A stretch of DNA of 64,000 bases from Mucilaginibacter cryoferens. GTDB lineage: Bacteria > Bacteroidota > Bacteroidia > Sphingobacteriales > Sphingobacteriaceae. Made by a program: the position numbers and the translations under genes. Shown piece by piece: positions 1-64,000 of this stretch. Each line of letters starts with the position of its first letter. Position 1 is the first letter of the stretch. The notes under the pieces were generated by a model, which was not told where the DNA came from, did not search any database, and saw nothing but the letters and a program-made list of their open reading frames with translations. Location: contig NZ_JACHCR010000027.1 in the NCBI RefSeq assembly GCF_014205845.1, forward strand, positions 1-64,000, written 5' to 3'.

Positions 1-83
1 AACAAAATTATGAAGACACCTAATTGTATCTCGGGCATTAGAAACTTAAAAAAAATACACTGAAAATCAACACTTTACAATCA

Positions 84-546
84 TGTCATTATAAGCGATA
101 ACGTGGCAATCTCGTAGCCATGCAAAGCGAATATGCAGGTCGAACTATAAAATACGATATCCGCCTAAGCATGAAAGTTCACGATTATTATATTTACATT
201 TTATCGAATAAGGCCAACACCGTATTTTACATCGGGGTAACTAGTGATTTACAAGGTCGCATAGCACAACATAAACAAAAAGTAAATAATGGCTTCTCTG
301 CCCAATATAAGTGCTATAGGTTAGTATACTACGAAGATTTTCAATGGATACAAGATGCCATAGCCAGGGAAAAACAATTAAAGGCGGGTTCTCGTCAAAA
401 GAAAATTGACCTCATAGTGGGCTTTAACCCTTCGTGGAGTGATTTGAGTGAAGCCTGGTACGACTGAAAACTTCTCTGCAATCGTTGAACCTTGCATATT
501 CGCTTTGTATTGGCTACGAGATTGCCGCGCTACGCTCGCAATGACA
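84..546. repeat. Inverted-repeat element enclosing a GIY-YIG gene
   Basis: The left arm (84 to about 145) and right arm (about 484 to 546) are imperfect reverse complements of about 60 bases. Both contain the core GGCAATCTCGTAGCCA and the word AAAGCGAATATGCA. The outer ends are TGTCATTATAAGC on the left and GCTCGCAATGACA on the right, like other repeats in this window. The 98-codon GIY-YIG gene fills the loop. A version with the same core but no gene lies at 13072 to 13156. The arrangement suggests a small mobile or formerly mobile unit; that is inference. Confidence 0.75.
171..467 (+). CDS. GIY-YIG nuclease family protein (URI-like)
   Basis: A small single-domain GIY-YIG endonuclease of 98 residues. 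The Y-I-Y strand is at residues 7 to 9, Y-I-G at 20 to 22, the conserved arginine at R30 and the metal-binding glutamate at E67 in REKQLKAGSR. All catalytic positions appear present, so the protein is probably active on DNA, but its natural substrate is unknown. An earlier in-frame ATG at 120 lies inside the repeat arm and would add 17 unrelated residues; the ATG at 171 matches the usual family start and was chosen. The gene sits between the arms of an inverted repeat, and a homologue at 24612 also sits among repeats of the same family. Confidence 0.85.
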   Translation: MKVHDYYIYILSNKANTVFYIGVTSDLQGRIAQHKQKVNNGFSAQYKCYRLVYYEDFQWIQDAIAREKQLKAGSRQKKIDLIVGFNPSWSDLSEAWYD

Positions 547-584
547 ATAGTTTACTAAAACTCTAAAATCAGGAATAGTTTATT

Positions 585-998
585 TTAATTAGATGCCTTG
601 GCCAACAAACCCATGCCCGGCAGTTCAAAAATGCCCGAGAGTGCATTGGAGATAAAATTGCCCTTTTCGGTTTTCTTAAAATCTTCCGGGTAAAATATAT
701 GGTCGACGCCAAGCACTTTGAGCAGGCTGTCTTCTTTTGTGTGTTCCTTCTGTTTGTAGCAGCAGATCTTTATTTTGCTGTAAGCCGTGTTTGATTGCAG
801 GCGACGTAGTATTTTTTCGAGATCGGTGTTCAGATGGTCGTAATCGAAAATTACGACGTTGGGTTTCTGCTCATGAATGGAAGGAAAAATATGGCTCGTT
901 GCCGAGATATGTCTGAATTTTTTATTATTCGGCAATAACTCAACCGAAAAAGTATCGGGAGCAACCAATAACACATTCTTAGATCGTACTCGGATCAT
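585..998 (-). CDS. Hypothetical protein, response-regulator receiver-like
   Basis: A protein of 137 residues I cannot name with certainty. An N-terminal strand NVLLVAPDT and the segment NVVIFDYDHL resemble beta-1 and beta-3 of a CheY-like receiver, with an aspartate near the phospho-acceptor position. A later strand IKICCYK and the segment LGVDHIFYPEDF resemble the rest of a receiver fold. The lysine of canonical receivers is not clearly placed, so it may be a degenerate receiver. No output domain follows. A GTG at 1001 precedes the ATG at 998; I chose the ATG. No kinase is adjacent and the upstream 500 bases hold no gene. Confidence 0.6.
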   Translation of the reverse strand: MIRVRSKNVLLVAPDTFSVELLPNNKKFRHISATSHIFPSIHEQKPNVVIFDYDHLNTDLEKILRRLQSNTAYSKIKICCYKQKEHTKEDSLLKVLGVDHIFYPEDFKKTEKGNFISNALSGIFELPGMGLLAKASN

Positions 999-1502
999 CA
1001 CCAGTTTAATTAAGGGGACTTAAAAGTAAGTGATATCCGTCACTTTAACAATCAATTATTTCATTCATCATTAAAAATAATATTAAATACGGTAATTTGT
1101 TACAAATCTAATAGCTTGAACCTTAGCAATTTTCTTAGGGTGAAATTATTTTAATCGAACAAACATGAAAGCCCGTTGCGTGCAGAGATCAAATTCACAA
1201 AGTTTTAAAAACCTCCTTTTTAAATATCTATAAACTTACCGGCCTTTTAATATTTTACCCTATCGGCTTGTGGGAAAAAAGCTGTTATGCTACAAAAATG
1301 CGCCATTACAATGTCCATGCTTTTAAAGTATAATTTATTCATCTGTCGGACAGTTTTCTACTATGCCAATAACACATAGAATATTGCCATAATTCGCGAT
1401 GTAATATTTGAGATACGAAGCGTCGCAATCGATTGCTTTTTATACCTTTAACCCCGAAAAATCACCAATTCAGCCAAACCATCATAACCCATATTTTAAA
1501 CT
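999..1502. other. Non-coding gap, no recognised feature
   Basis: About 500 bases between two divergently transcribed genes. The sequence is AT-rich, with a possible decayed REP fragment near 1400 to 1440 (GAGATACGAAGC). I see no convincing ORF, RNA gene or perfect palindrome. Promoters for both flanking genes should lie here but none can be assigned. Confidence 0.4.
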
Positions 1503-4178
1503 ATGCGATTTAAATCTACCTTGCTCCTTGCACTCTGTGTACTGGTTTTTAACTTTAGTAAAATAGTAGAGAAACCCAAAATACTGGTGTTTACCAAAAC
1601 ATCGGGCTATCATCATGCTTCTATCGCCGTTGGTGCAGCGGCCATTATAAAGCTGGGCGCCGAAAATCATTTTTCGGTTGATACCACATCCGATGCAGCG
1701 AAGATCACCGAAGCAAACCTAAGCAAGTATTCGGCAGTTGTGTTTTTGAGCACAACGGGCTATATGCTTAATAACTATCAACAGGCCGACCTGGAACGCT
1801 ATATGCAGGCTGGCGGCAACTATGTAGGCATACACGCCGCCGCAGATGCCGAGTACGACTGGCATTGGTACGGTCGCTTAGTTGGCGCATATTTTGATAG
1901 TCACCCGGCCATGCAGGAAGCTGTTTTAAATATTATTGATAAAAACCATCCATCAACCCGCGCCCTGCCCGATACCTGGAAAAGGACCGATGAGTGGTAC
2001 AACTTTAAATCAATCAGCAAAAACCTTCATGTGCTTATCACTATTGATGAAAACAGCTATAAGGGCGGCACAAACGGCGTTAATCACCCGATGGCCTGGT
2101 ACCATAATTTTGAGAATGGCAGGGCTTTTTATACCGAGCTTGGCCATACCGATGAATCATACAGCGACCCGGCCTATTTAAAACATTTGCTGGGTGGTAT
2201 CCAATACGCCATTGGCGATAACAAAAGTTTGGATTATTCTAAGTGTACCACTTTACGTGTACCTGAAGAAAACCGCTTCTCGAAAACCTCGCTAATACAG
2301 GGAACTTTTTATGAGCCTACCGAAATGACCATATTGCCCAACCTGGATATTTTGGTGACCCAGCGCCGCGGCGAGATCATGCTGTATAAAAACGCCACAA
2401 AAACAGTTAAACAGGCTGGCTTTTTAGATGTTTATTTTAAAACCCGTACCAAAGCAGCCAATGCCGAAGAAGGCGTTTTAGGCATTCAGGCCGATCCGGA
2501 TTTTAAAACCAACCATTTCGTTTACATTTATTACAGCCCGTCTGATACGTCGGTTAACCGCCTTTCGCGCTTCACCATGACGGGGGATACCATCGACAAC
2601 AAAACAGAAAAAGTAGTATTGCAACTGTACTCACAGCGCGAGATCTGCTGCCATACCGGCGGCTCAATAGCATTTGGGCCCGACCGCACCCTTTTTGTAT
2701 CAACCGGCGATAATACCACCCCGTTTGATGAAGGTAAAAACCTGCCACACGATACACACGCCTTTGCCCCCCTGGATGACCGCCCGGAGCATTTGAATCA
2801 CGATTCGAGAAGGTCGGCTGGTAATACCAACGATTTGCGGGGTAAGATCTTGAGGATAAAAATGAAAGATGATGGTACCTACACCATTCCCGAAGGAAAC
2901 CTGTTTAAACCAGGCACAGCCGGCACAAAACCCGAAATTTATGTAATGGGCGACAGAAACCCTTACCGGATAGCCGTAGATAAAAAGAACAGCTACCTTT
3001 ACTGGGGCGAAGTTGGCCCCGATGCCAATAACGATAGCTTAGCCACCAGGGGGCCGCGTGGTTACGATGAGTTTAACCAGGCCAAAGCGGCGGGCTTTTT
3101 CGGATGGCCTTTGTTTATCGGCCCCAATATCCCTTACCATGCCTACAATTACGCAACCGGCGAATCGGGGCCAAATTTTGATCCCTTGCACCCGATAAAT
3201 GATTCAAAAAACAACACTGGTTTAAGAGAGCTGCCACCTGCCCAACCGGCATTTATATGGTACCCTTACGGCGAATCGAAAGAGTTTCCGCAAGTTGGTT
3301 CGGGAGGCCGTACCGCCATGGCTGGGCCTATTTATTATGCCGACCTGTATCCAAAAGCTACCCGCCTGCCCGATTACTATAACAAAAAAGTGTTTTTTTA
3401 CGATTGGATTCGTGGCTGGATAAAAGTGCTTACTCTGCAACCAAACGGCGACCTGGATAAAATGGAACCGTTTATGGCAACAAGCAAATTTAACGCGCCT
3501 ATTGATATGGAAACAGGCCCCGATGGCCGCATTTATGTACTGGAATACGGCTCTGGCTGGTTTACCAAAAACAAAGATGCCGGCCTGGCCCGTATTGATT
3601 ACAACACAGGAAACCGCGCACCGGAAGTAAAAGCTATTACTGCCAATAAATTGTACGGCAAACTCCCTTTACCGGTAACATTTACAGTTGCCGCAACCGA
3701 CCCGGAAAAGGATAAAATGACCTATACCTGGAACCTGGGTAATGGCATCAAAAAAACTACAGCGTTGCCAAAGCTGCTTTACACCTATACAAAAAAAGGT
3801 AATTACAATGTTTCTGTTGAAGTTAAGGACGACCAGGGAGCCGGTACGCATAGCAAAACCATCGCCGTATTGGCCGGTCAGGATTCGCCGGATATGAAAC
3901 TAAAAATGGCCAACATGAAAGCAAACGCAGCCGGGATGACGCTGATGATGTCGTTAGATTGCAAGGCATGCCACAAGGTATCCGAAAAATCAGTAGGCCC
4001 GGCATTTACCGAGGTAGCTAAAAAGTACGCTAACAATGCTGCTTCAACCAGTCACCTGGTTAAAAAAGTAACAACAGGAGGCCATGGTGTTTGGGGCGAT
4101 GTGGATATGCCCGCGCATCCAAACCTGAAACCGGCAGAGATCAAGCAGATTGTTAGCTGGATCTATTCGTTAAAATAG
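1503..4178 (+). CDS. ThuA / PQQ-type sugar dehydrogenase / PKD / cytochrome c fusion protein
   Basis: A secreted multidomain oxidoreductase of 891 residues. A signal peptide covers about residues 1 to 20. A ThuA-like (trehalose-utilisation) domain follows at about 27 to 235, with motifs such as GGNYVGIHAA. A glucose/sorbosone dehydrogenase-type beta-propeller spans about 250 to 700 (YYSPSDTSVNRLSRF, GDRNPYRIAVD). A PKD domain is at about 705 to 795 (VTFTVAATDPEKD). A C-terminal cytochrome c has haem motif C820-K-A-C823-H824 and a probable axial methionine in DMPAHP. The architecture suggests periplasmic carbohydrate oxidation with electrons passed to the attached haem. The substrate is unknown. 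It is monocistronic, with a hairpin terminator at 4193. Confidence 0.9.
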   Translation: MRFKSTLLLALCVLVFNFSKIVEKPKILVFTKTSGYHHASIAVGAAAIIKLGAENHFSVDTTSDAAKITEANLSKYSAVVFLSTTGYMLNNYQQADLERYMQAGGNYVGIHAAADAEYDWHWYGRLVGAYFDSHPAMQEAVLNIIDKNHPSTRALPDTWKRTDEWYNFKSISKNLHVLITIDENSYKGGTNGVNHPMAWYHNFENGRAFYTELGHTDESYSDPAYLKHLLGGIQYAIGDNKSLDYSKCTTLRVPEENRFSKTSLIQGTFYEPTEMTILPNLDILVTQRRGEIMLYKNATKTVKQAGFLDVYFKTRTKAANAEEGVLGIQADPDFKTNHFVYIYYSPSDTSVNRLSRFTMTGDTIDNKTEKVVLQLYSQREICCHTGGSIAFGPDRTLFVSTGDNTTPFDEGKNLPHDTHAFAPLDDRPEHLNHDSRRSAGNTNDLRGKILRIKMKDDGTYTIPEGNLFKPGTAGTKPEIYVMGDRNPYRIAVDKKNSYLYWGEVGPDANNDSLATRGPRGYDEFNQAKAAGFFGWPLFIGPNIPYHAYNYATGESGPNFDPLHPINDSKNNTGLRELPPAQPAFIWYPYGESKEFPQVGSGGRTAMAGPIYYADLYPKATRLPDYYNKKVFFYDWIRGWIKVLTLQPNGDLDKMEPFMATSKFNAPIDMETGPDGRIYVLEYGSGWFTKNKDAGLARIDYNTGNRAPEVKAITANKLYGKLPLPVTFTVAATDPEKDKMTYTWNLGNGIKKTTALPKLLYTYTKKGNYNVSVEVKDDQGAGTHSKTIAVLAGQDSPDMKLKMANMKANAAGMTLMMSLDCKACHKVSEKSVGPAFTEVAKKYANNAASTSHLVKKVTTGGHGVWGDVDMPAHPNLKPAEIKQIVSWIYSLK

Positions 4179-4192
4179 TAAAAGCATCCACC

Positions 4193-4228
4193 ATAAAAAA
4201 AGAGGGCCATTCAAGCCCTCTTTTTTAT
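4193..4228. terminator. Bidirectional-type intrinsic terminator
   Basis: Stem AAAAAAGAGGGC pairs with GCCCTCTTTTTT around a short loop, with an A-run on one side and a T-run on the other. It lies between convergent genes, the ThuA fusion and gltX, and can serve both. Confidence 0.85.
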
Positions 4229-4247
4229 GATATCAATTGCAAATTTA

Positions 4248-4276
4248 AACTCCCCCTTCAGAGGGTCCGGGGGCTA
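4248..4276. repeat. Stop-codon-associated C/G-rich repeat, copy 1
   Basis: An element of type AACTCCCCCTTCAG followed by GGGTCCGGGGGCTA. Its last three bases (CTA) are the stop codon of gltX read on the minus strand. Related copies lie at 8594, 43108 (inverted), 43168 and 46735. Confidence 0.7.
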
Positions 4277-5788
4277 AAACGCCTCCAAAGCCTTCCCTAT
4301 CCGGCTAATCGTCTCCTCTTTACCCAACAAGGCAGCAATATCAAACACATGCGGGCCAAACTTACCACCAACCAGCATAATACGGAATGGCAGCATTACA
4401 TCGCCAACCTTTAGCGCCTTTTCTTCGGCAAGGGCCTTAAATTTAGTTTCCAGGTCATGGGCTTCTATCGGTGCTTCGGTGCTTAACAAAGCTGTAAGCG
4501 CATTAAAGAAATCGGTTTTGGCATCTGTCCATTTTGGTTTTACGGCGTTAAGATCGTACTCCTTTGGCTGCTCAAAAAAGTATCCTGCCTGCTGGTAAAA
4601 ATCGGGTAATACCACGCAGCGGTCTTTAATCAGGTTAATAACTGTTTCCAGCTTAGCATCATCGGTAACAACAATACCTTTGTCTTCCAATATCTTGCTA
4701 ACTGCCAGCTTCAAACTGCCAACTTCCGAGCGTTTGATCCACTCGGCATTAAACCACTTGGCTTTTTCAAAATCGAATTTCGCGCCAGCTTTGCTTACCC
4801 TGTCAATAGAGAATTTTTCTATCAGTTCATCCAGCGTAAATATTTCCTGGTCGGTGCCGTCGTTCCATCCCAATGTTGCCAACAGGTTCAGGAATGCCTC
4901 GGGCAAAAAGCCCAGCTCGCGGAAACCCGGAGTTAGCTCATCTGTTTTGGCGTCAAACCAGCTCATGGCATATACCGGGAAGCCCAGGCGCGCACCATCG
5001 CGTTTGCTCAACTTGCCGTGCCCATCGGGTTTTAATATCAGCGGCAAGTGCGCCCATTGCGGCATTTCGGCTTTCCAACCCAAATATTCCCAAAGCAGCA
5101 AATGTACCGGTGCCGATGGTAGCCACTCTTCGCCACGGAAAGCGTGCGAAATTTTCATCAGGTAATCATCAACTACAACAGCTAAATGGTAGGTAGGCAT
5201 ACCATCGGCCTTTAGTAATACTTTATCATCAACCTGGTTGGTTTCAAAGCTTACGTGGCCGCGTATCATATCGTTAAAGCTCACCGTTTCATCGGCAGGC
5301 ATTTTTATACGGATCACGTGCGGTGTATGTGCATCTAACAAAGCATCAACCTCGTGCTGCGGCAACGCTATGGAGTTGCGCAAACTCGCGCGATAGGCCA
5401 GGCCATATTGAAAATTAGGAATCTCTTTGCGGTTTTTATCCAGCTCTTCGGCAGTATCAAAAGCATAATAGGCATGCCCCTGCATTACCAGGCGCTCGGC
5501 ATATTCGCGATAAATAGCTTTACGTTCGCTCTGGCGGTAAGGGGCAAAATGGCCGCCCGCAACCGGACTTTCGTCGGGTTTTAAACCACACCATTCCAGG
5601 CAATCTAAAATATATTGTTCGGCACCTTCCACGTAGCGGGTTTGGTCGGTATCCTCAATTCTCAAAACAAAATCGCCATGATGTTTTTTGGCGAATAAAT
5701 AGTTAAATAACACCGTACGTACGCCGCCAAGGTGTAAACCACCCGTAGGGCTTGGTGCAAAACGAACTCTTACTTTTTTATCGGTCAT
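4274..5788 (-). CDS. gltX: Glutamate--tRNA ligase
   Basis: Class I aminoacyl-tRNA synthetase that charges tRNA-Glu in the cytoplasm. It has 504 residues, a normal bacterial length. The HIGH-type signature is in PSPTGGLHLGGVRT (residues 12 to 25) and the KMSKS-type signature is K259-L-S-K-R263. The anticodon-binding domain follows to the C-terminus. The start ATG is preceded by a TATCTTTG box on the minus strand, fitting the Bacteroidota -7 element. The stop codon is supplied by a dispersed C/G-rich repeat. No partner gene is co-transcribed. Whether it also charges tRNA-Gln depends on a gatCAB elsewhere. Confidence 0.97.
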   Translation of the reverse strand: MTDKKVRVRFAPSPTGGLHLGGVRTVLFNYLFAKKHHGDFVLRIEDTDQTRYVEGAEQYILDCLEWCGLKPDESPVAGGHFAPYRQSERKAIYREYAERLVMQGHAYYAFDTAEELDKNRKEIPNFQYGLAYRASLRNSIALPQHEVDALLDAHTPHVIRIKMPADETVSFNDMIRGHVSFETNQVDDKVLLKADGMPTYHLAVVVDDYLMKISHAFRGEEWLPSAPVHLLLWEYLGWKAEMPQWAHLPLILKPDGHGKLSKRDGARLGFPVYAMSWFDAKTDELTPGFRELGFLPEAFLNLLATLGWNDGTDQEIFTLDELIEKFSIDRVSKAGAKFDFEKAKWFNAEWIKRSEVGSLKLAVSKILEDKGIVVTDDAKLETVINLIKDRCVVLPDFYQQAGYFFEQPKEYDLNAVKPKWTDAKTDFFNALTALLSTEAPIEAHDLETKFKALAEEKALKVGDVMLPFRIMLVGGKFGPHVFDIAALLGKEETISRIGKALEAF

Positions 5789-5795
5789 GATGGCG

Positions 5796-5803
5796 CAAAG
5801 ATA
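5796..5803 (-). promoter_or_regulatory. Candidate -7 element of the gltX promoter
   Basis: On the minus strand this reads TATCTTTG, an exact match to the Bacteroidota -7 consensus TAnnTTTG. It lies 8 bases upstream of the gltX ATG, so the leader would be extremely short. No TTTG -33 box is seen at the expected spacing. Confidence 0.4.
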
Positions 5804-5817
5804 AGTTTATTTTGGAT

Positions 5818-5954
5818 GTGCAGATTTCAGATTTCAAATGTGCAGATGTTTTTAGCCGCTGATGTATAATGATAAAAATGGTTTAAAAAACATTCTTTTC
5901 CTACACAATAGCATAGCAATAATTTGCACATCTGAAATTTGCACATCTGAAATC
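5818..5954. repeat. Stutter palindrome between gltX and the histidine kinase
   Basis: The left arm repeats words such as CAGATTTCA and AAATGTGCAGATG. The right arm (about 5931 to 5954) repeats their complements, TTTGCACATCTGAAAT. The two arms surround about 80 bases of unrelated DNA. The 20-mer AGATTTCAAATGTGCAGATG at 5829 recurs at 55388. Confidence 0.7.
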
Positions 5955-5987
5955 TAAAAAAATCACGTTATTTGAACTGTGGCCAGT

Positions 5988-7193
5988 ATGAACCCGTATC
6001 AGCAAAAAAAAAGATGGAAGTATTTATTGCTTGCCTTCGCTACTATTATTGCCAGTGGCTCGTTATTTTATACTAGTTATTTGGTTAAAAAAATATCTGG
6101 GTCTGAGCGCACCCGGGCACAGGTTTGGGCCATGAGTATGCGGCAGATCCTCAATTCGGATGATAACGATTTTTTACAATATACCCTTGCCGTTCGTGAT
6201 AGCCTGGTAGTACCGGCCATTATTACCGATGCCAAGGGTGAAATAACTTTATCTCGTGGTTTAGATACCACAAAAACGTATATCGACCTACCCTCCCCCG
6301 GCAAAAAATACGACCCGGTATATTTTAAGGATGAACTGGCTTACATGAAAAAGCAGCATGCTCCAATTAAGCTCCAGATTTTAGGCGAAGACAACTTTGT
6401 TTATTATAAAGATTCGGCCCTGTTAACGCAACTTAAATTATTTCCATACATCCAGTTATCTGTTATCGCTGTATTTTTATTGATGGCTTATACAGCGTTT
6501 AGCTCGTCCCGGAAATCGGAACAGGATCAGGTTTGGGTGGGACTTGCTAAAGAAACCGCGCACCAGTTAGGTACCCCCATCTCGTCGTTAATGGCCTGGA
6601 TAGAGCTGATGAAAGAGAAATTTAATGCCGAGGATGATGTACTGGTTGCCGAAATGGAGAACGATGTAAAACGCCTGGAAATTGTGGCCGATCGCTTCTC
6701 CAAGATCGGATCGAAACCTGTTTTGGAAGAGCATGCGGTTTATGCGGTAGTTAAAGATTTTGTTGATTATTTTAGAGTTCGCGTAAGCAAAAACATTTCA
6801 TTCGAAATGAGCGGAAACCCGCACCTTAAAGCCGGGTTAAACGTTCCGCTTTTTGATTGGGTGATAGAAAACCTGCTTAAAAATGCAGTAAACGCCATTG
6901 ATGGCAAGGGCAGTATTAAAGTGGAGATAAGCGGCAACAAAATTAAAAACCAGGTATTTATTGATGTAACAGATACGGGTAAAGGTATTCCCCGCTCTAA
7001 GTTCGATACTGTTTTTCAGCCGGGTTATACCACCCGTAAACGAGGCTGGGGCCTGGGCTTATCGCTAACCAAGCGCATGATAGATAATTACCACAACGGG
7101 CAGATATTTGTGAAGGACTCTGAAGTGGGCAAAGGAACAACTTTCAGAATTATATTAAAAAACACCCGCAATGATAAGCAAACCAAACGCTGA
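5988..7193 (+). CDS. Sensor histidine kinase
   Basis: A membrane-bound two-component kinase of 401 residues. One transmembrane helix lies at about residues 11 to 33 and a second at about 148 to 170, with an extracytoplasmic segment between them. The phospho-acceptor is H192 in AHQLGTPISSLMAW, the HQLGTP-type H box common in Bacteroidota. The N box is NLLKNAVNAIDGKG, and G boxes are DTGKGIP and GLGLSLTKRM. A GTG at 5979 would add three residues; the ATG at 5988 was preferred. No response regulator is adjacent, so its partner is unknown. It overlaps the following DinB gene by 23 bases, implying co-transcription. Confidence 0.93.
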   Translation: MNPYQQKKRWKYLLLAFATIIASGSLFYTSYLVKKISGSERTRAQVWAMSMRQILNSDDNDFLQYTLAVRDSLVVPAIITDAKGEITLSRGLDTTKTYIDLPSPGKKYDPVYFKDELAYMKKQHAPIKLQILGEDNFVYYKDSALLTQLKLFPYIQLSVIAVFLLMAYTAFSSSRKSEQDQVWVGLAKETAHQLGTPISSLMAWIELMKEKFNAEDDVLVAEMENDVKRLEIVADRFSKIGSKPVLEEHAVYAVVKDFVDYFRVRVSKNISFEMSGNPHLKAGLNVPLFDWVIENLLKNAVNAIDGKGSIKVEISGNKIKNQVFIDVTDTGKGIPRSKFDTVFQPGYTTRKRGWGLGLSLTKRMIDNYHNGQIFVKDSEVGKGTTFRIILKNTRNDKQTKR

Positions 7194-7686
7194 CGAATAT
7201 TCACCATTCGCGGCAGGCTATGTAGGCCTGGTACCCGATGAAAATGTAATAGAAAAGCTAGAGCAGCTAATGACCAGCAGCTACCAACTGTTTAGCAACC
7301 TTACCGATGAGCAGGCTGCTTATGCCTACGCCCCCGGTAAATGGACGGTTAAACAAGCTCTTGGCCATATGATAGATACCGAGCGCACGTTTGCCTACCG
7401 TGCCATGGTGTTTTCGCGCAATTATATTGAACTACCCGGTTTCGACCAGGATATTTATGTTGAAAATAACGATCTGACCAATGTAAGCATTAAGGATCTG
7501 GCCGAAGAATTTAAAGCCACCCGCCTATCAAACCTGTACATGATCAAAACATTAAGCGGTGAGCAGCTATTGCGCGATGGCATTGCCAGCAAAGCCCGCT
7601 TTACCGTAAGAGCATTTATTTATATGCTTGCCGGGCACGAGCTACATCACCTGAATATATTTAGGGAGCGGTATAATATTGGATAA
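7171..7686 (+). CDS. DinB family protein
   Basis: A 171-residue DinB/YfiT-type four-helix-bundle protein. Probable metal ligands are the histidines of ALGHMIDTERT and of AGHELHHLNIFRERY near the C-terminus. Such proteins are putative metal-dependent hydrolases or thiol transferases; the substrate is unknown. The start overlaps the kinase gene by 23 bases in another frame, indicating an operon of two. A strong terminator follows at 7690. A distant relative is at 37683. Confidence 0.88.
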   Translation: MISKPNADEYSPFAAGYVGLVPDENVIEKLEQLMTSSYQLFSNLTDEQAAYAYAPGKWTVKQALGHMIDTERTFAYRAMVFSRNYIELPGFDQDIYVENNDLTNVSIKDLAEEFKATRLSNLYMIKTLSGEQLLRDGIASKARFTVRAFIYMLAGHELHHLNIFRERYNIG

Positions 7687-7689
7687 AAG

Positions 7690-7727
7690 CAAAACGCCTC
7701 GACTGTTAAAGCAGTCGGGGCGTTTTG
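7690..7727 (+). terminator. Intrinsic terminator after the DinB gene
   Basis: Stem AAAACGCCTCGACTG pairs with CAGTCGGGGCGTTTT around TTAAAG, followed by a T-rich tail. It also separates the convergent DUF6249 gene. Confidence 0.85.
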
Positions 7728-7748
7728 TTGTGTTTTAAAGTATTCTTC

Positions 7749-8123
7749 TTACTTCTCTATCCTTGCACCCTCTTTATCCAAAACCTCTTTTTTCTCTATC
7801 CGGTATGACAGGAACAGGCCTGCGCCCCCAAATATGGCTATAAGAGCTATGTACAGAAAAAACGAGTCATCATCCATTTCGCGTAACACAATGTGGTCTA
7901 AAATATAGGCTAAAAACAGGCCTACTCCCGAGCCAATAAGCAACAGGCCCCATTTTAAGTTTTGGTAAGGCGCAGATTGTGGTTTGTAACTGCGTGGGTC
8001 CATGCCGCGCTCTATCATGGCCATTTTTTCGCGTTTGTAGAGGTAAAAGATCGCGAAGATCATTGCGAAAAGGCTGGTTGTTATAATGATGCCTGCTAAT
8101 ATTCCTAATTTCCCGGTATCCAT
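7749..8123 (-). CDS. DUF6249-type small membrane protein
   Basis: A 124-residue inner-membrane protein with three predicted transmembrane helices, at about residues 7 to 28, 57 to 77 and 88 to 106. Between the first two lies the cytoplasmic segment KREKMAMIERGMDP, characteristic of a family common in Bacteroidota. The C-terminus is charged. Function unknown. It is monocistronic and convergent with the DinB gene. The assignment rests on the recalled ERGMDP signature. Confidence 0.75.
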   Translation of the reverse strand: MDTGKLGILAGIIITTSLFAMIFAIFYLYKREKMAMIERGMDPRSYKPQSAPYQNLKWGLLLIGSGVGLFLAYILDHIVLREMDDDSFFLYIALIAIFGGAGLFLSYRIEKKEVLDKEGARIEK

Positions 8124-8593
8124 TTTATTTAAGTTTTAATAAGTTAATAAAGTCTCTTTTTACATCCACCCAACTGGTGTATTTGTAAGCTGTGACTACA
8201 TGGATTTAAAACAGGTTACAGGCAAAATAAAAATAAATAGAAATCAGGTGTTCGGTTTTTTGATTAAAGATGTAGGGTGTTCGGGAGCAATCGCATAAAA
8301 TACTGATAATTAAATACTTTAGTGTTCGGAGCCATTTGGTGTATAATTAATACGTACTGATAATCAAATTATTATAAATCATCGGTGTTCGGAGCATCTC
8401 AGCGGCCGAACGCTTGCAATAGGTACTATTGTTAAGTCAACAGTACCAAGTTGTAAGTTTAAAGTTGAATTTATATTTTTTGACTTTAGGCTCAAAACTA
8501 TCCGCCAATTTATCGCTGATGCGACACTACCGGGAGCCCGGCATCATAAAAAACAAAACCCCGGCGATCACTCACCAGGGTTGCTATATATCT
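8124..8593. other. Non-coding gap with four GTGTTCGG words
   Basis: About 470 bases upstream of the DUF6249 gene. GTGTTCGG occurs at 8248, 8277, 8322 and 8385. The last two copies are each preceded by a TACTGATAAT-like word. I see no gene or RNA. The 3' end of this gap holds a C/G-rich segment, possibly the apaG terminator (AAACCCCGGCG near 8560). Confidence 0.5.
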
Positions 8594-8623
8594 ACTCCTA
8601 CCCCTTCAGGGGCCGGGGGCCTA
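8594..8623. repeat. Stop-codon-associated C/G-rich repeat, copy 2
   Basis: ACTCCTACCCCTTCAGGG then GCCGGGGGCCTA. The terminal CTA is the minus-strand stop of apaG. Same family as 4248. Confidence 0.65.
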
Positions 8624-9007
8624 ATTCATCCTGTATGGCGCTATCAAATAAAACTCGGGTATCTGTACATTAAAACTGGCGTTATCCAGCATACGGTTCA
8701 TTTGGTATTCGCCTTTCATGCTACCCATATCGGTTTTAAGGTTACAGCCCGATACGTACTCATGCGTATGCCCCGGTTCGATGATGGGTTGCTGCCCAAC
8801 CACTCCCTCGCCTTCCACTTCGCGCTTGGCGCCATTAGAATCGAAAATATACCAGTGACGGCTAATTAGCTGTATAGCATAGTTGCTCATGTTCTCGATA
8901 TTTACCTTGTAGGCAAACATAAAGTGATCATTAGCCGGGTTAGAATATTCGGGCTGATATATGGTTTCGATGGAAACCTTAACACCTTCAGTTATAGTGG
9001 TAACCAT
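8621..9007 (-). CDS. apaG: Co2+/Mg2+ efflux-associated protein ApaG
   Basis: An ApaG-domain protein of 128 residues, the family's usual length when started at 9007. Signatures are NYAIQLISRHWYIFDSNG and a GCNLKTDMGSMKGEYQM segment. The fold is an immunoglobulin-like beta-sandwich; the bacterial role is poorly defined. An upstream start at 9049 would add 14 residues not typical of the family, so I chose the internal ATG. It follows dusB closely on the same strand and is probably co-transcribed. The stop is provided by a repeat. Confidence 0.9.
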   Translation of the reverse strand: MVTTITEGVKVSIETIYQPEYSNPANDHFMFAYKVNIENMSNYAIQLISRHWYIFDSNGAKREVEGEGVVGQQPIIEPGHTHEYVSGCNLKTDMGSMKGEYQMNRMLDNASFNVQIPEFYLIAPYRMN

Positions 9008-9052
9008 GTGAGTTGTCTCGTTAAAATCAAATATAATGAAAGCGAACAATAA

Positions 9053-10045
9053 TTAAGCCATTTCTATGGCATATTTTTCATCTATTTCAGCCAGTATCTG
9101 CTGCACTTCGTCCAAATTTGCCGCTGTTACCAACCGCATCCTAAATTCTTTAAAGTGATCTATACCTTTAAAATAGTTTGAATAATGCCTGCGCATTTCA
9201 AAAATGCCCGTTTTGGGGCCTTTCCATTCTATTGATTTTTGCAAATGGGTAGAGCAGGCTGCAATACGCTCGGTAATGGTTGGCTTATCTAAATGCTCGC
9301 CGGTTTTAAAGAAATGCTTAATTTCTCTGAATATCCAGGGGTAACCAATAGCCGCACGACCGATCATCATCCCATCAACACCAAATTCCATCTTCCAATC
9401 CGCCGCTTTTTCGGGCGAATCGATATCGCCATTACCGAAAATGGGGATTTTTATACGCGGATTTTTTTTGATGTCCCTAATCAGCGACCAATCGGCCACC
9501 CCTTTGTACATCTGCGCACGGGTGCGGCCATGTATAGTGAGGGCTTTTATACCCACATCCTGCAGGCGTTCGGCAACTTCATATACGTTTTTGGTATTAT
9601 CATCCCAACCCAGGCGTGTTTTTACGGTTACCGGTAAATGGGTAGCATTTACAACCGCTTTGGTCATGGCCACCATTTTATCAATATCCTGTAATAAGCT
9701 TGCACCGGCACCACGGCAGGCTACCTGTTTTACCGGGCAGCCGTAGTTAATATCCATCAGATCGGGCCCGGCAAGGGATGCTATCTCGGTAGCTTCGCGC
9801 ATGTGATCAATATCACTGCCGAAGATCTGGATGCCTATCGGTCTTTCGTACTCAAAAATATCAAGTTTCTGACGGCTTTTTGCCGCATCGCGGATCAGGC
9901 CCTCACTCGAGATAAACTCGGTGTACATCATATCCGCCCCGTTTTGCTTACACACATAACGGAAGGGAGGATCGCTCACATCTTCCATCGGTGCCAGCAA
10001 CAGCGGGAACTCCCCTAAATCAATATTTCCTATTTGTACAGACAT
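9053..10045 (-). CDS. dusB: tRNA-dihydrouridine synthase (DusB-like)
   Basis: FMN-dependent reductase that makes dihydrouridine in the tRNA D-loop. It has 330 residues. The N-terminal TIM barrel has LLLAPMEDVSDPPFR. The catalytic cysteine is in DINYGCPVKQVACRGAGAS, and FMN-binding segments include VKTRLGWDD, ALTIHGRTRAQMYKG and GNGDI. The ATG at 10045 (MSVQIGNIDLG) was preferred to one at 10075, which adds ten residues. The C-terminal helical domain (FEMRRHYSNYFKG) is typical of bacterial Dus proteins. The gene is divergent from the CPBP protease gene. Confidence 0.94.
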   Translation of the reverse strand: MSVQIGNIDLGEFPLLLAPMEDVSDPPFRYVCKQNGADMMYTEFISSEGLIRDAAKSRQKLDIFEYERPIGIQIFGSDIDHMREATEIASLAGPDLMDINYGCPVKQVACRGAGASLLQDIDKMVAMTKAVVNATHLPVTVKTRLGWDDNTKNVYEVAERLQDVGIKALTIHGRTRAQMYKGVADWSLIRDIKKNPRIKIPIFGNGDIDSPEKAADWKMEFGVDGMMIGRAAIGYPWIFREIKHFFKTGEHLDKPTITERIAACSTHLQKSIEWKGPKTGIFEMRRHYSNYFKGIDHFKEFRMRLVTAANLDEVQQILAEIDEKYAIEMA

Positions 10046-10085
10046 GCTTATCTTTAGCCCTGCAAAAATACACAATTTACCCTAA

Positions 10086-11033
10086 ATGATACAAGAACCT
10101 ATAAAGGAGTACACTCCGCAGACAAATCAACGCAGCGCGCTTGTACAATTTGTGCTCATATCGTGTATTACCGTTGGTTTTGTACTTGTTTTTTCAATTA
10201 TAGCCGCGGGTATCATTATCCTTGTTTTCGGTATGAAAACCCTTACTGATACGGCCGCCTTCGATCTTCAAAACCCTAACGTGGGCCCGGCTTTATGGAT
10301 ACTGCAAATTGTAAGTACAACTATTCCGCTTTTTGTAGCGCCGGTTATTTTTGCTTTGTTTATTGTTCGCGATCCGCGCGATTACCTGAAGGCCACATTT
10401 AAATTTAACCCGCTTTTTTTAGTACTGATATTTGCCATTATGCTGTTTTCATCGCCCATAATGGAGGTGTTGAGCAACATTAATGAAAAACTGGTTTTGC
10501 CGCATGCCTTAAAATGGGTTGAAGACTGGATGCGCAGCGCCGAGCAATCGGCACAAAAAGCTACGGAGGCTATGCTCAACATGAAAACCATCTGGAGCAT
10601 GCTGTGGGCAGTATTTGTAGTTGGTCTGCTTACAGCCATTGCCGAAGAGTTTTTGTTTAGAGGGGTTATTCAAACCATTTTTGTACGATGGACAAAAAAC
10701 AAGCACGCCGCCATCTGGATAACTGCTATTCTGTTCAGCGCCTTCCACATGGAGTTTTTTACATTTTTACCACGGGTATTTTTAGGGGCTATATTTGGCT
10801 ATTTTGTGGCTTACAGCGGCAGTATATGGACAAGTGTTTGGGCACATTTTTTAAATAATGGCTCGGCAGTGGTTATCACTTACCTGTTTAATCACAAAAT
10901 TATTAAGCTAAGCCCCGACGATCAGCATGTATTTAATTATGGCGCCTATGCTTTTAGCTTAATAATTGTTTTATTTTTGCTTTTTATATACCGAATGATA
11001 GCGACAAATAAAAAGCTTGCACCCAACAATTGA
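10086..11033 (+). CDS. CPBP family intramembrane metalloprotease
   Basis: A polytopic protease of the CAAX-processing / bacteriocin-processing (CPBP, ABI) family, 315 residues with about eight hydrophobic segments. The active-site motif is AEEFLFRG, followed by the second histidine motif SAFHMEFF and the third motif WAHFLNN. The substrate is unknown. It is the first gene of a plus-strand run: its stop codon overlaps the ATG of the DUF2007 gene (TGATG), and cdsA follows. The association with phospholipid synthesis genes is positional only. Confidence 0.92.
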   Translation: MIQEPIKEYTPQTNQRSALVQFVLISCITVGFVLVFSIIAAGIIILVFGMKTLTDTAAFDLQNPNVGPALWILQIVSTTIPLFVAPVIFALFIVRDPRDYLKATFKFNPLFLVLIFAIMLFSSPIMEVLSNINEKLVLPHALKWVEDWMRSAEQSAQKATEAMLNMKTIWSMLWAVFVVGLLTAIAEEFLFRGVIQTIFVRWTKNKHAAIWITAILFSAFHMEFFTFLPRVFLGAIFGYFVAYSGSIWTSVWAHFLNNGSAVVITYLFNHKIIKLSPDDQHVFNYGAYAFSLIIVLFLLFIYRMIATNKKLAPNN

Positions 11034-11245
11034 TGGAAAAAAACTGGATCAAAATTTTTACTTCATCCAATTTTTATCAATCAGAGATTGTTAAGCAAGT
11101 GCTTACCCGCCATCATATCGATACCGTATTATTAAACAAACAAGATTCATCGCACCGGGCTTTTGGCAATATCGAAGTTTACATTCACCAGGAGGATTTT
11201 AGCAAGGCCATCGAGATCATGATCCTCAATCAAATTAATTTATGA
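11033..11245 (+). CDS. DUF2007 domain protein
   Basis: A 70-residue DUF2007 protein, a small ferredoxin-like fold often annotated as a putative signal transducer. Recognisable are KIFTSSNFYQSEIVKQVL and EVYIHQEDFSKAIEI. The ATG overlaps the upstream TGA, and its own stop overlaps the cdsA start, so translational coupling is likely. A TTG three bases upstream was rejected. Function unknown. Confidence 0.85.
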   Translation: MEKNWIKIFTSSNFYQSEIVKQVLTRHHIDTVLLNKQDSSHRAFGNIEVYIHQEDFSKAIEIMILNQINL

Positions 11246-12042
11246 AATTACGCGCCATCACCGGCTTCTTTTTTATCATCGTAATGATTGCCTCCAACTT
11301 ACTGGGGGCCTATGTTTTTAGCATTTTTTACCTCCTTTTGGCTTCATTCTGCCTTTTCGAGTTTTATAAACTGGTAAGGGAGGGTGGTTTTACAGCCAGC
11401 CGCGAAACAGGCATTATTAACGGGGCGTTATTTTTCTTTTTTGTGGCTGCCAACTGTTACTTCCCGGCCTGGCGGTTCATTTTATTTTTACCGGTTACCT
11501 TTAGCGCCGTTTATATCCAGGAGTTATATAAAAAAACACCGGCCCCTTTCAGCAATATCGGCTTTACCTTTTTAGGTATCCTGTTTGCGGTGGTTCCGTT
11601 TATGTTTTTTCATGCCATGGCGTTTATGAATGGTACTTTTAACTTTCATATCCCACTGGCGTTTTTAATTATGCTGTGGAGTAATGATACCGGCGCTTAC
11701 CTGGTAGGCAGCAAAATGGGCAAAACCAAGCTGTTTGAACGTCATTCGCCTAAAAAAACTTACGAGGGGCTAATTGGCGGCATCATCATAAGCGCCATAG
11801 CGGCACTTATTTTAGCCCATTTTTATGTAGAGCTTAACTGGAAGCAATGGGTTACCATCGCCATTCTTATTTCCTGCTTCGGCACCATGGGCGACCTGGT
11901 AGAATCGATGTTTAAACGCAGCATTAACGTAAAAGACAGCGGCGGCATTTTACCCGGCCACGGAGGGTTGTTAGACCGGTTCGACGGATTATTAATGGCC
12001 GCACCAATTGTTTATGCATACCTATACTTCATTTCAAATTAG
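11242..12042 (+). CDS. cdsA: Phosphatidate cytidylyltransferase
   Basis: Makes CDP-diacylglycerol from CTP and phosphatidic acid at the inner membrane, the branch point of phospholipid synthesis. It has 266 residues with about seven or eight transmembrane segments. The family signature is complete near the C-terminus: MFKRSINVKDSGG followed by PGHGGLLDRFDGL. It overlaps the DUF2007 stop by four bases and lies 27 bases ahead of psd, which acts further down the same pathway via phosphatidylserine. Confidence 0.95.
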   Translation: MKLRAITGFFFIIVMIASNLLGAYVFSIFYLLLASFCLFEFYKLVREGGFTASRETGIINGALFFFFVAANCYFPAWRFILFLPVTFSAVYIQELYKKTPAPFSNIGFTFLGILFAVVPFMFFHAMAFMNGTFNFHIPLAFLIMLWSNDTGAYLVGSKMGKTKLFERHSPKKTYEGLIGGIIISAIAALILAHFYVELNWKQWVTIAILISCFGTMGDLVESMFKRSINVKDSGGILPGHGGLLDRFDGLLMAAPIVYAYLYFISN

Positions 12043-12069
12043 TAGTTTTGTACTCAATCATCTATAAAT

Positions 12070-12933
12070 ATGACTTTTCATAAAGAAGGATACACCTCAT
12101 TAGCGCTAACCGTACTGTTTATTTTTGTGCTTAATGCGCTGATACAGTTTTATTTTCCACAAGCCCATGCGCTTAAATGGCTAGTATACATTTTATCAGG
12201 ATTCTTTTTCCTGGTTATTGTGCAGTTTTTTCGCAGTCCGTTTTTCGATATCACTACCGACGAAACAACCGTGCTTTGCCCTGCCGATGGAAAAGTTGTG
12301 GTGATTGAAGAAACAGAAGAACCAGAGTTTTTAAAAGACAGGCGCATCCAGTTATCGGTGTTTATGTCGCCCATAAATGTGCACGTAAATCGTAACCCAA
12401 TAGCCGGAGTGGTAAGCTATTTTAAATATCACAAAGGTAAATATCTGGTAGCCTGGCACCCAAAATCATCTACCGAGAACGAACGCACCACCGTGTGTGT
12501 ACAAAACAGCGAAGGCGTATCGGTATTGTTCAGGCAAATTGCCGGCGCTTTGGCCCGCCGCATTGTATGGTATGTAAAAGAAGGGGATATTGTAGAGCAG
12601 GGCCAGCAGTTTGGCTTTATTAAATTTGGATCGAGGGTGGATGTGTTTTTACCTCTCGGCACCAAAATATTAGTAAACATTGGCGATGTAGTAAAAGGCG
12701 GCCGTACTATACTGGCCGAATTGCCAAGCGCATCAAATGACGTAAAAGCCATTCCTGCTGCCAAAGTAATGCCTGTAAATGACCCGGAACCAACGGTTAT
12801 CATCAATGAATCCCATCAGCAGGAGTTACCCTTGGTGATCGATCATCCTAAAGAAGAAACTCCGGCTGAGCCTGTTAAAAAGGCTGCTCCGGCTAAAAAA
12901 CCAGCGGCAAAACCAAGGGCGAAGAAGGAATAA
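12070..12933 (+). CDS. psd: Phosphatidylserine decarboxylase family protein
   Basis: Makes phosphatidylethanolamine from phosphatidylserine. The catalytic part, about 225 residues, is the short type: an N-terminal hydrophobic pair at about 10 to 55, a histidine-bearing segment PINVHVNRNP, and the self-cleavage pair G187-S188 in KFGSRVDVFLP, where the serine becomes the pyruvoyl group. Beyond residue about 230 is an extra tail ending in a Lys/Ala/Pro-rich stretch (KKAAPAKKPAAKPRAKK), which is not part of the enzyme and is presumably disordered. It is the last gene of the run and is followed by a strong terminator. Confidence 0.93.
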   Translation: MTFHKEGYTSLALTVLFIFVLNALIQFYFPQAHALKWLVYILSGFFFLVIVQFFRSPFFDITTDETTVLCPADGKVVVIEETEEPEFLKDRRIQLSVFMSPINVHVNRNPIAGVVSYFKYHKGKYLVAWHPKSSTENERTTVCVQNSEGVSVLFRQIAGALARRIVWYVKEGDIVEQGQQFGFIKFGSRVDVFLPLGTKILVNIGDVVKGGRTILAELPSASNDVKAIPAAKVMPVNDPEPTVIINESHQQELPLVIDHPKEETPAEPVKKAAPAKKPAAKPRAKKE

Positions 12934-12976
12934 CTAGTAAATTGTCACGTCATTTCTCCTCAATGACATAATTCTA

Positions 12977-13020
12977 TATAACAGAAAAGGCTTCGATAAA
13001 TCGAAGCCTTTTCTGTTATA
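12977..13020 (+). terminator. Perfect 20-bp-stem terminator after psd
   Basis: The two arms are exact 20-base reverse complements with a TAAA loop; the stem contains AAAAGGCTTCGA and TCGAAGCCTTTT. It closes the cdsA-psd run. Confidence 0.85.
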
Positions 13021-13071
13021 GTCCATCTGGAACGAGGTAGCTTAAGTAAACCCCGCGAGGTTATGATATCT

Positions 13072-13369
13072 TCATTGCGAGCGCAGCGCGGCAATCTCGT
13101 AGCTCTACAAGGCGAATAAGCATTGCTACGAGATTGCTTCGTTCCTTATAATGACATACTTATAAAGTATTGATTATCAGCATGTTTTTTTTAACAAAAC
13201 ACCCTCGCCACCGTCATTGCGAGACACGAAGCAATCCCAGACTTACAGAGTAGCCGTCCAAATCCGCCCTGTATTTTGGGGATTGCTTCGTCGTACCTCC
13301 TCGCAAGGACGGCCTTTTTAAGATGTCATGACTGTTTTTTCCAGGTTAACCCTGGTTGTCACGCAATGA
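13072..13369. repeat. Composite REP-like repeat module, copy 1
   Basis: Begins with TCATTGCGAG and ends with CGCAATGA. It contains an empty palindrome (13072 to 13156) with the GCAATCTCGTAGC core also found in the GIY-YIG element at 84, then a REP hairpin (13211 to 13312; arms CGAAGCAATCCC and GGGGATTGCTTCG), then a hairpin CCAGGTTAACCCTGG at about 13340. From 13159 onward it aligns with 24378 to 24602 along about 220 bases. The rest of the gap up to 13445 shows nothing else. Confidence 0.8.
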
Positions 13370-13445
13370 CAACCTTTTATATTGCCATTTCCTTCTTTAG
13401 AATCTCCGGATTTTATCCCTCCGCATAACAAGCGGGAAGTTGGCG

Positions 13446-14231
13446 CTAATTATCCCCGTTAGTTTTATCCTTCGCTTTATCCTCGTCTTTCTGCACTTTC
13501 TCCTGTACTTTTTTAATGGAATCCTGTTTGGCTTTGGCGGCCTTTTTCTTTTTGTTGAAGAAACCCTTCAGCAGGAAATTTGATTGCGCAGCCTTCAGAT
13601 CTTCATTCAACGTACCAGTGGTGGCATGTACGTTTTTCATGGTAGTACGTGCCTGCGCTACTGTGCTTTCGAGACTTTTGGATAGGTTATCGTTGTTTAA
13701 TAACCGGCCTATGCTGCCTTTACCGCTGTTTATTTTACCTACAATTTCAGACAGGCTTGCCGTCATCGATTCGGCGTTATCTGCAACGCGGGTAAGTTTG
13801 GTTATTATTTTATCTACGTCAACCGGATTTACAGAGGCCAGCCGACCGCCATCCTGTACCTGCTGGTTACTGGTAATACCTCCCGGAGCCAGTACAACCA
13901 GCTTATCGCCCATTAAACCATCGCTGCCGATGCTTAGTTTCGAGTCGCTTTTTACAAATTGCTTTACCTTATCGTTCAGCGTAAGATCAACCCGTACCGA
14001 ACTATCGGTAACTATGTTTATTGATTGTACCACCCCCACGTTTATACCGGCAAAGCGCACATTGTTGCCCACCTGCAAGCCGTTTACGTTTTTAAAAGTA
14101 CCGTATACATTAAAAGTAGCGTTAAACAGGCTTTTTTGACTGCCGATAAAAAATACAGCCAGGCCCAGTATTACCAGGCCGGCAAAAGTAAACAGGCCAA
14201 TTTTTATTTTTTGTGATGATGTAGTTTTCAT
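13446..14231 (-). CDS. MlaD/MCE family lipid-transport protein
   Basis: Periplasmic substrate-binding component of an MCE-type phospholipid transporter, 261 residues. One N-terminal membrane anchor lies at about residues 10 to 28. The MCE domain spans about 38 to 115, with VNGLQVGNNVRFAGINVG and GSDGLMGDKLVVLAPG. A helical region follows, then a highly charged Lys-rich tail (KVQEKVQKDEDKAKDK). It overlaps the ATPase gene by four bases, giving the order permease, ATPase, MCE on the minus strand. The direction of lipid transport cannot be told from sequence. Confidence 0.92.
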   Translation of the reverse strand: MKTTSSQKIKIGLFTFAGLVILGLAVFFIGSQKSLFNATFNVYGTFKNVNGLQVGNNVRFAGINVGVVQSINIVTDSSVRVDLTLNDKVKQFVKSDSKLSIGSDGLMGDKLVVLAPGGITSNQQVQDGGRLASVNPVDVDKIITKLTRVADNAESMTASLSEIVGKINSGKGSIGRLLNNDNLSKSLESTVAQARTTMKNVHATTGTLNEDLKAAQSNFLLKGFFNKKKKAAKAKQDSIKKVQEKVQKDEDKAKDKTNGDN

Positions 14232-15019
14232 GTTGTTTCGTTAAAAAATGACCGTACAAGTTCGTTATCAGACTTTTGGAGTTCCTTCCAGCTGCCTTCG
14301 GCTATATATTCGCCATCGTTCATTACTACAATACGGTCGGCCGTAATGCGGGCACATTCCAGATCGTGGGTAATGATGATGGATGATGTTTTATATTTCT
14401 GTTGCATGTGCAATATCAGCTCGCTAATTTCGCGGGAGGTGATGGGGTCTAAACCCGTGGTAGGCTCATCATAAAGCATAATTTCGGGGTTTACAATCAG
14501 GGTACGGGCCAGTCCTACCCGTTTGCGCATCCCGCCTGATAGATCTGATGGTAGTTTATCTATCGCGTCGAGCAATCCTACGTTGTCTAACACCTCTTCT
14601 ACCTTTTTATCAATCTCTGCCTGGTCTTTAAGCTTAAGCACCCTGGTGAGCGGAAATTCGAGATTCTCGCGCACCGTCATGCTATCGTACAGCGCGCCGC
14701 TCTGAAAAAGGAACCCTATTTTAATACGCAGTTGCTTTAGTTCTTCGTCGCTCATCCCGGCTACCTCTTCGCCAAAAACCTGCAGTTCGCCCTCGTCGGG
14801 CTTTAGCAAGCCCACCACACATTGTATGGTTACCGATTTACCCTGCCCTGATTTGCCCAGTACTACCATGTTTTCGCCCCGTTTAAGGTCGAAAGTGATG
14901 TTTTTGAGCACCTCCTTTTCGCCGAACGACTTTTTAATACCTTTTGCATGTATAACCACCTCGCCTTTAGGTTTTGATGGCTTTTCCTTTGTTTCTATAT
15001 TTTCTTTTTTTGATGCCAT
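14228..15019 (-). CDS. MlaF-type ABC transporter ATP-binding protein
   Basis: ATPase of the MCE lipid transporter, 263 residues. Walker A is VLGKSGQGKSVT, the Q-loop segment GFLFQSGALYDSMT, the signature LSGGMRKRVGLART and Walker B IMLYDEPTTGLDP, followed by the H-loop IITHDLECA. LSGGMRKR is characteristic of MlaF rather than of import ATPases. The charged N-terminus (about 20 residues, KKENIETKEKPSKPKG) is extra. It lies one base after the permease gene and overlaps the MCE gene. Confidence 0.95.
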   Translation of the reverse strand: MASKKENIETKEKPSKPKGEVVIHAKGIKKSFGEKEVLKNITFDLKRGENMVVLGKSGQGKSVTIQCVVGLLKPDEGELQVFGEEVAGMSDEELKQLRIKIGFLFQSGALYDSMTVRENLEFPLTRVLKLKDQAEIDKKVEEVLDNVGLLDAIDKLPSDLSGGMRKRVGLARTLIVNPEIMLYDEPTTGLDPITSREISELILHMQQKYKTSSIIITHDLECARITADRIVVMNDGEYIAEGSWKELQKSDNELVRSFFNETT

Positions 15020-15020
15020 C

Positions 15021-15797
15021 TTATTTATAAAATAATAAACTGGTTACCTGTACAGCAATGGCATCAATAACAAATATCCAAAGCGAGGCGGTTACCACGG
15101 CCGAGTTTGCCGCTATGCCTACACTTTCGGTACCTTTATCAGAGTGATAGCCTTTATAGCATCCCACAAAACCTATCGCGAAGCCAAAAAACACGGTTTT
15201 AATAACAGCGGGTAAAAAGTCGGAAAAATCGAGAGAGCCCATGCATTTCTGAAAATACAGGGTAAAACTTATCTTATCGTTGATATTAAGGGCCAGAAAG
15301 CCTCCTAACAAGCCAATTACATCGCCTATAATAGATAACAGCGGCACCATTAAACTGGTGGCTATAATGCGGGTTACCACCAGGTATTGAATGGGGTTGG
15401 CGCCCGATACCTCCATGGCATCAATTTGCTCGGTAACTTTCATGCTACCCAGCTCGGCACCAATGCTGGAGGCTATTTTACCCGCGCAGATGATGGCTGT
15501 AATAACGGGGCCCATCTCGCGTATAAAAGATACAGCGAGTGTTTTGGGCAGCATACTTGCCGCGCCAAGGGCCACCAGGGATGGCCTGAGCTGTAGTATA
15601 AGCACAAACCCCATGATGAAGGAGGTAATACCCACCAACATCAGGGATCGGTAGCCTATTTCGTAACATTGCCGTACAAACTCCGACCACTCGAAGCCGC
15701 CGGCAAAAATATTCTGGAAAAACCTGCCAAAGAATACGCATTGTTCACCAATGCCCAGCATCCACTTTCTCCACCCCGTAATTACTTGTTCTGCCAT
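15021..15797 (-). CDS. MlaE-type ABC transporter permease
   Basis: Integral membrane permease of the MCE transporter, 258 residues with about five transmembrane helices. Typical MlaE segments are FIREMGPVITAIICAGKIAS, GAELGSMKVTEQIDAMEVSG and NPIQYLVVTRIIAT, the last two forming the coupling region. It is the first gene of a three-gene operon, 92 bases from the pirin gene on the same strand. Confidence 0.95.
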   Translation of the reverse strand: MAEQVITGWRKWMLGIGEQCVFFGRFFQNIFAGGFEWSEFVRQCYEIGYRSLMLVGITSFIMGFVLILQLRPSLVALGAASMLPKTLAVSFIREMGPVITAIICAGKIASSIGAELGSMKVTEQIDAMEVSGANPIQYLVVTRIIATSLMVPLLSIIGDVIGLLGGFLALNINDKISFTLYFQKCMGSLDFSDFLPAVIKTVFFGFAIGFVGCYKGYHSDKGTESVGIAANSAVVTASLWIFVIDAIAVQVTSLLFYK

Positions 15798-15889
15798 GTG
15801 TTAGGTTAATAATTTGACAACTACAACAATGCAGTGCCAAAATGTTTTGCAGTTCAGTAAAAATCACCTTTGGGGTCGGCTTGCAGGAT

Positions 15890-16600
15890 TTATGACATTG
15901 GTACGTCAATGATCAGGTAACGGGATGTTTCTTCGGTTTCAATTGTAAATGAACTGGTATCATAAACACCCATAGCGTCTCTTTTGTTTAGCAGGGTGCC
16001 ATTTATTTTAGCACAGCCATCCAACAGAAATACGTAAGCGCCATTTCCCGGGGTTTTTATGGTATAATTTAAGGGTTGACCAGCCTCAAAAGTACCCATG
16101 CTAAAGGTAGCATCCTGGTGCAGCCAAAGATTCCCTTCTTCCTTATCCGGCGATACCAATGTAGTAAGCTTATTGGGCACAAACTGACCACCAAAGCTCT
16201 TTTGATCGTACCTTGGGGTAACATTCCGTTCTTTAGGAAATAACCATATCTGGAGCGTTTTAGCCACATCTGTAGCCGAAGCATTATACTCCGAGTGGTA
16301 CACACCCGTACCTGCCGACATTACCTGTACGTCGCCGGCATTAATAACTCCTTTGTTGCCCATGTTATCCTGGTGCTCCAGACCACCTTCCAGCGGTATG
16401 GTCACAATTTCCATATTATCGTGCGGGTGCAGGCCAAAACCTTTGCCACCGGCAATAATATCGTCATTTAATACCCTTAAGGCACCAAAACTCATCAGTT
16501 CGGGGTTGTAATAAGGGCCAAAGCTGAAAGAAAAGTTTGCTTTTAACCAGCCTATATCATTTTTACCGCGCTCGTTTTCGGGATAAAATATTGTTTTCAT
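15890..16600 (-). CDS. Pirin family protein
   Basis: A bicupin of the pirin/YhhW type, 236 residues. The N-terminal cupin contains FGLHPHDNMEIVT and GDVQVMSAGTGVYHSEYN, whose histidines and glutamate bind metal. The C-terminal cupin is more diverged, as in YhhW relatives. Some relatives have quercetin dioxygenase activity; the role here is unknown. I chose the ATG at 16600 (MKTIFYPENERG), preceded by a purine-rich AAAGGAAAC, over an upstream ATG at 16681 that reads through non-family sequence. Confidence 0.9.
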   Translation of the reverse strand: MKTIFYPENERGKNDIGWLKANFSFSFGPYYNPELMSFGALRVLNDDIIAGGKGFGLHPHDNMEIVTIPLEGGLEHQDNMGNKGVINAGDVQVMSAGTGVYHSEYNASATDVAKTLQIWLFPKERNVTPRYDQKSFGGQFVPNKLTTLVSPDKEEGNLWLHQDATFSMGTFEAGQPLNYTIKTPGNGAYVFLLDGCAKINGTLLNKRDAMGVYDTSSFTIETEETSRYLIIDVPMS

Positions 16601-16690
16601 TGTTATGTTTCCTTTTATATGTTTAAACATACAATTGGCGTGCCAAGGTGGATTTGGCAGGCAATAAGGCGCATATTGCATGGTGGCTAA

Positions 16691-16862
16691 GACTCACCCA
16701 CCCATCGCTGCGCTAGGGCACCCTCTCTTCACCTGCGGTGGAAAGAGGGATTTGAATGGCTAATAAATTATTATTATATCTATAATGAACTCTGCAAACC
16801 CCTCTATGCGGCGAAGCCGGAGAGAGGGTGCCATACGCCGCAGGCGCATTGGCGGGTGAGTC
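16691..16862. repeat. Long imperfect palindrome, family C copy 1
   Basis: The outer arms GACTCACCCACC and GGCGGGTGAGTC are inverted. Inner arms are CACCCTCTCTTC and GGAGAGAGGGTG, and each arm carries its own G/C-rich hairpin (for example CCGCAGGCGCATTGGCGG). About 50 bases of AT-rich DNA form the centre. A related element is at 35981. It fills most of the gap between the pirin gene and the next gene. Confidence 0.7.
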
Positions 16863-16889
16863 CTCTCCTGCATTCCACTCCTCTCCAAA

Positions 16890-16919
16890 ATTGCACTGAT
16901 TAAATTATGCTTATTTTTG
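16890..16919 (+). promoter_or_regulatory. Candidate Bacteroidota promoter
   Basis: ATTG at 16890 and TATTTTTG at 16912 match the -33 and -7 elements with an 18-base spacer. The -7 element ends 17 bases before the ATG at 16937. Confidence 0.55.
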
Positions 16920-16936
16920 CAAAAAATTAAGTATCA

Positions 16937-17593
16937 ATGGTAAATAAAGCTATTATTGCAGGTTCTACCGGACTAATTGGCAGTAAATTGCTCCACATTT
17001 TACTGCACGAGCCTTTTTATGATGAAGTTTTGATCCTGGTGAGGAAAAAAATTGATCTCGATCATAAAAAACTAACGCAGCTGGTGGTCAATTTCGATCA
17101 ATTGGATACTTATGCCCATGCTATAAACGGGCATGCCCTATTTAGCTGCCTGGGAAGCACCAATGCCAAAACGCCTGATAAAGCAGTTTACAGGACTATC
17201 GACCATGATTATCCGGTGCAACTGGGGCAATTGGCCTTAAAAAATGGTGTTCGGCAATATCACCTGGTTTCGTCTTTAGGCGCAAACGCAGATTCGGCTT
17301 TTTTCTATCCTAAAACAAAAGGGGAAACGGAGGCCGACCTGCAACATTTAGGTTTACCGGAGTTATACATCTACCGCCCGTCTTTTTTAAAAGGAAACAG
17401 GCAGGAAAAACGCCCGGTAGAAAAAACACTGGTAGCTATTTATAAATTAATAGACCCACTCCTGTTTGGAGGGTTAAAAAAGTACAGAAGTATTGATGCC
17501 GAAGTGGTAGCTATGGCCATGTACAAACAATCAACTAAAAACAATGCGGGCACGTTTGTATACGAGTCTGATAAAATAAAACAACTATCGTGA
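16937..17593 (+). CDS. NAD(P)-binding oxidoreductase (HTATIP2/atypical SDR type)
   Basis: An atypical short-chain dehydrogenase of 218 residues. The nucleotide-binding glycine motif is AGSTGLIGSKLL near the N-terminus, followed by ALFSCLGSTNAKTPDK, the conserved segment QYHLVSSLGANADS and YPKTKGETEADL. These match CC3/HTATIP2-like NAD(P)H-binding proteins. The substrate is unknown. A good promoter lies just upstream, and its TGA overlaps the GTG start of the ABC-F gene. Confidence 0.88.
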   Translation: MVNKAIIAGSTGLIGSKLLHILLHEPFYDEVLILVRKKIDLDHKKLTQLVVNFDQLDTYAHAINGHALFSCLGSTNAKTPDKAVYRTIDHDYPVQLGQLALKNGVRQYHLVSSLGANADSAFFYPKTKGETEADLQHLGLPELYIYRPSFLKGNRQEKRPVEKTLVAIYKLIDPLLFGGLKKYRSIDAEVVAMAMYKQSTKNNAGTFVYESDKIKQLS

Positions 17594-19458
17594 GTACTTA
17601 TCTATCTGCCGAGAACCTTGGCCATCAATTTCATGACAACTGGTTATTTAAAAATATAACCATAGGCATTAACCGCGGCCGCAGGGTAGCGCTGGTTGGT
17701 GTTAACGGTGCCGGAAAATCAACTTTATTAAAGTTATTGGCCGGGTATATAAAACCAACTGAAGGCAAGGTGGTGCAGGCCCGCGACCTTAACATGGGTT
17801 ACCTGGAGCAAGATCCCGGCTTTAAGGATGCCGTTACCATCAGCGATTATATTTTTCATGCTGATGATGTGCAGCAACAGATGATTCGTAAATACGAAGA
17901 ACTGCTGGAAAACGACCCGGATAATGCCAAGGCGCTTGAAAAGATAATGGAAGAGATGAGCGAGGTTGATGCATGGGAGTACGAGTACAAAATAAAAACC
18001 ATTTTGGGTAGGTTGGATATTCATCATCTTAACCAGCACATCAGTACCCTATCGGGCGGGCAAAAGAAACGTTTGGCTTTGGCTAAGCTGTTGATTGAAG
18101 ATCCCGACATCTATATTTTAGATGAGCCCACCAACCACCTGGATATTGATACCATTGAGTGGCTGGAAAAATTACTAACCGACGGCTCCAAAACCATATT
18201 GATGGTTACGCACGACAGGTACTTTCTGGATAACGTTTGTAACGAGATATTGGAGATTGACCGTGGCAAAATAGTGCCTTACAACGGAACTTACGCATAC
18301 TACCTGGAGAAGAAAGCCGAGCGTGATGCATCTGACGAAGCATCCTTCCAAAAAAACAGCAACCTGCTGAGGAAAGAACTGGAATGGATGCGCCGCCAGC
18401 CACAAGCACGTGGCACCAAATCAAAAGCACGCATTGATGCTTATTACGATCTGGAGGATAAAACCAAACAAGGCGGCGCCCGCGAAAAGGTTGAACTGAG
18501 TGTTAAAACAGCGCGCCAAGGCAATAAGATAATGGAGATGGAGCACCTGTACAAAGGCTTCAACGGTAACACCTACATCAATAACTTTAGCTATGTATTT
18601 AAAAAAGGCGACAGGATTGGTTTAGCCGGTAAAAACGGCACAGGTAAATCAACCTTATTAAACCTTATTACCGGCGGCTTACAACCCGATAAAGGTACTA
18701 TTGTAAAAGGCGAAACTACAGTGATAGGCTATTTCCATCAATCGGGTATTGTATTTAAGGATGATGAGCGGGTGATAGACATCGTTAAAAACGTGGCCGA
18801 ATTTATAACCATGGCCGATGGTAAAATGATCTCGGCCTCGGCCCTGCTTACCTTATTCCTGTTCCCTCCTGCCAAGCAATATGGCTTTATATCTAAACTG
18901 AGCGGTGGCGAAAAGAAACGCTTGCAGTTGATGAGCATCCTGATGAAGAACCCTAATTTTCTGATACTGGATGAGCCTACCAATGATTTGGATATAGATA
19001 CCCTAAACGTTTTGGAAGAGTTTTTAACCAACTATTCGGGTATATTAATGATGGTATCGCACGATAGGTATTTACTGGATAAACTAACCGACCAGCTATT
19101 TATTATGGAAGGTGAAGGTCATGTACGTATCTATAATGGCAACTACTCATCGTACCGGGTAGAGCTGGATGAAGCCAAACAATTGAATAAAAAAGGTACT
19201 GTAGCCCCTGCTCCTGCTGCTACCCCGGTTGCTAAAAAAAGCAAGCTGAACTTTAAAGAAGCTAAGGAACTGGAGACTATAGAAGCCGAAATAACCGTTA
19301 TAGAAAACAGCATAAAAGACAAAACCGACCAGTTAAACAAGGTAGGTATTGAACTTGCAAAGCTTAACGAGATTATGGCACAGATAGCCGATCTGAATAA
19401 AAAATTAGACAGCAAAAGTGCCCGTTGGATTGAACTAACTGAGTTAAAAGAAGCATAA
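17590..19458 (+). CDS. ABC-F family ATPase (Uup-like)
   Basis: A soluble ATPase of 622 residues with two ABC domains and no membrane part. The first has Walker A VGVNGAGKST, signature LSGGQKKRLALAK and Walker B IYILDEPTNHLD. The second has AGKNGTGKST, LSGGEKKRLQL and LILDEPTNDLD. The domains are joined by a charged linker, and a C-terminal coiled coil (about 555 to 622) follows an Ala/Pro stretch, as in Uup. ABC-F proteins act on ribosomes or, for Uup, on branched DNA; which applies here is unknown. The start is GTG, overlapping the previous stop. Confidence 0.93.
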   Translation: MSTYLSAENLGHQFHDNWLFKNITIGINRGRRVALVGVNGAGKSTLLKLLAGYIKPTEGKVVQARDLNMGYLEQDPGFKDAVTISDYIFHADDVQQQMIRKYEELLENDPDNAKALEKIMEEMSEVDAWEYEYKIKTILGRLDIHHLNQHISTLSGGQKKRLALAKLLIEDPDIYILDEPTNHLDIDTIEWLEKLLTDGSKTILMVTHDRYFLDNVCNEILEIDRGKIVPYNGTYAYYLEKKAERDASDEASFQKNSNLLRKELEWMRRQPQARGTKSKARIDAYYDLEDKTKQGGAREKVELSVKTARQGNKIMEMEHLYKGFNGNTYINNFSYVFKKGDRIGLAGKNGTGKSTLLNLITGGLQPDKGTIVKGETTVIGYFHQSGIVFKDDERVIDIVKNVAEFITMADGKMISASALLTLFLFPPAKQYGFISKLSGGEKKRLQLMSILMKNPNFLILDEPTNDLDIDTLNVLEEFLTNYSGILMMVSHDRYLLDKLTDQLFIMEGEGHVRIYNGNYSSYRVELDEAKQLNKKGTVAPAPAATPVAKKSKLNFKEAKELETIEAEITVIENSIKDKTDQLNKVGIELAKLNEIMAQIADLNKKLDSKSARWIELTELKEA

Positions 19459-19459
19459 A

Positions 19460-19705
19460 ATGAAAATATCAGATATTATAGCATCTATAGGTGTTATCAT
19501 CCTTTTGATAGCCTTTGTACTTAATTTAACAGATAAACTATCTGCCAAAAGCAGGGCATACATGTTCCTGAACCTATTGGGAGCCGGCACTTGTTGCTAT
19601 GCCTCGTATATGGTAAGCTTCTACCCTTTTGTGGCATTAGAAGGCGTTTGGGGCACTGTAGCACTGGTATCGCTATTAAGAGTTCCACGTGGAACATCGG
19701 TGTAA
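19460..19705 (+). CDS. CBU_0592-like small membrane protein
   Basis: An 81-residue protein with about two or three transmembrane segments (residues 7 to 24, 33 to 52 and 56 to 74). Features such as GAGTCCYASYMVSFYPFV fit the CBU_0592 family of unknown function. It starts one base after the ABC-F stop, so it is probably the last gene of that operon. The final codons (VPRGTSV) are encoded by a parS-like palindrome at 19681, so coding sequence and binding site overlap. Confidence 0.8.
   Translation: MKISDIIASIGVIILLIAFVLNLTDKLSAKSRAYMFLNLLGAGTCCYASYMVSFYPFVALEGVWGTVALVSLLRVPRGTSV
19681..19696. promoter_or_regulatory. parS-like palindrome 1
   Basis: Contains GTTCCACGTGGAAC at 19682 to 19695, inside the last codons of the CBU_0592-like gene. 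It matches the ParB-binding consensus (TGTTNCACGTGAAACA) in a perfectly symmetric form. Confidence 0.75.
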
Positions 19706-19757
19706 ATAAAGTACAATCATATAATTGTTTTAAGTAAAACGACTATATAAAATCAAT

Positions 19758-19820
19758 ATTTTTTGAGAATAAGTTCGAATTTCCAGAGAATAAACTAGAA
19801 TTTTTGGAGAATAAACTATC
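19758..19820 (+). repeat. Three 21-bp iterons (GAGAATAA)
   Basis: GAGAATAA begins at 19765, 19786 and 19807, exactly 21 bases apart. Each copy is preceded by a T-rich run and followed by a variant of AACTAGAATT. The DNA around them is very AT-rich and lies between parS-like sites 1 and 2. Confidence 0.65.
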
Positions 19821-19878
19821 AACTTTTATATAACTAATTGCAACTAACGAATAAGTACATTAAAACCTGCAATAACAA

Positions 19879-19894
19879 CGTTCCACGTGGAACA
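19879..19894. promoter_or_regulatory. parS-like palindrome 2
   Basis: CGTTCCACGTGGAACA. Its centre lies 77 bases before that of the third site. Confidence 0.8.
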
Positions 19895-19944
19895 TATACT
19901 TTAAAACAGGCAGCGCTTCTTCGTTAGTTAAACAAATACAATAC

Positions 19945-19982
19945 TTATCTATCAACGTTCCACGTGGAACGTTGATAGATAA
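19945..19982. promoter_or_regulatory. parS-like palindrome 3, extended to 38 bp
   Basis: The core GTTCCACGTGGAAC (19957 to 19970) is the centre of a perfect 38-base palindrome. Flanking TTATCTATCAAC is matched by GTTGATAGATAA. None of the other three sites is extended in this way. Confidence 0.8.
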
Positions 19983-20033
19983 AAGAACTATTCAGCTATC
20001 ATTATTGGGCTGATTTTAACACCAGAATTTTAC

Positions 20034-20049
20034 TGTTCCACGTGGAACA
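20034..20049. promoter_or_regulatory. parS-like palindrome 4
   Basis: TGTTCCACGTGGAACA, a perfect 16-base palindrome ending 12 bases before the mnmG ATG and just ahead of a GGAGG ribosome-binding site. Protein bound here could also affect mnmG expression. Confidence 0.85.
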
Positions 20050-20061
20050 TGGAGGTATAAA

Positions 20062-21924
20062 ATGTTTAGGAAATACAATGTAATTGTAGTTGGTGCCGGG
20101 CACGCGGGCTGTGAAGCTGCCGCTGCTGCTGCCAATTTGGGATCGTCTGTTTTGCTTATTACCATGAATATGGGCGTAATTGCACAGATGAGTTGTAACC
20201 CTGCTATGGGTGGTGTTGCCAAGGGGCAAATAGTACGGGAGATAGATGCACTGGGTGGATACTCGGGTATTATTACCGATAAAACATCCATCCAATTCAG
20301 GATGCTCAATCAATCAAAAGGCCCCGCTATGTGGAGCCCCAGAGCACAAAGCGACAGGATGCGCTTTGCCGAAGAATGGCGCCTGGCACTGGAACGTACC
20401 CCCAATGTAGATTTTTGGCAAGACACTGTTTCGTCGCTCCTGGTGAAAGGAAACACCGTTGCCGGTGTACGTACATCACTGGGTGTAGAGATAGAAGCAG
20501 ATGCCGTTGTACTTACTAACGGTACCTTTTTAAATGGCATCATCCACATTGGCGAAAAGAAATTTGGTGGTGGCCGTGCCGGTGAAAAATCGGCAACAGG
20601 CCTTACCGAACAACTGAGCGAACTGGGCTTTGATGCCGGCAGAATGAAGACCGGTACCCCACCCCGCATTGATGGCCGCAGCCTTAATTACTCCCTCATG
20701 GAAGAACAATGGGGCGATGCAGAACGTGGCAGATTCTCTTACACCGATGTAGAGATGATAGAACAGCAACGCTGCTGCTGGATAACCTATACCAATACCA
20801 ATGTACACGAAACCTTAAAAGAAGGCTTCGAAAAATCGCCCATGTTTACCGGGAGGATTAAAGGATTAGGTCCGCGTTATTGCCCTTCTATTGAAGATAA
20901 GATTAACCGCTTTGCCGAGCGCGACCGTCACCAGATATTTGTAGAACCCGAAGGATTAAACACCGTGGAGATTTACGTAAATGGTTTCTCTACCTCCCTG
21001 CCCGAGGATGTACAATATAAAGCGCTGATACAAATACCGGGTTTTGAGAAGGCCAAAATGTTTCGCCCGGGTTATGCCATCGAGTATGATTACTTCCCGC
21101 CTACCCAGTTAGGATTAACCCTGGAGACCAAACTGATCAGCAACCTATACTTTGCCGGCCAGATAAATGGAACCACCGGATACGAGGAAGCAGCATCGCA
21201 AGGCTTTATAGCAGGTATCAACGCGCACCAAAAAATACACGATAAACATGAGTTGATTTTGAAAAGATCAGAATCATACATCGGGGTACTAATTGATGAC
21301 CTGGTAACCAAAGGCACCGAAGAACCATACCGCATGTTTACCTCCAGGGCCGAACATCGCTTGTTGTTACGCCAGGATAATGCCGATATCCGCCTATCCC
21401 CTATGGGTCACGACCTCGGCCTCATCAGCGATGAGCGTTTACAAAAGGTACATCAGAAGATAAAAAACTCTGATGATATTGTAGCTTACACGCGCACCAA
21501 ATCTATCGATCCATCAAACGTAAACGGACTACTGGAAGAGTTGGGTACCTCGGCCATTAACCAGGGTGCTAAACTTTTTAATTTACTAAGCCGCCCACAG
21601 GTTGGCTTTAACGACCTTAAAAAAGCAGATACCGGATTGGAAGAATTATTATCGGCCTATGATAAAGAAACAATTGAGCAGGCTGAAATAAAAATCAAAT
21701 ATGAGAGTTACTTTATAAAAGAAATGGAAATTGTAGACCGGATGAAAAAAATGGAAGACCGGGAGATCAATCCAAATTTCGATTATCATACTTTGGTATC
21801 GCTATCAAAAGAAGCTCGCGAAAAACTGATGAAAATAAAACCACGCACTTTGGGCCAGGCCTCACGCATTTCGGGTGTTTCGCCGTCGGATATCTCGGTT
21901 TTGATGGTTCACGTGTCCAGATAA
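20062..21924 (+). CDS. mnmG: tRNA uridine-5-carboxymethylaminomethyl modification enzyme MnmG (GidA)
   Basis: FAD enzyme that with MnmE modifies the wobble uridine of several tRNAs. It has 620 residues, the normal length. The FAD motif is GAGHAG (residues 11 to 16), followed by [20 protein letters not shown] and [15 protein letters not shown], both family signatures. The C-terminal helical domain ends in [13 protein letters not shown]. The ATG at 20062 follows a GGAGG site. In many bacteria this gene borders the replication origin, which fits the parS-like sites immediately upstream. Confidence 0.97.
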
Positions 21925-22039
21925 TACATAAAGCGCTGATAATTAATTAATTATAAAATATCGTTTTAAATCAATTATTTTAGATTTTTAATATTACGGT
22001 TCATAAAAACATAAAAATCGCTTATATCGCCTAAAAACC

Positions 22040-23686
22040 ATGTTAAATAAAAAATCGGTCAATTTTCACAATTTTCTGTTCTACATTTTTGTCGCTTTTA
22101 TGATTATTGGCTGTGCTGCCCAGCAACAACCCCAGGGAGGGCCACGAGATGTGACTCCTCCTGTTTTGGTGAAGGCATTGCCGGCAAACAAAACCAGAAA
22201 TTTTGCAGCCAAAGAAATTAACCTGGAATTTGACGAGTTTATAAAACTGGCCAATCAATACACCGAAATTACCATGAGCCCAGCCATGGATAAACAGCCG
22301 GAGTACTCCGCCAACAAAAAACACCTGCGCATCGTTTTTAAAGATACCCTTCATAAAAATACCACCTACGTTATCAACTTTGGTAAAGCCATCCAGGATG
22401 TGAACGAAAGTAATGTGATGAAAAATTTCACCTACGTATTTTCAACCGGTCCGCATATCGATTCGCTGAGTATCTCGGGAACAGTAAGCAATACCCTCAC
22501 CCAGGAAAAAGAAAAAGATGTAACCGTAATGCTTTTCCCGTTGAAACAGGACTCCCTCCTGTTCGGCAAAAAGAAGCCATCTATTTACACCACCACAGAT
22601 TCATCGGGCAATTTTAGTTTAAACAACCTGCATGAAGACCAGTATCGTATTTACGCCCTAAAAGAAGCCAGCCCCGACAAGATATTTAATAACGACAACG
22701 AGTTAATCGCTTTTTTAAAGAAACCCATAAACCTAACCACAGATACCGCTAACGTTAAGCTAAACTTATTTAAGCAATTTCCAGAAAAATTCAGGTTTGC
22801 AGAAAAACGGTTCGACACTGATGGTAAAATGTTGTTTGTTTTTAATAAGGCACTTTTAAATCCATCACTTAAGATACTTTACCCCGCAGATCTCAATAAC
22901 CAGAAATATGTAGACTTTAGCAAAACCAAGGATACCGCTTCTGTTTATGTAAAAAATATGAATTTCGATTCTGTACGGGTGGCGGTTTACGATAATAACA
23001 AACCCGTTGATACCACCTATTTACTAAAAGGTAAAAAAGAAAGTTTTGTACGGGTATTCTCCTTTAAGTACAACGTATCTAACGAAAAGCTAAAGCCCGG
23101 TAACGATTTAAAAATTACCAGTAACCTGCCTATCGACAACATCGAAAACACACAGATCACCCTAAAGGAAGACTCCATAGGTTTAGGAACATCCGATTAT
23201 ACCCTAACAAAAGATACCGGGAACGTTAAAACCCTAACCCTCAAATACCGCTGGCGCCAAAATGCCAAATATGAGCTGATATTTGCCGAAGGAGCTTTCA
23301 CCGATATTTACGGCGATAAAAACAAATACGCTATAAAAAAATTCAAGGTAGATAAACCCGAAAACTATAGTTCTTTAACTTTAAAAGTTACGGTACCCGA
23401 TACCTCTAAAGCTTATGTAGTAGAATTGCTGAACGAACAAAAAGTGGTACTGGAAAGCAACGCCATAACCAAAAGCGGGCCGGTAGCCTATAAAAATATT
23501 TTAACCGGCAAATACATTGTAAGGGTTATTTACGATGAAAACCGCAACGGCAAATGGGATAGTGGTAACGTACACCTTAAAAAACAACCCGAAAATACCT
23601 GGGTAAACGAAAAAGAGATAGTATTACGCCCCAATTGGGAAGCCGAAGAGCCCATTGTAGTGCCCAAGGAGCACGTTACTCCTTAA
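22040..23686 (+). CDS. Ig-like domain lipoprotein
   Basis: A predicted lipoprotein of 548 residues. A long N-terminal hydrophobic stretch ends in the lipobox FMIIGC with C25 as acylation site, followed by QQQPQGGPRDVTPPVLVKA. An SbsA/Ig-like domain (about 40 to 130) contains INLEFDEFIKL and YVINFGKAIQDVNE. Later regions look like repeated beta-sandwich domains. This architecture is common in Bacteroidota but the role is unknown; it is presumably a surface or periplasmic protein. The 3' end overlaps the convergent carbonic anhydrase gene by 11 bases. Confidence 0.85.
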   Translation: MLNKKSVNFHNFLFYIFVAFMIIGCAAQQQPQGGPRDVTPPVLVKALPANKTRNFAAKEINLEFDEFIKLANQYTEITMSPAMDKQPEYSANKKHLRIVFKDTLHKNTTYVINFGKAIQDVNESNVMKNFTYVFSTGPHIDSLSISGTVSNTLTQEKEKDVTVMLFPLKQDSLLFGKKKPSIYTTTDSSGNFSLNNLHEDQYRIYALKEASPDKIFNNDNELIAFLKKPINLTTDTANVKLNLFKQFPEKFRFAEKRFDTDGKMLFVFNKALLNPSLKILYPADLNNQKYVDFSKTKDTASVYVKNMNFDSVRVAVYDNNKPVDTTYLLKGKKESFVRVFSFKYNVSNEKLKPGNDLKITSNLPIDNIENTQITLKEDSIGLGTSDYTLTKDTGNVKTLTLKYRWRQNAKYELIFAEGAFTDIYGDKNKYAIKKFKVDKPENYSSLTLKVTVPDTSKAYVVELLNEQKVVLESNAITKSGPVAYKNILTGKYIVRVIYDENRNGKWDSGNVHLKKQPENTWVNEKEIVLRPNWEAEEPIVVPKEHVTP

Positions 23687-24188
23687 ACCAACCCGAATAC
23701 ATGATATAATTTTTTGGAAGCTGCTTAAGCAGCGCCATTTGCTCGTCTGTTAAAGGCTTAATTTTTTTGGCCGGTATGCCCGCGTATAAAAAACCCGTTT
23801 CGCAAATGGTGTTTTCCAGTACCACGGCACCGGCTGCTATAATCACAAACTCGTTTACCACCGCATTATCCATCACTATGGCACCCATGCCTACCAGCGT
23901 ATGATTATGCAGCGTACAACCGTGTACCAGCGCGTTATGCCCTATAGATACATTACTGCCAATGTTTGTAGGCGCTTTTAAATAGGTGGCGTGTATAACA
24001 GCGCCATCCTGTATATTGGTGTTATCGCCTATTTTAATGTAATGTACATCGCCGCGAATAACGGCGTTAAACCAAACAGAACAATTGCTGCCCATCACCA
24101 CATCACCAACAATGGTAGCGTTATCGGCAATAAAACAATCCTCTCCCCAAATGGGGCTTTTATCTTTTACGGGTAATATCAGTGGCAT
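23676..24188 (-). CDS. Gamma carbonic anhydrase family protein
   Basis: A left-handed beta-helix protein of 170 residues of the gamma carbonic anhydrase/YrdA type. Hexapeptide repeats run from about residue 12 to 140. Zinc-binding histidines are in GAVIHATY and in IGHNALVHGC. Proteins of this type may hydrate CO2, but many lack measured activity. It reads away from tRNA-Gly and overlaps the preceding convergent gene at its 3' end. Confidence 0.93.
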   Translation of the reverse strand: MPLILPVKDKSPIWGEDCFIADNATIVGDVVMGSNCSVWFNAVIRGDVHYIKIGDNTNIQDGAVIHATYLKAPTNIGSNVSIGHNALVHGCTLHNHTLVGMGAIVMDNAVVNEFVIIAAGAVVLENTICETGFLYAGIPAKKIKPLTDEQMALLKQLPKNYIMYSGWFKE

Positions 24189-24244
24189 ATCTTTTTTAAT
24201 TATTGATTGATGTACTTTTTATTTATGTTTGAAAACAAATTTAA

Positions 24245-24317
24245 GCGGAAATAGCTCAGCTGGTAGAGCATCAGTTTCCCAAACTGAAGGCCGCGGGTTC
24301 GAATCCCGTTTTCCGCT
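24245..24317 (+). tRNA. tRNA-Gly (anticodon CCC)
   Basis: A 73-base cloverleaf. The acceptor stem is GCGGAAA paired with TTTCCGC, with T as discriminator. The D arm is GCTCAGCTGGTAGAGC. The anticodon stem TCAGT/ACTGA encloses the loop TTCCCAA, giving anticodon CCC. The T arm contains GGTTCGAATCC. CCA is not encoded. Confidence 0.97.
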
Positions 24318-24351
24318 CAAACTCACGCTTTTATTATTCTACTCTAAATTA

Positions 24352-24600
24352 TGTCATTGCGAGTGATACCACGGCAATTAAAAGTTATAAATAATTGATT
24401 GTCAATATACTTTTTTCAGACAAAGCACCCTCGCCACCGTCATTGCGAGGTACGAAGCAATCCCCGATTTACAGAGTAGCTGTGCAAATCCGCCCTGTAA
24501 GTAGGGGATTGCTTCGTCGTACCTCCTCGCAAGGAAGGTCTTTTTTTAAGATGTCATTACTGTTTTTTCTGGGTTATCCCCGGTTGTACCTCGCAATGAC
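24352..24600. repeat. Composite REP-like repeat module, copy 2
   Basis: Bounded by TGTCATTGCGAG and CTCGCAATGACG. It contains a REP hairpin (24437 to 24538; CGAAGCAATCCCC and GGGGATTGCTTCG) and then a hairpin resembling CTGGGTTATCCCCGG. It aligns with copy 1 across about 220 bases. It ends 11 bases before the stop codon of a GIY-YIG gene. Confidence 0.8.
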
Positions 24601-24611
24601 GATACCTAGGG

Positions 24612-24917
24612 TTAACGCATATCTTCAATTAATCCTCCGTAAAGATCTAACCATTGAGCATTCATTTCAGTTATTAACCTTATCTTCTTAGCTCTGCTTC
24701 CACCCTTCAATAATTTCTCAGCAGCTATAGCTTCTTCTATATGTGCATAGCCTTTATAATAAACCAGTTTATTACAATTATACTTCGCAGTAAAACTATC
24801 GGGATAGGTTTTGTTTCTATGATCCCATATCCTGCTTATTATGTCTGACGTTACACCAATATATAACACCGAATGCGTCGTGTTAGTAATGATATAAATA
24901 TAGCCTCCTCTTCCCAT
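24612..24917 (-). CDS. GIY-YIG nuclease family protein (URI-like)
   Basis: A second single-domain GIY-YIG endonuclease, 101 residues. Y-I-Y is at residues 6 to 8, Y-I-G at 19 to 21, with R29 and E67 at the catalytic positions; KGGSRAKKI resembles the matching segment of the protein at 171. The two are clearly paralogous though diverged. Repeat modules lie on both sides (24352 to 24600 and 24995 to 25096). The bases just upstream (TGTTATTGCGGGC near 24946) loosely mirror the CTCGCAATGAC downstream. The DNA target is unknown. Confidence 0.85.
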   Translation of the reverse strand: MGRGGYIYIITNTTHSVLYIGVTSDIISRIWDHRNKTYPDSFTAKYNCNKLVYYKGYAHIEEAIAAEKLLKGGSRAKKIRLITEMNAQWLDLYGGLIEDMR

Positions 24918-24994
24918 TATTAGTTATGTAATACTATAAAGCCGTGTTATTGCGGGCTATCAACGTATATTATGTGTATCTATTAGCTTTAATC

Positions 24995-25096
24995 ACCCTC
25001 ATTTCGAGGTACGAAGCAATCCCCGATTTACAGGGTCGCTCTGAAAATCCGCCTTGTAAGTTGGGGATTGCTTCGTCGTACCTCCTCGCAAGGACG
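24995..25096. repeat. REP hairpin upstream of the second GIY-YIG gene
   Basis: Arms GAGGTACGAAGCAATCCCC and GGGGATTGCTTCGTCGTACC surround a 45-base centre that resembles that of the copy at 24437. It ends in CTCGCAAGGACGG. Confidence 0.8.
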
Positions 25097-25115
25097 GTAC
25101 TATAATATCTACCTC

Positions 25116-25733
25116 TCATTCTTCTTCTGCAAACAATTTATCCAATTCGTCAATAAATTCATCAGTAGCATGTACCGCCGGGTTATACATTTTAAGCGAT
25201 TCGGTAGTTAGCGGATATTCATCCATAAAGTTAATATCATCAAGCTTGTATAATTCAAAATCGCGCATCGTGTTTTCAAAACGATACTGATCCATGCCCC
25301 AGTATTGGAGGTATTTGGCTCTTTTTACAAATGCTTCTTCTAAAAATTCTTCGTTATTAAATATTACACCAATCTCCATAAAACCATCCTGGGCTATTTC
25401 TATTTTGTATTGCTCCAGGTGGTTAAGTACCCTAAATTTATCGGTATAAATGCCATAAGTAGGCTCATCGTCAATATGATGGTAAATACAGGCTATCTCT
25501 TCGGGCAGCTGCAGCATCAGGGCTTTAAACAATAGCCAAAGTCTATTATTATCTATGTTTATCTCGGCCGAAAAAACAAAAGGCAGTTCGGTACCAGGGT
25601 TTGGTTTCAAGGTATAACCTTCCACTATATTAGCATTCGCCCTTTCGGCAATACGCTTCAATATGGCATCTTCCTGGGGTACTTCGTTTGGCCGGGCAGT
25701 GCGGATGGTAGGTGGCAGCAGCAGTGGTTTCAT
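25116..25733 (-). CDS. Hypothetical protein
   Basis: A 205-residue acidic, soluble protein I do not recognise. It has no signal peptide or membrane segment. Aromatic-rich stretches such as NRLWLLFKALMLQLPEEIA and AKYLQYWGMDQYRFENTM, and the acidic C-terminus DELDKLFAEEE, are its main features. It is flanked on both sides by REP-like repeats and has no obvious operon partner. Codon use looks like that of neighbouring genes. Confidence 0.65.
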   Translation of the reverse strand: MKPLLLPPTIRTARPNEVPQEDAILKRIAERANANIVEGYTLKPNPGTELPFVFSAEINIDNNRLWLLFKALMLQLPEEIACIYHHIDDEPTYGIYTDKFRVLNHLEQYKIEIAQDGFMEIGVIFNNEEFLEEAFVKRAKYLQYWGMDQYRFENTMRDFELYKLDDINFMDEYPLTTESLKMYNPAVHATDEFIDELDKLFAEEE

Positions 25734-25758
25734 TAAAAAATAAATAAATATTACACTA

Positions 25759-25854
25759 CCGTCATTGCGAGGTACGAAGCAATCCCCGACTTGCAGAGTA
25801 GCTATACAAATCCGATCTGTACAGTTCGGGATTGCTTCGTACCTTATAATGACG
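25759..25854. repeat. REP hairpin with alternative right end
   Basis: Left arm GAGGTACGAAGCAATCCC; the right arm GGGATTGCTTCGTACC ends in TTATAATGACG instead of CTCGCAA. It begins composite copy 3, which runs to about 26050. Confidence 0.75.
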
Positions 25855-25891
25855 TGATTTTAAATAATTGATTATCAAATGGTTTTTAAAC

Positions 25892-25980
25892 GTAGAGGCG
25901 CATCACATGCGTCTCACGCATGTAAATCCAACCTTGCAAATCCGATTGCCTGACGGGAGACGCATGTGATGCGCCTCTAC
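25892..25980. repeat. Perfect 24-bp inverted repeat replacing a REP
   Basis: Arms are exact 24-base reverse complements (starting GTAGAGGCGCATCACATG, ending CATGTGATGCGCCTCTAC). They occupy the place held by the REP hairpin in composite copies 1 and 2, between TTGATTATCAAATGG and the CCAGGTTAACTCTGG hairpin at about 26020. Confidence 0.8.
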
Positions 25981-26004
25981 AAAACCCCCGTTTGCAATTA
26001 CGTC

Positions 26005-26050
26005 ACTCCCGTTTTTTCCAGGTTAACTCTGGTTGTCACTCGCAATGACG
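26005..26050. repeat. Right end of composite module, copy 3
   Basis: CGTCACTCCCGTTTTTTCC, then AGGTTAACTCTGGTTGTC, then ACTCGCAATGACGC. It matches the right ends of copies 1 (13326) and 2 (24551). The remaining bases to the nadB stop show nothing else. Confidence 0.7.
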
Positions 26051-26117
26051 CATTTTTTTTACATCTTATTACTTTTTTCCAGCTATCATTGGCAAGAACG
26101 GCATCTTCTATTACACT

Positions 26118-27710
26118 CTAAAACACCGTATCCTCAACCTGCTCAGCATGCACAGGATAATCTGTAGTATAATGCAACCCCCTGCTCTCTTTACGTAACA
26201 TGGCCGATTTTACTACAATGAATGATACCTGGATAAGGTTACGCAACTCGCAAAGTTTAACGGACAGCTTGGTTTTTTTATAAAAATCTTCCGTCTCTTC
26301 GTACAATAGCTTTAATCTGCGCAGCGCACGCTCTAACCTAAAATCCGACCGAACAATGCCCACGTAATCATTCATCAGCTTTTGCATTTCGCGTACATTG
26401 TGGGTAACCAAAATATCTTCGTTTGATAATTGTACACCATGTTCGTCCCAGTCTGGAATATTCTCTGGTATCACAAAATCATTAAATTTATTGATGGCAT
26501 CCTCATAAATACGGTGTGCAAAAACCAATGCCTCTAATAACGAATTAGATGCCAGCCTATTGGCACCATGCAACCCGGTTGATGAGCATTCGCCGCAGGC
26601 ATATAACCTTAATATAGATGATTGCCCAACATGATCTACCATTACACCACCACACATATAATGACAGGCAGGCGCAACCGGGATCATATCCTTGGTCATA
26701 TCTATACCTATCTCCAGGCATTTGGCATATATATTAGGGAAATGATTTAAAATATCTTTTTTACTCCTATGCCTTATATCCAGGTAAACAAAATCTTCGC
26801 CCGATTTTTTTATTTCGGCATCAATAGCCCTTGCCGTAATATCCCGTGGGGCCAGTGATTTACGCGCATCATATTCCTGCATAAACTCTTCGCCATTGGT
26901 ACGTTTTAACACGCCGCCAAAACCACGCACGGCCTCAGAGATCAAAAACGAAGGATACTCACCAGGGTTAAACAACGCGGTTGGATGAAATTGCATAAAC
27001 TCCATATTACGCACCTTACCTTTGGCCCTGTATACCATGGCCACACCATCGCCGGTTGCTATGGTTGGGTTAGTGGTAATAGAATAAATATGCCCCGCAC
27101 CACCGGATGCCATTACCGTTACTTTAGATAATATCTTTTCAACAACATTGGTTTCGGTATTTAAAGCGTAAATACCATAGCAGGTAATATCAGTGCTCGA
27201 TTTACCCACCAGTTCGCCCAAATGGTGCTGGGTTATAATATCTACCGCAAAATAATGGGTAAGTATCTCAATATTAGGGTTTTTGTGAATTTCTTCCAGT
27301 AATGAGCGTTCAATTTCCCATCCGGTTACATCCTTATAATGGAGTACCCTAAATTCGGAGTGGCCGCCCTCTTTGGCCAGGTCGTAAAAGCCTTCGTTGG
27401 TTTTATCAAAATTGGTTCCGTAATCAATAATCTCGTTAATCCGCTCCGGCCCTTCTTTAACAACTGCTTCCACTACTTCACGGTCGCAAAGGCCATCACC
27501 ACTAATTAAAGTATCTTCAATGTGTTTTTCAAAAGAATCTTCCTTTTTATCCACAACTACAGCAACCCCTCCCTGGGCATACTTAGTGTTAGATTCGTCT
27601 TCGTTTGACTTTGTAACTATCAGAACCTTACCATGTTTGGCAGCCTTAAGGGCAAAACTTAGTCCGGCGATGCCTGATCCTACAATCAGGAAATCAACAT
27701 TTCTGGTCAT
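26118..27710 (-). CDS. nadB: L-aspartate oxidase
   Basis: FAD enzyme that oxidises aspartate to iminoaspartate, the first step of de novo NAD synthesis. It has 530 residues. The FAD-binding motif is GSGIAGLSFALKAA near the N-terminus. The active-site region includes KYAQGGVAVV and HPTALFNPG, and CGECSSTGLHGANRLASNS is the conserved C-terminal FAD segment. The succinate-dehydrogenase-like C-terminal helical domain follows. It is divergent from nadA, the next enzyme, across a 407-base AT-rich gap, so the two could share regulation. Confidence 0.96.
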   Translation of the reverse strand: MTRNVDFLIVGSGIAGLSFALKAAKHGKVLIVTKSNEDESNTKYAQGGVAVVVDKKEDSFEKHIEDTLISGDGLCDREVVEAVVKEGPERINEIIDYGTNFDKTNEGFYDLAKEGGHSEFRVLHYKDVTGWEIERSLLEEIHKNPNIEILTHYFAVDIITQHHLGELVGKSSTDITCYGIYALNTETNVVEKILSKVTVMASGGAGHIYSITTNPTIATGDGVAMVYRAKGKVRNMEFMQFHPTALFNPGEYPSFLISEAVRGFGGVLKRTNGEEFMQEYDARKSLAPRDITARAIDAEIKKSGEDFVYLDIRHRSKKDILNHFPNIYAKCLEIGIDMTKDMIPVAPACHYMCGGVMVDHVGQSSILRLYACGECSSTGLHGANRLASNSLLEALVFAHRIYEDAINKFNDFVIPENIPDWDEHGVQLSNEDILVTHNVREMQKLMNDYVGIVRSDFRLERALRRLKLLYEETEDFYKKTKLSVKLCELRNLIQVSFIVVKSAMLRKESRGLHYTTDYPVHAEQVEDTVF

Positions 27711-28117
27711 ATTTGATGTATATATGTGTAAAAGTACACTTTGTGTTAATAAGCGGTATAAAACATGTTAACTTCTTGTAAAGAAATAGCTAATAAGTAA
27801 TGAAACTGTTGATAACTCTACTTTAAGTCGCTAAATTGAATAATTTTTGAGTGACTTATGCCCACTTTAAACACTAAAGCTAACATTTTACACACCAACA
27901 AAATATTAACATAAAACTTTTAGAAATAATTTTTGATTGTCATATAAATCACAAAATCAAATCAATACAGGTTAATAACATGTTAATAAGTGTTAGTAAA
28001 AAGTGAAAAACAACTTTTATAGCATAATTTTTAACGACTTTTACACATAACTAACACCCTAATAAGTAATAGTTTTATTTATATAAATAATTAGTTGTTA
28101 TTATTTGATTTGTTGAA
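27711..28117. promoter_or_regulatory. AT-rich nadB-nadA intergenic region with repeated boxes
   Basis: A gap of 407 bases between divergent genes. TTTTACACA occurs three times: 27725 to 27733 (minus strand), 27886 to 27894 and 28039 to 28047. The word GTTAATAAG occurs at about 27744 and 27981, and CTAATAAGTAAT at about 27790 and 28059. TTTTACACA fits the generic DnaA-box pattern TTWTNCACA, but these could equally be operators for a NAD regulator. Promoters for both genes must lie here. Confidence 0.5.
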
Positions 28118-29110
28118 ATGGATACCTTCGAAGAAATAAATGTGACCGGATTTGTGGACGAATACATCGACCCCACGCTTGATCTGTTTGATGAAATTGA
28201 AAAATTAAAAAAGGAAAAAAATGCAGTCATTTTGGCCCATTACTACCAGGACCCCGATATTCAGGATATTGCAGATTATATTGGCGACAGCCTTGGGCTA
28301 TCGCAACAGGCTGCTAAAACCGATGCCGATGTTATTGTTTTTGCAGGGGTACATTTTATGGCCGAGACTGCCAAAATATTATCGCCAACAAAAAAAGTTT
28401 TACTGCCAGACGTAAAGGCAGGATGCTCATTAGCAGATAGTTGCCCGCCACACTTGTTTAAAAAGTTTAAAGAGAACTATCCCGATCACCTGGTTATTAC
28501 CTACGTAAACTGTACTGCCGAACTAAAGGCCATGAGCGATATTGTTTGCACATCCAGCAATGCGGTTGGTATTGTAGAAAGCCTGCCAAAAGATCAAAAG
28601 ATCATTTTTGGGCCCGATAAAAATCTGGGCGCTTACGTAGCCAAAAAAACCGGCCGCGATCTGGTATTGTGGAACGGAGCGTGTATGGTGCATGAGATTT
28701 TTAGCCGCGAAAAGATAACCAAGCTAAAGGAAAGGCATCCCGGCGCAAAGTTGCTTGCCCACCCAGAATGTGAGGAAGTGATACTGCAAATGGCTGATTA
28801 TATTGGTTCTACAACAGGGATCTTAAAATATGCAGGAAGCCATGCCGATAAAGAATTTATTGTAGCTACGGAGGCAGGTATTTTGCACCAGATGCAAAAG
28901 GAAAATCCGGATAAAATATTTATACCGGCGCCACCAAATAACTCCTGTGCCTGCAACGATTGCCCGCACATGAAGCGCAATACACTGGAGAAATTGTACC
29001 TGTGTTTAAAAAATGGAATGCCTGAAATTACCGTACCGGCCCACATTATTGAGAAAGCTGTAAAGCCTATTGAACGGATGTTGGAGATATCGGCAAGGTT
29101 GGGATTGTAA
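28118..29110 (+). CDS. nadA: Quinolinate synthase
   Basis: A [4Fe-4S] enzyme that condenses iminoaspartate with dihydroxyacetone phosphate to quinolinate. It has 330 residues. Cluster cysteines are in [13 protein letters not shown], in NGACMVHE and in [13 protein letters not shown]. Other signatures are [20 protein letters not shown] and VNCTAELKA. It is divergent from nadB. The third enzyme, NadC, is not in this window. Confidence 0.97.
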
Positions 29111-29203
29111 GGGAGAGATAAAGAAATTGGAGTAAAGAAGGGAAAATGAGGAGACATTTATGGTTCTTTTTTCCCTTCAAGTATTACTATTACTATGAAA
29201 AAG

Positions 29204-29303
29204 GTTTGTCATGCTGAGGTACGAAGCATCTATTAACAGACTATACAGGGCGAATACGCATGGCGGAGAATAGATCCTTCGCTATCGCTCAGGATGACAA
29301 ATC
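29204..29303. repeat. REP-like palindrome, TCATGCTGAGG subtype, imperfect
   Basis: Left arm TTTGTCATGCTGAGGTACG and right arm CTCAGGATGACAAA, with inner arms CATCTATT and AATAGAT. It shares GAGGTACGAAGCA with the TCATTGCGAGG subtype. The flanking 29111 to 29203 shows only a possible G/A-rich then T/C-rich stretch. Confidence 0.75.
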
Positions 29304-29380
29304 TTTTTAGGAGGTTATTTCCTCGTTTATCGATCCCGGATTTTAAGACCCAGAGTGAAACGTTTTGTTGATACGGACCC

Positions 29381-29560
29381 CTAAAAAATCAAAAAATTTT
29401 TCCGCCTACGGCGAATACTTTAATTTCGGGTTGCGCGAAAATCAGGGGGACTATTAGCTCCAAATGTTGATAATGGCCTTAAATTCTCAAAAAATTTCCC
29501 GCCTACGGCGGTAGGCAGCATGCGGTTTTTTTGCGACGGCGCGAAAATTTCTAGGATAAT
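29381..29560. repeat. Imperfect direct repeat pair with CCGCCTACGGCG hairpins
   Basis: The first unit (about 29388 to 29445) and second (about 29487 to 29560) both read CAAAAAATTT, then CCGCCTACGGCG, then, after 20 to 50 bases, GCGCGAAAAT. Neither encodes a protein. Confidence 0.6.
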
Positions 29561-29585
29561 AAATATCAGATAAAACTTACTTGGT

Positions 29586-29683
29586 AGATTGTCATGCTGA
29601 GGTACGAAGCATCTATTCGCGGACTTTAAAGGGTGAACAAGGATGGCGAATAATAGATGCTTCGTACCTCAGCATGACAATCT
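29586..29683. repeat. Perfect 32-bp inverted repeat, TCATGCTGAGG subtype
   Basis: The arms 29586 to 29617 and 29652 to 29683 are exact complements (AGATTGTCATGCTGAGG and CCTCAGCATGACAATCT at the ends) around a 34-base centre, followed by a T-run. It could act as a terminator, but no gene reads into it closely. The bases 29684 to 29880 hold no gene. Confidence 0.85.
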
Positions 29684-29880
29684 TTTTTATCCTCTCGCCT
29701 CCTTCAGAATCCTTGGATTTTACAATTACTCAATAACGGTTGTATATGTACTTAATGGAGCGTATAAAAATATTCTTGAAATAAATTTAAACAGGCCCTA
29801 ACTACCTGATATTAATTAAACAATGCAACAATTTTGATTAATCTCGTTATATAAAGAACTTTTTGCTTTATTTTGTTTCT

Positions 29881-30897
29881 ATGTTAAAAACCAGACTTGC
29901 CCTGCTTTTATTAGCATCGATAGCCTGCAGTGTATCGGCCAGCGCCCAGCAAACCGATTCGCTGAAAAAGGACTCCATTAAAATTGATACCGCGCAGATC
30001 AATAAGCTGCGCATCAATTCGCGACCAAACTCTATTCCTACCCGGGTTAGATCTATCCAGTTACAGCGCGAGCAGATTCCGGTTAACCTGTTAGATTATA
30101 AGGTAAACTACTGGAAAAAGGTGATCACCTTTGGGTTAAACTTTAGCCAGTCGGCATTTACCAACAATTATAGCGCGGGTGGTGTTAACTCGGTGGCCCT
30201 GGGTACCAACTTCATATATCATACCGAATATAACAAAGCCCCGTTCAGTTACGTATCTGAACTTAACCTTACTTATGGTGTGGCCAAAAACAAAGGGCAG
30301 GGCAAACGCAAAACCAACGACCGTATTTACTTTGATAATAAACTGGCTTCGCAGCTATCTAAACACTGGTACCTTTTCGGCGCGTTAACGTTCGAATCGC
30401 AGTTTGATAAGGGTTTTAATTATACCGACCTGGGTAACGGAACGTTTTCTGCGCAGCAAATTTCAAACTTTATGGCACCCGGTTACTTAACCGAGTCGTT
30501 GGGTTTTGAGTATAAGCCGGCCGCGTTTTTCGATCTGCGACTGGGTACGGGTACCGCCCGCCAAACTTTTGTTTTAGACGATAGCGTACGCAAGGTAAAT
30601 GATTATGGCGTTGGTCAAAATCATACCGTAAAAAACGATTTAGCTTTCCAGATGGTGGCCCTATTTGATAAGGATCTCATGAAAAATATTCACCTTAACG
30701 CCCGCTATGCGCTGTTTATTCCGTATGGCGAATCGCCTAAATTCATTACTCACCGTATTGATGCCGTTTTATCGGCCCGTGTAAACCGTTTAATAAATGT
30801 TACCATAAACGGCACCATGCTGTACGATCAGCACACATCCAAAGATGCCCAGGCAACCGAAGGCCTGGCACTGGGTATGTTGTATAGGTTTCCGTGA
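29881..30897 (+). CDS. DUF3078 domain-containing protein
   Basis: A secreted, probably outer-membrane protein of 338 residues. A signal peptide (LALLLLASIACSVSASAQQ) is followed by a DUF3078 domain with alternating beta-strands: VITFGLNFSQSAFTNNYSAG, YFDNKLASQLSKHWYLFG and a C-terminal strand ending MLYRF, a typical outer-membrane barrel ending. The role is unknown. An in-frame ATG 18 bases upstream was rejected because the internal one gives a better signal peptide. It is monocistronic, followed by stutter repeats. Confidence 0.85.
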   Translation: MLKTRLALLLLASIACSVSASAQQTDSLKKDSIKIDTAQINKLRINSRPNSIPTRVRSIQLQREQIPVNLLDYKVNYWKKVITFGLNFSQSAFTNNYSAGGVNSVALGTNFIYHTEYNKAPFSYVSELNLTYGVAKNKGQGKRKTNDRIYFDNKLASQLSKHWYLFGALTFESQFDKGFNYTDLGNGTFSAQQISNFMAPGYLTESLGFEYKPAAFFDLRLGTGTARQTFVLDDSVRKVNDYGVGQNHTVKNDLAFQMVALFDKDLMKNIHLNARYALFIPYGESPKFITHRIDAVLSARVNRLINVTINGTMLYDQHTSKDAQATEGLALGMLYRFP

Positions 30898-30899
30898 TT

Positions 30900-31110
30900 T
30901 TTTTGGAGCAAGGATTTTTTAGAACAAGGAGTAAGGATTTTTTTAGAGCACAATTAAAGTAAAAAGAGCAAGGATCATAAATGTTGCTCTTTTTTTGTGT
31001 GCAAGGCCGCCTGGTTTTTCTGTTTGTTGCTTCTATCCAAAAATCCTTGTTCCTTACTCCAAAAATCTTTACTCCGAAAATCCTTACTCCCTCAATCTTT
31101 GCTCCAAAAA
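30900..31110. repeat. Stutter palindrome (GGAGCAAGGATT family) upstream of ffh
   Basis: The left part repeats GAGCAAGGAT, GGAGTAAGGAT and similar words. The right part (31034 to 31110) repeats complements such as AAATCCTTGTTCC, TTACTCCAAAAATC and TTGCTCC. The same words flank another locus at 33481 and 33700. Confidence 0.75.
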
Positions 31111-31113
31111 TCA

Positions 31114-31121
31114 TACCTTTG
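31114..31121 (+). promoter_or_regulatory. Candidate -7 element of the ffh promoter
   Basis: TACCTTTG matches TAnnTTTG. It lies 25 bases before the ffh ATG. No properly spaced TTTG box is seen; the upstream DNA is stutter repeat. Confidence 0.4.
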
Positions 31122-31146
31122 TGTCCTCAAAAACAGGATAATAATA

Positions 31147-32475
31147 ATGTTTGAAAATCTTTCGGATAAACTCGACAGAGCCTTTAAGGTACTGAAGGGA
31201 CAAGGAACTATTACTGAAATAAACGTGGCCGAGACCATGAAGGAAATTCGCAAAGCCCTTCTGGATGCCGACGTAAACTATAAAACCGCCAAAGCATTTA
31301 CCGATGATGTAAGGCAAAAGGCATTAGGTAACAATGTACTAACCTCCATATCGCCGGGGCAATTGCTTACCAAGCTTATGAGCGATGAGCTTACCGAGCT
31401 GATGGGTGGTACCACTGCCGAGCTGGAACTTAAAGCATCGCCAACTATTATCCTTATTGCGGGCTTAAATGGTGCGGGTAAAACTACTTTTACCGGTAAG
31501 CTGGCCAATTACTTAAAAACACAAAAAAATAAAAAACCGTTACTGGTTGCCGATGATATTTACCGCCCCGCAGCTATCGATCAGCTACAGGTATTGGGCG
31601 AACAGATAGGTGTACCGGTTTACGCTAACCGCGAATCGACAGATCCGGTGGCTATAGCATTAGAAGGTATTGCCCTGGCTAAGCAAAACGGGCATAACGT
31701 GGTAATTATAGATACCGCCGGTCGTTTAGCTATCGATGAAGCCATGATGGTGGAAATTGAAAAGGTAAAAGGCGCTGTAAAACCACACGAGATATTGTTT
31801 GTGGTAGATTCGATGACCGGCCAGGATGCTGTAAACACCGCCAAGATTTTTAACGACAGGCTTGATTTTACCGGTGTTGTATTAACCAAACTGGATGGCG
31901 ATACCCGTGGTGGTGCCGCGTTATCTATTAAATCGGTTGTTAACAAGCCCATCAAATTCATCGGTACCGGCGAAAAAATGGAAGCGCTGGACGTTTTCCA
32001 CCCCGATCGTATGGCATCCCGTATACTGGGCATGGGTGATGTGGTTTCGTTGGTTGAACGTGCCCAACAGCAGTTTGACGAAAAAGAAGCCGCCGAACTG
32101 CAAAAGAAGATCCGTAAGAACAAGTTCGACTTTAACGATTTTTACAGCCAGATACAGCAGATCAAAAAAATGGGTAACATGAAAGATCTGATGGGTATGA
32201 TACCAGGTGTTGGCAAAATGATGAAGGATGTGGAGGTTGATGATAACGCTTTTAAAGCTATCGAAGCCATTATACAGTCGATGACCCCGTTTGAGAAATC
32301 AAACCCGGAGACCATTAACCAAAGCAGGCGTAACCGTATTGCCAAAGGCTCGGGTACCGATCTTACCGAAGTTAACCGCCTGATGAAACAGTTTGACGAT
32401 ATGAAAAAGGTAATGAAACAAATGAGTAATCCAGCCGCCATGGCCAACATGATGCGCCGGATGCCGAAGGCGTAG
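31147..32475 (+). CDS. ffh: Signal recognition particle protein Ffh
   Basis: SRP54-type GTPase that delivers nascent membrane proteins to FtsY. It has 442 residues. The N domain is followed by the G domain, with P-loop GLNGAGKTTFTGKLA, DTAGRL and TKLDGDTRGGAAL. The methionine-rich M domain contains MIPGVGKMMKD and NQSRRNRIAKGSG and ends KQMSNPAAMANMMRRMPKA. The reading frame is open upstream to 30997 through the stutter repeats, but the ATG at 31147 (MFENLSDKL) is the family start. Confidence 0.97.
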   Translation: MFENLSDKLDRAFKVLKGQGTITEINVAETMKEIRKALLDADVNYKTAKAFTDDVRQKALGNNVLTSISPGQLLTKLMSDELTELMGGTTAELELKASPTIILIAGLNGAGKTTFTGKLANYLKTQKNKKPLLVADDIYRPAAIDQLQVLGEQIGVPVYANRESTDPVAIALEGIALAKQNGHNVVIIDTAGRLAIDEAMMVEIEKVKGAVKPHEILFVVDSMTGQDAVNTAKIFNDRLDFTGVVLTKLDGDTRGGAALSIKSVVNKPIKFIGTGEKMEALDVFHPDRMASRILGMGDVVSLVERAQQQFDEKEAAELQKKIRKNKFDFNDFYSQIQQIKKMGNMKDLMGMIPGVGKMMKDVEVDDNAFKAIEAIIQSMTPFEKSNPETINQSRRNRIAKGSGTDLTEVNRLMKQFDDMKKVMKQMSNPAAMANMMRRMPKA

Positions 32476-32659
32476 AGACCCTATTAAGCCCCCTGGGTGA
32501 ATTTAAAAAACATATTGAGCCTTGGTGTAATGCCGGGGCTTTTTTGGTTTTAAGGGGCTGTGGCGCGTGCTTAACGTGTTTTGGTTTAACAAACAATGTA
32601 ATGGTAATAACGAGGGCGGGAAAACCATGTTCCCAATATCCTAGGGCCCTTAAAACGGG

Positions 32660-33418
32660 TTAGTTATTGTTAGTCACCGGAGGGGTAATTAATGGTGCCA
32701 GGCCATATGTTTTGCGCGATGAGCGTAAAAAACGGCGAAGGTTTGCTTTAATGGTGGTAATAAAATCGTAATCGCTGGCGGTTTTCACCAGGGAATAGCC
32801 GGGGCGGTAACGCTGCATAAAATCGGTAAGCTGCTGATCTTTAAGGCGGGTAACGTTGGCAACAAATGCGCGGTTAAACCTAAAATCTATCTCTTTTTGA
32901 TGGTAATCCTGCTCAATAGTTTCGCGCAGTTTGGCCGCATTACGACCGCTACGGCTAAAGGCATTATACAGCGCATCAATACCTATACCCGCACCCATCC
33001 CCGGTGCAACCGAAAGCAGGCTTTGGCTATATTCTGAGCCATAAATTTTGGTATAATCGCGCTTGGTGGCGGCAAATTGTTTTTCGGGGGTAAGCACGGT
33101 ATCGCGGATGTATACCTCCTTAAGCATAATGGCCGATCTTTTCATATAAACGGCCAGCGCGTTATTATTTTGTACTTTAAGGGTATCGCTAAAATGATCG
33201 GCCTTGGTAAATATCAGGATATCGCCGGGCTGGGCATCTATAGCAAATTCGCCCTTAAGGGTGTTGTAAACAGATTTGCCAGTAGTGGCATTTTGCACGT
33301 TTACTTTGGCAATACGGTCTTTGCTCTCGGTATCAAACACAATACCCTCTACCTGCTTTTGCTGTGCAAAAACCCGTACAGATAAGGTGCAGAAAAACAA
33401 GAACAACCATATTTTCAT
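32660..33418 (-). CDS. Secreted protein with carboxypeptidase-like regulatory domain
   Basis: A 252-residue exported protein. A signal peptide (IWLFLFFCTLSVRVFAQQ) precedes a CarboxypepD_reg-like beta-sandwich at about 22 to 95 (VEGIVFDTESKDRIAKVNVQ), like the N-terminal domain of TonB-dependent receptors but without plug or barrel. The remainder is helical and basic (RNAAKLRETIEQDYHQKEI). Function unknown; possibly surface associated. I chose the ATG at 33418 because the upstream frame (to 33472) precedes the signal peptide with a polar stretch. Confidence 0.8.
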   Translation of the reverse strand: MKIWLFLFFCTLSVRVFAQQKQVEGIVFDTESKDRIAKVNVQNATTGKSVYNTLKGEFAIDAQPGDILIFTKADHFSDTLKVQNNNALAVYMKRSAIMLKEVYIRDTVLTPEKQFAATKRDYTKIYGSEYSQSLLSVAPGMGAGIGIDALYNAFSRSGRNAAKLRETIEQDYHQKEIDFRFNRAFVANVTRLKDQQLTDFMQRYRPGYSLVKTASDYDFITTIKANLRRFLRSSRKTYGLAPLITPPVTNNN

Positions 33419-33480
33419 TGTGGCACCAAAAATAAAGCTTAGGCTTTGTTTAGCCATACTATTTAACAACAATTAACTTC

Positions 33481-33735
33481 TGAGGGGAGCAAGGATTGAT
33501 GGAGTAAGGATCAAGGATATTTTAACTAAAATTGCATACCGCTCCGTCATTGCGAGGTACGAAGCAATCTCTACATATGCAGATCGAACTTGCATGGTTT
33601 TTCTGTAAAGCATAGAGATTGCTTCGTACCTCGCAATGACGGGGCCGTAATATCCCAGCTATATCCCAACTCTGAAATCGCCTAAGTCCTTCTGTCTTTT
33701 ATCTTTGCTCCTTGCTCCAAAAATCTTAATCTCTC
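33481..33735. repeat. Stutter palindrome (GGAGCAAGGATT family) with a REP nested in its loop
   Basis: The left arm (33482 to 33520) has GGGAGCAAGGATTGATGGAG. The right arm (33697 to 33735) has CTTTGCTCCTTGCTCC, then AAAAATC. The words are those of 30900 to 31110. A perfect REP hairpin occupies 33544 to 33642. The right arm ends two bases before the stop codon of the glucosaminidase gene. Confidence 0.75.
33544..33642. repeat. Perfect 29-bp REP inverted repeat
   Basis: Arms 33544 to 33572 and 33614 to 33642 are exact complements (CCGTCATTGCGAGGTACG and CGTACCTCGCAATGACGG at the outer ends). This is the cleanest copy of the TCATTGCGAGG subtype in the window. Confidence 0.9.
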
Positions 33736-33737
33736 CT

Positions 33738-34589
33738 CTACTTAACAACTATCAGTTTTTGCCCGATGTGTATATTGTTATCGGGGATACTGTTTAATGC
33801 TTTTAAGTCATCAACAGTCATACCAAAACGTTTAGATATGTTGTATAGTGTGTCGCCCTGTTTAACGGTGTAAAGTTTATCGTCGGGCTTGGTTTGGGTG
33901 AGCGTATCTGCAGCCGGCTGGTTTATGTTGTTGTTTATCTGCGATAATACCCTGTCTTCGCGTTTTATTTTGGCAACTTCGCCTTCCGGGCGATCATATT
34001 GAGCCAGGTTATATCGTTCTATAATGCTGATAAGCTGCTGAGGGTATTTGGGATTGGTGGCATAGCCCGCGGCTTTTAAACCATTGGCCCAGCCCTGGTA
34101 ATCGTTTTTATCCAGTTCGAAAAGTTTGGCGTAGTTTTTTCTCTTTAAAAAAGCAGAGTGATCGCGAAACGAGTCTTCGGGATTATTATATACCCTGAAG
34201 CAATCGTTTACATTGTCATCATCTTTATAATAGCTTTTGCCTTTCCAATCGCTGGTACATTTAATACCGAAATGGTTGTTGGCGTATTTTGCCAGGTCGC
34301 TGTTGCCGGCTCCCGACTCAAAAAGGCCCTGGGCAAGTGTAATACTTGCCGGGATGCCGTATTTATTCATTTCTTCGATAGCGATAGCCTTAAAGCGATC
34401 AACATAGGCTAATGGCGCAAGCGATTTGTAGTTGGCAACAGCCTCGCCGTTGGCTTTTTGGATGCTGTTGTTATTGCGCCGCACATCGCGGTTGGAGATG
34501 GTGTTTTTTGACGAGGAGGTTGTTTTGCGCGCCGAGCAGGAGCTAAAACAAATAACACCAATAAAAAAGAAGTAACTTATTTTACGCAT
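33738..34589 (-). CDS. Glucosaminidase lipoprotein with LysM domain
   Basis: A peptidoglycan hydrolase of 283 residues. A lipoprotein signal ends in VICFSSC. A GH73-type glucosaminidase domain lies at about 60 to 195, with the catalytic glutamate in LAQGLFESGAGNS and NHFGIKC downstream. A C-terminal LysM (about 238 to 283) reads TVKQGDTLYNISKRFG and IHIGQKLIVVK. It probably trims peptidoglycan glycan strands at the cell envelope. A paralogue without LysM is immediately upstream at 34642, on the same strand. Confidence 0.92.
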   Translation of the reverse strand: MRKISYFFFIGVICFSSCSARKTTSSSKNTISNRDVRRNNNSIQKANGEAVANYKSLAPLAYVDRFKAIAIEEMNKYGIPASITLAQGLFESGAGNSDLAKYANNHFGIKCTSDWKGKSYYKDDDNVNDCFRVYNNPEDSFRDHSAFLKRKNYAKLFELDKNDYQGWANGLKAAGYATNPKYPQQLISIIERYNLAQYDRPEGEVAKIKREDRVLSQINNNINQPAADTLTQTKPDDKLYTVKQGDTLYNISKRFGMTVDDLKALNSIPDNNIHIGQKLIVVK

Positions 34590-34641
34590 ACAGCTAAACC
34601 TTAGTAACAGACATTTATTATTAAGGAGCCAAAATAAGATT

Positions 34642-35178
34642 TTATTGCTTACTTTCTGCTAATTCTTTAGGCTGCTCGCTTGGGTTTTCGTCAAGATCAT
34701 TCAAATCGTATTTTTTGATGATGCCCAAAACCTGTGCTGCCCATTTGCGGCTGCTGGCATAACCACTGCGCTGAATGCCTTTTGCCCAGCCGGTATAATC
34801 ATAATGACTAAGGGCATCGGCCAGGTGGCTAAATTGCTTACGCTCGGTCATGATGCGGGCAAAATCCTGGAATGAGTCTAAAACCGAATCGTATTTTTTG
34901 TAAGAAGAGTGAACTTTTTTGTGGTGTTTAATAAAAACAACACCGCCTCCGCCTTTTACACCAAACTGGTTGTTAAGGCCTTGTGCTATAGTACTGTTAC
35001 CGTTGGCAGACTCGTGCATGGCAACGCCTAAAACGATGCTTGCCGGTATCCCGGTCTCGTGCATGATGCGGATGGCATCATCTTTGAACTTATCAATATA
35101 TGATTGTGAAGTGTTCTTTTGAGCCGAAGCTGCAAGTGTTGAGATCAACAGTGTAGTAATCAGTAAGATTTTCTTCAT
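34642..35178 (-). CDS. Glucosaminidase domain-containing protein
   Basis: A 178-residue exported glucosaminidase. A cleavable signal peptide (ILLITTLLISTLAASAQ) precedes a GH73-type domain with catalytic glutamate in LGVAMHESANGNS and NQFGVKGGGG. No LysM is present. The sequence resembles that of the neighbour at 33738, so the pair probably arose by duplication. It lies three bases after the O-methyltransferase gene on the same strand, likely co-transcribed with it. Confidence 0.9.
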   Translation of the reverse strand: MKKILLITTLLISTLAASAQKNTSQSYIDKFKDDAIRIMHETGIPASIVLGVAMHESANGNSTIAQGLNNQFGVKGGGGVVFIKHHKKVHSSYKKYDSVLDSFQDFARIMTERKQFSHLADALSHYDYTGWAKGIQRSGYASSRKWAAQVLGIIKKYDLNDLDENPSEQPKELAESKQ

Positions 35179-35181
35179 AAT

Positions 35182-35820
35182 TTATTTTTTTCTGATAACC
35201 AGTAGGCCGTCGCGTACAGGCAGGATCAGTTTTTCTATCCTGCTATCAACAGCTATGTGGTCATTTAGTTTGCGGATTCCTTGTGTATCGGTATCATTTT
35301 CGGGGCCGTACACCTTTCCTTTCCACAAAACATTATCAATTATTATTAATCCTCCGGATCTGACTTTGTCAAAAACCAATTGAAAGTAGGTAAAATTATT
35401 CTTTTTGTCTGCATCAATAAACACCAGATCGAAAATATCAGCCTGTAAATCAGCAATAACGGCCTCCGCTTGCCCAAAATGCAGCTTTATTTTGTTTTCA
35501 ACATTTGTTAGCTTAAAGTGTGAATTGATGATATCCTCCATTTCGCGGTTAACCTCAATAGTGTGGAGGATGCCGCCTTCAACCAGTCCTTCGGCCAAAC
35601 AAATTGCCGAGTAGCCGGTATAGGTACCAATTTCAAGGATACATTTTGGCGCTACCATTTTGCTCAGAAAACTAAGCAACCGGCCCTGGTAATGGCCGGA
35701 TAACATATGCGGCCGCAGCGCCTTTAAATGCGTTTCGCGGTTCAGTTGCTGCAAAGCTTCCGGCTCCGGATCGCAATGGTCATCTAAGTACGCCTGTAGG
35801 GCAATAGGGAGAATTTCCAT
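35182..35820 (-). CDS. SAM-dependent O-methyltransferase (class I, catechol/caffeoyl-CoA type)
   Basis: A 212-residue methyltransferase. The SAM-binding motif is ILEIGTYTGYSAICLAEGL, followed by LHTIEVNREMED, then DLVFIDADKKN, whose aspartates bind a divalent metal in this family, and the downstream IIIDNVLWKGKV. The methyl acceptor is unknown. It is the first gene of a likely three-gene set with the two glucosaminidases. Confidence 0.93.
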   Translation of the reverse strand: MEILPIALQAYLDDHCDPEPEALQQLNRETHLKALRPHMLSGHYQGRLLSFLSKMVAPKCILEIGTYTGYSAICLAEGLVEGGILHTIEVNREMEDIINSHFKLTNVENKIKLHFGQAEAVIADLQADIFDLVFIDADKKNNFTYFQLVFDKVRSGGLIIIDNVLWKGKVYGPENDTDTQGIRKLNDHIAVDSRIEKLILPVRDGLLVIRKK

Positions 35821-35913
35821 CTGGCAAAGATAGGGATTTTGTTTTTAATGAGGGAATTAGGAGCTTGTGTGTTGATTGTGAGGTTTTTGTAGATATTAAT
35901 TTAGTGGAACTTA

Positions 35914-35949
35914 CTCCCACGAGGTTAGCGCAGCGCAACTCGTAGGAGC
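35914..35949. repeat. Short palindrome beside family C copy 2
   Basis: CTCCCACGAGGTTAGCGC pairs imperfectly with GCGCAACTCGTAGGAG. Related words (CGCTGCGCTAACCT and TGGAACT) recur inverted at about 36179 to 36201, so the element at 35981 appears nested inside an outer palindrome. Confidence 0.55.
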
Positions 35950-35980
35950 TGGGTGGCGGACGTCGTAAACTAACCAAGGT

Positions 35981-36150
35981 TGGTACTCTCCCGAACATCG
36001 CTACGCTTGTTCACCCTCTCTCTTCGGCTGCGCCAGGAAGAGGGAATTGAAGGTTTTTAGTCCGTTTTTAAATTATAAAACCGTCAACACCCTCTATGCG
36101 ACGAAGTCGGAGAGAGGGTCGACCGGCGTAGCCTGGTCGGGGTGAGTCTT
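35981..36150. repeat. Long imperfect palindrome, family C copy 2
   Basis: Inner arms CACCCTCTCTCTTCGG and CGGAGAGAGGGTC, with outer arms containing ACTCTCCCGAAC and CGGGGTGAGTC. Like copy 1 at 16691 it has AGAGGGAATTGAA near the centre and CCTCTATGCG on the right side. The gap continues to 36259 without a gene. Confidence 0.7.
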
Positions 36151-36259
36151 CGCCAGAATACAGAGCCGGTTATAGGTCCGCTGCGCTAACCTTGCTGGAA
36201 CTGACATTCATCATTTATTGATGATAATCCCATAGGTTGCTATAACAAACAGCCTCTGC

Positions 36260-37594
36260 TCAATTCACAAACCGCCCCCCGATATCTATGGTACGGGCAA
36301 AGGGGTTTAAAAACTTGTTGATGAGTATGGCAAACTCGCGCCGGGTTACCGGGCGACCCTGGTCTATTGGGGATGTAAACCTGTATTCGGTTTTCCAGGC
36401 TTTGGTCATGCCTATTTGTAGCGTTTTAGGGTCGGTAAGGGTTATTTCGCTGATGAGCGAGAATACGTTGCCGACGGTAAATTTTGCACTGGGTTTTTCG
36501 CGGTTGAACCATAAAAAGGTGCGGGTATAAATATCATTTAAAACGGGTTCAATTTCGGCAGTAGTAACGGCCGAATCGGGCATAAAGGCAATTATTGTGC
36601 TGTTGCCTGCGGTTTTCTGCACGCCTTTTAATAAGCCTGTTGCTGCTATCTGCTGTATCGATCTGAGGTATGGGTCGGCGGGTTTAATATCGGCAAAGGG
36701 CAGCAAATAGCCTTTAAAATCTAATAGCTCGCCTTGTACCAGGCGCACATTTATATTTTTAGTGGTGGTTTTAAAAAAAGCGCAAAAGGCGGCGGTGACT
36801 CCTGCCCCCTGCCCCAATGTAAGCTGTTTAGGCAGATATTGCAGATCATCATCCGGAAAAAAATTGCCTATTACCAATAAGTTATCCAAGCCCCGGGCAA
36901 CAATGGCGTTAAGGGGGATACAATAGGCAGGCAATTGAGGGTAGTTGGCTGTAGAAACGGTAGCATCCGTTTGCCTCGGAAAGCTATCGCCCATGGCTAT
37001 GCTGGTGCGGAACGCGGTTGCCTGCCCGTTACCAGCTTTAAAATCAAAAGGAATAAAATTGATTTTTAGTTTTTCGGCTATGGAAGCGCCGCTGGTGGCA
37101 TCTATTACCACTTTGGCTTTGATCAGCTGCAATTTGCCATCCTGGCTGATGGTTACCTGCCAGCCGTCGCCATCCTTTTTAATGGTGCTTAGCGGTGCAT
37201 TTAATTTTACAGTGAGGTTTTTAACCGTATCGGCCATTTTCTTAAGTATAGCTGCGCCCGTGTACGGCTCAAGGCGTAACGGCGCGTTATAAGCGGTATC
37301 GTAACCTGCGGTTGTTTTATAAAAGGCTATTACACGTTTCCTAAATTCGCCCCAGATGCCGGAGGGCAGGCTTTTATCGGTACTAACCGTGGTTATGGTT
37401 TGCTGTGCCATGGTTGGGCATAGCTGTGGCCCCGGTTCTATAAGTAACGTTTTTAATTTGCTGCGTGCCCCCTGTATAGCTGCTGCGGTACCGCCGGGTG
37501 TGCCGCCAATTACCAGTATATCGGTTTTAATGGTTTGGGCGTAGGTTTGTGTACAGTTTAGCAATAGCAGTACTAAAAGCAGCTTTTTTATCAT
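36260..37594 (-). CDS. Exported FAD-dependent oxidoreductase
   Basis: A 444-residue flavoprotein with a signal peptide (KLLLVLLLLNCTQTYAQ). The FAD-binding motif is DILVIGGTPGGTAAAIQGAR, and VVIDATSGASIAEKL is the second nucleotide-contact segment. It resembles the FAD-oxidoreductase group found in polysaccharide-utilising Bacteroidota; the substrate is unknown. A C-terminal region (about 330 to 440) may be a separate SLH-like or helical module. The ATG at 37594 was chosen over 37615. It is divergent from the BstA-like gene. Confidence 0.8.
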   Translation of the reverse strand: MIKKLLLVLLLLNCTQTYAQTIKTDILVIGGTPGGTAAAIQGARSKLKTLLIEPGPQLCPTMAQQTITTVSTDKSLPSGIWGEFRKRVIAFYKTTAGYDTAYNAPLRLEPYTGAAILKKMADTVKNLTVKLNAPLSTIKKDGDGWQVTISQDGKLQLIKAKVVIDATSGASIAEKLKINFIPFDFKAGNGQATAFRTSIAMGDSFPRQTDATVSTANYPQLPAYCIPLNAIVARGLDNLLVIGNFFPDDDLQYLPKQLTLGQGAGVTAAFCAFFKTTTKNINVRLVQGELLDFKGYLLPFADIKPADPYLRSIQQIAATGLLKGVQKTAGNSTIIAFMPDSAVTTAEIEPVLNDIYTRTFLWFNREKPSAKFTVGNVFSLISEITLTDPKTLQIGMTKAWKTEYRFTSPIDQGRPVTRREFAILINKFLNPFARTIDIGGRFVN

Positions 37595-37682
37595 CGGTGT
37601 ATTTGAAACGTACAAAACGCTAATTTAGGTTAAAGCTTGTTGTAGTATAAAATTATACCTAATTTAAATTTTTTAAAAGCGC

Positions 37683-38216
37683 ATGACAGACGAACAGATG
37701 AAATACCCGATAGGGAAATTTACGCCACCGGCATCCTATACCGACGCAGATATAAACCAGTGGATTGAAGATATAGCTACACTGCCGGGCAAACTGAGGC
37801 ACGCTATAACCGGCCTTAATTACCTGGAGCTGGATACCCCCTACCGCACCGGTGGGTGGACGTTGAGGCAAGTGATCCATCACCTGGCCGATAGCCACAT
37901 GAACTCGATAACCCGCATTAAACTGGCCCTTACCGAGGATAATCCCGTTATAAAACCTTACGAGGAGGCCGACTGGGCTTTATTGCCCGACTATCGCCTG
38001 CCTGTAGAATCGTCGTTAAAAATACTGGAGGGGATTCACATACACATGGTGGCCTTGTTTGAAAGCTTTACCGAAAACGAATGGGGTCGCACTTTTATAC
38101 ATCCGGCATCGGGCGATACCATTTCGCTAAAAAAGGTATTGGGACTATACTCCTGGCATAGCAAACACCATTTGGCCCATGTTACCGAAACGGTGAAGCG
38201 GTTTGTGAAGATATGA
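37683..38216 (+). CDS. YfiT/BstA family putative metal-dependent hydrolase
   Basis: A 177-residue DinB-superfamily protein of the YfiT (bacillithiol transferase-like) group. Metal ligands are expected in [13 protein letters not shown] and in [12 protein letters not shown]. The Y-P-I-G-K-F N-terminus ([10 protein letters not shown]) and [12 protein letters not shown] are typical of YfiT. Bacillithiol is known in some Bacteroidota, but whether it is used here is not shown. The 3' end runs directly into a heptanucleotide array, with GTGAAG words already in the last codons. Confidence 0.9.
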
Positions 38217-38342
38217 GGTGAAAGGTGAAAGGTGAAAGGTGAAAGGTGAAAGGTGAAAGGTGAAAGGTGAAAGGTGAAAGGTGAAAGGTGAAAGGTGAAA
38301 GGTGAAAGATGAAAGGTGAAAGGTGAAAGGTGAAAGGTGAAA
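38217..38342. repeat. Heptanucleotide tandem array (GGTGAAA)18
   Basis: Eighteen contiguous 7-base units start right after the stop codon. Unit 14 (38308) reads GATGAAA; the rest are identical. It reads through all frames, giving an artefactual FTFHLSP-repeat ORF on the minus strand. A complement, CCTTTCACCTC, occurs at about 38404. Confidence 0.95.
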
Positions 38343-38367
38343 GGCTGGCGATATTCGCCAGCCTTTC
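38339..38367. terminator. Hairpin following the heptanucleotide array
   Basis: GAAAGGCTGGCGA pairs with TCGCCAGCCTTTC around TAT. It lies between the convergent BstA-like and sensor kinase genes. It lacks a good T-run, so the terminator role is tentative. Confidence 0.6.
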
Positions 38368-38418
38368 ACTGTAAAACTAAATTCGGCTACCTTTCGCCTT
38401 TATCCTTTCACCTCAAAG

Positions 38419-41400
38419 TTATGCCGATGGAAAGCTTAGGTAAAAGGTAGTGCCAATATCTATAGTGGTTTCAAACCATACTTTACCGTTGGCATTTTCT
38501 ATTGAGTTTTTTACAAAGGCAAGGCCAAGGCCTGTGCCCGAGCTTTTGGTGGTAAAGTTGGGCTCAAATATTTTTTCGCGCATGTTTTCGGGAATGCCGT
38601 TGCCATTATCTTTTATAGTAAGCAGCACGTTTTTGCTGGTTACCAGAAAATGGATATCGATAAGGCCTTTCCTATCTGCAGGTGTGGCTTCAATGGCGTT
38701 TTTAAGCAGGTTATTAAAACAACGCAGCAGCTGGTCGCGGTCGGCACCTACCATAAAGGGCTCTTCGGGTGGTTGGTAGGATATGTAAATGTTATCCATT
38801 TGCTTAAAAATGGTTACCGCCTGGCTCAGCATCTCAAAAACGTTTAACGATTCGATGCGGGTATCGGGCATTTTAGCAAAGGCCGAAAACTCTGATGCTA
38901 TAGACGACAGGCTTTCTATCTGCTCTACAAACGATTTGCTGAAACGCTCAAACTTTTGATCAAACTTGGGGTCTTTATCCCTCCACGACTTATCTAATAG
39001 CTGTAAGCCCAGTTTTAATGGCGTTAACGGGTTTTTAATTTCGTGAGCTACCTGTTTGGCCATTTCGCGCCAGGCGCTTTCACGCTCAGATTGTGCAAGC
39101 CTGGTTGCGCTGTTTTCCAGGGCCGAGATCATTTTATTATACTCTTTTACCAGCGCCCCTATCTCGTCATTACGCTGCCATTTTATAGGCTCGTTTTTTT
39201 TACCATAAATGGTTTTACTCAGGGTTTCCTGTATAAAACTTAGTGGCGCGGTAATTTGCCTGGCAATAATAATGGCAAATAAGCCAATAGCTATAAATAC
39301 CAGCGCGTACACGTTTATCATTACATTTAGCAGCGAACTGATGCGCACTTTATAATCAGATTCGTTTGAAAAATAGGGGAGCTGTATATAAGCAATGGTT
39401 TTGTGCGATACCTCTATTGGGGCGTAAGCGGCTTTGTAGCTTAGTTCGCCAATACGCTCCTCATTTACAAACTCCGATTTTTGTAGTTTGCTTAAAAAGA
39501 TGAAGGCCCGGGAGTTCATCTTTTTGGCAACCAGGCCATATTCGTAAATTTTTGGCTGGGTAGTTACCAGCGGCATGCCATTAATATCAAACAAAATAAG
39601 ATCGGTAGAGTAGGTTTTGGCCATTTCGTTAAAATCTACCTGGCTTTTTTCGTTGATGTTGTAAATGTATTTGTTTAATGCGCCCGTTTGAAAGGTTTCG
39701 GCAATGTGGGTTATTTTATCGCGGATCTGTTTATCCTGCTGATTTTGGTATTGATTGCCAATAGATACAAAGGTGATAAAGCCTACCACAATAAGTGTAA
39801 TTACTACCGCAAAGATCATCACAAACTGGATGCGGGTTTTATAAAGTACCTTATCAAAGTTTATCTTAAAGTTCCAGCTTATTTTATCGTCTTTTATGGT
39901 TAATATCCTGATGCGCATCCAGGCCCCCCGCACAATAATAATAATGGCGCTAAATATCAGCATGGCCATAAAGAAGAAGGTGATAGAGGTTACGCCATAG
40001 TACAGCGGATTGATCTCTTTACTTACCACAATTAAATTACGCTTGCTGGGCTTATAAATAAGGTGTTCGTATTTGGTAAAGGTGTTATACCAGCCGGGGC
40101 TATTGCTTTTGGTTGTTTTTACAGCATAATTTTTTAGCGGGCCTCTAAAATCGAGATTGTTGAGACTGTAAACATAGCTGCCTTTTTGACTCAATAATTT
40201 ATCGTCGCTATAATAAGCATAGGAGTAATCTTTAAACTCATCTTCAGATTGCAAGGGGCCGTCAATCAACAGCTCTGGAAAAGCTCCCAGGGTTTGCAAT
40301 GGCTGCGATTTAAATTCGACCACTAACGTGCCCAACTGTTTATTGCTGTAATTAATGGGGAGTATGGCAAAATAACTCTGGTACCCAAAAGATTCGGTAA
40401 CCCGGTAAAAGTAGGCAGATGCGGGTACCTTAAAGGAGGTATACACCACCTGGTCTTTAAATACACCTATAGGGAAATTATCGCCAGACAGGGGTTGATC
40501 CCTGGAATTGTATTCGTGTACCTTAAGGCCATATTTTGAAAGATAGCCATCAAAATAAAGTTTTTGCAAGCGGTTTGTGAGGTATTCGTTGTTCTGTACG
40601 TTTTCTTTAAAATAGCGGATGATGCCCGTATCGGTAACAATTTTATTTTCGGCCTTTTTAAAATAATTTTCGGCCATGAGATCGTAAGGCTCTTCCAGTT
40701 TATGGATCAGTTTTTTCTGTACGCCCTGTTCTTTGATCTCTTCGAAATGGTTGAGCTTAATAGCCGAAATAAGGGCGAATATTAAAATTATCTCTAAAAA
40801 AGCACTTGTAGTGAGTTTGCCCCCCTGGTAAATAAAGCCATAGGCTCTAACAAATACCAAAAACATCCATAACAGGTAAAATAGGGTAAAGCTATAGTAA
40901 AGTGCAAAAACTACCGTTGTTATAGCAATACTTATCAGAAACAGGAACAGCTGGTGCGAGCGTGGTACATTAAGCCTGAGACAAAAGTAAAGCACAACAT
41001 CACTAACAAGGTAAAAAATAAGAAAGCTAAAGCAAAGCATTAACACACCCAGTATGCTGAATGACGAAAGGCTAAGCACGTTGTTTACATTAAAGTTGAT
41101 GGTTGAGTTAACAACCAGATCGTAAAACAACCTTAATAATGAGGTAGAAACAGCAATGAGGATAAGTATGCAGCTAATTACTGTAAAATAGCCCGCCGCA
41201 CCGCCATAGGTTATGTTAAATAGCCTGCGCCTTTGCAAATACACAAAAGCGGTAAACCAAAAAACGCATAATATATTGATGCACAGATCGGCAAAGGAAG
41301 GGTAGAGTGCGCCCGAATGATAAATTTTAGGGTCGAAGATTTTGAGCATCCCACTAAAATCGGGGAGGTGATAATACAGGCCAATAAACCGAAAAAGCAC

Positions 41401-42186
41401 AACAAACGCTAATAAAAGGAATACCGATAACCACGCATAGCCCTTTGCGGCCACATGGCAGCAAATATTGTGTATAAGCACACAAATGGTGAGTATGGTT
41501 AATATCCAGAATCCTGTTTCGTAATAAATAAAGGCGTAGTTAATGCTGTTGGGTTTTTGCTTTACCGAAAACAGGTACCTGTGGTTGGTGCTGTGTACCT
41601 GGTAAGCATCTTTATCGCCAAAGTCGGCAAGTTCGATATTGTTGCCGGTGGTTAAATCTTTGGCGAAGTTGTTTTGCAGGTACTGGTTGGTAAAGGCGTA
41701 ATTAATTTTTACAGGGATAAAAAAGATGGCCGAAAAATCGCCGTCGGTTTTTTTAATGGCTTCGTAAAAACCATTGGGTTCGTCTATAAAAGAAACGCCC
41801 TCTTTTATAGCCCCTAAATTATAGGGTACTACTTTGATGCCGCTCCAAAAGTTTAAGCGGTTATTATAGGCCGTTACAAACCAGATGTTTTTTTGGGTTG
41901 TAAAATCAGTAATATAAGAGAGTGCGTTTTGATCGCTATCGGCAAGGGTTTTAAACTTATCAAACTGTGCCTTATCGTTTAGCAAATTATTAACTAAAAC
42001 CTCTTTTTTTTGCAGGTTAGCCTCCAGTGTGTGCGCGGTTTGCACCAGGTTATTTACAGGCGTATATGTTTTTTGAACAATAATGGCCGTAAAGAATAAC
42101 CCAATACCAATTAAAGTAAGCAGCAAACGTATTTTTCCGGAGGTAGTCAAATTGCTATCAGATAATACAGGTTTAAAACAAAACAA
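38419..42186 (-). CDS. Very large membrane sensor histidine kinase
   Basis: A 1255-residue kinase, much longer than usual. One transmembrane helix is at about 18 to 41, a first extracytoplasmic region extends to about 228, about seven helices lie between 230 and 475, a second extracytoplasmic region reaches about 730, and two more helices at about 735 to 760 and 790 to 815 lead to a third sensory segment. A last helix precedes a HAMP region (about 975 to 1030). H1048 in VAHEIKNPLTPLK is the phospho-acceptor. ATPase boxes are NNLLKNAIEATP, DNGNGIPENM, FTTKSSGTGLGLAF. The start is TTG at 42186 but overlaps a hairpin; a TTG at 42150 is an alternative. No response regulator is adjacent. Confidence 0.9.
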   Translation of the reverse strand: MFCFKPVLSDSNLTTSGKIRLLLTLIGIGLFFTAIIVQKTYTPVNNLVQTAHTLEANLQKKEVLVNNLLNDKAQFDKFKTLADSDQNALSYITDFTTQKNIWFVTAYNNRLNFWSGIKVVPYNLGAIKEGVSFIDEPNGFYEAIKKTDGDFSAIFFIPVKINYAFTNQYLQNNFAKDLTTGNNIELADFGDKDAYQVHSTNHRYLFSVKQKPNSINYAFIYYETGFWILTILTICVLIHNICCHVAAKGYAWLSVFLLLAFVVLFRFIGLYYHLPDFSGMLKIFDPKIYHSGALYPSFADLCINILCVFWFTAFVYLQRRRLFNITYGGAAGYFTVISCILILIAVSTSLLRLFYDLVVNSTINFNVNNVLSLSSFSILGVLMLCFSFLIFYLVSDVVLYFCLRLNVPRSHQLFLFLISIAITTVVFALYYSFTLFYLLWMFLVFVRAYGFIYQGGKLTTSAFLEIILIFALISAIKLNHFEEIKEQGVQKKLIHKLEEPYDLMAENYFKKAENKIVTDTGIIRYFKENVQNNEYLTNRLQKLYFDGYLSKYGLKVHEYNSRDQPLSGDNFPIGVFKDQVVYTSFKVPASAYFYRVTESFGYQSYFAILPINYSNKQLGTLVVEFKSQPLQTLGAFPELLIDGPLQSEDEFKDYSYAYYSDDKLLSQKGSYVYSLNNLDFRGPLKNYAVKTTKSNSPGWYNTFTKYEHLIYKPSKRNLIVVSKEINPLYYGVTSITFFFMAMLIFSAIIIIVRGAWMRIRILTIKDDKISWNFKINFDKVLYKTRIQFVMIFAVVITLIVVGFITFVSIGNQYQNQQDKQIRDKITHIAETFQTGALNKYIYNINEKSQVDFNEMAKTYSTDLILFDINGMPLVTTQPKIYEYGLVAKKMNSRAFIFLSKLQKSEFVNEERIGELSYKAAYAPIEVSHKTIAYIQLPYFSNESDYKVRISSLLNVMINVYALVFIAIGLFAIIIARQITAPLSFIQETLSKTIYGKKNEPIKWQRNDEIGALVKEYNKMISALENSATRLAQSERESAWREMAKQVAHEIKNPLTPLKLGLQLLDKSWRDKDPKFDQKFERFSKSFVEQIESLSSIASEFSAFAKMPDTRIESLNVFEMLSQAVTIFKQMDNIYISYQPPEEPFMVGADRDQLLRCFNNLLKNAIEATPADRKGLIDIHFLVTSKNVLLTIKDNGNGIPENMREKIFEPNFTTKSSGTGLGLAFVKNSIENANGKVWFETTIDIGTTFYLSFPSA

Positions 42187-42210
42187 AAGGCACTATTAAT
42201 AGTGCCTTTT
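42185..42210 (-). terminator. Terminator between fabD and the sensor kinase
   Basis: Perfect palindrome AAAAGGCACTATT / AATAGTGCCTTTT, followed on the minus strand by T-rich sequence. It ends transcription from fabD, and overlaps the first codon proposed for the kinase. Confidence 0.8.
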
Positions 42211-42216
42211 TAATAA

Positions 42217-43104
42217 TTATTGTGGTAAAGCAGCGCTTTGCGTAACTACTGCCCTATCAACTTTTTTAACGAGGCCTTGCAGTACATTACCTGGCCCTAC
42301 TTCGGTAAATGAAGTGGCACCATCTTCAAGCATATGCTTAACGGTTTGTGTCCACCTTACAGCACCTGTAAGCTGGGCTATTAAATTTTGTTTTATAACA
42401 GCAGGATCGGTATAAGGTTTTGCATCAATGTTTTGATAAATTGGGCAAACCGGCTTAATAATTTCGGTAGCCACAATAGCAGCCTCCAGCTCAACCCTTG
42501 CCGATTCCATTAATGGCGAGTGGAAAGCGCCGCCAACTTTAAGCTTTAAGGCTCTTTTAGCACCGGCTGCAAGCAGTTTTTCGCAAGCTTCATCAACCCC
42601 TTCAATACTGCCCGATATAACCAGCTGACCGGGGCAGTTATAATTTGCGGTTACTACTACAGCGCTGGCCCGTTGGCAAACATCTTCTACAATAAAATCA
42701 TCCAGGCCCAAAATGGCAGCCATGGTTGATGGTTGTAGCTCGCAGGCTTTTTGCATGGCGTTGGCGCGCGCGGCAACCAGGCGTAAACCATCTTCGAAAG
42801 ATAAAGCACCGGCTGCTACCAGGGCAGAAAACTCACCTAAAGAGTGGCCGGCAACCATTTCGGGTTTAAAATCGTCGCCCAATACGGTGGCTAAAATAAC
42901 CGAGTGTAAAAAAATGGCTGGTTGTGTTACATTGGTTTGTACCAGGTCTTCGGGCGTGCCTTCAAACATTACATCGGTAATACGGAAGCCTAATATCTCA
43001 TTGGCTTTTTCAAATAGTTCACGGGCTTTTTCAGATTGATCGTAAAGATCTTTACCCATGCCTACAAACTGGGCGCCTTGCCCCGGAAAAATATATGCGT
43101 TCAT
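42217..43104 (-). CDS. fabD: Malonyl CoA-acyl carrier protein transacylase
   Basis: Transfers malonyl from CoA to acyl carrier protein for fatty acid synthesis. It has 295 residues. The N-terminal motif is IFPGQGAQFVGMG; the nucleophile is S88 in VAGHSLGEFSAL and the catalytic histidine H195 in GGAFHSPLM. The segment VGPGNVLQGLVKK closes the domain. It is followed by a terminator and preceded by an inverted C/G-rich repeat beginning three bases upstream of the ATG, an unusual position for a ribosome-binding region. Confidence 0.97.
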   Translation of the reverse strand: MNAYIFPGQGAQFVGMGKDLYDQSEKARELFEKANEILGFRITDVMFEGTPEDLVQTNVTQPAIFLHSVILATVLGDDFKPEMVAGHSLGEFSALVAAGALSFEDGLRLVAARANAMQKACELQPSTMAAILGLDDFIVEDVCQRASAVVVTANYNCPGQLVISGSIEGVDEACEKLLAAGAKRALKLKVGGAFHSPLMESARVELEAAIVATEIIKPVCPIYQNIDAKPYTDPAVIKQNLIAQLTGAVRWTQTVKHMLEDGATSFTEVGPGNVLQGLVKKVDRAVVTQSAALPQ

Positions 43105-43107
43105 TAT

Positions 43108-43134
43108 GCCCCCTAACCCCCTAAAGGAGGAATT
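43108..43134. repeat. C/G-rich repeat, inverted copy upstream of fabD
   Basis: GCCCCCTAACCCCCTAAAGG then AGGAATT. Its reverse complement matches the family at 4248. With the copy at 43168 it forms an inverted pair around a 33-base AT-rich loop. Confidence 0.7.
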
Positions 43135-43167
43135 TTATGTTTATAATTATTATTTATCAACCCTTCC

Positions 43168-43196
43168 AACTCCCCCGTTAGGGGGCTGGGGGCTTA
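43168..43196. repeat. Stop-codon-associated C/G-rich repeat, copy 4
   Basis: AACTCCCCCGTTAGGG then GGCTGGGGGCTTA. The terminal TTA is the minus-strand stop codon (TAA) of folE. Confidence 0.7.
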
Positions 43197-43832
43197 ACTT
43201 AATTTAGAACTTATCAGGTTTAAAAATTCGGTACGTGTTTTTTCTTTCAAAAACTCGCCGGTAAATGCCGATGTGGTGGTTACCGAGTTTTGTTTTTGTA
43301 CGCCGCGCATACTCATACACAGGTGGCGGCATTCGATAACTACGCCAACGCCAACCGGGTTAAGGGTTTCCTGTATACAATCGCGAATTTCGTTGGTTAA
43401 GCGCTCCTGCACCTGTAAGCGGCGGGCAAAAACATCAACTATACGCGGTATTTTGCTTAAGCCAACCACATAGCCGTTGGGAATATAGGCAATGTGCGCC
43501 TTGCCAAAAAACGGCAGCATGTGGTGCTCGCACATCGAGTATACTTCAATGTCTTTCACAATTACCATCTGGCTGTAGTCCTCTTTAAACATAGCCGAGC
43601 TGAGGATGGTTTTGGCATCCAGATCATAGCCATGTGTTAAATATAACATGGCCTTGGCAATACGCTCGGGAGTTTTTAACAGGCCGTCCCTCTCGGGGTT
43701 TTCGCCTATTTGTTTTAAAACATCAAGATAATGTGCCGATAGGTTTTGTATCAGCTGAGGATTGTACCTATCTATCTTGGTATAGCCGTCAATGTCGTCA
43801 TCGCGGTCTGGGATGTGGTCTTTATCAATCAT
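43194..43832 (-). CDS. folE: GTP cyclohydrolase I
   Basis: Converts GTP to dihydroneopterin triphosphate, the entry to folate and pterin synthesis. It has 212 residues. Zinc ligands lie in [19 protein letters not shown] (cysteine and histidine) and in [12 protein letters not shown]. An N-terminal extension of about 25 residues is acidic. The gene starts 9 bases after the stop of the PTPS/QueD homologue on the same strand; the two act on successive pterin intermediates. Confidence 0.96.
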
Positions 43833-43841
43833 TATATCCGG

Positions 43842-44261
43842 TTATCCGCCAAAGTACTCCGCGGAGTTATTTTCAGTTTCGTACAATTTTACCGAGTGTA
43901 AAAACACTCCGTCATAAGCTTCTATGGGAGCCTTAAGCTGGTTAAATATCTCAATGCAAAGCAGCTCGGTTGAGGCCATTTTGCCGGCCATAAACTCAAC
44001 ATCTTTATTGATGTTTTTATGATCCAGTTTTTCAATAACGTACTCGTTAATAATAATTTTAAGCTCTTTAAGGTCCATCAGGTAGCCCGTTGCGTGCGTT
44101 ACCTCGCCCTTAACGGTTACAAATAAATTGTAGTTATGACCATGCCAGTTTGGGTTGGCACATTTGCCAAATACCTCATTGTTTTTTTCAGCGCTCCATT
44201 CCTCACGGTACATCCGGTGAGCGGCATTAAAATGTTCTTTGCGCGTTATATGTATCATCAT
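43842..44261 (-). CDS. queD: 6-carboxytetrahydropterin synthase / 6-pyruvoyl-tetrahydropterin synthase homologue
   Basis: A T-fold enzyme of 139 residues that acts on dihydroneopterin triphosphate, the FolE product. In bacteria it usually makes 6-carboxytetrahydropterin for queuosine. Zinc histidines are in KEHFNAAHRMY and NWHGHNYNLFV, and the catalytic cysteine is in FGKCANPNW. An ORF start 30 bases upstream reads a hydrophobic non-family stretch, so the internal ATG was chosen. QueC and QueE are not present here, so a different pterin route is possible. Confidence 0.9.
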   Translation of the reverse strand: MMIHITRKEHFNAAHRMYREEWSAEKNNEVFGKCANPNWHGHNYNLFVTVKGEVTHATGYLMDLKELKIIINEYVIEKLDHKNINKDVEFMAGKMASTELLCIEIFNQLKAPIEAYDGVFLHSVKLYETENNSAEYFGG

Positions 44262-44353
44262 AATAATAAGTGGGGCAAATATACAAAACAAAAATAGGCC
44301 AGTTGTTTTATATTAGGGCACAAAAATCGGTAAATAAAACACACACAGGCAAT

Positions 44354-44974
44354 ATGCTTATATTAGTAGTTGCGGCAACGCCCCCCGAGGTTGAACCACT
44401 GGCCCAATATTTTGGTAATAAGATAGATGTATTAATAACCGGCGCGGGCATGGTACCCACGGCCTTTGCCCTTGGGCAGCATTTTGCGCGTTTTAAATAC
44501 GACCTGGTTATAAATTTAGGCATTGCCGGTAGCTTCGACAGGAATATTGCGCTTGGTTCTGTAATAGAAGTTACCGAAGATACCTTCGCCGAAACCGGTG
44601 CCGAAGACGACGACCAATTTATACCGATGAACGTTTTGGGTTTTGGAGAGGTTACCTACCGTTCAACCACTACATTGGATGAGGTTGAAAGTAATTTCTT
44701 TTTGAAAAAGGCCGGGGCAATTACAGTAAATACTGTTCATGGTAATGATGCATCCATCAAAAAAGTACAGGAGCGTTTAAATCCGCAATTAGAGAGTATG
44801 GAAGGTGCGGCTTTCTTTTACGCTTGTGGGCAGGTTAGCGCACGGTGTATACAGATCAGGGCTGTGTCAAATTATGTAGAAAAACGTAACCGCGACAGCT
44901 GGCAGATAGGGCTTGCCATAAAAAATCTGAATAACTTTGCCATCGATCTGATAGAGGCGATCATTAACCATTAA
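44354..44974 (+). CDS. mqnB: Futalosine hydrolase
   Basis: Nucleosidase of the futalosine menaquinone pathway; releases hypoxanthine from futalosine or a related step. It has 206 residues of the MTAN/purine phosphorylase fold. Motifs are LINLGIAGSFD-like (VINLGIAGSFDRNIALG), ITVNTVHGND and LESMEGAAFFYAC. The start at 44354 (MLILVVAATPPEVEPL) was preferred to an upstream ATG at 44270. It is followed by mqnD, another enzyme of the same pathway, after an 87-base repeat-bearing gap. Confidence 0.9.
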   Translation: MLILVVAATPPEVEPLAQYFGNKIDVLITGAGMVPTAFALGQHFARFKYDLVINLGIAGSFDRNIALGSVIEVTEDTFAETGAEDDDQFIPMNVLGFGEVTYRSTTTLDEVESNFFLKKAGAITVNTVHGNDASIKKVQERLNPQLESMEGAAFFYACGQVSARCIQIRAVSNYVEKRNRDSWQIGLAIKNLNNFAIDLIEAIINH

Positions 44975-44993
44975 CTGCGGTTAGGTTATATGT

Positions 44994-45061
44994 TTTAAGT
45001 TGTACGTTATGCGTGCAGTTTTAAAAGCGTATAACATAACACGTATAACTTACAACGTACC
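44994..45061. repeat. Stutter palindrome between mqnB and mqnD
   Basis: The left arm carries TTATATGTTTTAAGTTGTACG and related words; the right arm carries CGTATAACTTACAACGTACC. Words such as GTACG and GTTATGCG are repeated in each arm. It ends at the mqnD ATG. Confidence 0.6.
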
Positions 45062-45931
45062 ATGAAACTAACCCTCGGCTTTTCGCCCTGCCCCAACGAT
45101 ACTTTTATTTTTGATGCCCTTATTCACCATAAAATTGATACCGAAGGGTTGGAGTTTGACGTGTTTTATGATGATGTGGAAACGCTTAACCAAAAAGCTT
45201 TCCGTGGCGAGCTTGATGTTACCAAATTGAGCTACCACGCTTTTGCCTACGTGGCCGATAAATACGCACTGCTGGATTCTGGCAGTGCCCTCGGTTTTGG
45301 TGTTGGACCACTTTTGATTTCGGATGTTGAAATTTCGATTTCGGATTTAGAGAATGGCCAAATCCGAAATTCCAAATCCGAAATCCGAAATCCGGTAATT
45401 GGAATCCCCGGTAAATACACTACCGCCAACTTTTTATTAGGTAACGCTTTCCCCAATGCAACAAATAAGGTAGAGCTTGTTTTTTCGGATATTGAAAACG
45501 CAGTGCTGGAAGGCCGGGTTGATGTAGGGCTCATTATTCACGAAAACCGTTTTACTTACCAGGATAAAGGCCTTAAAAAGATCATCGATCTGGGCGATCA
45601 TTGGGAAAAGCAAACCGGCTGCGCTATTCCGCTTGGCGGCATTGTTGCCAACCGTAAGCTGCCGATAGATGTGCAGCATAAATTAAACAGGGTGTTGCGT
45701 AAATCGGTAGAGTTTGCTTTTGCCAACCCCAAATCGGGCCTGGAGTTTATCCGGTCGCACGCCCTGGAAATGAGCGAAGATGTGATGTACAAGCACATCG
45801 AACTGTATGTAAACAAGTATTCTGTGGAGCTGGGAGTGGAAGGCAGAAAGGCTATTAAGCTGCTTTTTGATACAGCCTTGAAGAACAATTTTATACCGGA
45901 GATAAAGGAAGAATTGTTTTTAACCAACTGA
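45062..45931 (+). CDS. mqnD: 1,4-dihydroxy-6-naphthoate synthase
   Basis: Makes 1,4-dihydroxy-6-naphthoate from cyclic dehypoxanthine futalosine. It has 289 residues of periplasmic-binding-protein fold, with N-terminal FSPCPNDTFIFDAL and DVTKLSYHAFAYV, GIPGKYTTANFLL and VGLIIHENRFTY. Residues about 88 to 110 (SDVEISISDLENGQIRNSK and the next few) are encoded by a repeat and interrupt the link between GPLLI and IPGKYTT, where relatives have a short loop. The frame is kept, so the enzyme may still work. The downstream toxin-antitoxin pair is unrelated. Confidence 0.9.
   Translation: MKLTLGFSPCPNDTFIFDALIHHKIDTEGLEFDVFYDDVETLNQKAFRGELDVTKLSYHAFAYVADKYALLDSGSALGFGVGPLLISDVEISISDLENGQIRNSKSEIRNPVIGIPGKYTTANFLLGNAFPNATNKVELVFSDIENAVLEGRVDVGLIIHENRFTYQDKGLKKIIDLGDHWEKQTGCAIPLGGIVANRKLPIDVQHKLNRVLRKSVEFAFANPKSGLEFIRSHALEMSEDVMYKHIELYVNKYSVELGVEGRKAIKLLFDTALKNNFIPEIKEELFLTN
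45316..45394. repeat. Stutter palindrome inserted in frame within mqnD
   Basis: The left arm repeats GATTTCGGAT and ATTTCGATTTCGGATTT. The right arm repeats AAATCCGAAATTCC, AAATCCG and AAATCC. The structure matches intergenic stutter palindromes but lies inside a coding sequence with no frame change. Confidence 0.75.
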
Positions 45932-45964
45932 TTTGCTGCTTATCTCAATTAAAGGGCTTTTTTG

Positions 45965-45972
45965 TATCTTTG
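45965..45972 (+). promoter_or_regulatory. Candidate -7 element of the toxin-antitoxin promoter
   Basis: TATCTTTG matches TAnnTTTG; it lies 20 bases before the ATG at 45993. A purine-rich AAGGAGGA follows at about 45978, an unusually strong ribosome-binding site for this window. Confidence 0.5.
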
Positions 45973-45992
45973 ATTATAAGGAGGATTATGCA

Positions 45993-46217
45993 ATGAAAAG
46001 CGGAGAAAATAAAATTAAAGATGTTCCATATTCACCCCGGTTTAAGTCATATTCTATTGATGAAATATTGGCGGCTGGTGGTCCCACTGCCTTTGCAACA
46101 AAAATGGGAAAAGATCCACGTGGCATTGAGGAAGAATTATCGAAGCTTCCTCCAGAATGTTTTTTAACGGAGGAAGAGTTTAACGAAGCCATGGCCATAC
46201 TTAATGCCAGTAAATGA
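45993..46217 (+). CDS. Putative antitoxin of a PIN-domain toxin system
   Basis: A 74-residue protein that overlaps the PIN toxin gene by four bases (ATGA), the usual antitoxin-first order. I do not recognise its DNA-binding fold; it has KSYSIDEILAAGGPTAFATK and an acidic C-terminal half (LTEEEFNEAMAIL) suited to binding the toxin. An upstream in-frame start at 45933 overlaps mqnD's end and was rejected. Autoregulation through its own promoter is expected from the type II family but not shown. Confidence 0.7.
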   Translation: MKSGENKIKDVPYSPRFKSYSIDEILAAGGPTAFATKMGKDPRGIEEELSKLPPECFLTEEEFNEAMAILNASK

Positions 46218-46651
46218 ATTATTTGCTAGATACCAATATTCTCATCTACTTATCAAAAGATGTACACAATAACCTGCTAACAAATATTGTTCATCCAACC
46301 GCCGACAAGCTTTATGTTTCTGTTGTTGCATTGGCAGAACTTAAATCAATAGCGCTCCAAAATAATTGGGGAATGAAAAAATGGGCTGCCGTTGAAAAGT
46401 ATTTGAACAGATCTGTTGTTATTGAGATAAACGAAAACTTATTAGAAGCTTATGTTCAGATAGATGCATATTCACAGTTGCGAAACCCATCGTACCCGGT
46501 TGATTCATTTAACACACCACGTAACATGGGTAAGAATGATTTATGGATAGCTGCGACAGCAGCCTTGTTAAATTTAACCCTCATTACCACAGACAAGGAT
46601 TTCGACCATCTACATAACGTTTTTCTTGATGTGCGGCCCTTTAATCCATAG
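46214..46651 (+). CDS. PIN domain toxin (VapC-like)
   Basis: A 145-residue PIN-domain ribonuclease. The N-terminal aspartate is in YLLDTNILIYL, a glutamate in VALAELKSI, and the later acidic cluster in GKNDLWIAATA and TTDKDFDHL. These are the metal-binding residues of the family. Toxins of this kind cleave tRNA or rRNA; the target here is unknown. It is paired with the overlapping upstream antitoxin gene and followed by a terminator. Confidence 0.88.
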   Translation: MNYLLDTNILIYLSKDVHNNLLTNIVHPTADKLYVSVVALAELKSIALQNNWGMKKWAAVEKYLNRSVVIEINENLLEAYVQIDAYSQLRNPSYPVDSFNTPRNMGKNDLWIAATAALLNLTLITTDKDFDHLHNVFLDVRPFNP

Positions 46652-46671
46652 CACCGAATAGCACAATATAT

Positions 46672-46704
46672 AAAAAGAGGAACCTAACAGGCTCCTCTTT
46701 TTAC
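46672..46704. terminator. Bidirectional-type terminator between the toxin gene and hflX
   Basis: TAAAAAGAGGA pairs with TCCTCTTTTTA around a short loop. A-run and T-run allow use by both convergent genes. Confidence 0.8.
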
Positions 46705-46734
46705 ATAGATATTCTACAATCCTCCCAGTCAAAA

Positions 46735-46762
46735 ATTCCCCCTTCAGGGGGTTAGCGGGCTA
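46735..46762. repeat. Stop-codon-associated C/G-rich repeat, copy 3
   Basis: AATTCCCCTTCAGGG then GGTTAGCGGGCTA. The terminal CTA is the minus-strand stop of hflX. Confidence 0.7.
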
Positions 46763-47944
46763 ATACAACAAATCACCATACGGGTACCTTTCGGTATGTA
46801 TAGTTTTTACTTCTTCGTAAAGCAAAGCCCTAAACTCGTCGACATTTTCTTTTTTAGTAGCCGATATAAAGATGGCCGGACTGTTGTTTTTGGCCATCCA
46901 GCTGTGTTTAAAATCGTTGAGCGTTAAGGGGGCTTCCTGTTGCTCTATCTGGTGATCTTCGGGCTTAAAGGCATCTATTTTGTTAAATACCGTTATCATC
47001 CGTTTATCAATGGCCCCAATATCTTTCAGGGTTTCGTTAACAGTGCGTATCTGATCTTCAAAGTTGGGGTGCGAAATATCTACCACGTGCACCAGTATAT
47101 CGGCCTCGCGTACTTCATCCAGTGTAGATTTAAAGCACTCTACCAAATGGTGAGGCAGCTTGCGAATAAAACCAACGGTATCTGATAATAAAAACGGCAC
47201 ATTTTCAATCACCACTTTACGTACGGTGGTATCCAATGTTGCAAACAGCTTATTCTCGGCAAAAACATCCGATTTGGAGATCATGTTCATGATGGTTGAT
47301 TTACCTACGTTGGTATAACCCACCAATGCCGAACGCACCATTTGCTGGCGATTTTTGCGTTGAGTTTCGTTTTGCTTGTCAATTTGCTTTAACCGGTCTT
47401 TCAGTAAATCTATTTTGTTGAGAATCAAGCGCCTGTCTGTCTCAATTTGTGACTCTCCCGGGCCGCGCATCCCAATACCACCTTTCTGGCGCTCAAGGTG
47501 AGTCCAGAGGCGGGTAAGGCGGGGTAGTAAATATTGTAATTGGGCCAGTTCTACCTGGGTTTTTGCCTGTGCGGTTTGCGCCCGGTTGGCAAAAATATCC
47601 AGTATCAGGTTGTTGCGGTCTAGTATCTTTACCTGTAGTTCTCTTTCAATATTGCGCAGTTGCGATGGTGTAAGTTCATCATCAAACACAACCATATCAA
47701 TTTCTTCTTCTATCACAAAAGCTTTAATCTCCTCCAGCCTGCCCGAGCCAACAAAGGTGGCCCTATCCGGCCGTTGTAGTTTTTGGGTAAAGCTTCTTAC
47801 GGTTTCGCCACCTGCTGTTGCAACCAAAAATTCCAGCTCCTCTAAATATTCTTTCTCCTGCTCGTTGGTTACATGTGGTGTCATCACGCCAACCAACACA
47901 GCTTTTTCCTGCTTCACAGCAGTATCGTAAAATTTTTGCTTCAT
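46760..47944 (-). CDS. hflX: GTPase HflX
   Basis: Ribosome-associated GTPase that rescues stalled or dissociates 100S ribosomes. It has 394 residues. The N-terminal HflX domain contains VGSGRLEEIKAFV and DDELTPSQLRNIE; the linker has GPGESQIETDRR and is followed by the G domain with GYTNVGKSTIMN, LFATLDTT, DTVGFI and NKID. It is complete, of normal length, and monocistronic. The stop is supplied by a dispersed repeat. Confidence 0.96.
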   Translation of the reverse strand: MKQKFYDTAVKQEKAVLVGVMTPHVTNEQEKEYLEELEFLVATAGGETVRSFTQKLQRPDRATFVGSGRLEEIKAFVIEEEIDMVVFDDELTPSQLRNIERELQVKILDRNNLILDIFANRAQTAQAKTQVELAQLQYLLPRLTRLWTHLERQKGGIGMRGPGESQIETDRRLILNKIDLLKDRLKQIDKQNETQRKNRQQMVRSALVGYTNVGKSTIMNMISKSDVFAENKLFATLDTTVRKVVIENVPFLLSDTVGFIRKLPHHLVECFKSTLDEVREADILVHVVDISHPNFEDQIRTVNETLKDIGAIDKRMITVFNKIDAFKPEDHQIEQQEAPLTLNDFKHSWMAKNNSPAIFISATKKENVDEFRALLYEEVKTIHTERYPYGDLLY

Positions 47945-48151
47945 TAACTATGGTTTATCAATCACGGTGCCAGTTTACTAATATATACACAAACGGGTAT
48001 AAATAGTGTCAAAATAGCATACTTAAAAATTCTAATGCCAGTGCACCTGCAAAATTATAAAATCAAATAGATAAAGTGGTTAATAATGAGGACTGTAAAA
48101 ATGTTTACTTATTTGTTATATTGTGCCACCGCATCCTTATTGCCTTAAGTT

Positions 48152-50122
48152 ATGAATAAGCTCCTTATCCTACTGCTGCCTGCCGCGTTTGCATTTACTG
48201 CCAAGGCGCAAACCGATCCTGTTTTTATGCCTTTTGGCAAAATTAATAACGCAGATCTGGAAATGACCAAATGCGATTTTGAGCCCGATGCCAACGCCGA
48301 GGTGCTTTTTAACAAAGGCAACATTTATTACGATGGCATTTTTAACATAGATGGCGAATACCATAAACGCATCAAAATATTTAATGATAATGGTAAGGAC
48401 GAAGCCAACATCCGTATTGAGTATTACGGAGGTAACCGGTTGGAGTATATTACAGATGTACAGGCCGAAACCATTAATTTAGTTAACGGCAAGCCCGAAA
48501 TTACCAAGGTTGATAAAAAGCTTATTTATACACAAGCCATTGATAAGGTGCGAAGTGTTATTGTTTTTTCGATGCCAAATGTTAAACCCGGCTCTGTTAT
48601 AGAGTATAAATATAAATTCGGTACGGCATCTATCAGTAATTTCCCGTCATGGGCATTTCAGGAAAAAATACCAACCCGGTACAGCGAGCTGGATACCTCT
48701 ATTCCCGATCTGTTATATTTCAGGGAAACAAGGCGCATCTGGCAGCCCTATTTTAAATCAGAACATCATAGCGATGCGCGCAGTATAGGCAGTGGATCTG
48801 AAGCGGTAATGTATAACGAAGAGCGGCAAAACAGGGTGCTGATAAATGTTCCATCGCTGCACGATGAACCCTACATGCGCTCCTATGCCGATAATTTGCT
48901 CACCCTGTATTTTACCCTTACTTCGGTAAAATCTACCTATGGCTTTTTTAAATCATACTCAGATACCTGGGCCAAAGTGGGCGGCATTATAGCCGACGAC
49001 GAAGATTTTGGTGGCCAGCTTAAACGAAAGTTAAATGGTGAAGAAGCCATTATTGCCAAAGCCAAAGCGCTTAAAACCGACGACGAAAAGATTGCCTACG
49101 TGTTTAATACCGTAAGAAATGTAATGAAGTGGGATAGCGTAGACCGCTGGTATACTACCGACGGGACATATCGCGCCTGGGAAAAGAAAACCGGCAACTC
49201 GGCCGAGGTTAATATTATTTTGTACCACCTGCTTAAACAATCGGGGATAAAGGCCTACCCTATGATAGTAAGTACGCGGGAGCATGGTAAGGTAGTACGC
49301 TACAATACCTCGCTATCGCAATTTAACAGGGCAGTAGTTTACGTGCCCGTTGATACCATTAAAGAATATATACTGGATGCAACCGGCAAGTATAATTTGT
49401 ATAACGAAACCCCGGATGTGCTGCTTAACTCCGAGGGGCTGTATATTGATAAAGCTACTGATCAGTACGATATGGTTTTTATTGAAAAGCAGGCGCCGGT
49501 AAGGCAGGTGGTTATGATAACCGCCGATATATTGCCCGATAGCAAAATTGCCGGCACCGCCGATATTATTTGCTATGGCTATAACAAGATAAACAGCACC
49601 CGGCGCTATAAAACCGATGGGGAAAAGAAATACATAGATTTTATAAGGGATAATGACAACAACCTCAAAATCTCGTCCCTTAAAATGACCAATATGGAGG
49701 TTGATACCCTGCCATTAACGCAAAATATAGCCTTTAACCTGGAGCTTAACGCGTCGGACGGGAATTACATTTACTTTAACCCCAACCTGTTCAGTTCTAT
49801 GCGCGTAAATCCGTTTTTAAGCGAGAAGCGGGCCACAGACATCGACTTTGGGTATCAGAAGAGGTATGAGTTAGTTGGCCGTTATAAGTTGCCGGAGGGC
49901 TACAAGGTGGATGTTTTACCCAAAAGCTGGGTAATGATTATGGAAGATAAAAGTATCAGCTTTAAAAGAATGTTAGTTGAAAACGAGGGATACATACAGG
50001 TAAGGTATGTTATTGAGTATAAAGCAGCACATTACGATAAAGAGAGCTATGGCGAATTAAGGCAGTTTTATAAGCAAATGCACGATATGCTTAATGAGCA
50101 AATTGTATTAAAAAAGGGATAG
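48152..50122 (+). CDS. Secreted DUF3857/transglutaminase-fold protein, paralogue 1
   Basis: A 656-residue exported protein. A signal peptide (LLILLLPAAFAFTAKAQ) precedes a DUF3857 domain (about 50 to 220; KRIKIFNDNGKDEANIRIEY, VKPGSVIEYKY) and a transglutaminase-like core (about 290 to 420). The core has lost the catalytic pair: the cysteine position is S350 in TGNSAEVN and the histidine position is R393 in FNRAV, though YILDATG keeps the aspartate. It is presumably a binding or scaffold module, not an enzyme. The next gene is a close paralogue, sharing DLEMTKCDFEPDANAE. Confidence 0.9.
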   Translation: MNKLLILLLPAAFAFTAKAQTDPVFMPFGKINNADLEMTKCDFEPDANAEVLFNKGNIYYDGIFNIDGEYHKRIKIFNDNGKDEANIRIEYYGGNRLEYITDVQAETINLVNGKPEITKVDKKLIYTQAIDKVRSVIVFSMPNVKPGSVIEYKYKFGTASISNFPSWAFQEKIPTRYSELDTSIPDLLYFRETRRIWQPYFKSEHHSDARSIGSGSEAVMYNEERQNRVLINVPSLHDEPYMRSYADNLLTLYFTLTSVKSTYGFFKSYSDTWAKVGGIIADDEDFGGQLKRKLNGEEAIIAKAKALKTDDEKIAYVFNTVRNVMKWDSVDRWYTTDGTYRAWEKKTGNSAEVNIILYHLLKQSGIKAYPMIVSTREHGKVVRYNTSLSQFNRAVVYVPVDTIKEYILDATGKYNLYNETPDVLLNSEGLYIDKATDQYDMVFIEKQAPVRQVVMITADILPDSKIAGTADIICYGYNKINSTRRYKTDGEKKYIDFIRDNDNNLKISSLKMTNMEVDTLPLTQNIAFNLELNASDGNYIYFNPNLFSSMRVNPFLSEKRATDIDFGYQKRYELVGRYKLPEGYKVDVLPKSWVMIMEDKSISFKRMLVENEGYIQVRYVIEYKAAHYDKESYGELRQFYKQMHDMLNEQIVLKKG

Positions 50123-50231
50123 GCTTTTATCTGTAAGTATACGGGTTACAACCGGCCTCAGAAATTGTTTTATTTATTATGATAGTAATTATAACGCTGT
50201 TATTATATTCGTACTGATTAAACCTTATAAC

Positions 50232-52163
50232 ATGAACAAACTTTTAGCCTTGCTAATGTTGGGCTCTCTTACAATCACTGCAAGAGCCCAAACCGCCACA
50301 CCTGTACCAGCCGCCCAGCCTTTTGGCAAAGTAGATAAAGCCGATCTGGAGATGACCAAATGCGATTTTGAGCCCGATGCCAATGCCGAAATACTTTTTG
50401 ATAAAGGCGAAACCTATTTTGATACACAGTACAATGTGGTTACCGAAAGGCATAAGCGACTTAAGGTTTTTAACGATAACGGGAAAGATGAGGCCAATAT
50501 CCGGATAGAATACTACAATATTAACAGACTGCAATATATAACCGGCCTTAGCGCGCAAACTATTAATTTAACAAATGGTGCTATAGAAATTATTAAAGTT
50601 GATAAGAAACAGATATTTACAGAAGTGGTTGATAAACAACGGTCGGCAATGGTGTTTTCTTTTCCAAATGTAAAGCCAGGCTCTATCATTGAATACAAAT
50701 ACCGCTTAACAAGCGCCACATTAGCAATTCCAGACTGGTACTTTCAAAGTGATTTGCCCACCCGGTACAGCGAATTAAGCACCAATATTCCCGATATTTT
50801 AACTTATAAAAGGTTATCTAATGTTCGTTCTAAATATGTAATTGATAAAACCAATTCATCAAACACCCATACCGAGGCAATTGCCAACATAACATCCTTA
50901 AAGGATGAGCCTTATATGGACGCGAGAAAGGATAATTCTGAGCGGATTCTTTTTCAGCTGTTAAGTATCCGTATCCCCGGCTACTTTATGCCAAGTTTCC
51001 AGGATTCGTGGACAAAGGTTGGCCAGAATATGGTAGATGCAGATGATTTTGGCGGCCAGTTAAAACGTAAGCTAACCGGCGAAGACGTTATTATCAGCAA
51101 AGCAAAAGCACTTAAAACAGACGATGAAAAAATAGCATATATTTTTAACGAGGTAAAAAATACCATGAAATGGGATGATACATATAGGTATTATTCTTAT
51201 GACGGCACTCCAAAAGCGTGGGAAAAAAAGGTGGGCAACTCGGCCGAAATAAACATGATCCTTTATCACTTGTTAAAAAAGGCGGGTTTACAAGCCTATC
51301 CTATGATGGTGAGCACACGCAAAAACGGCCGGATAAATCCAGGTTACCCAAGTTCTGAGCAGTTTAACAGCGCGGTTGCCTACATTCCGGTTGATAGCGC
51401 CAAATATTATGTACTTGATGCTACCAGTAAATACAACCTGTACAACCAGGTGCCCGAAGCGTTTTTAAACTCGTTTGGGCTGAGTTTAGATGGCGAGAAC
51501 AAACTATACGAGTTGCCTTTTTTACAGGCACCAGATCCGGTAAGGCAAATTGTTTTGCTAAACGCCGAGATTAAGCCCGATGGTAAAATGACGGGCACTG
51601 CCGATTTAAGCAGTTTTGGATATAACAAAGTAGATTATACTGAAAAGTATAAAAAAGATGGCGAGAAAAAATACAACGACTTTTTGCGCGACAATAATAA
51701 CAGCCTGAAGATATCCGGTCTTACTTTTGAAAACATGGATGTGGACACCCTGCCGCTCAGGCAAAGAATGAGTTTTAACCTCGACCTTACCGGCAGCGAT
51801 GATAGCTATATTTATTTTAATGCCAACCTGTTTACCGGTCTTAAAACTAATCCGTTTTTGGCCGAGAACCGTTTTACCGATATTGATTTTGGCTACCGCG
51901 ATAACTACTCGGTTACCGGTATTTTTAAACTGCCTGCCGGTTATAAGGTAGATGCAATTCCAAAGAGCGTTAGCATGGCAGTTCCGGATGGCACGGTGGT
52001 TTTTAAGCGGATGGTTGCCGAGCAGGATGGCTCCATAATGGTTCGGTTTACCATTGATCATAAAAAATCGATGTATTTTAAAGAGAATTACCCCGAGTTC
52101 CGTGAGTTTTGTAAAAAAATGTACGATATGCTTAACGAGCAGATAGTACTTAAAAAAGGATAA
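50232..52163 (+). CDS. Secreted DUF3857/transglutaminase-fold protein, paralogue 2
   Basis: A 643-residue exported protein, closely similar throughout to the preceding gene. A signal peptide (LLALLMLGSLTITARAQ) is followed by DUF3857 and a transglutaminase-like core. The cysteine position is S337 in VGNSAEIN and the histidine position S380 in FNSAV, so it too lacks the catalytic pair; the aspartate is in YVLDATSKYN. The C-terminal ends of both (MLNEQIVLKKG) are identical. It lies 109 bases after paralogue 1 and six before the third member. Confidence 0.9.
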   Translation: MNKLLALLMLGSLTITARAQTATPVPAAQPFGKVDKADLEMTKCDFEPDANAEILFDKGETYFDTQYNVVTERHKRLKVFNDNGKDEANIRIEYYNINRLQYITGLSAQTINLTNGAIEIIKVDKKQIFTEVVDKQRSAMVFSFPNVKPGSIIEYKYRLTSATLAIPDWYFQSDLPTRYSELSTNIPDILTYKRLSNVRSKYVIDKTNSSNTHTEAIANITSLKDEPYMDARKDNSERILFQLLSIRIPGYFMPSFQDSWTKVGQNMVDADDFGGQLKRKLTGEDVIISKAKALKTDDEKIAYIFNEVKNTMKWDDTYRYYSYDGTPKAWEKKVGNSAEINMILYHLLKKAGLQAYPMMVSTRKNGRINPGYPSSEQFNSAVAYIPVDSAKYYVLDATSKYNLYNQVPEAFLNSFGLSLDGENKLYELPFLQAPDPVRQIVLLNAEIKPDGKMTGTADLSSFGYNKVDYTEKYKKDGEKKYNDFLRDNNNSLKISGLTFENMDVDTLPLRQRMSFNLDLTGSDDSYIYFNANLFTGLKTNPFLAENRFTDIDFGYRDNYSVTGIFKLPAGYKVDAIPKSVSMAVPDGTVVFKRMVAEQDGSIMVRFTIDHKKSMYFKENYPEFREFCKKMYDMLNEQIVLKKG

Positions 52164-52169
52164 TAAACG

Positions 52170-54113
52170 ATGTTTACTAAACAGTTTACCAGGCTGCTGC
52201 TAACCACAGCGGCCGTATGTGGGCTATACAACCAAAGTTATAGCCAGGATAAAAATATACCTAAGGATTTGTATATCGCCGCCACCATACCCGATTCGTT
52301 GAAGGAGGATGCAAATTCGGTGGTGCGTTATTCAAGTGATGAAGTTGTGGTTAAAGGACCGGGTAAAATGGTGTCAAAACATCATTCTATAGTAACCATT
52401 TTAAACGAAAAAGGAGATGATGAGGCTATTCTTGAAATGGGATATAACAAGAAATATGATTATTACTCTGGTCTCGAAATGCATGTTTATAATGCGCAGG
52501 GGCTGTCTATAAAAAAATACCATAAAAGCGATATGTACGATGGCTCGGCATCAAACGATGAAACTATGGTTACCGACGAGCGTTTTTTGGCCATAAAGCA
52601 TGCCATTGCAGCATATCCCATTACAATTGAGGTGGAGTACGAAGAAAATGTAAGCAGCTTTATTGGTTTGGGGGCATGGTACATTCAGGATAAGGTGGAG
52701 CAATCTGTACAATTGGCATCGTATAAAATTTCATATAACCCGGCCATTGGTTTCCGGTATAAAAATAGTAACTGCTCGATTAAGCCAGAGAAGGGTGCTA
52801 CCGATGGCCTGGAAAGTTACACATGGAACGTTAAAAACATTAAGGCTATTAAAAAAGAAGAACATGTATTAACGTGGAATATATTGCCAAGAGTTTCATT
52901 TGCGGCAAGCTCATTTGATTGTTACGGCTACCCAGGCGACTTTACAACCTGGAAATCATTTGGCAGTTGGATAAAATCGCTGAATGATGACGTTTGCACC
53001 TTAAGCCCCGAACGTATTGCCGAGGTAAAGAAAATGACAGATACCATTAAAACCGATAAAGAGAAAGCCCGCTTTTTGTACAATTATATGCAAAAGAGTA
53101 TGCGCTACGTGGGCATTCAATTAGGTATAGGAGGCTATAAACCATTTGCTGCTACTTTTGTAGATCAAAAAAAGTATGGTGATTGCAAGGCACTTTCAAA
53201 CTATATGAAAGCACTGCTCAAGGCGGTTGATATAAACTCGTGCTATGCCATTATAAGAGCAGGCGTTAATGCAGAACCGGCCGACCTTGCTTTTCCAAAC
53301 AACTCATTTAATCATGCTATTTTATGCATTCCGTTTAAAAACGATACTACCTGGCTGGAATGTACCAGCAGCACTACGGCGTTTGGCAAGCTTGGTCCGT
53401 TTACAGAAAACCGTAACGCCCTGTTAATTACAGATGAAGGCGGAAAACTGGTGAACACGCCAAAGAGTACCGATGCAGATAACTTATTTAACAGTGAGGT
53501 GCATTTAATACTGGATGCAGATGGTGGCGCAAAAGCGGAGGTAAAAATATTAAGCACTGGTGAGTATCGTAGTTTTTTTGTTGATAAACTGCCAAATTAC
53601 AAAGCCGATGAACAAAAGCAGGATTTGTTGACAAACCTGCACATTAAGCAGCCATCGGTATTTAACTATAACCCGGCCGAAGATAAGAATGGGGTAAAAC
53701 ACGTAAGTCTGCAAATGGAGTATGATAAGTTTTGTGATATAGCAACCGGCGATAAGCAATTTTATAAACCGCAGGCATTTATCTTATGGGATGTTACCGT
53801 GCCTGTTGAAGAAAAGCGAAAAACAAGCTACTATTTTAATTATCCCATGCTAAAATCGTGTGTAACCACAATTGATTTACCTGCCGGTTTTGAGGTAGAA
53901 ACATTGCCAACAAATCAAAACCTGAAATTTAGCTACGGTAACTATGATGTTAAGTACGTTTACGACGCAGTAAAAAATCAAGTGATAAGCACCGCTAAAT
54001 TTAACCTTACAGATTATATAATCCCGGCAGCTAAATACACCGAAATGCAGGTTTATATGGATGCTGTTGCCAAAGCGCAAAATAAAAAACTGGTGATCCG
54101 TCGCAAAGCGTAA
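52170..54113 (+). CDS. Secreted DUF3857/transglutaminase-like protein, catalytic paralogue
   Basis: A 647-residue exported protein with a signal peptide (FTRLLLTTAAVCGLYNQSYSQ without its first residues). A DUF3857 domain occupies about 50 to 240 and a transglutaminase core about 290 to 410. Here the cysteine is present, C339 in KYGDCKALS, and the histidine H382 in FNHAIL; the third position is E397 in WLECTSS rather than the usual aspartate. It may therefore be an active protease or transglutaminase. It is diverged from its neighbours and follows six bases after paralogue 2, so all three may be one operon. Confidence 0.9.
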   Translation: MFTKQFTRLLLTTAAVCGLYNQSYSQDKNIPKDLYIAATIPDSLKEDANSVVRYSSDEVVVKGPGKMVSKHHSIVTILNEKGDDEAILEMGYNKKYDYYSGLEMHVYNAQGLSIKKYHKSDMYDGSASNDETMVTDERFLAIKHAIAAYPITIEVEYEENVSSFIGLGAWYIQDKVEQSVQLASYKISYNPAIGFRYKNSNCSIKPEKGATDGLESYTWNVKNIKAIKKEEHVLTWNILPRVSFAASSFDCYGYPGDFTTWKSFGSWIKSLNDDVCTLSPERIAEVKKMTDTIKTDKEKARFLYNYMQKSMRYVGIQLGIGGYKPFAATFVDQKKYGDCKALSNYMKALLKAVDINSCYAIIRAGVNAEPADLAFPNNSFNHAILCIPFKNDTTWLECTSSTTAFGKLGPFTENRNALLITDEGGKLVNTPKSTDADNLFNSEVHLILDADGGAKAEVKILSTGEYRSFFVDKLPNYKADEQKQDLLTNLHIKQPSVFNYNPAEDKNGVKHVSLQMEYDKFCDIATGDKQFYKPQAFILWDVTVPVEEKRKTSYYFNYPMLKSCVTTIDLPAGFEVETLPTNQNLKFSYGNYDVKYVYDAVKNQVISTAKFNLTDYIIPAAKYTEMQVYMDAVAKAQNKKLVIRRKA

Positions 54114-54124
54114 ATTTGCGCCCG

Positions 54125-54763
54125 ATGATATTCAGGCTTGATGAACGTATACTATTTCCTGAGCCCGATCTGGCAGAACCAGACGGGCTTTTGGCTGTAG
54201 GCGGAGATCTGTCGACCCAACGACTGCTCCTCGCCTACCAAAATGGGATCTTTCCCTGGTATAGCGATGATAGCCCTATTTTGTGGTACGCCCCTCACGA
54301 GCGTTTTGTGTTGTATCCGCAGGAGTTGAAGATCTCCAAATCAATGAAGCAGGTGCTGCGGTCTGATAAATTTAAGATAACTACCAATACCTGCTTTGCC
54401 GATGTGATAAGAGCCTGCTCAGCCGCCCCGCGCGAAGGACAGGACGGCACCTGGATAACCGATGACATGCAGGAAGCCTACATTAAATTGCATAACGAAG
54501 GCCACGCGCATTCTGTTGAGGTATGGGAGGCCGGCGAGTTGGCAGGCGGCTTGTATGGCATATGGGTTGGCGCGGTTTTTTGCGGCGAAAGCATGTTTAG
54601 CCGGGTTAGCAATGCGTCAAAAGCGGCGTTGATATATCTTTGCCAAACTAACCGCTTTCAATTGATAGACTGCCAGGTACATACAGATCACCTCCAGTCT
54701 ATGGGCGCACGGATGATATCCCGGGAGCAATATATAGCCGTTTTGCACAATAGTTTGCTTTGA
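54125..54763 (+). CDS. aat: Leucyl/phenylalanyl-tRNA--protein transferase
   Basis: Adds leucine or phenylalanine to N-terminal Arg/Lys of proteins, marking them for ClpS/ClpAP. It has 212 residues. Signatures are FPEPDLAEPDGLLAVGGDLS, NGIFPWYSDDSPILWYAPH and AGELAGGLYGIWVGAVFCGE, followed by ESMFSR and DCQVHTDHLQSMGA. A TTG at 54116 was rejected for the ATG at 54125. It lies 11 bases after the DUF3857 gene, but the functional link is not evident. ruvC follows after 19 bases. Confidence 0.96.
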   Translation: MIFRLDERILFPEPDLAEPDGLLAVGGDLSTQRLLLAYQNGIFPWYSDDSPILWYAPHERFVLYPQELKISKSMKQVLRSDKFKITTNTCFADVIRACSAAPREGQDGTWITDDMQEAYIKLHNEGHAHSVEVWEAGELAGGLYGIWVGAVFCGESMFSRVSNASKAALIYLCQTNRFQLIDCQVHTDHLQSMGARMISREQYIAVLHNSLL

Positions 54764-54782
54764 TTGCCTACCTTTGGAGGCT

Positions 54783-55376
54783 ATGCAGCAGGCCAACACA
54801 AAAGAGCGGATCATTTTAGGGATTGACCCAGGTACAGCTGTTATGGGCTATGGTCTGGTTAAAGAAACCGGCCCCAAAATAGAGCTCATAGCCCTCGGCG
54901 TAGTAAAAATGGAAAAGCTGGACGACCACATGCTGAAACTCCAGCGCATCTTCGAAAAAACAGTTGCCCTTATTGATAACTACCACCCGGATTGCCTGGC
55001 TATTGAAGCCCCTTTTTATGGCAAAAACATCCAGGTAATGCTAAAGCTTGGCCGGGCGCAGGGTGTTGCCATAGCCGCGGCGCTATCGCGCAATTTAGAT
55101 ATCACAGAATACGCTCCCCGTAAAATAAAACAATCTATAACCGGTAACGGAAATGCCACCAAAGAGCAGGTTGCCGCCATGTTGCAAAGCTTGCTGAAGT
55201 TTAAAGAAACGCCGGATTTTTTAGATGCTACTGATGGATTGGCCGTAGCTGTTTGCCATTCGTTTCAACGAATGAGTACAAGTACTGGCAGTAGCAGTAA
55301 ATCTGGTGGAGGGAGTAAAAAATCCTACTCGGGATGGGATACCTTTGTAAAGGATAACGCGAAGAGGGTGGTTTGA
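54783..55376 (+). CDS. ruvC: Crossover junction endodeoxyribonuclease RuvC
   Basis: Holliday junction resolvase, 197 residues. Acidic catalytic residues are D15 in LGIDPGTAVMGYG, the glutamate in LAIEAPFYGKN and an aspartate in DATDGLAVAVCH. The C-terminal 30 residues (STGSSSKSGGGSKKSYSG and on) are a Ser/Gly/Lys-rich tail beyond the usual fold. The ATG has GGAGG just upstream; TACCTTTG at 54769, which fits a -7 element, ends only six bases before the ATG, so a leaderless transcript is possible. Not adjacent to ruvA or ruvB. Confidence 0.95.
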   Translation: MQQANTKERIILGIDPGTAVMGYGLVKETGPKIELIALGVVKMEKLDDHMLKLQRIFEKTVALIDNYHPDCLAIEAPFYGKNIQVMLKLGRAQGVAIAAALSRNLDITEYAPRKIKQSITGNGNATKEQVAAMLQSLLKFKETPDFLDATDGLAVAVCHSFQRMSTSTGSSSKSGGGSKKSYSGWDTFVKDNAKRVV

Positions 55377-55382
55377 TTTTGA

Positions 55383-55466
55383 TTTGCAGATTTCAAATGT
55401 GCAGATGAAAGATACCTGTTTGAGCTAACCTATCTGCACATTTGAAATCTGAAATTTGTACATCTG
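55383..55466. repeat. Stutter palindrome between ruvC and the HIT gene
   Basis: Left arm TGCAGATTTCAAATGTGCAG; right arm CTGCACATTTGAAATCTG then AAATTTGTACATCTG. The word set equals that of 5818, with an identical 20-mer. It ends at the HIT stop codon. Confidence 0.75.
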
Positions 55467-55856
55467 TTAAAATTCCGCTTTTATCTTATCCTTTGTTGCT
55501 GTCAACTCTTCGGGCGTAAAGCTCAGTTTTGGGCGCGAAAAGTTAAGATCATCAACCCTGTTCATGGGTATCAGGTGGATGTGTACATGCAGTACTTCCA
55601 ATCCTATTACGGCAACGCCAACCTTTTTGCAGGGTATCGCTTTTTTAATGGCTGTAGCTACAATTTTGGCGAAGATTTGCAGGCCGGTGTATGTTTCATC
55701 GTCCAGATCGAAAATGTAATCAACTTCCTTTTTTGGTATCACCAGCACATGCCCCTCGGCCAGCGGATTAATATCCAAAAAAGCCAAAAACTCATTACTC
55801 TCCGCCACAACATGTGCCGGGATCTCGCCTGCTATAATTTTCGAAAAGATACTCAT
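55467..55856 (-). CDS. HIT family protein
   Basis: A histidine-triad nucleotide hydrolase or transferase of 129 residues. The triad is in LHVHIHLIPM, and earlier segments IFSKIIAGEIPAHVVAE and FLDINPLAEGHVLVIPKKE are characteristic of Hint-type proteins. It hydrolyses purine nucleoside phosphoramidates in characterised relatives. The ATG at 55856 was chosen over 55874. It follows greA on the minus strand, 92 bases downstream. Confidence 0.93.
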   Translation of the reverse strand: MSIFSKIIAGEIPAHVVAESNEFLAFLDINPLAEGHVLVIPKKEVDYIFDLDDETYTGLQIFAKIVATAIKKAIPCKKVGVAVIGLEVLHVHIHLIPMNRVDDLNFSRPKLSFTPEELTATKDKIKAEF

Positions 55857-55866
55857 GGTAGATTGG

Positions 55867-55948
55867 TTAGTCAATTTGAAAATTTGAGGGTTTGAAAATG
55901 GCTTAACAATTCAGCATTTTCAAATTCTCAAATCTCCAAATTCTCAAA
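55867..55948. repeat. Stutter palindrome between the HIT gene and greA
   Basis: Left words CAATTTGAAAATTTGAGG and TTTGAAAATG; right words CATTTTCAAATTCTC, AAATCTCC and AAATTCTCAAATT. It ends at the greA stop codon. Confidence 0.75.
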
Positions 55949-56422
55949 TTAACGACTTACTTCTAAAATTTCAAATTCAATTTTACCTGCAGGTACGGTG
56001 ATCTCAATTTTTTCGCCAACTTTTTTGCCTAAAAGACCTTTGGCTATAGGCGATGCAACAGATATTTTACCGGTTTTCATATCGGCTTCGGTTTCGGCTA
56101 CCAACTGGTAGCTCATGGTTGCGCCGTTTTTGAGGTTTTTGATCTTTACTATCGATAATGCCAACACCTTTGATGTATCCAGTTTAGATTCATCAAGTAA
56201 ACGGGCATTAGCCAATACTTCCTGCATTTGCGAAATTTTAGCCTCGTGCAGGCCCTGCGCCTCTTTAGCGGCATCGTATTCAGCGTTTTCAGATAGGTCG
56301 CCCTTATCGCGCGCCTCGGCAATTTGCTTTGATATATCCGAGCGTCCGGTTGTTTTTAACCGTTGTAATTCTTCTTTTAATTTCTCTAAACCATCCTTGG
56401 TAAAGTATGATACCTCTGCCAT
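55949..56422 (-). CDS. greA: Transcription elongation factor GreA
   Basis: Rescues stalled RNA polymerase by stimulating transcript cleavage. It has 157 residues. The N-terminal coiled coil has SYFTKDGLEKLKEELQRL and DLSENAEYDAAKEAQ, whose acidic tip (D-L-S-E-N-A-E) is essential in characterised GreA. The C-terminal domain has ISVASPIAKGLLGKKVGEK. Upstream lies a hairpin-like AACCGCCCTCCC region, then a gap. Monocistronic or leading the HIT gene. Confidence 0.96.
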   Translation of the reverse strand: MAEVSYFTKDGLEKLKEELQRLKTTGRSDISKQIAEARDKGDLSENAEYDAAKEAQGLHEAKISQMQEVLANARLLDESKLDTSKVLALSIVKIKNLKNGATMSYQLVAETEADMKTGKISVASPIAKGLLGKKVGEKIEITVPAGKIEFEILEVSR

Positions 56423-56696
56423 AACACGTAAATTAATTATTGTTTATCCTATTGGTTATCCAAAAAAAAACCGCCCTCCCTTTTCTAAGAAGGACGCAAT
56501 GACTATAAAAACAAACAAGACTATATGGGCCATGCCTACATAGTCTTGTTTAGTATTGAACGAAGATAAGTGATTTAAGTTTTAATATGCAAATTTATTT
56601 GGAGGCGGTGAGTAGTTGATTGGGTTAGATTAAGTTGATTAAGTTTTTTGCCCTCTGATAAACTGTTTAACTCAATCAACCACTCTCCCAATAAAC
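56423..56696. other. Gap with stutter palindrome beside the dehydrogenase stop
   Basis: From about 56608 words such as AGTTGATTGGGTTAG and TTAAGTTGATTAAG repeat, then at 56668 to 56707 come TTTAACTCAATCAACC and ATAAACTTAATCAACC. The last word overlaps the end of the 2-hydroxyacid dehydrogenase gene, whose final codons contain the same GTTGATTAAG sequence. A hairpin with ACAAGACTATATGGGC and TACATAGTCTTGT lies near 56515 to 56550. Confidence 0.6.
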
Positions 56697-57626
56697 TTAA
56701 TCAACCAATTTATCCAATTTCTCAGCCATTACTTCGCTTATCTTCCGGTACGAGTCAAATGTCCAGCCGGCAACGTGGGGGCTTAATATAACTTTACCGC
56801 TTTGGCGCAGCTCATCGTACCAGGCCTGCTCGGCCAGGGTCGGAAATTTTTCTACTTCCAGCACATCCAGTCCAGCACCTAATATTTTGCCCTCTTTAAT
56901 GGCCTTCAGCACACTGCTCACTTTGGCGGTTTTGCCGCGGGATGTGTTGATGAAGAAAATTGGCTTTTTAAAATGAAAAAGATACTCGTCGTCAATCAGC
57001 CCGTTAGTTTCGGAGGTAAGGGGTACGTGTACGCTCAGCACATCGCTGTGTTTGATAATTTGCTCCATGCTTACTTCACGGGCATACCTGTCGCTAAAGC
57101 CGGTTTTATATTTATCAAATGCTATCACATCAACCTGGAAGCCCGATAGTTTGCGCGCAAAGCTATGCCCCATGTGGCCATAGCCGATAATGCCCACGGT
57201 TTTGCCTTTAAGCTCGTACCCGCGGTTGCCTTCACGCTCCCATTTACCATTCCTGATCTCGGCATCGCCCCGATTAAAATTGTTCATCAGCGAAAGCAGC
57301 AAGCCTATGGCATGCTCCCCTACCGCGTCGGAATTGCCTTCCGGGGCGTTTATCAGCTTAATGCCTTTTTCGGCAGCGTAGGCCTCGTCAATATTATCCA
57401 TACCGGCACCTGCGCGGGCAATAAATTGCAAGCCGGGTGCCATATCAAAAACCTGTTTGGTGATCAAAAACTTAGAGCGGATAACCAGGCCCGCGTAGTC
57501 GCCGATGATCTGTAGTGCCTCTTCTGTTTTTATGGTTGGCCTGTAATCGCAGGTATAACCTTTGGCCTGGGCCAGCTCCATAAATATGGGATGCACATCA
57601 TCAACAATAAGAATGTTATTTTTCAA
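56697..57626 (-). CDS. D-2-hydroxyacid dehydrogenase (phosphoglycerate dehydrogenase-like)
   Basis: An NAD-dependent D-isomer-specific dehydrogenase of 309 residues. The Rossmann motif is VGIIGYGHMGHSFARKL. Active-site residues are the arginine in INTSRGKTAKV, the glutamate in LDVLEVEKFP and the histidine in ILSPHVAGWT. It resembles short SerA-type enzymes without an ACT domain, but the substrate cannot be fixed. It is monocistronic and divergent from the EcsC-like gene. Confidence 0.9.
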   Translation of the reverse strand: MKNNILIVDDVHPIFMELAQAKGYTCDYRPTIKTEEALQIIGDYAGLVIRSKFLITKQVFDMAPGLQFIARAGAGMDNIDEAYAAEKGIKLINAPEGNSDAVGEHAIGLLLSLMNNFNRGDAEIRNGKWEREGNRGYELKGKTVGIIGYGHMGHSFARKLSGFQVDVIAFDKYKTGFSDRYAREVSMEQIIKHSDVLSVHVPLTSETNGLIDDEYLFHFKKPIFFINTSRGKTAKVSSVLKAIKEGKILGAGLDVLEVEKFPTLAEQAWYDELRQSGKVILSPHVAGWTFDSYRKISEVMAEKLDKLVD

Positions 57627-57819
57627 CTGAACTTAAAATTTTTATGAATCGCAAATTTACTAAACAACCATGATACTTATGTGGTTACTGTTTTATGCTA
57701 CAAACTTATTTACAAAGCACCGACTAACCGACTGCCATATTTGCCCCCGTTATAAACTGGCACGAGAATAGCGTATAATAATACAAGGGCTTAAGCCTGT
57801 TACATTAACCTACAAGGCA

Positions 57820-58374
57820 ATGAGATCAATAAAACAAATAGGTACCGATATAAAACAATATTCAGATCAGCTATCGCACGATGGCTTTAAGCAGGTTTTT
57901 GACCATATAGATCAGTTCAATATTAAAAAAGGGGTTGATAAAATGGGCATTGATAAGTTTGTAAATCAATGTGCAATTATGGCTGCCGGCTCTGGAGCGA
58001 TATCTGGCAGCGGTGGAATTTTAACCATGGTAATAGGCATGCCTGTTGATGTGCTAAACCTGATAACGCAGCAATTTAGGGTAACTATGGCCATTATGTA
58101 CTACAACCGTGGCAGCTACCAGATAGGTTTCGACGAGTTTATAAAACTGGTAGCCATATCATTTAAAATAGAAACCGGCGTTGCCATCACCAAAACCATG
58201 ATGGAGGGCATTGCCGAAAAGATCCTTTTAAATCTGGGCGTGCGCACAGCCGAGAGACTGGTGCCCGTAGTAGGCGCTGTAATTGGCGGCACAACCAATT
58301 ACCTGTTTATTAAACGGATGGCAAGGTCTGTTAAAGAATTGCAGGTGCAACCGGTAATTTTACAGGTAGGGTAA
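57820..58374 (+). CDS. EcsC-like protein
   Basis: A 184-residue protein. GSGAISGSGGILTMVIGMPVD and ERLVPVVGAVIGGTTNY resemble the EcsC family and suggest two short hydrophobic, possibly membrane-associated hairpins. The remainder is amphipathic helix. EcsC function is unknown. A clear terminator follows. The family call is tentative; I rate it above 'hypothetical' because of the VPVVGA(V/I)GG-like pattern. Confidence 0.6.
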   Translation: MRSIKQIGTDIKQYSDQLSHDGFKQVFDHIDQFNIKKGVDKMGIDKFVNQCAIMAAGSGAISGSGGILTMVIGMPVDVLNLITQQFRVTMAIMYYNRGSYQIGFDEFIKLVAISFKIETGVAITKTMMEGIAEKILLNLGVRTAERLVPVVGAVIGGTTNYLFIKRMARSVKELQVQPVILQVG

Positions 58375-58393
58375 TAGGTTTATACCCCATATG

Positions 58394-58432
58394 AAAACAG
58401 CGGTAAGGTTTAATGCTTACCGCTGTTTTTTT
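58394..58432 (+). terminator. Intrinsic terminator after the EcsC-like gene
   Basis: AAAACAGCGGTAAG pairs with CTTACCGCTGTTTT around GTTTAATG, with a T-run following. The convergent DUF4153 gene ends just after it. Confidence 0.88.
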
Positions 58433-58444
58433 GCAAACACAGGT

Positions 58445-60373
58445 TTACCTTCGTTTTATATAGTAAACAATTTTAGTATCGTAGTTACTTATAGGCACTG
58501 TAGGCTTCGCTTTGTTATCTTTAAGGCCCGCTACTCTTATATTTTCTATCTGTATTTTCACCAGGTAGCTTTTGCTTTGCTGTGTGGTGCAAAGCATGTT
58601 GGCGGGTAAGTTATAAGCTATTTCATAGTCATACTCGCTGGGGGCTTTTTTATATTGCGCTATCTTTTTCTGATCTGTTATTAGCCTGTCGGTTATATCT
58701 GTGGTGTTGAATTTTAAGCCCTCTCCATTTATTTTTAGCAAATACGTGTTTGTGCCTGTGCTTATTTGAGTAACTGTTAACCCTTCCTGTTTATCAGTAA
58801 CAAATTTATCAGTAACAGTATCTGATCTCATTGCCGGGCTAAAAGAAAAATCATATCCTTTAATGTCCTTGATATCTGAGTTTGCCTGGAAACCATAGTC
58901 GTTAATAATACTCGGTTCCTCGTTTTCGTTATACCATAATTCGAAAGTACTTAAGCCGAGTTGTTGTTTGGCCCAGTCGAATTTGATGCCCCTTAACTCC
59001 CGCCTATCTGCCAGCCTATCATTATATCTGTTACGGCTTTTTAGTTTTCCTAATGAATCGCTTACCATGGTCAGGTTCTTTTTCAGATAAGGTTGCAAGG
59101 GTTCAAGGTCATAACTGTAAATAAAATAATTAAGTTCATTTACGGCACGGCTACCATCTTTCCGGCTTATTTTTTTACTATCAACGGGTATCAGTTTACC
59201 ATCCTTAAAGGCATTGTGCTTTTCAAAAAACTCAATAAGGATGCGTCGTTGTGAATACATACTTACCGAAAACGCGCTTTGCGGGCCGTAAATGGATAAC
59301 ATTGTTAGCACACATAATGAGATGGGGATAATTTTTATGTTTTGCTTTCTGAATATCAAAAAGTAAACGGATATAAATAAAAGCCAGCAGGCAAGCGCTA
59401 TTAAAAAGTATCGCAATTCTGTAATGCCGTACATAAATACCCGCGCACCTACGGCTACAAACAGCAATCCCAGTAGTGGTATCAGTAAAAAATAGAAGCT
59501 GCGGGCGTAAATTTTAATCCACTTGTTGCCATCGTGCTCACTTATGGGATAAACCAGCAGTAACGATAATACCCCGAACACGGCATAACTTAATATAAGG
59601 TTTGATACCAGGCCTTTTGGCAGGCTCCAATGCGCAACTATCTTTATTTCGTAGGCCAACAAGATGAGTACATAGATTGTAGATAGCGGGATGAGCACAT
59701 ATTGTGTAAATATTTTCAGCGCTTTTGGATAGCTTAAGTCTTTGTTAAGTGTGGTGGTATCAACCGGTACTCCTGCCAAAAAGAAAGTGGTGGTAAACAT
59801 ACCCACTATCCAAACCCACAATATGGCGTAGGTATCCCACTCAAAATTAAAATTGAATAAAAAGTTAGTAGCACCTATGGCGGCGGCAATACCCAAAAAC
59901 AGCACTACTCCGTAAAGCACGCTGGTTAAAAAACGAAGAAAAAGCGTTTTATTAAACTGCCAAAATCCATTTACCTGCCCTTTGCCCGTAAATGCCGCAA
60001 AAGCCACCAGGAGGTGGAATGAGAGGCAAAGCAGGAAAAAACGAATATAATCGGCCTCGCGGGCTGTAGGGTTTATGATAAAAATGAGTGATGCAGCAAA
60101 AAGTGCAGCTATAACTTTTATAATAGCTTTGTTTTGCTTGCTCATTTCCCGGCTTTGTACAAAAAGTGTTGCCGATAAGCTAAGGAGCAAGCCCAGATTG
60201 GCGGTCATAACCCCGCGCATCAGCCAACCTTCATGTACGCGGTTAAGGTGGCGTAATTCTACCTCAATGGTGCCGGCTATGGTGCCAATTAAAGCAAACA
60301 ATAGTTCGAAAGGATATTGCTTTATGGTAGACACAAAGCCTTCGGCAAGCGTTTTTATGGATGGAAATTTCAT
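58445..60373 (-). CDS. DUF4153 domain-containing membrane protein
   Basis: A 642-residue protein with about ten to twelve transmembrane helices in the first 385 residues (for example FELLFALIGTIAGTIEV and LLIPLLGLLFVAVGARVFMYG), followed by a soluble C-terminal domain of about 250 residues. The N-terminal part matches DUF4153; the TELRYFLIALACWL segment is typical. Function unknown. It is divergent from pdhB across a 141-base gap containing a good promoter for the latter. Confidence 0.85.
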   Translation of the reverse strand: MKFPSIKTLAEGFVSTIKQYPFELLFALIGTIAGTIEVELRHLNRVHEGWLMRGVMTANLGLLLSLSATLFVQSREMSKQNKAIIKVIAALFAASLIFIINPTAREADYIRFFLLCLSFHLLVAFAAFTGKGQVNGFWQFNKTLFLRFLTSVLYGVVLFLGIAAAIGATNFLFNFNFEWDTYAILWVWIVGMFTTTFFLAGVPVDTTTLNKDLSYPKALKIFTQYVLIPLSTIYVLILLAYEIKIVAHWSLPKGLVSNLILSYAVFGVLSLLLVYPISEHDGNKWIKIYARSFYFLLIPLLGLLFVAVGARVFMYGITELRYFLIALACWLLFISVYFLIFRKQNIKIIPISLCVLTMLSIYGPQSAFSVSMYSQRRILIEFFEKHNAFKDGKLIPVDSKKISRKDGSRAVNELNYFIYSYDLEPLQPYLKKNLTMVSDSLGKLKSRNRYNDRLADRRELRGIKFDWAKQQLGLSTFELWYNENEEPSIINDYGFQANSDIKDIKGYDFSFSPAMRSDTVTDKFVTDKQEGLTVTQISTGTNTYLLKINGEGLKFNTTDITDRLITDQKKIAQYKKAPSEYDYEIAYNLPANMLCTTQQSKSYLVKIQIENIRVAGLKDNKAKPTVPISNYDTKIVYYIKRR

Positions 60374-60452
60374 TGTGAGCAGGGTTTATATCAGCAATGT
60401 AGGGCTTTTTGTAAAATATATGTACTAAAAATGCAAACTGCATGGGCTGCAA

Positions 60453-60482
60453 TTGCATTTCACACATTAGTGATTATATTTG
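60453..60482 (+). promoter_or_regulatory. Candidate pdhB promoter
   Basis: TTG at 60453 to 60455, 19 bases, then TATATTTG at 60475 to 60482. Both elements fit the Bacteroidota consensus. The start codon lies 32 bases downstream. Confidence 0.65.
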
Positions 60483-60514
60483 CGGTCGCAAAAAACATCA
60501 TTTTATACAATATA

Positions 60515-61498
60515 ATGAGAGAAATACAATTCAGAGAAGCGCTACGTGAGGCCATGGTCGAAGAAATGCGCAACGACGATAAAATATACCTGATGGGTGA
60601 AGAGGTTGCCGAATATAATGGTGCCTACAAAGTAAGCCAGGGTATGCTGGATGAATTTGGTGCAAAACGCGTTATTGATACGCCCATCTCTGAATTAGGC
60701 TTTGCCGGTATCGGTATTGGCTCGGCCATGAATGGTTTACGCCCGATTATTGAGTTTATGACCTTTAACTTTTCGTTAGTGGCTATAGATCAGATCATCA
60801 ATGGCGCTGCCAAAATCATGTCGATGAGCGGTGGTCAGTTTTCTGTACCAATCGTTTTTCGTGGTCCAACCGGTAACGCGGGTATGCTTAGTTCGCAGCA
60901 CTCACAGTGTTTCGAAAACTGGTACGCCAACTGCCCGGGTTTAAAGGTAGTAGTACCATCAAACCCTTACGATGCAAAAGGATTGCTAAAATCAGCAATA
61001 CTTGATCCAGACCCGGTTATTTTCATGGAATCTGAATTAATGTATGGCGATAAAGGCGAAGTGCCTGAAGAAACTTACTACATACCATTGGGTAAAGCTA
61101 AAGTGGTAACAGAAGGTACCGATGTAACTTTAGTTGGCTTTGGTAAGATAATGAAAGTGGTTATTGCCGCCGCTGCCGAACTGGCAAAAGAAGGCATCCA
61201 TGCCGAAGTGATTGACCTGCGCACTGTACGCCCTATTGATTACGAAACCGTTATCAATTCGGTTAAAAAAACAAACCGTTTGGTTATCATCGAAGAAAGC
61301 TGGCCTTTAGGTTCTATTGCTACCGAGGTTGCTTTTAAAGTACAAAAAGATGCTTTTGACTACCTTGATGCGCCTGTATTGCGTATAATGGGTGGCGATG
61401 TACCTTTGCCTTACGCTCCTACATTAATACAGGAATACCTGCCAAACCCAGAAAGGGTTATTAAGGCGGTTAAAGAGGTGTTGTACGTTACTAAATAA
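60515..61498 (+). CDS. pdhB: Pyruvate dehydrogenase complex E1 component subunit beta
   Basis: Beta subunit of the thiamine-diphosphate E1 enzyme, 327 residues. Typical segments are MGEEVAEYNGAYKVSQGM, DTPISELGFAGIGIG, FRGPTGNAGMLSSQHSQ and ESWPLGSIATEVAF. The ATG at 60515 (MREIQFREALREAM) was chosen; the frame is open upstream to 60317 but reads through the promoter. The alpha subunit is not adjacent, a common arrangement in Bacteroidota. A terminator follows at 61559. Confidence 0.95.
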   Translation: MREIQFREALREAMVEEMRNDDKIYLMGEEVAEYNGAYKVSQGMLDEFGAKRVIDTPISELGFAGIGIGSAMNGLRPIIEFMTFNFSLVAIDQIINGAAKIMSMSGGQFSVPIVFRGPTGNAGMLSSQHSQCFENWYANCPGLKVVVPSNPYDAKGLLKSAILDPDPVIFMESELMYGDKGEVPEETYYIPLGKAKVVTEGTDVTLVGFGKIMKVVIAAAAELAKEGIHAEVIDLRTVRPIDYETVINSVKKTNRLVIIEESWPLGSIATEVAFKVQKDAFDYLDAPVLRIMGGDVPLPYAPTLIQEYLPNPERVIKAVKEVLYVTK

Positions 61499-61558
61499 TA
61501 ACACGATTTTGGATGTACAGGATTTTTTCTTGTCGCCCGCAAAATTTATAACATAAGC

Positions 61559-61590
61559 AAAGAGCCCGGTAGTTTATCGGGCTCTTTCAT
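61559..61590 (+). terminator. Intrinsic terminator after pdhB
   Basis: AAAGAGCCCG pairs with CGGGCTCTTT around GTAGTTTAT. It lies just upstream of the PhnA-C gene, whose own promoter must start near here. Confidence 0.75.
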
Positions 61591-61603
61591 TTTAAAACAA
61601 ACC

Positions 61604-61822
61604 ATGGCAGAATCAAACGTAAAAGACAGCAACGGCAACATTCTTAACGATGGTGACTCGGTAACCCTAATAAAGAGCTTAAAAGTTAAAGGTGGCGGCG
61701 TAACGCTTAAACAAGGCACCCTGGTAAAAAAAATCAGGCTTACAGATGATGATAAAGAAGTTGATTGCAAAATAGACGGCATGAGCATTGTGCTTAAAAC
61801 CGAATTTTTGAAGAAAAGGTAA
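61604..61822 (+). CDS. PhnA C-terminal (YjdM) domain protein
   Basis: A 72-residue protein corresponding to the C-terminal domain of PhnA/Yjd[41 protein letters not shown] and [18 protein letters not shown]. The N-terminal zinc ribbon of full-length YjdM is absent. The ATG is followed at once by the domain, so this is probably a natural stand-alone form rather than a truncation. Function unknown despite the historical phosphonate name. Confidence 0.85.
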
Positions 61823-61883
61823 GCGGTTGATATTGATGTAAAGACTATCCTAAACCTTTACATCAACGTAATCTTGCTAAAAC

Positions 61884-63431
61884 TTATTTCACCGCACTAT
61901 CGGCCATTGCAGCAATATAATCAGGCGTTTTGCGGATGTTGTTAAGGTCTTCATCGTTAGCTGCAAACTTTTTAGAATAGCCCGCATCTATTGCCTTTTT
62001 TAGATAGATATTAGCTTCATCTGGCTTATTCATTATTGAAAATACACAGGCTATATTATAGTAATGGGTTAATACATCATCTGGGTTGGGGGTAATCAGA
62101 ACCTGTTGCTGTAATATCTGCAATGCCAGATCTGGATGGCCGGTGTAAAACTGGGCGAAAATATAACTTACCGATGATTTGGCAGTATCTAAACCAATTA
62201 CCTTATTAAGATCATTTAGAGCCAGTTGCTTGTCGGCCCCCATCTTTAAATAAGCCCTACCCCTTGTATAATATGGCGAAATGTTATACGGATTAAGTGC
62301 GATTGCAGTAGTACATTCATCTATAACTTGTTGGTTTTGGTTAAGTACATACAAGTTTGTTGCTTTTTCGCTATGCAGGGCGGCCAGCATCTTGTTGTCT
62401 TTTAATATTTGCAATGCTTTGTTAAAATCATCAATAGCAAGCCCGGGCTCCCCTATCTGGCTGTAAATACTGCCGCGGGTCCAGTAAATGTCGCCGCTTT
62501 GGGGCGCTAAATTAATGGCTTTTGATATATCATCCATTGCTTTTTGCGGTTGTAGCGATCGGGTTTCATTGATAGAGCGGTTTTCATACAAAAGAGCCAG
62601 GTTTTCCTTATCTGCCTGGTAAAATGGCATTGCTGCAGTGTAATCATCAACAGCAAGCTGATAATCGCCGTTTACCTGATAGGTAAAGCCACGATGCCAG
62701 TATAAGTTACCACTATTGGGGTTTAATTTAATAGCGGTATTAAAATCGTTTATTGATTCCCGATATTGTTTTAAGTTACGTTTACTTACTCCGCGGCCAT
62801 CGTATATCAGCGCCATTTGCAAAGGGTTTTCGGTTACGTAAAATATAGCAGAAGTATAATCGTCAATAGCCTGTTGGTAATTACCTTTAATGTTATTGAT
62901 AAAAGCCCGATGCCAGTAAGCACCGCCCTGCGGCACATGTTGAGCTATGGCCAGCGTAAAATCATTAATAGCTTTATCATATTGTTTTAATGATACTTCG
63001 TTTGAACCCCGGTTGTCATACAAAATAGATAAGTTTTGGTTATTGGCCTTAAAAAACGGAATGGCTTTGGTATAGTCATTAATGCCCTGCTGAAACTCGC
63101 CCGCCCGGCTATATGCAAAGCCTCTGTTCCAATAGGCAAATGGGTATTGAGGGCTGGCCGCTATCGCTATGGTCTCGTCTGCAATGGCTTCTCTATAAAG
63201 TTTTAGTTCGGTTTTACACGCAGCGCGTTTATCGTATAAAATGGTAAGTATAACTTTATTGTTTTTATTTATAGCAATTGCTTTTGTATAATTGGTTATT
63301 GCGCCGGTATAGTCTCCGGCCTGTGTAAGTTCGGCAGCTTTTTTAACATATTCAATTCCGTTTTGGGCATAAGAAGCTGCTGCCGGCATCATTAGTGCGC
63401 CAAAGCATAAAAGCTTTAAATAGTTGTTCAT
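61884..63431 (-). CDS. Secreted TPR-repeat protein
   Basis: A 515-residue protein with a signal peptide (LKLLCFGALMMPAAASYAQ) followed by about a dozen tetratricopeptide repeats to the C-terminus. Repeats carry motifs such as AYWNRGFAYSRAGEFQQGI and DDYTSAI/DDYTAAM; the spacing alternates, as if two TPR types were duplicated together. It probably binds proteins in the periplasm. The ATG at 63431 gives the signal peptide; the frame extends to 63575 without a better start. It is divergent from the last gene. Confidence 0.88.
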   Translation of the reverse strand: MNNYLKLLCFGALMMPAAASYAQNGIEYVKKAAELTQAGDYTGAITNYTKAIAINKNNKVILTILYDKRAACKTELKLYREAIADETIAIAASPQYPFAYWNRGFAYSRAGEFQQGINDYTKAIPFFKANNQNLSILYDNRGSNEVSLKQYDKAINDFTLAIAQHVPQGGAYWHRAFINNIKGNYQQAIDDYTSAIFYVTENPLQMALIYDGRGVSKRNLKQYRESINDFNTAIKLNPNSGNLYWHRGFTYQVNGDYQLAVDDYTAAMPFYQADKENLALLYENRSINETRSLQPQKAMDDISKAINLAPQSGDIYWTRGSIYSQIGEPGLAIDDFNKALQILKDNKMLAALHSEKATNLYVLNQNQQVIDECTTAIALNPYNISPYYTRGRAYLKMGADKQLALNDLNKVIGLDTAKSSVSYIFAQFYTGHPDLALQILQQQVLITPNPDDVLTHYYNIACVFSIMNKPDEANIYLKKAIDAGYSKKFAANDEDLNNIRKTPDYIAAMADSAVK

Positions 63432-63610
63432 ATAGTTTAATAAGGGATAATCAAGAGATTTCAATATAGGTATTAATGCCAAAATATTTTTAGCTAATAT
63501 AAATATTATTGAATAGCGTGCTTTTGGCAATGTTATTTTATATGGCATTAATAATTGATAAAGGTGATATTGCATAAATTCCCTATTTTAGGCGTACAAT
63601 TACTACAAGT

Positions 63611-64000
63611 ATGAAAAGCCCACTTTTAAAAGGCCTTCGGTCTTTTGTTTTTATTGTATTGGCATCGGCCATTGGCACTGGTGCTTATGCCCAAACTAAA
63701 ACTGCAACTAAGCCCGAAGCCGTCGCCAAATCAGCAACAACATCAGTAGCTGGTATTACCGGCCCCACAACGCTGATAGAGAAGTTTTTTAGAAGCTACG
63801 ATAAAGAGAGTACCACCAAGGCGATGATTGATATTTTTAAAACCAATCCGCTTATCGACTCTAACAGTTTGGTAAGACTGATAACTAAAATAGATACCAC
63901 CCGCAGTATTATAGGGGCCTATTTGGGTAAAGATCTAATCGTTCAGCGTAAAGCATCAAACAGCCTGGTGCTGTATAGCTACCTGGTAAAACACCAGAAC
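63611..64000 (+). CDS. Secreted protein, 3' end beyond the window
   Basis: An incomplete gene with 130 codons visible and open at the right edge. A signal peptide (LRSFVFIVLASAIGTGAYAQ) is followed by a Thr/Ala-rich stretch and IEKFFRSYDKESTTKAMIDI. A later part reads SNSLVRLITKIDTTRSI. I do not recognise a domain in this fragment. It starts 180 bases from the divergent TPR gene; the function cannot be inferred. Confidence 0.75.
   Translation, partial: MKSPLLKGLRSFVFIVLASAIGTGAYAQTKTATKPEAVAKSATTSVAGITGPTTLIEKFFRSYDKESTTKAMIDIFKTNPLIDSNSLVRLITKIDTTRSIIGAYLGKDLIVQRKASNSLVLYSYLVKHQN

Follow-up and report, generated by a model that had tools for sequence, protein, structure and literature searches.

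Small GIY-YIG nuclease genes flanked by CGTC-tagged REP palindromes, candidate minimal mobile elements of bacteria

Results

A GIY-YIG nuclease gene lies between inverted REP arms

The window analyzed here, a stretch of 64,000 nucleotides at the start of a contig of Mucilaginibacter cryoferens, carries close to its left end a complete GIY-YIG nuclease gene that is bracketed by two inverted arms (Table 1). The arms are 54 nt in length, and a repeat search aligned them as one segment of 22 nt at 91% identity and another of 18 nt at 94%; the left arm opens with TGTC, and the head of the right arm reads as GACA at positions 543–546. The open reading frame of the 98-residue protein has an alternative, longer start at position 120, and a Pfam search of this protein reported PF01541 and no transposase domain. 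As lone single strands the arms of the unit fold no better than shuffled sequences (z = −0.2 and +0.6), the right arm with a 5-bp stem. The first-pass annotation of this DNA had described inverted arms around a complete GIY-YIG gene, together with a gene-less palindrome elsewhere in the window that shares their core, and both descriptions hold. In particular, within the gene-less copy GCAATCTCGTAGC pairs at 13 of 13 positions with its complement around 21 nt, and of 200 shuffles, 199 fold less well than positions 13070–13156 do as a single strand (z = −3.6).

Table 1 Features of the window, with positions counted from its first nucleotide.
Feature	Position	Strand	Basis
Whole unit: REP arm, GIY-YIG gene, inverted REP arm	84–546	+	Sequence, ORF list, repeat search
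Left arm, TGTC head at 84–87 (variant TGTCATTATAAG)	84–137	+	85% inverted identity to right arm
GIY-YIG nuclease gene, 98 aa	171–467	+	ORF; Pfam PF01541, E = 5e-17
Right arm, head TGTCATTGCGAG on minus strand, exact	493–546	−	Sequence, motif scan
Gene-less palindromic copy of the arms	13072–13156		Arm core and complement, BLAST, folding
Gene-less pair of another REP type of the genome (CGTCATTGCGAG ... CTCGCAAGGACG)	13212–13311		Motif scan
Gene-less REP pair adjoining second GIY-YIG gene	24438–24601		Motif scan, locus inspection
Second GIY-YIG gene, 101 aa, between two gene-less units	24612–24917	−	Domain search, Pfam
Degenerate gene-less unit on opposite side of second GIY-YIG gene	24945–25096		Motif scan, locus inspection
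Gene-less REPs	25760–26050		Motif scan, locus inspection
Gene-less REP pair, heads outward	33545–33641		Motif scan

Gene-less copies of the arms are abundant in the window and in the genome from which it comes. With up to two mismatches allowed, TGTCATTGCGAG occurs 17 times in the window, as compared with 3.7 expected occurrences and a maximum of 8 in 100 shuffles; exact copies of YGTCATTGCGAG number 210 in the 6.95-Mb genome, in which the reversed control is found 0 times, and many of the 100 places listed are arranged in plus/minus pairs ~70–160 bp apart. Comparison of the unit with its own genome by BLAST returned 93 matches. Besides the unit itself, the matches listed are confined to the outer parts of the query (positions 1–90 or 418–502, equivalent to window positions 60–149 and 477–561), and none of them covers the gene. 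Some span only query positions 1–36, that is, a spacer and a variant head that lie beyond the arms of the gene itself. Thirteen readable gene-less places were inspected from this comparison, and complete palindromes of ~85 bp that contain the core GCAATCTCGTAGC and its complement were found, among others, at L292, L288, L285 and the copy at 13072–13156 of the window. The view that the small gene-less copies are derivatives of gene-bearing units is supported by these copies, which share only the outer parts of the unit, and by an internally deleted copy in S. meliloti.

Six GIY-YIG domains are encoded by the genome, two within open frames of 457 and 604 amino acids and four in standalone genes. 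Repeats adjoin three of the four standalone genes, namely the two in the window and the C15 copy (L038), and a clean inverted repeat surrounds only the window copy at 171–467 and the C15 copy; the fourth gene sits among fragments of tRNA-Met. The chance that three of four genes would fall within 300 bp of the motif is ~2 × 10^-5, as calculated from the motif coverage of contig C1. (A separate inverted repeat, composed of GTAGAGGCGCATCACATGCGTCTC and its complement, lies next to REPs at least twice in the genome, at window positions 25890–25985 and at L014.)

GIY-YIG genes adjoin REPs in many phyla

A protein-only scan of genome contigs yielded 219 confirmed loci, the best 80 of which (set A) span 18 named phyla plus five unplaced, although this count of phyla may be too high because many of the records are metagenome bins and because L079 resembles a Chryseobacterium locus. 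(L079 is labeled Streptomyces sp. ISL-12; its GIY-YIG protein is identical, and its flanks are near-identical, to those of L077 from Chryseobacterium sp. ISL-6, and the contig is probably contamination.) Among these best 80 of 219 loci, GTCATTGCGAG with at most one mismatch lies within 250 bp upstream of the gene at 73, downstream at 74, on both sides at 68 and on at least one side at 79, and at the sole exception, L049, the motif is 284 bp away. An upstream motif on the plus strand and a downstream motif on the minus strand occur together at 58 of the 80 loci. The density of exact motifs in set A is 4.65 per kb within 250 bp of the gene versus 0.17 per kb beyond 750 bp, a ratio of 27. When the nearest motifs are considered, both heads point outward at 34 loci, delimiting a unit of 357–559 bp, both point inward at 20, where the gene is situated between two REP pairs, and the orientation is mixed at 14; 12 loci lack a motif on one side or both. 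GIY-YIG homologs of this kind are therefore located at REP-like repeats and not mostly away from them. The first-pass annotation had placed the pairing of REP-like palindromes with GIY-YIG genes in the group to which the window belongs; the pattern stands, and its confinement to that group does not, as it extends far more widely.

Two further sets of loci carry the same head on different stems. Set C was drawn from 114 genomes of the class to which G148, a bin named Alphaproteobacteria, belongs, and comprises the 30 PF01541 loci with the best scores; set P comprises 12 of 33 matches from a plasmid collection. Many of the GIY-YIG genes in sets C and P are positioned between inverted CGTC/TGTC REPs with stems unlike those of the window. 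The REP that accompanies a GIY-YIG gene in S. meliloti, CGTCATCCTCGGGCTTGACCCGAGGATCCA, has a 9-bp stem when folded and a CCA tail; that of A. lipoferum 4B is CGTCATCCCCGCGAAGGCGGGGATCCAG, the GIY-YIG gene being located between sufB and sufC, and that of N. aromaticivorans is CGTCGCCCCGTGCTTGACACGGGGC. A CGTC/TGTC head followed by a stem that starts with AT is common to the window and most of the sampled repeats, with exceptions that include Sphingobium, with an ACCCC stem, and N. aromaticivorans, with GCCCC. A GIY-YIG homolog at positions 601–864 of a Neisseria gonorrhoeae record (L297) is found amid seven copies of GTCATTCCCGC in 1.46 kb, repeats that fit dRS3.

The two flanks of one gene were compared as inverted repeats at a threshold local score of at least 30. 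The flanks of the same gene reached this threshold at 15 of 30 alphaproteobacterial and 10 of 12 plasmid loci, as opposed to 8 of 300 and 9 of 120 pairings of flanks from different loci, respectively. No pair of shuffled flanks (0/150 alphaproteobacterial, 0/60 plasmid) or of far windows (0/30 and 0/12) did so, and neither did the flanks of any of 30 ParE toxin genes from the same 114 alphaproteobacterial genomes. In set A, 47 of 79 usable loci passed, but so did 192 of 790 mismatched pairs, because set-A loci share one REP type. Among Bacteroidota loci chosen by domain score alone (set B), 11 of 29 passed. (Note that one set-A locus, whose flank was short, was omitted and that nine loci at contig ends, five in set C and four in set B, were scored at assumed coordinates; without these nine the counts are 15/25 for C and 11/25 for B, with the same loci passing.) A strict hairpin finder detected outward pairs at 3/79 loci of set A, 0/25 of B, 6/12 of P, 7/25 of C and 0/30 ParE controls, and hairpins on either side at 41/79, 9/25, 8/12, 10/25 and 9/30, respectively. 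The presence of any YGTC hairpin on either side fails to separate alphaproteobacterial GIY-YIG genes (10/25) from ParE genes (9/30); this finder is both too strict and unspecific, and the inverted-repeat scores were used instead. With a second hairpin finder, an identical stem was detected on both sides at 44 of 150 loci.

Some of these genomes are rich in REPs, and a repeat that crowds intergenic DNA might adjoin any small gene by coincidence. The ParE genes, none of which passed the same threshold in the same genomes, the difference between matched and mismatched flanks, the near-to-far ratio of motif density in set A and the low chance value in the window's own genome all speak against such a coincidence, which we find hardly conceivable; the ParE control and the mismatched flanks in themselves rule out chance or intergenic crowding. 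In our judgment, the association of GIY-YIG genes with REPs is secure.

Repeat type corresponds to nuclease clade

Residues Y9, Y20, G22, R30, H34, E67 and K71 are present in 153 or 154 of 154 proteins (those from 150 of 151 loci, L183 having been lost, and four from the window's own genome), and the catalytic residues of the GIY-YIG domain are intact. The protein, ~95 amino acids long and without a separate DNA-binding domain, has a fold nearest those of UPF0213 and of the branched-DNA nuclease Slx1, with I-TevI among the structural matches. No HUH transposase is present among the matches listed by Foldseek and VIA-align, which in itself excludes nothing.

We examined the distribution of repeat type in a phylogeny of 114 GIY-YIG proteins (93 columns; every second set-A row used; 52 of 109 inner forks unresolved). 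The label ATTGC-REP requires 4 changes on this tree as compared with 35.9 when labels are shuffled, and 0 of 500 shuffles gave a value as low; with rows labeled "none" left out, the distinction between REP and tRNA context requires a single change. Clade I contains 18 loci, 10 from the Bacteroidota set and 8 from the alphaproteobacterial set, and clade II is the large clade that contains the window's gene. REPs of the GAG..TCGA type are found on both sides of the gene at 14 of 18 clade I loci, versus 2 of 112 in clade II, 0 of 14 in the tRNA clade described below and 0 of 30 ParE controls; on either side they are found at 17, 10, 3 and 5 loci, respectively, these counts omitting six rows that belong to neither clade. 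Repeat type thus follows the clade of the enzyme and not the phylum of the host, the tree labels and the GAG..TCGA expression having been chosen after the flanks had been inspected. Individual genomes illustrate how a REP can be distributed: in G170 the head GTCATGGCCCGCG occurs 25 times, as one 379-bp pair with the gene, eight gene-less pairs of 101–127 bp and seven single copies, and nine other genomes contain 0 to 2 copies of it. G261 contains three copies of its own REP head, two at the gene and one elsewhere.

At the level of whole genomes, no simple relationship links the number of motifs to the number of GIY-YIG genes, as G002 and G053 illustrate. G002 contains 602 copies of GTCATTGCGAG yet only two PF01541 matches; eight short stretches inspected there show nested gene-less repeats, and four longer ones were covered by motif scan only. 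G053 contains 25 PF01541 matches and none of the window's motif, and its gene L125, the one locus inspected, has YGTC hairpins of the AGTTC type. An excess of REPs like that in G002 would be expected if another transposase, for example a tyrosine transposase, moved the units and the GIY-YIG gene were cargo. We nevertheless consider this very improbable indeed, in that GIY-YIG is the only gene family that recurs between the arms at the loci inspected, that REP type follows the nuclease clade, and that, as far as the available sections of the paper by Di Nocera et al. (PMC3733652) go, no tyrosine transposase gene is flanked by CGTC repeats in the species treated there. (At L253–L264 of G002, TGTCATCCTGAG-type palindromes are nested inside ATTGC-type ones, with heads in tandem.)

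A second clade adjoins tRNA genes

Many GIY-YIG genes are without detectable REPs, and not every standalone GIY-YIG gene belongs to the REP system. A second clade adjoins tRNA genes in place of REPs: a tRNA gene was present on the 3-kb locus at 9 of 29 Bacteroidota and 2 of 25 alphaproteobacterial loci, versus 1 of 30 ParE controls. At the tRNA-clade loci (L001/L037, at C4:322250 of the window's own genome, L123, L130, L132, L137, L140, L143, L144, L145, L146, L166 and L179), gene and tRNA share a strand in 12 of 12 cases, and the gene is downstream of the tRNA in 11 of 12. The locus that differs, L132, contains three tandem GIY-YIG genes, each behind a 5′ half of tRNA-Pro. Further pieces of the same tRNA are present at 8 of the 12 loci, at 5 of them with pieces of at least 27 nt. 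Judged by their sequence organization, these loci look like insertions into tRNA genes accompanied by repair of the tRNA.

Units are present or absent at corresponding sites

The Chryseobacterium locus L077 contains a 381-bp unit between two genes. Among 12 relatives in which both flanks are on one locus, 9 have no REP at this site with up to three mismatches allowed; what resemble decayed ends are retained in L228, in L238 and perhaps in L236. At a second site the unit is present in 4 of 15 loci (L223, L227, L233 and L250, the first two being from the genomes of L092 and L093), and the other 11 carry 227–1288 bp of other DNA without the motif. In S. meliloti Ak57 an intact unit adjoins a copy that has been cut to a REP, a C-terminal remnant of the gene and a second REP; where Ak57 has the unit, Sinorhizobium sp. 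K101 has REPs without a gene. No target-site duplication is evident at the junctions of L077 and L092, whose flanks have diverged. The insertion polymorphism between relatives that mobility predicts is accordingly seen, for whole units at the Chryseobacterium sites and for the gene between REPs in Sinorhizobium, and in each case either gain or loss could have produced it.

These comparisons bear on two other explanations. The main rival, which we judge rather unlikely, is homing: a free-standing GIY-YIG gene would invade existing REPs by cutting gene-less ones and being copied in by repair, and the REPs would be its targets and not its products. The position of the gene between REPs, the gene-free REPs of K101 opposite the unit of Ak57, and a fold known from homing enzymes, with I-TevI among the structural matches, are all as homing would have them. 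At the L077 site, however, the 9 REP-free relatives mean that the gene and both REPs differ together, and the ends of units agree with the gene-less pairs of the same genome, as homing would not lead one to expect. Alternatively, the protein might be a domesticated or housekeeping nuclease that processes or removes REP hairpins and is kept near REPs by selection for regulation. Its conserved active-site residues and the proximity of its fold to the repair nuclease Slx1 would suit such a role, which is nonetheless very unlikely in view of presence and absence at orthologous sites, several copies per genome and a remnant copy.

Discussion

Our findings raise the possibility of a mobile element in which a nuclease of about 95 residues is the sole protein. 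We consider it probable that the unit at the start of the window is an autonomous mobile element of small size, bounded by REP palindromes and with the GIY-YIG nuclease gene as its only gene, such genes being the partners of CGTC/TGTC-tagged REPs. As proposed in the first-pass annotation, GIY-YIG proteins may be the mobility factor of these palindromes; the partnership of the two is supported by our data, and mobilization by the protein itself is something that we infer.

CGTC-tagged REPs, most of them alphaproteobacterial, were described in 2013 by Di Nocera et al. (PMC3733652), who in the available sections of the paper state that they "apparently lack a dedicated transposase" and report stems of 8–9 bp, loops of 4–5 nt and a CCA tail, with Neisseria dRS3 and Rickettsia RPE-4 and RPE-6 among their members. 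The repeats described here are likewise intergenic palindromes with a CGTC/TGTC head and, for the most part, a stem starting with AT, and in three organisms or species named in those sections the alphaproteobacterial ones fit the reported stem, loop and CCA tail. Unlike in the available sections of PMC3733652, where no gene is associated with these repeats, a GIY-YIG gene is found here between them, and the ATTGC repeats of the window differ in their loop, which varies, and in their stem, which at 5 bp is shorter. The window-type repeats belong with the CGTC-tagged REPs; their GIY-YIG partner corrects the description of a family with no partner gene and does not exclude them from membership.

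The unit can also be set against other systems. REPtrons consist of RAYT tyrosine transposases with GTAG-tagged REPs, and they share with the present units a single nuclease-type gene between inverted REPs and many gene-less REP copies. The enzyme here, however, is a GIY-YIG nuclease and not an HUH tyrosine transposase, and the heads are TGTC/CGTC instead of GTAG; the REP–GIY-YIG–REP unit works like a REPtron but is not a member of that class. HUH enzymes form a covalent DNA intermediate, which no GIY-YIG enzyme is known to do. GIY-YIG homing endonucleases of the I-TevI kind and free-standing homing genes resemble the present genes in their catalytic domain and in behaving as mobile genes, whereas the units at the loci inspected are without an intron and lie between genes, have palindromic ends, encode ~95 amino acids with no separate DNA-binding domain, and are missing as a whole at some sites. 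Slx1 and UPF0213 proteins are titled in the PDB as branched-DNA nucleases or as uncharacterized, unlike the family here, which is tied to REPs. As with MITEs, gene-less copies share their ends with a gene-bearing unit, and an internally deleted copy was seen; unlike in MITEs, each end is a hairpin whose head is left unpaired. A target-site duplication was not evident at the L077 and L092 junctions, with their diverged flanks. In open-access PMC full text, a scope that leaves preprints and subscription journals outside, we found no paper linking GIY-YIG proteins to REPs. To our knowledge, no bacterial element described so far combines REP ends with a GIY-YIG nuclease as sole protein.

How might such a unit move? 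The gene is positioned between REPs, with both nearest heads most often pointing outward, the clade of the nuclease matches the REP type, and gene-less copies share the ends of the unit, with up to hundreds of motifs per genome. When the DNA strands part during replication, transcription or supercoiling, a REP may fold into a hairpin or cruciform, which the small GIY-YIG nuclease could recognize and nick at the YGTC boundary. From such a nick, host replication and repair might copy the unit, or transfer it, to a different intergenic location, frequently next to or within other REPs. The outcome is seen in units that are present or absent and in gene-less or deleted copies, which presumably are moved in trans, and the act itself may be as outlined. 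The best reading of our data is that the GIY-YIG genes are autonomous partners of CGTC-tagged REPs, and it is likely that the nuclease itself moves them. On balance we also lean towards a broader account, in which REP–GIY-YIG–REP units are widespread minimal elements whose structure-recognizing nuclease acts both in cis and in trans to move CGTC-tagged REPs, clades of the enzyme have coevolved with REP types across phyla, a sister clade has specialized on tRNA genes, and DNA mobility through hairpin-directed GIY-YIG insertion is a general phenomenon.

A specific partner gene makes the origin and spread of CGTC-tagged REPs a question for the bench; as the mover that these orphan palindromes have lacked, the GIY-YIG gene is the strongest candidate. 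If the nuclease does move REPs, there would be a second route to REPs, one that uses GIY-YIG chemistry instead of HUH transposases, and autonomous elements could be very small, at ~0.4 kb. Many genes that at present are annotated merely as "GIY-YIG nuclease family protein" would, in addition, acquire a probable role.
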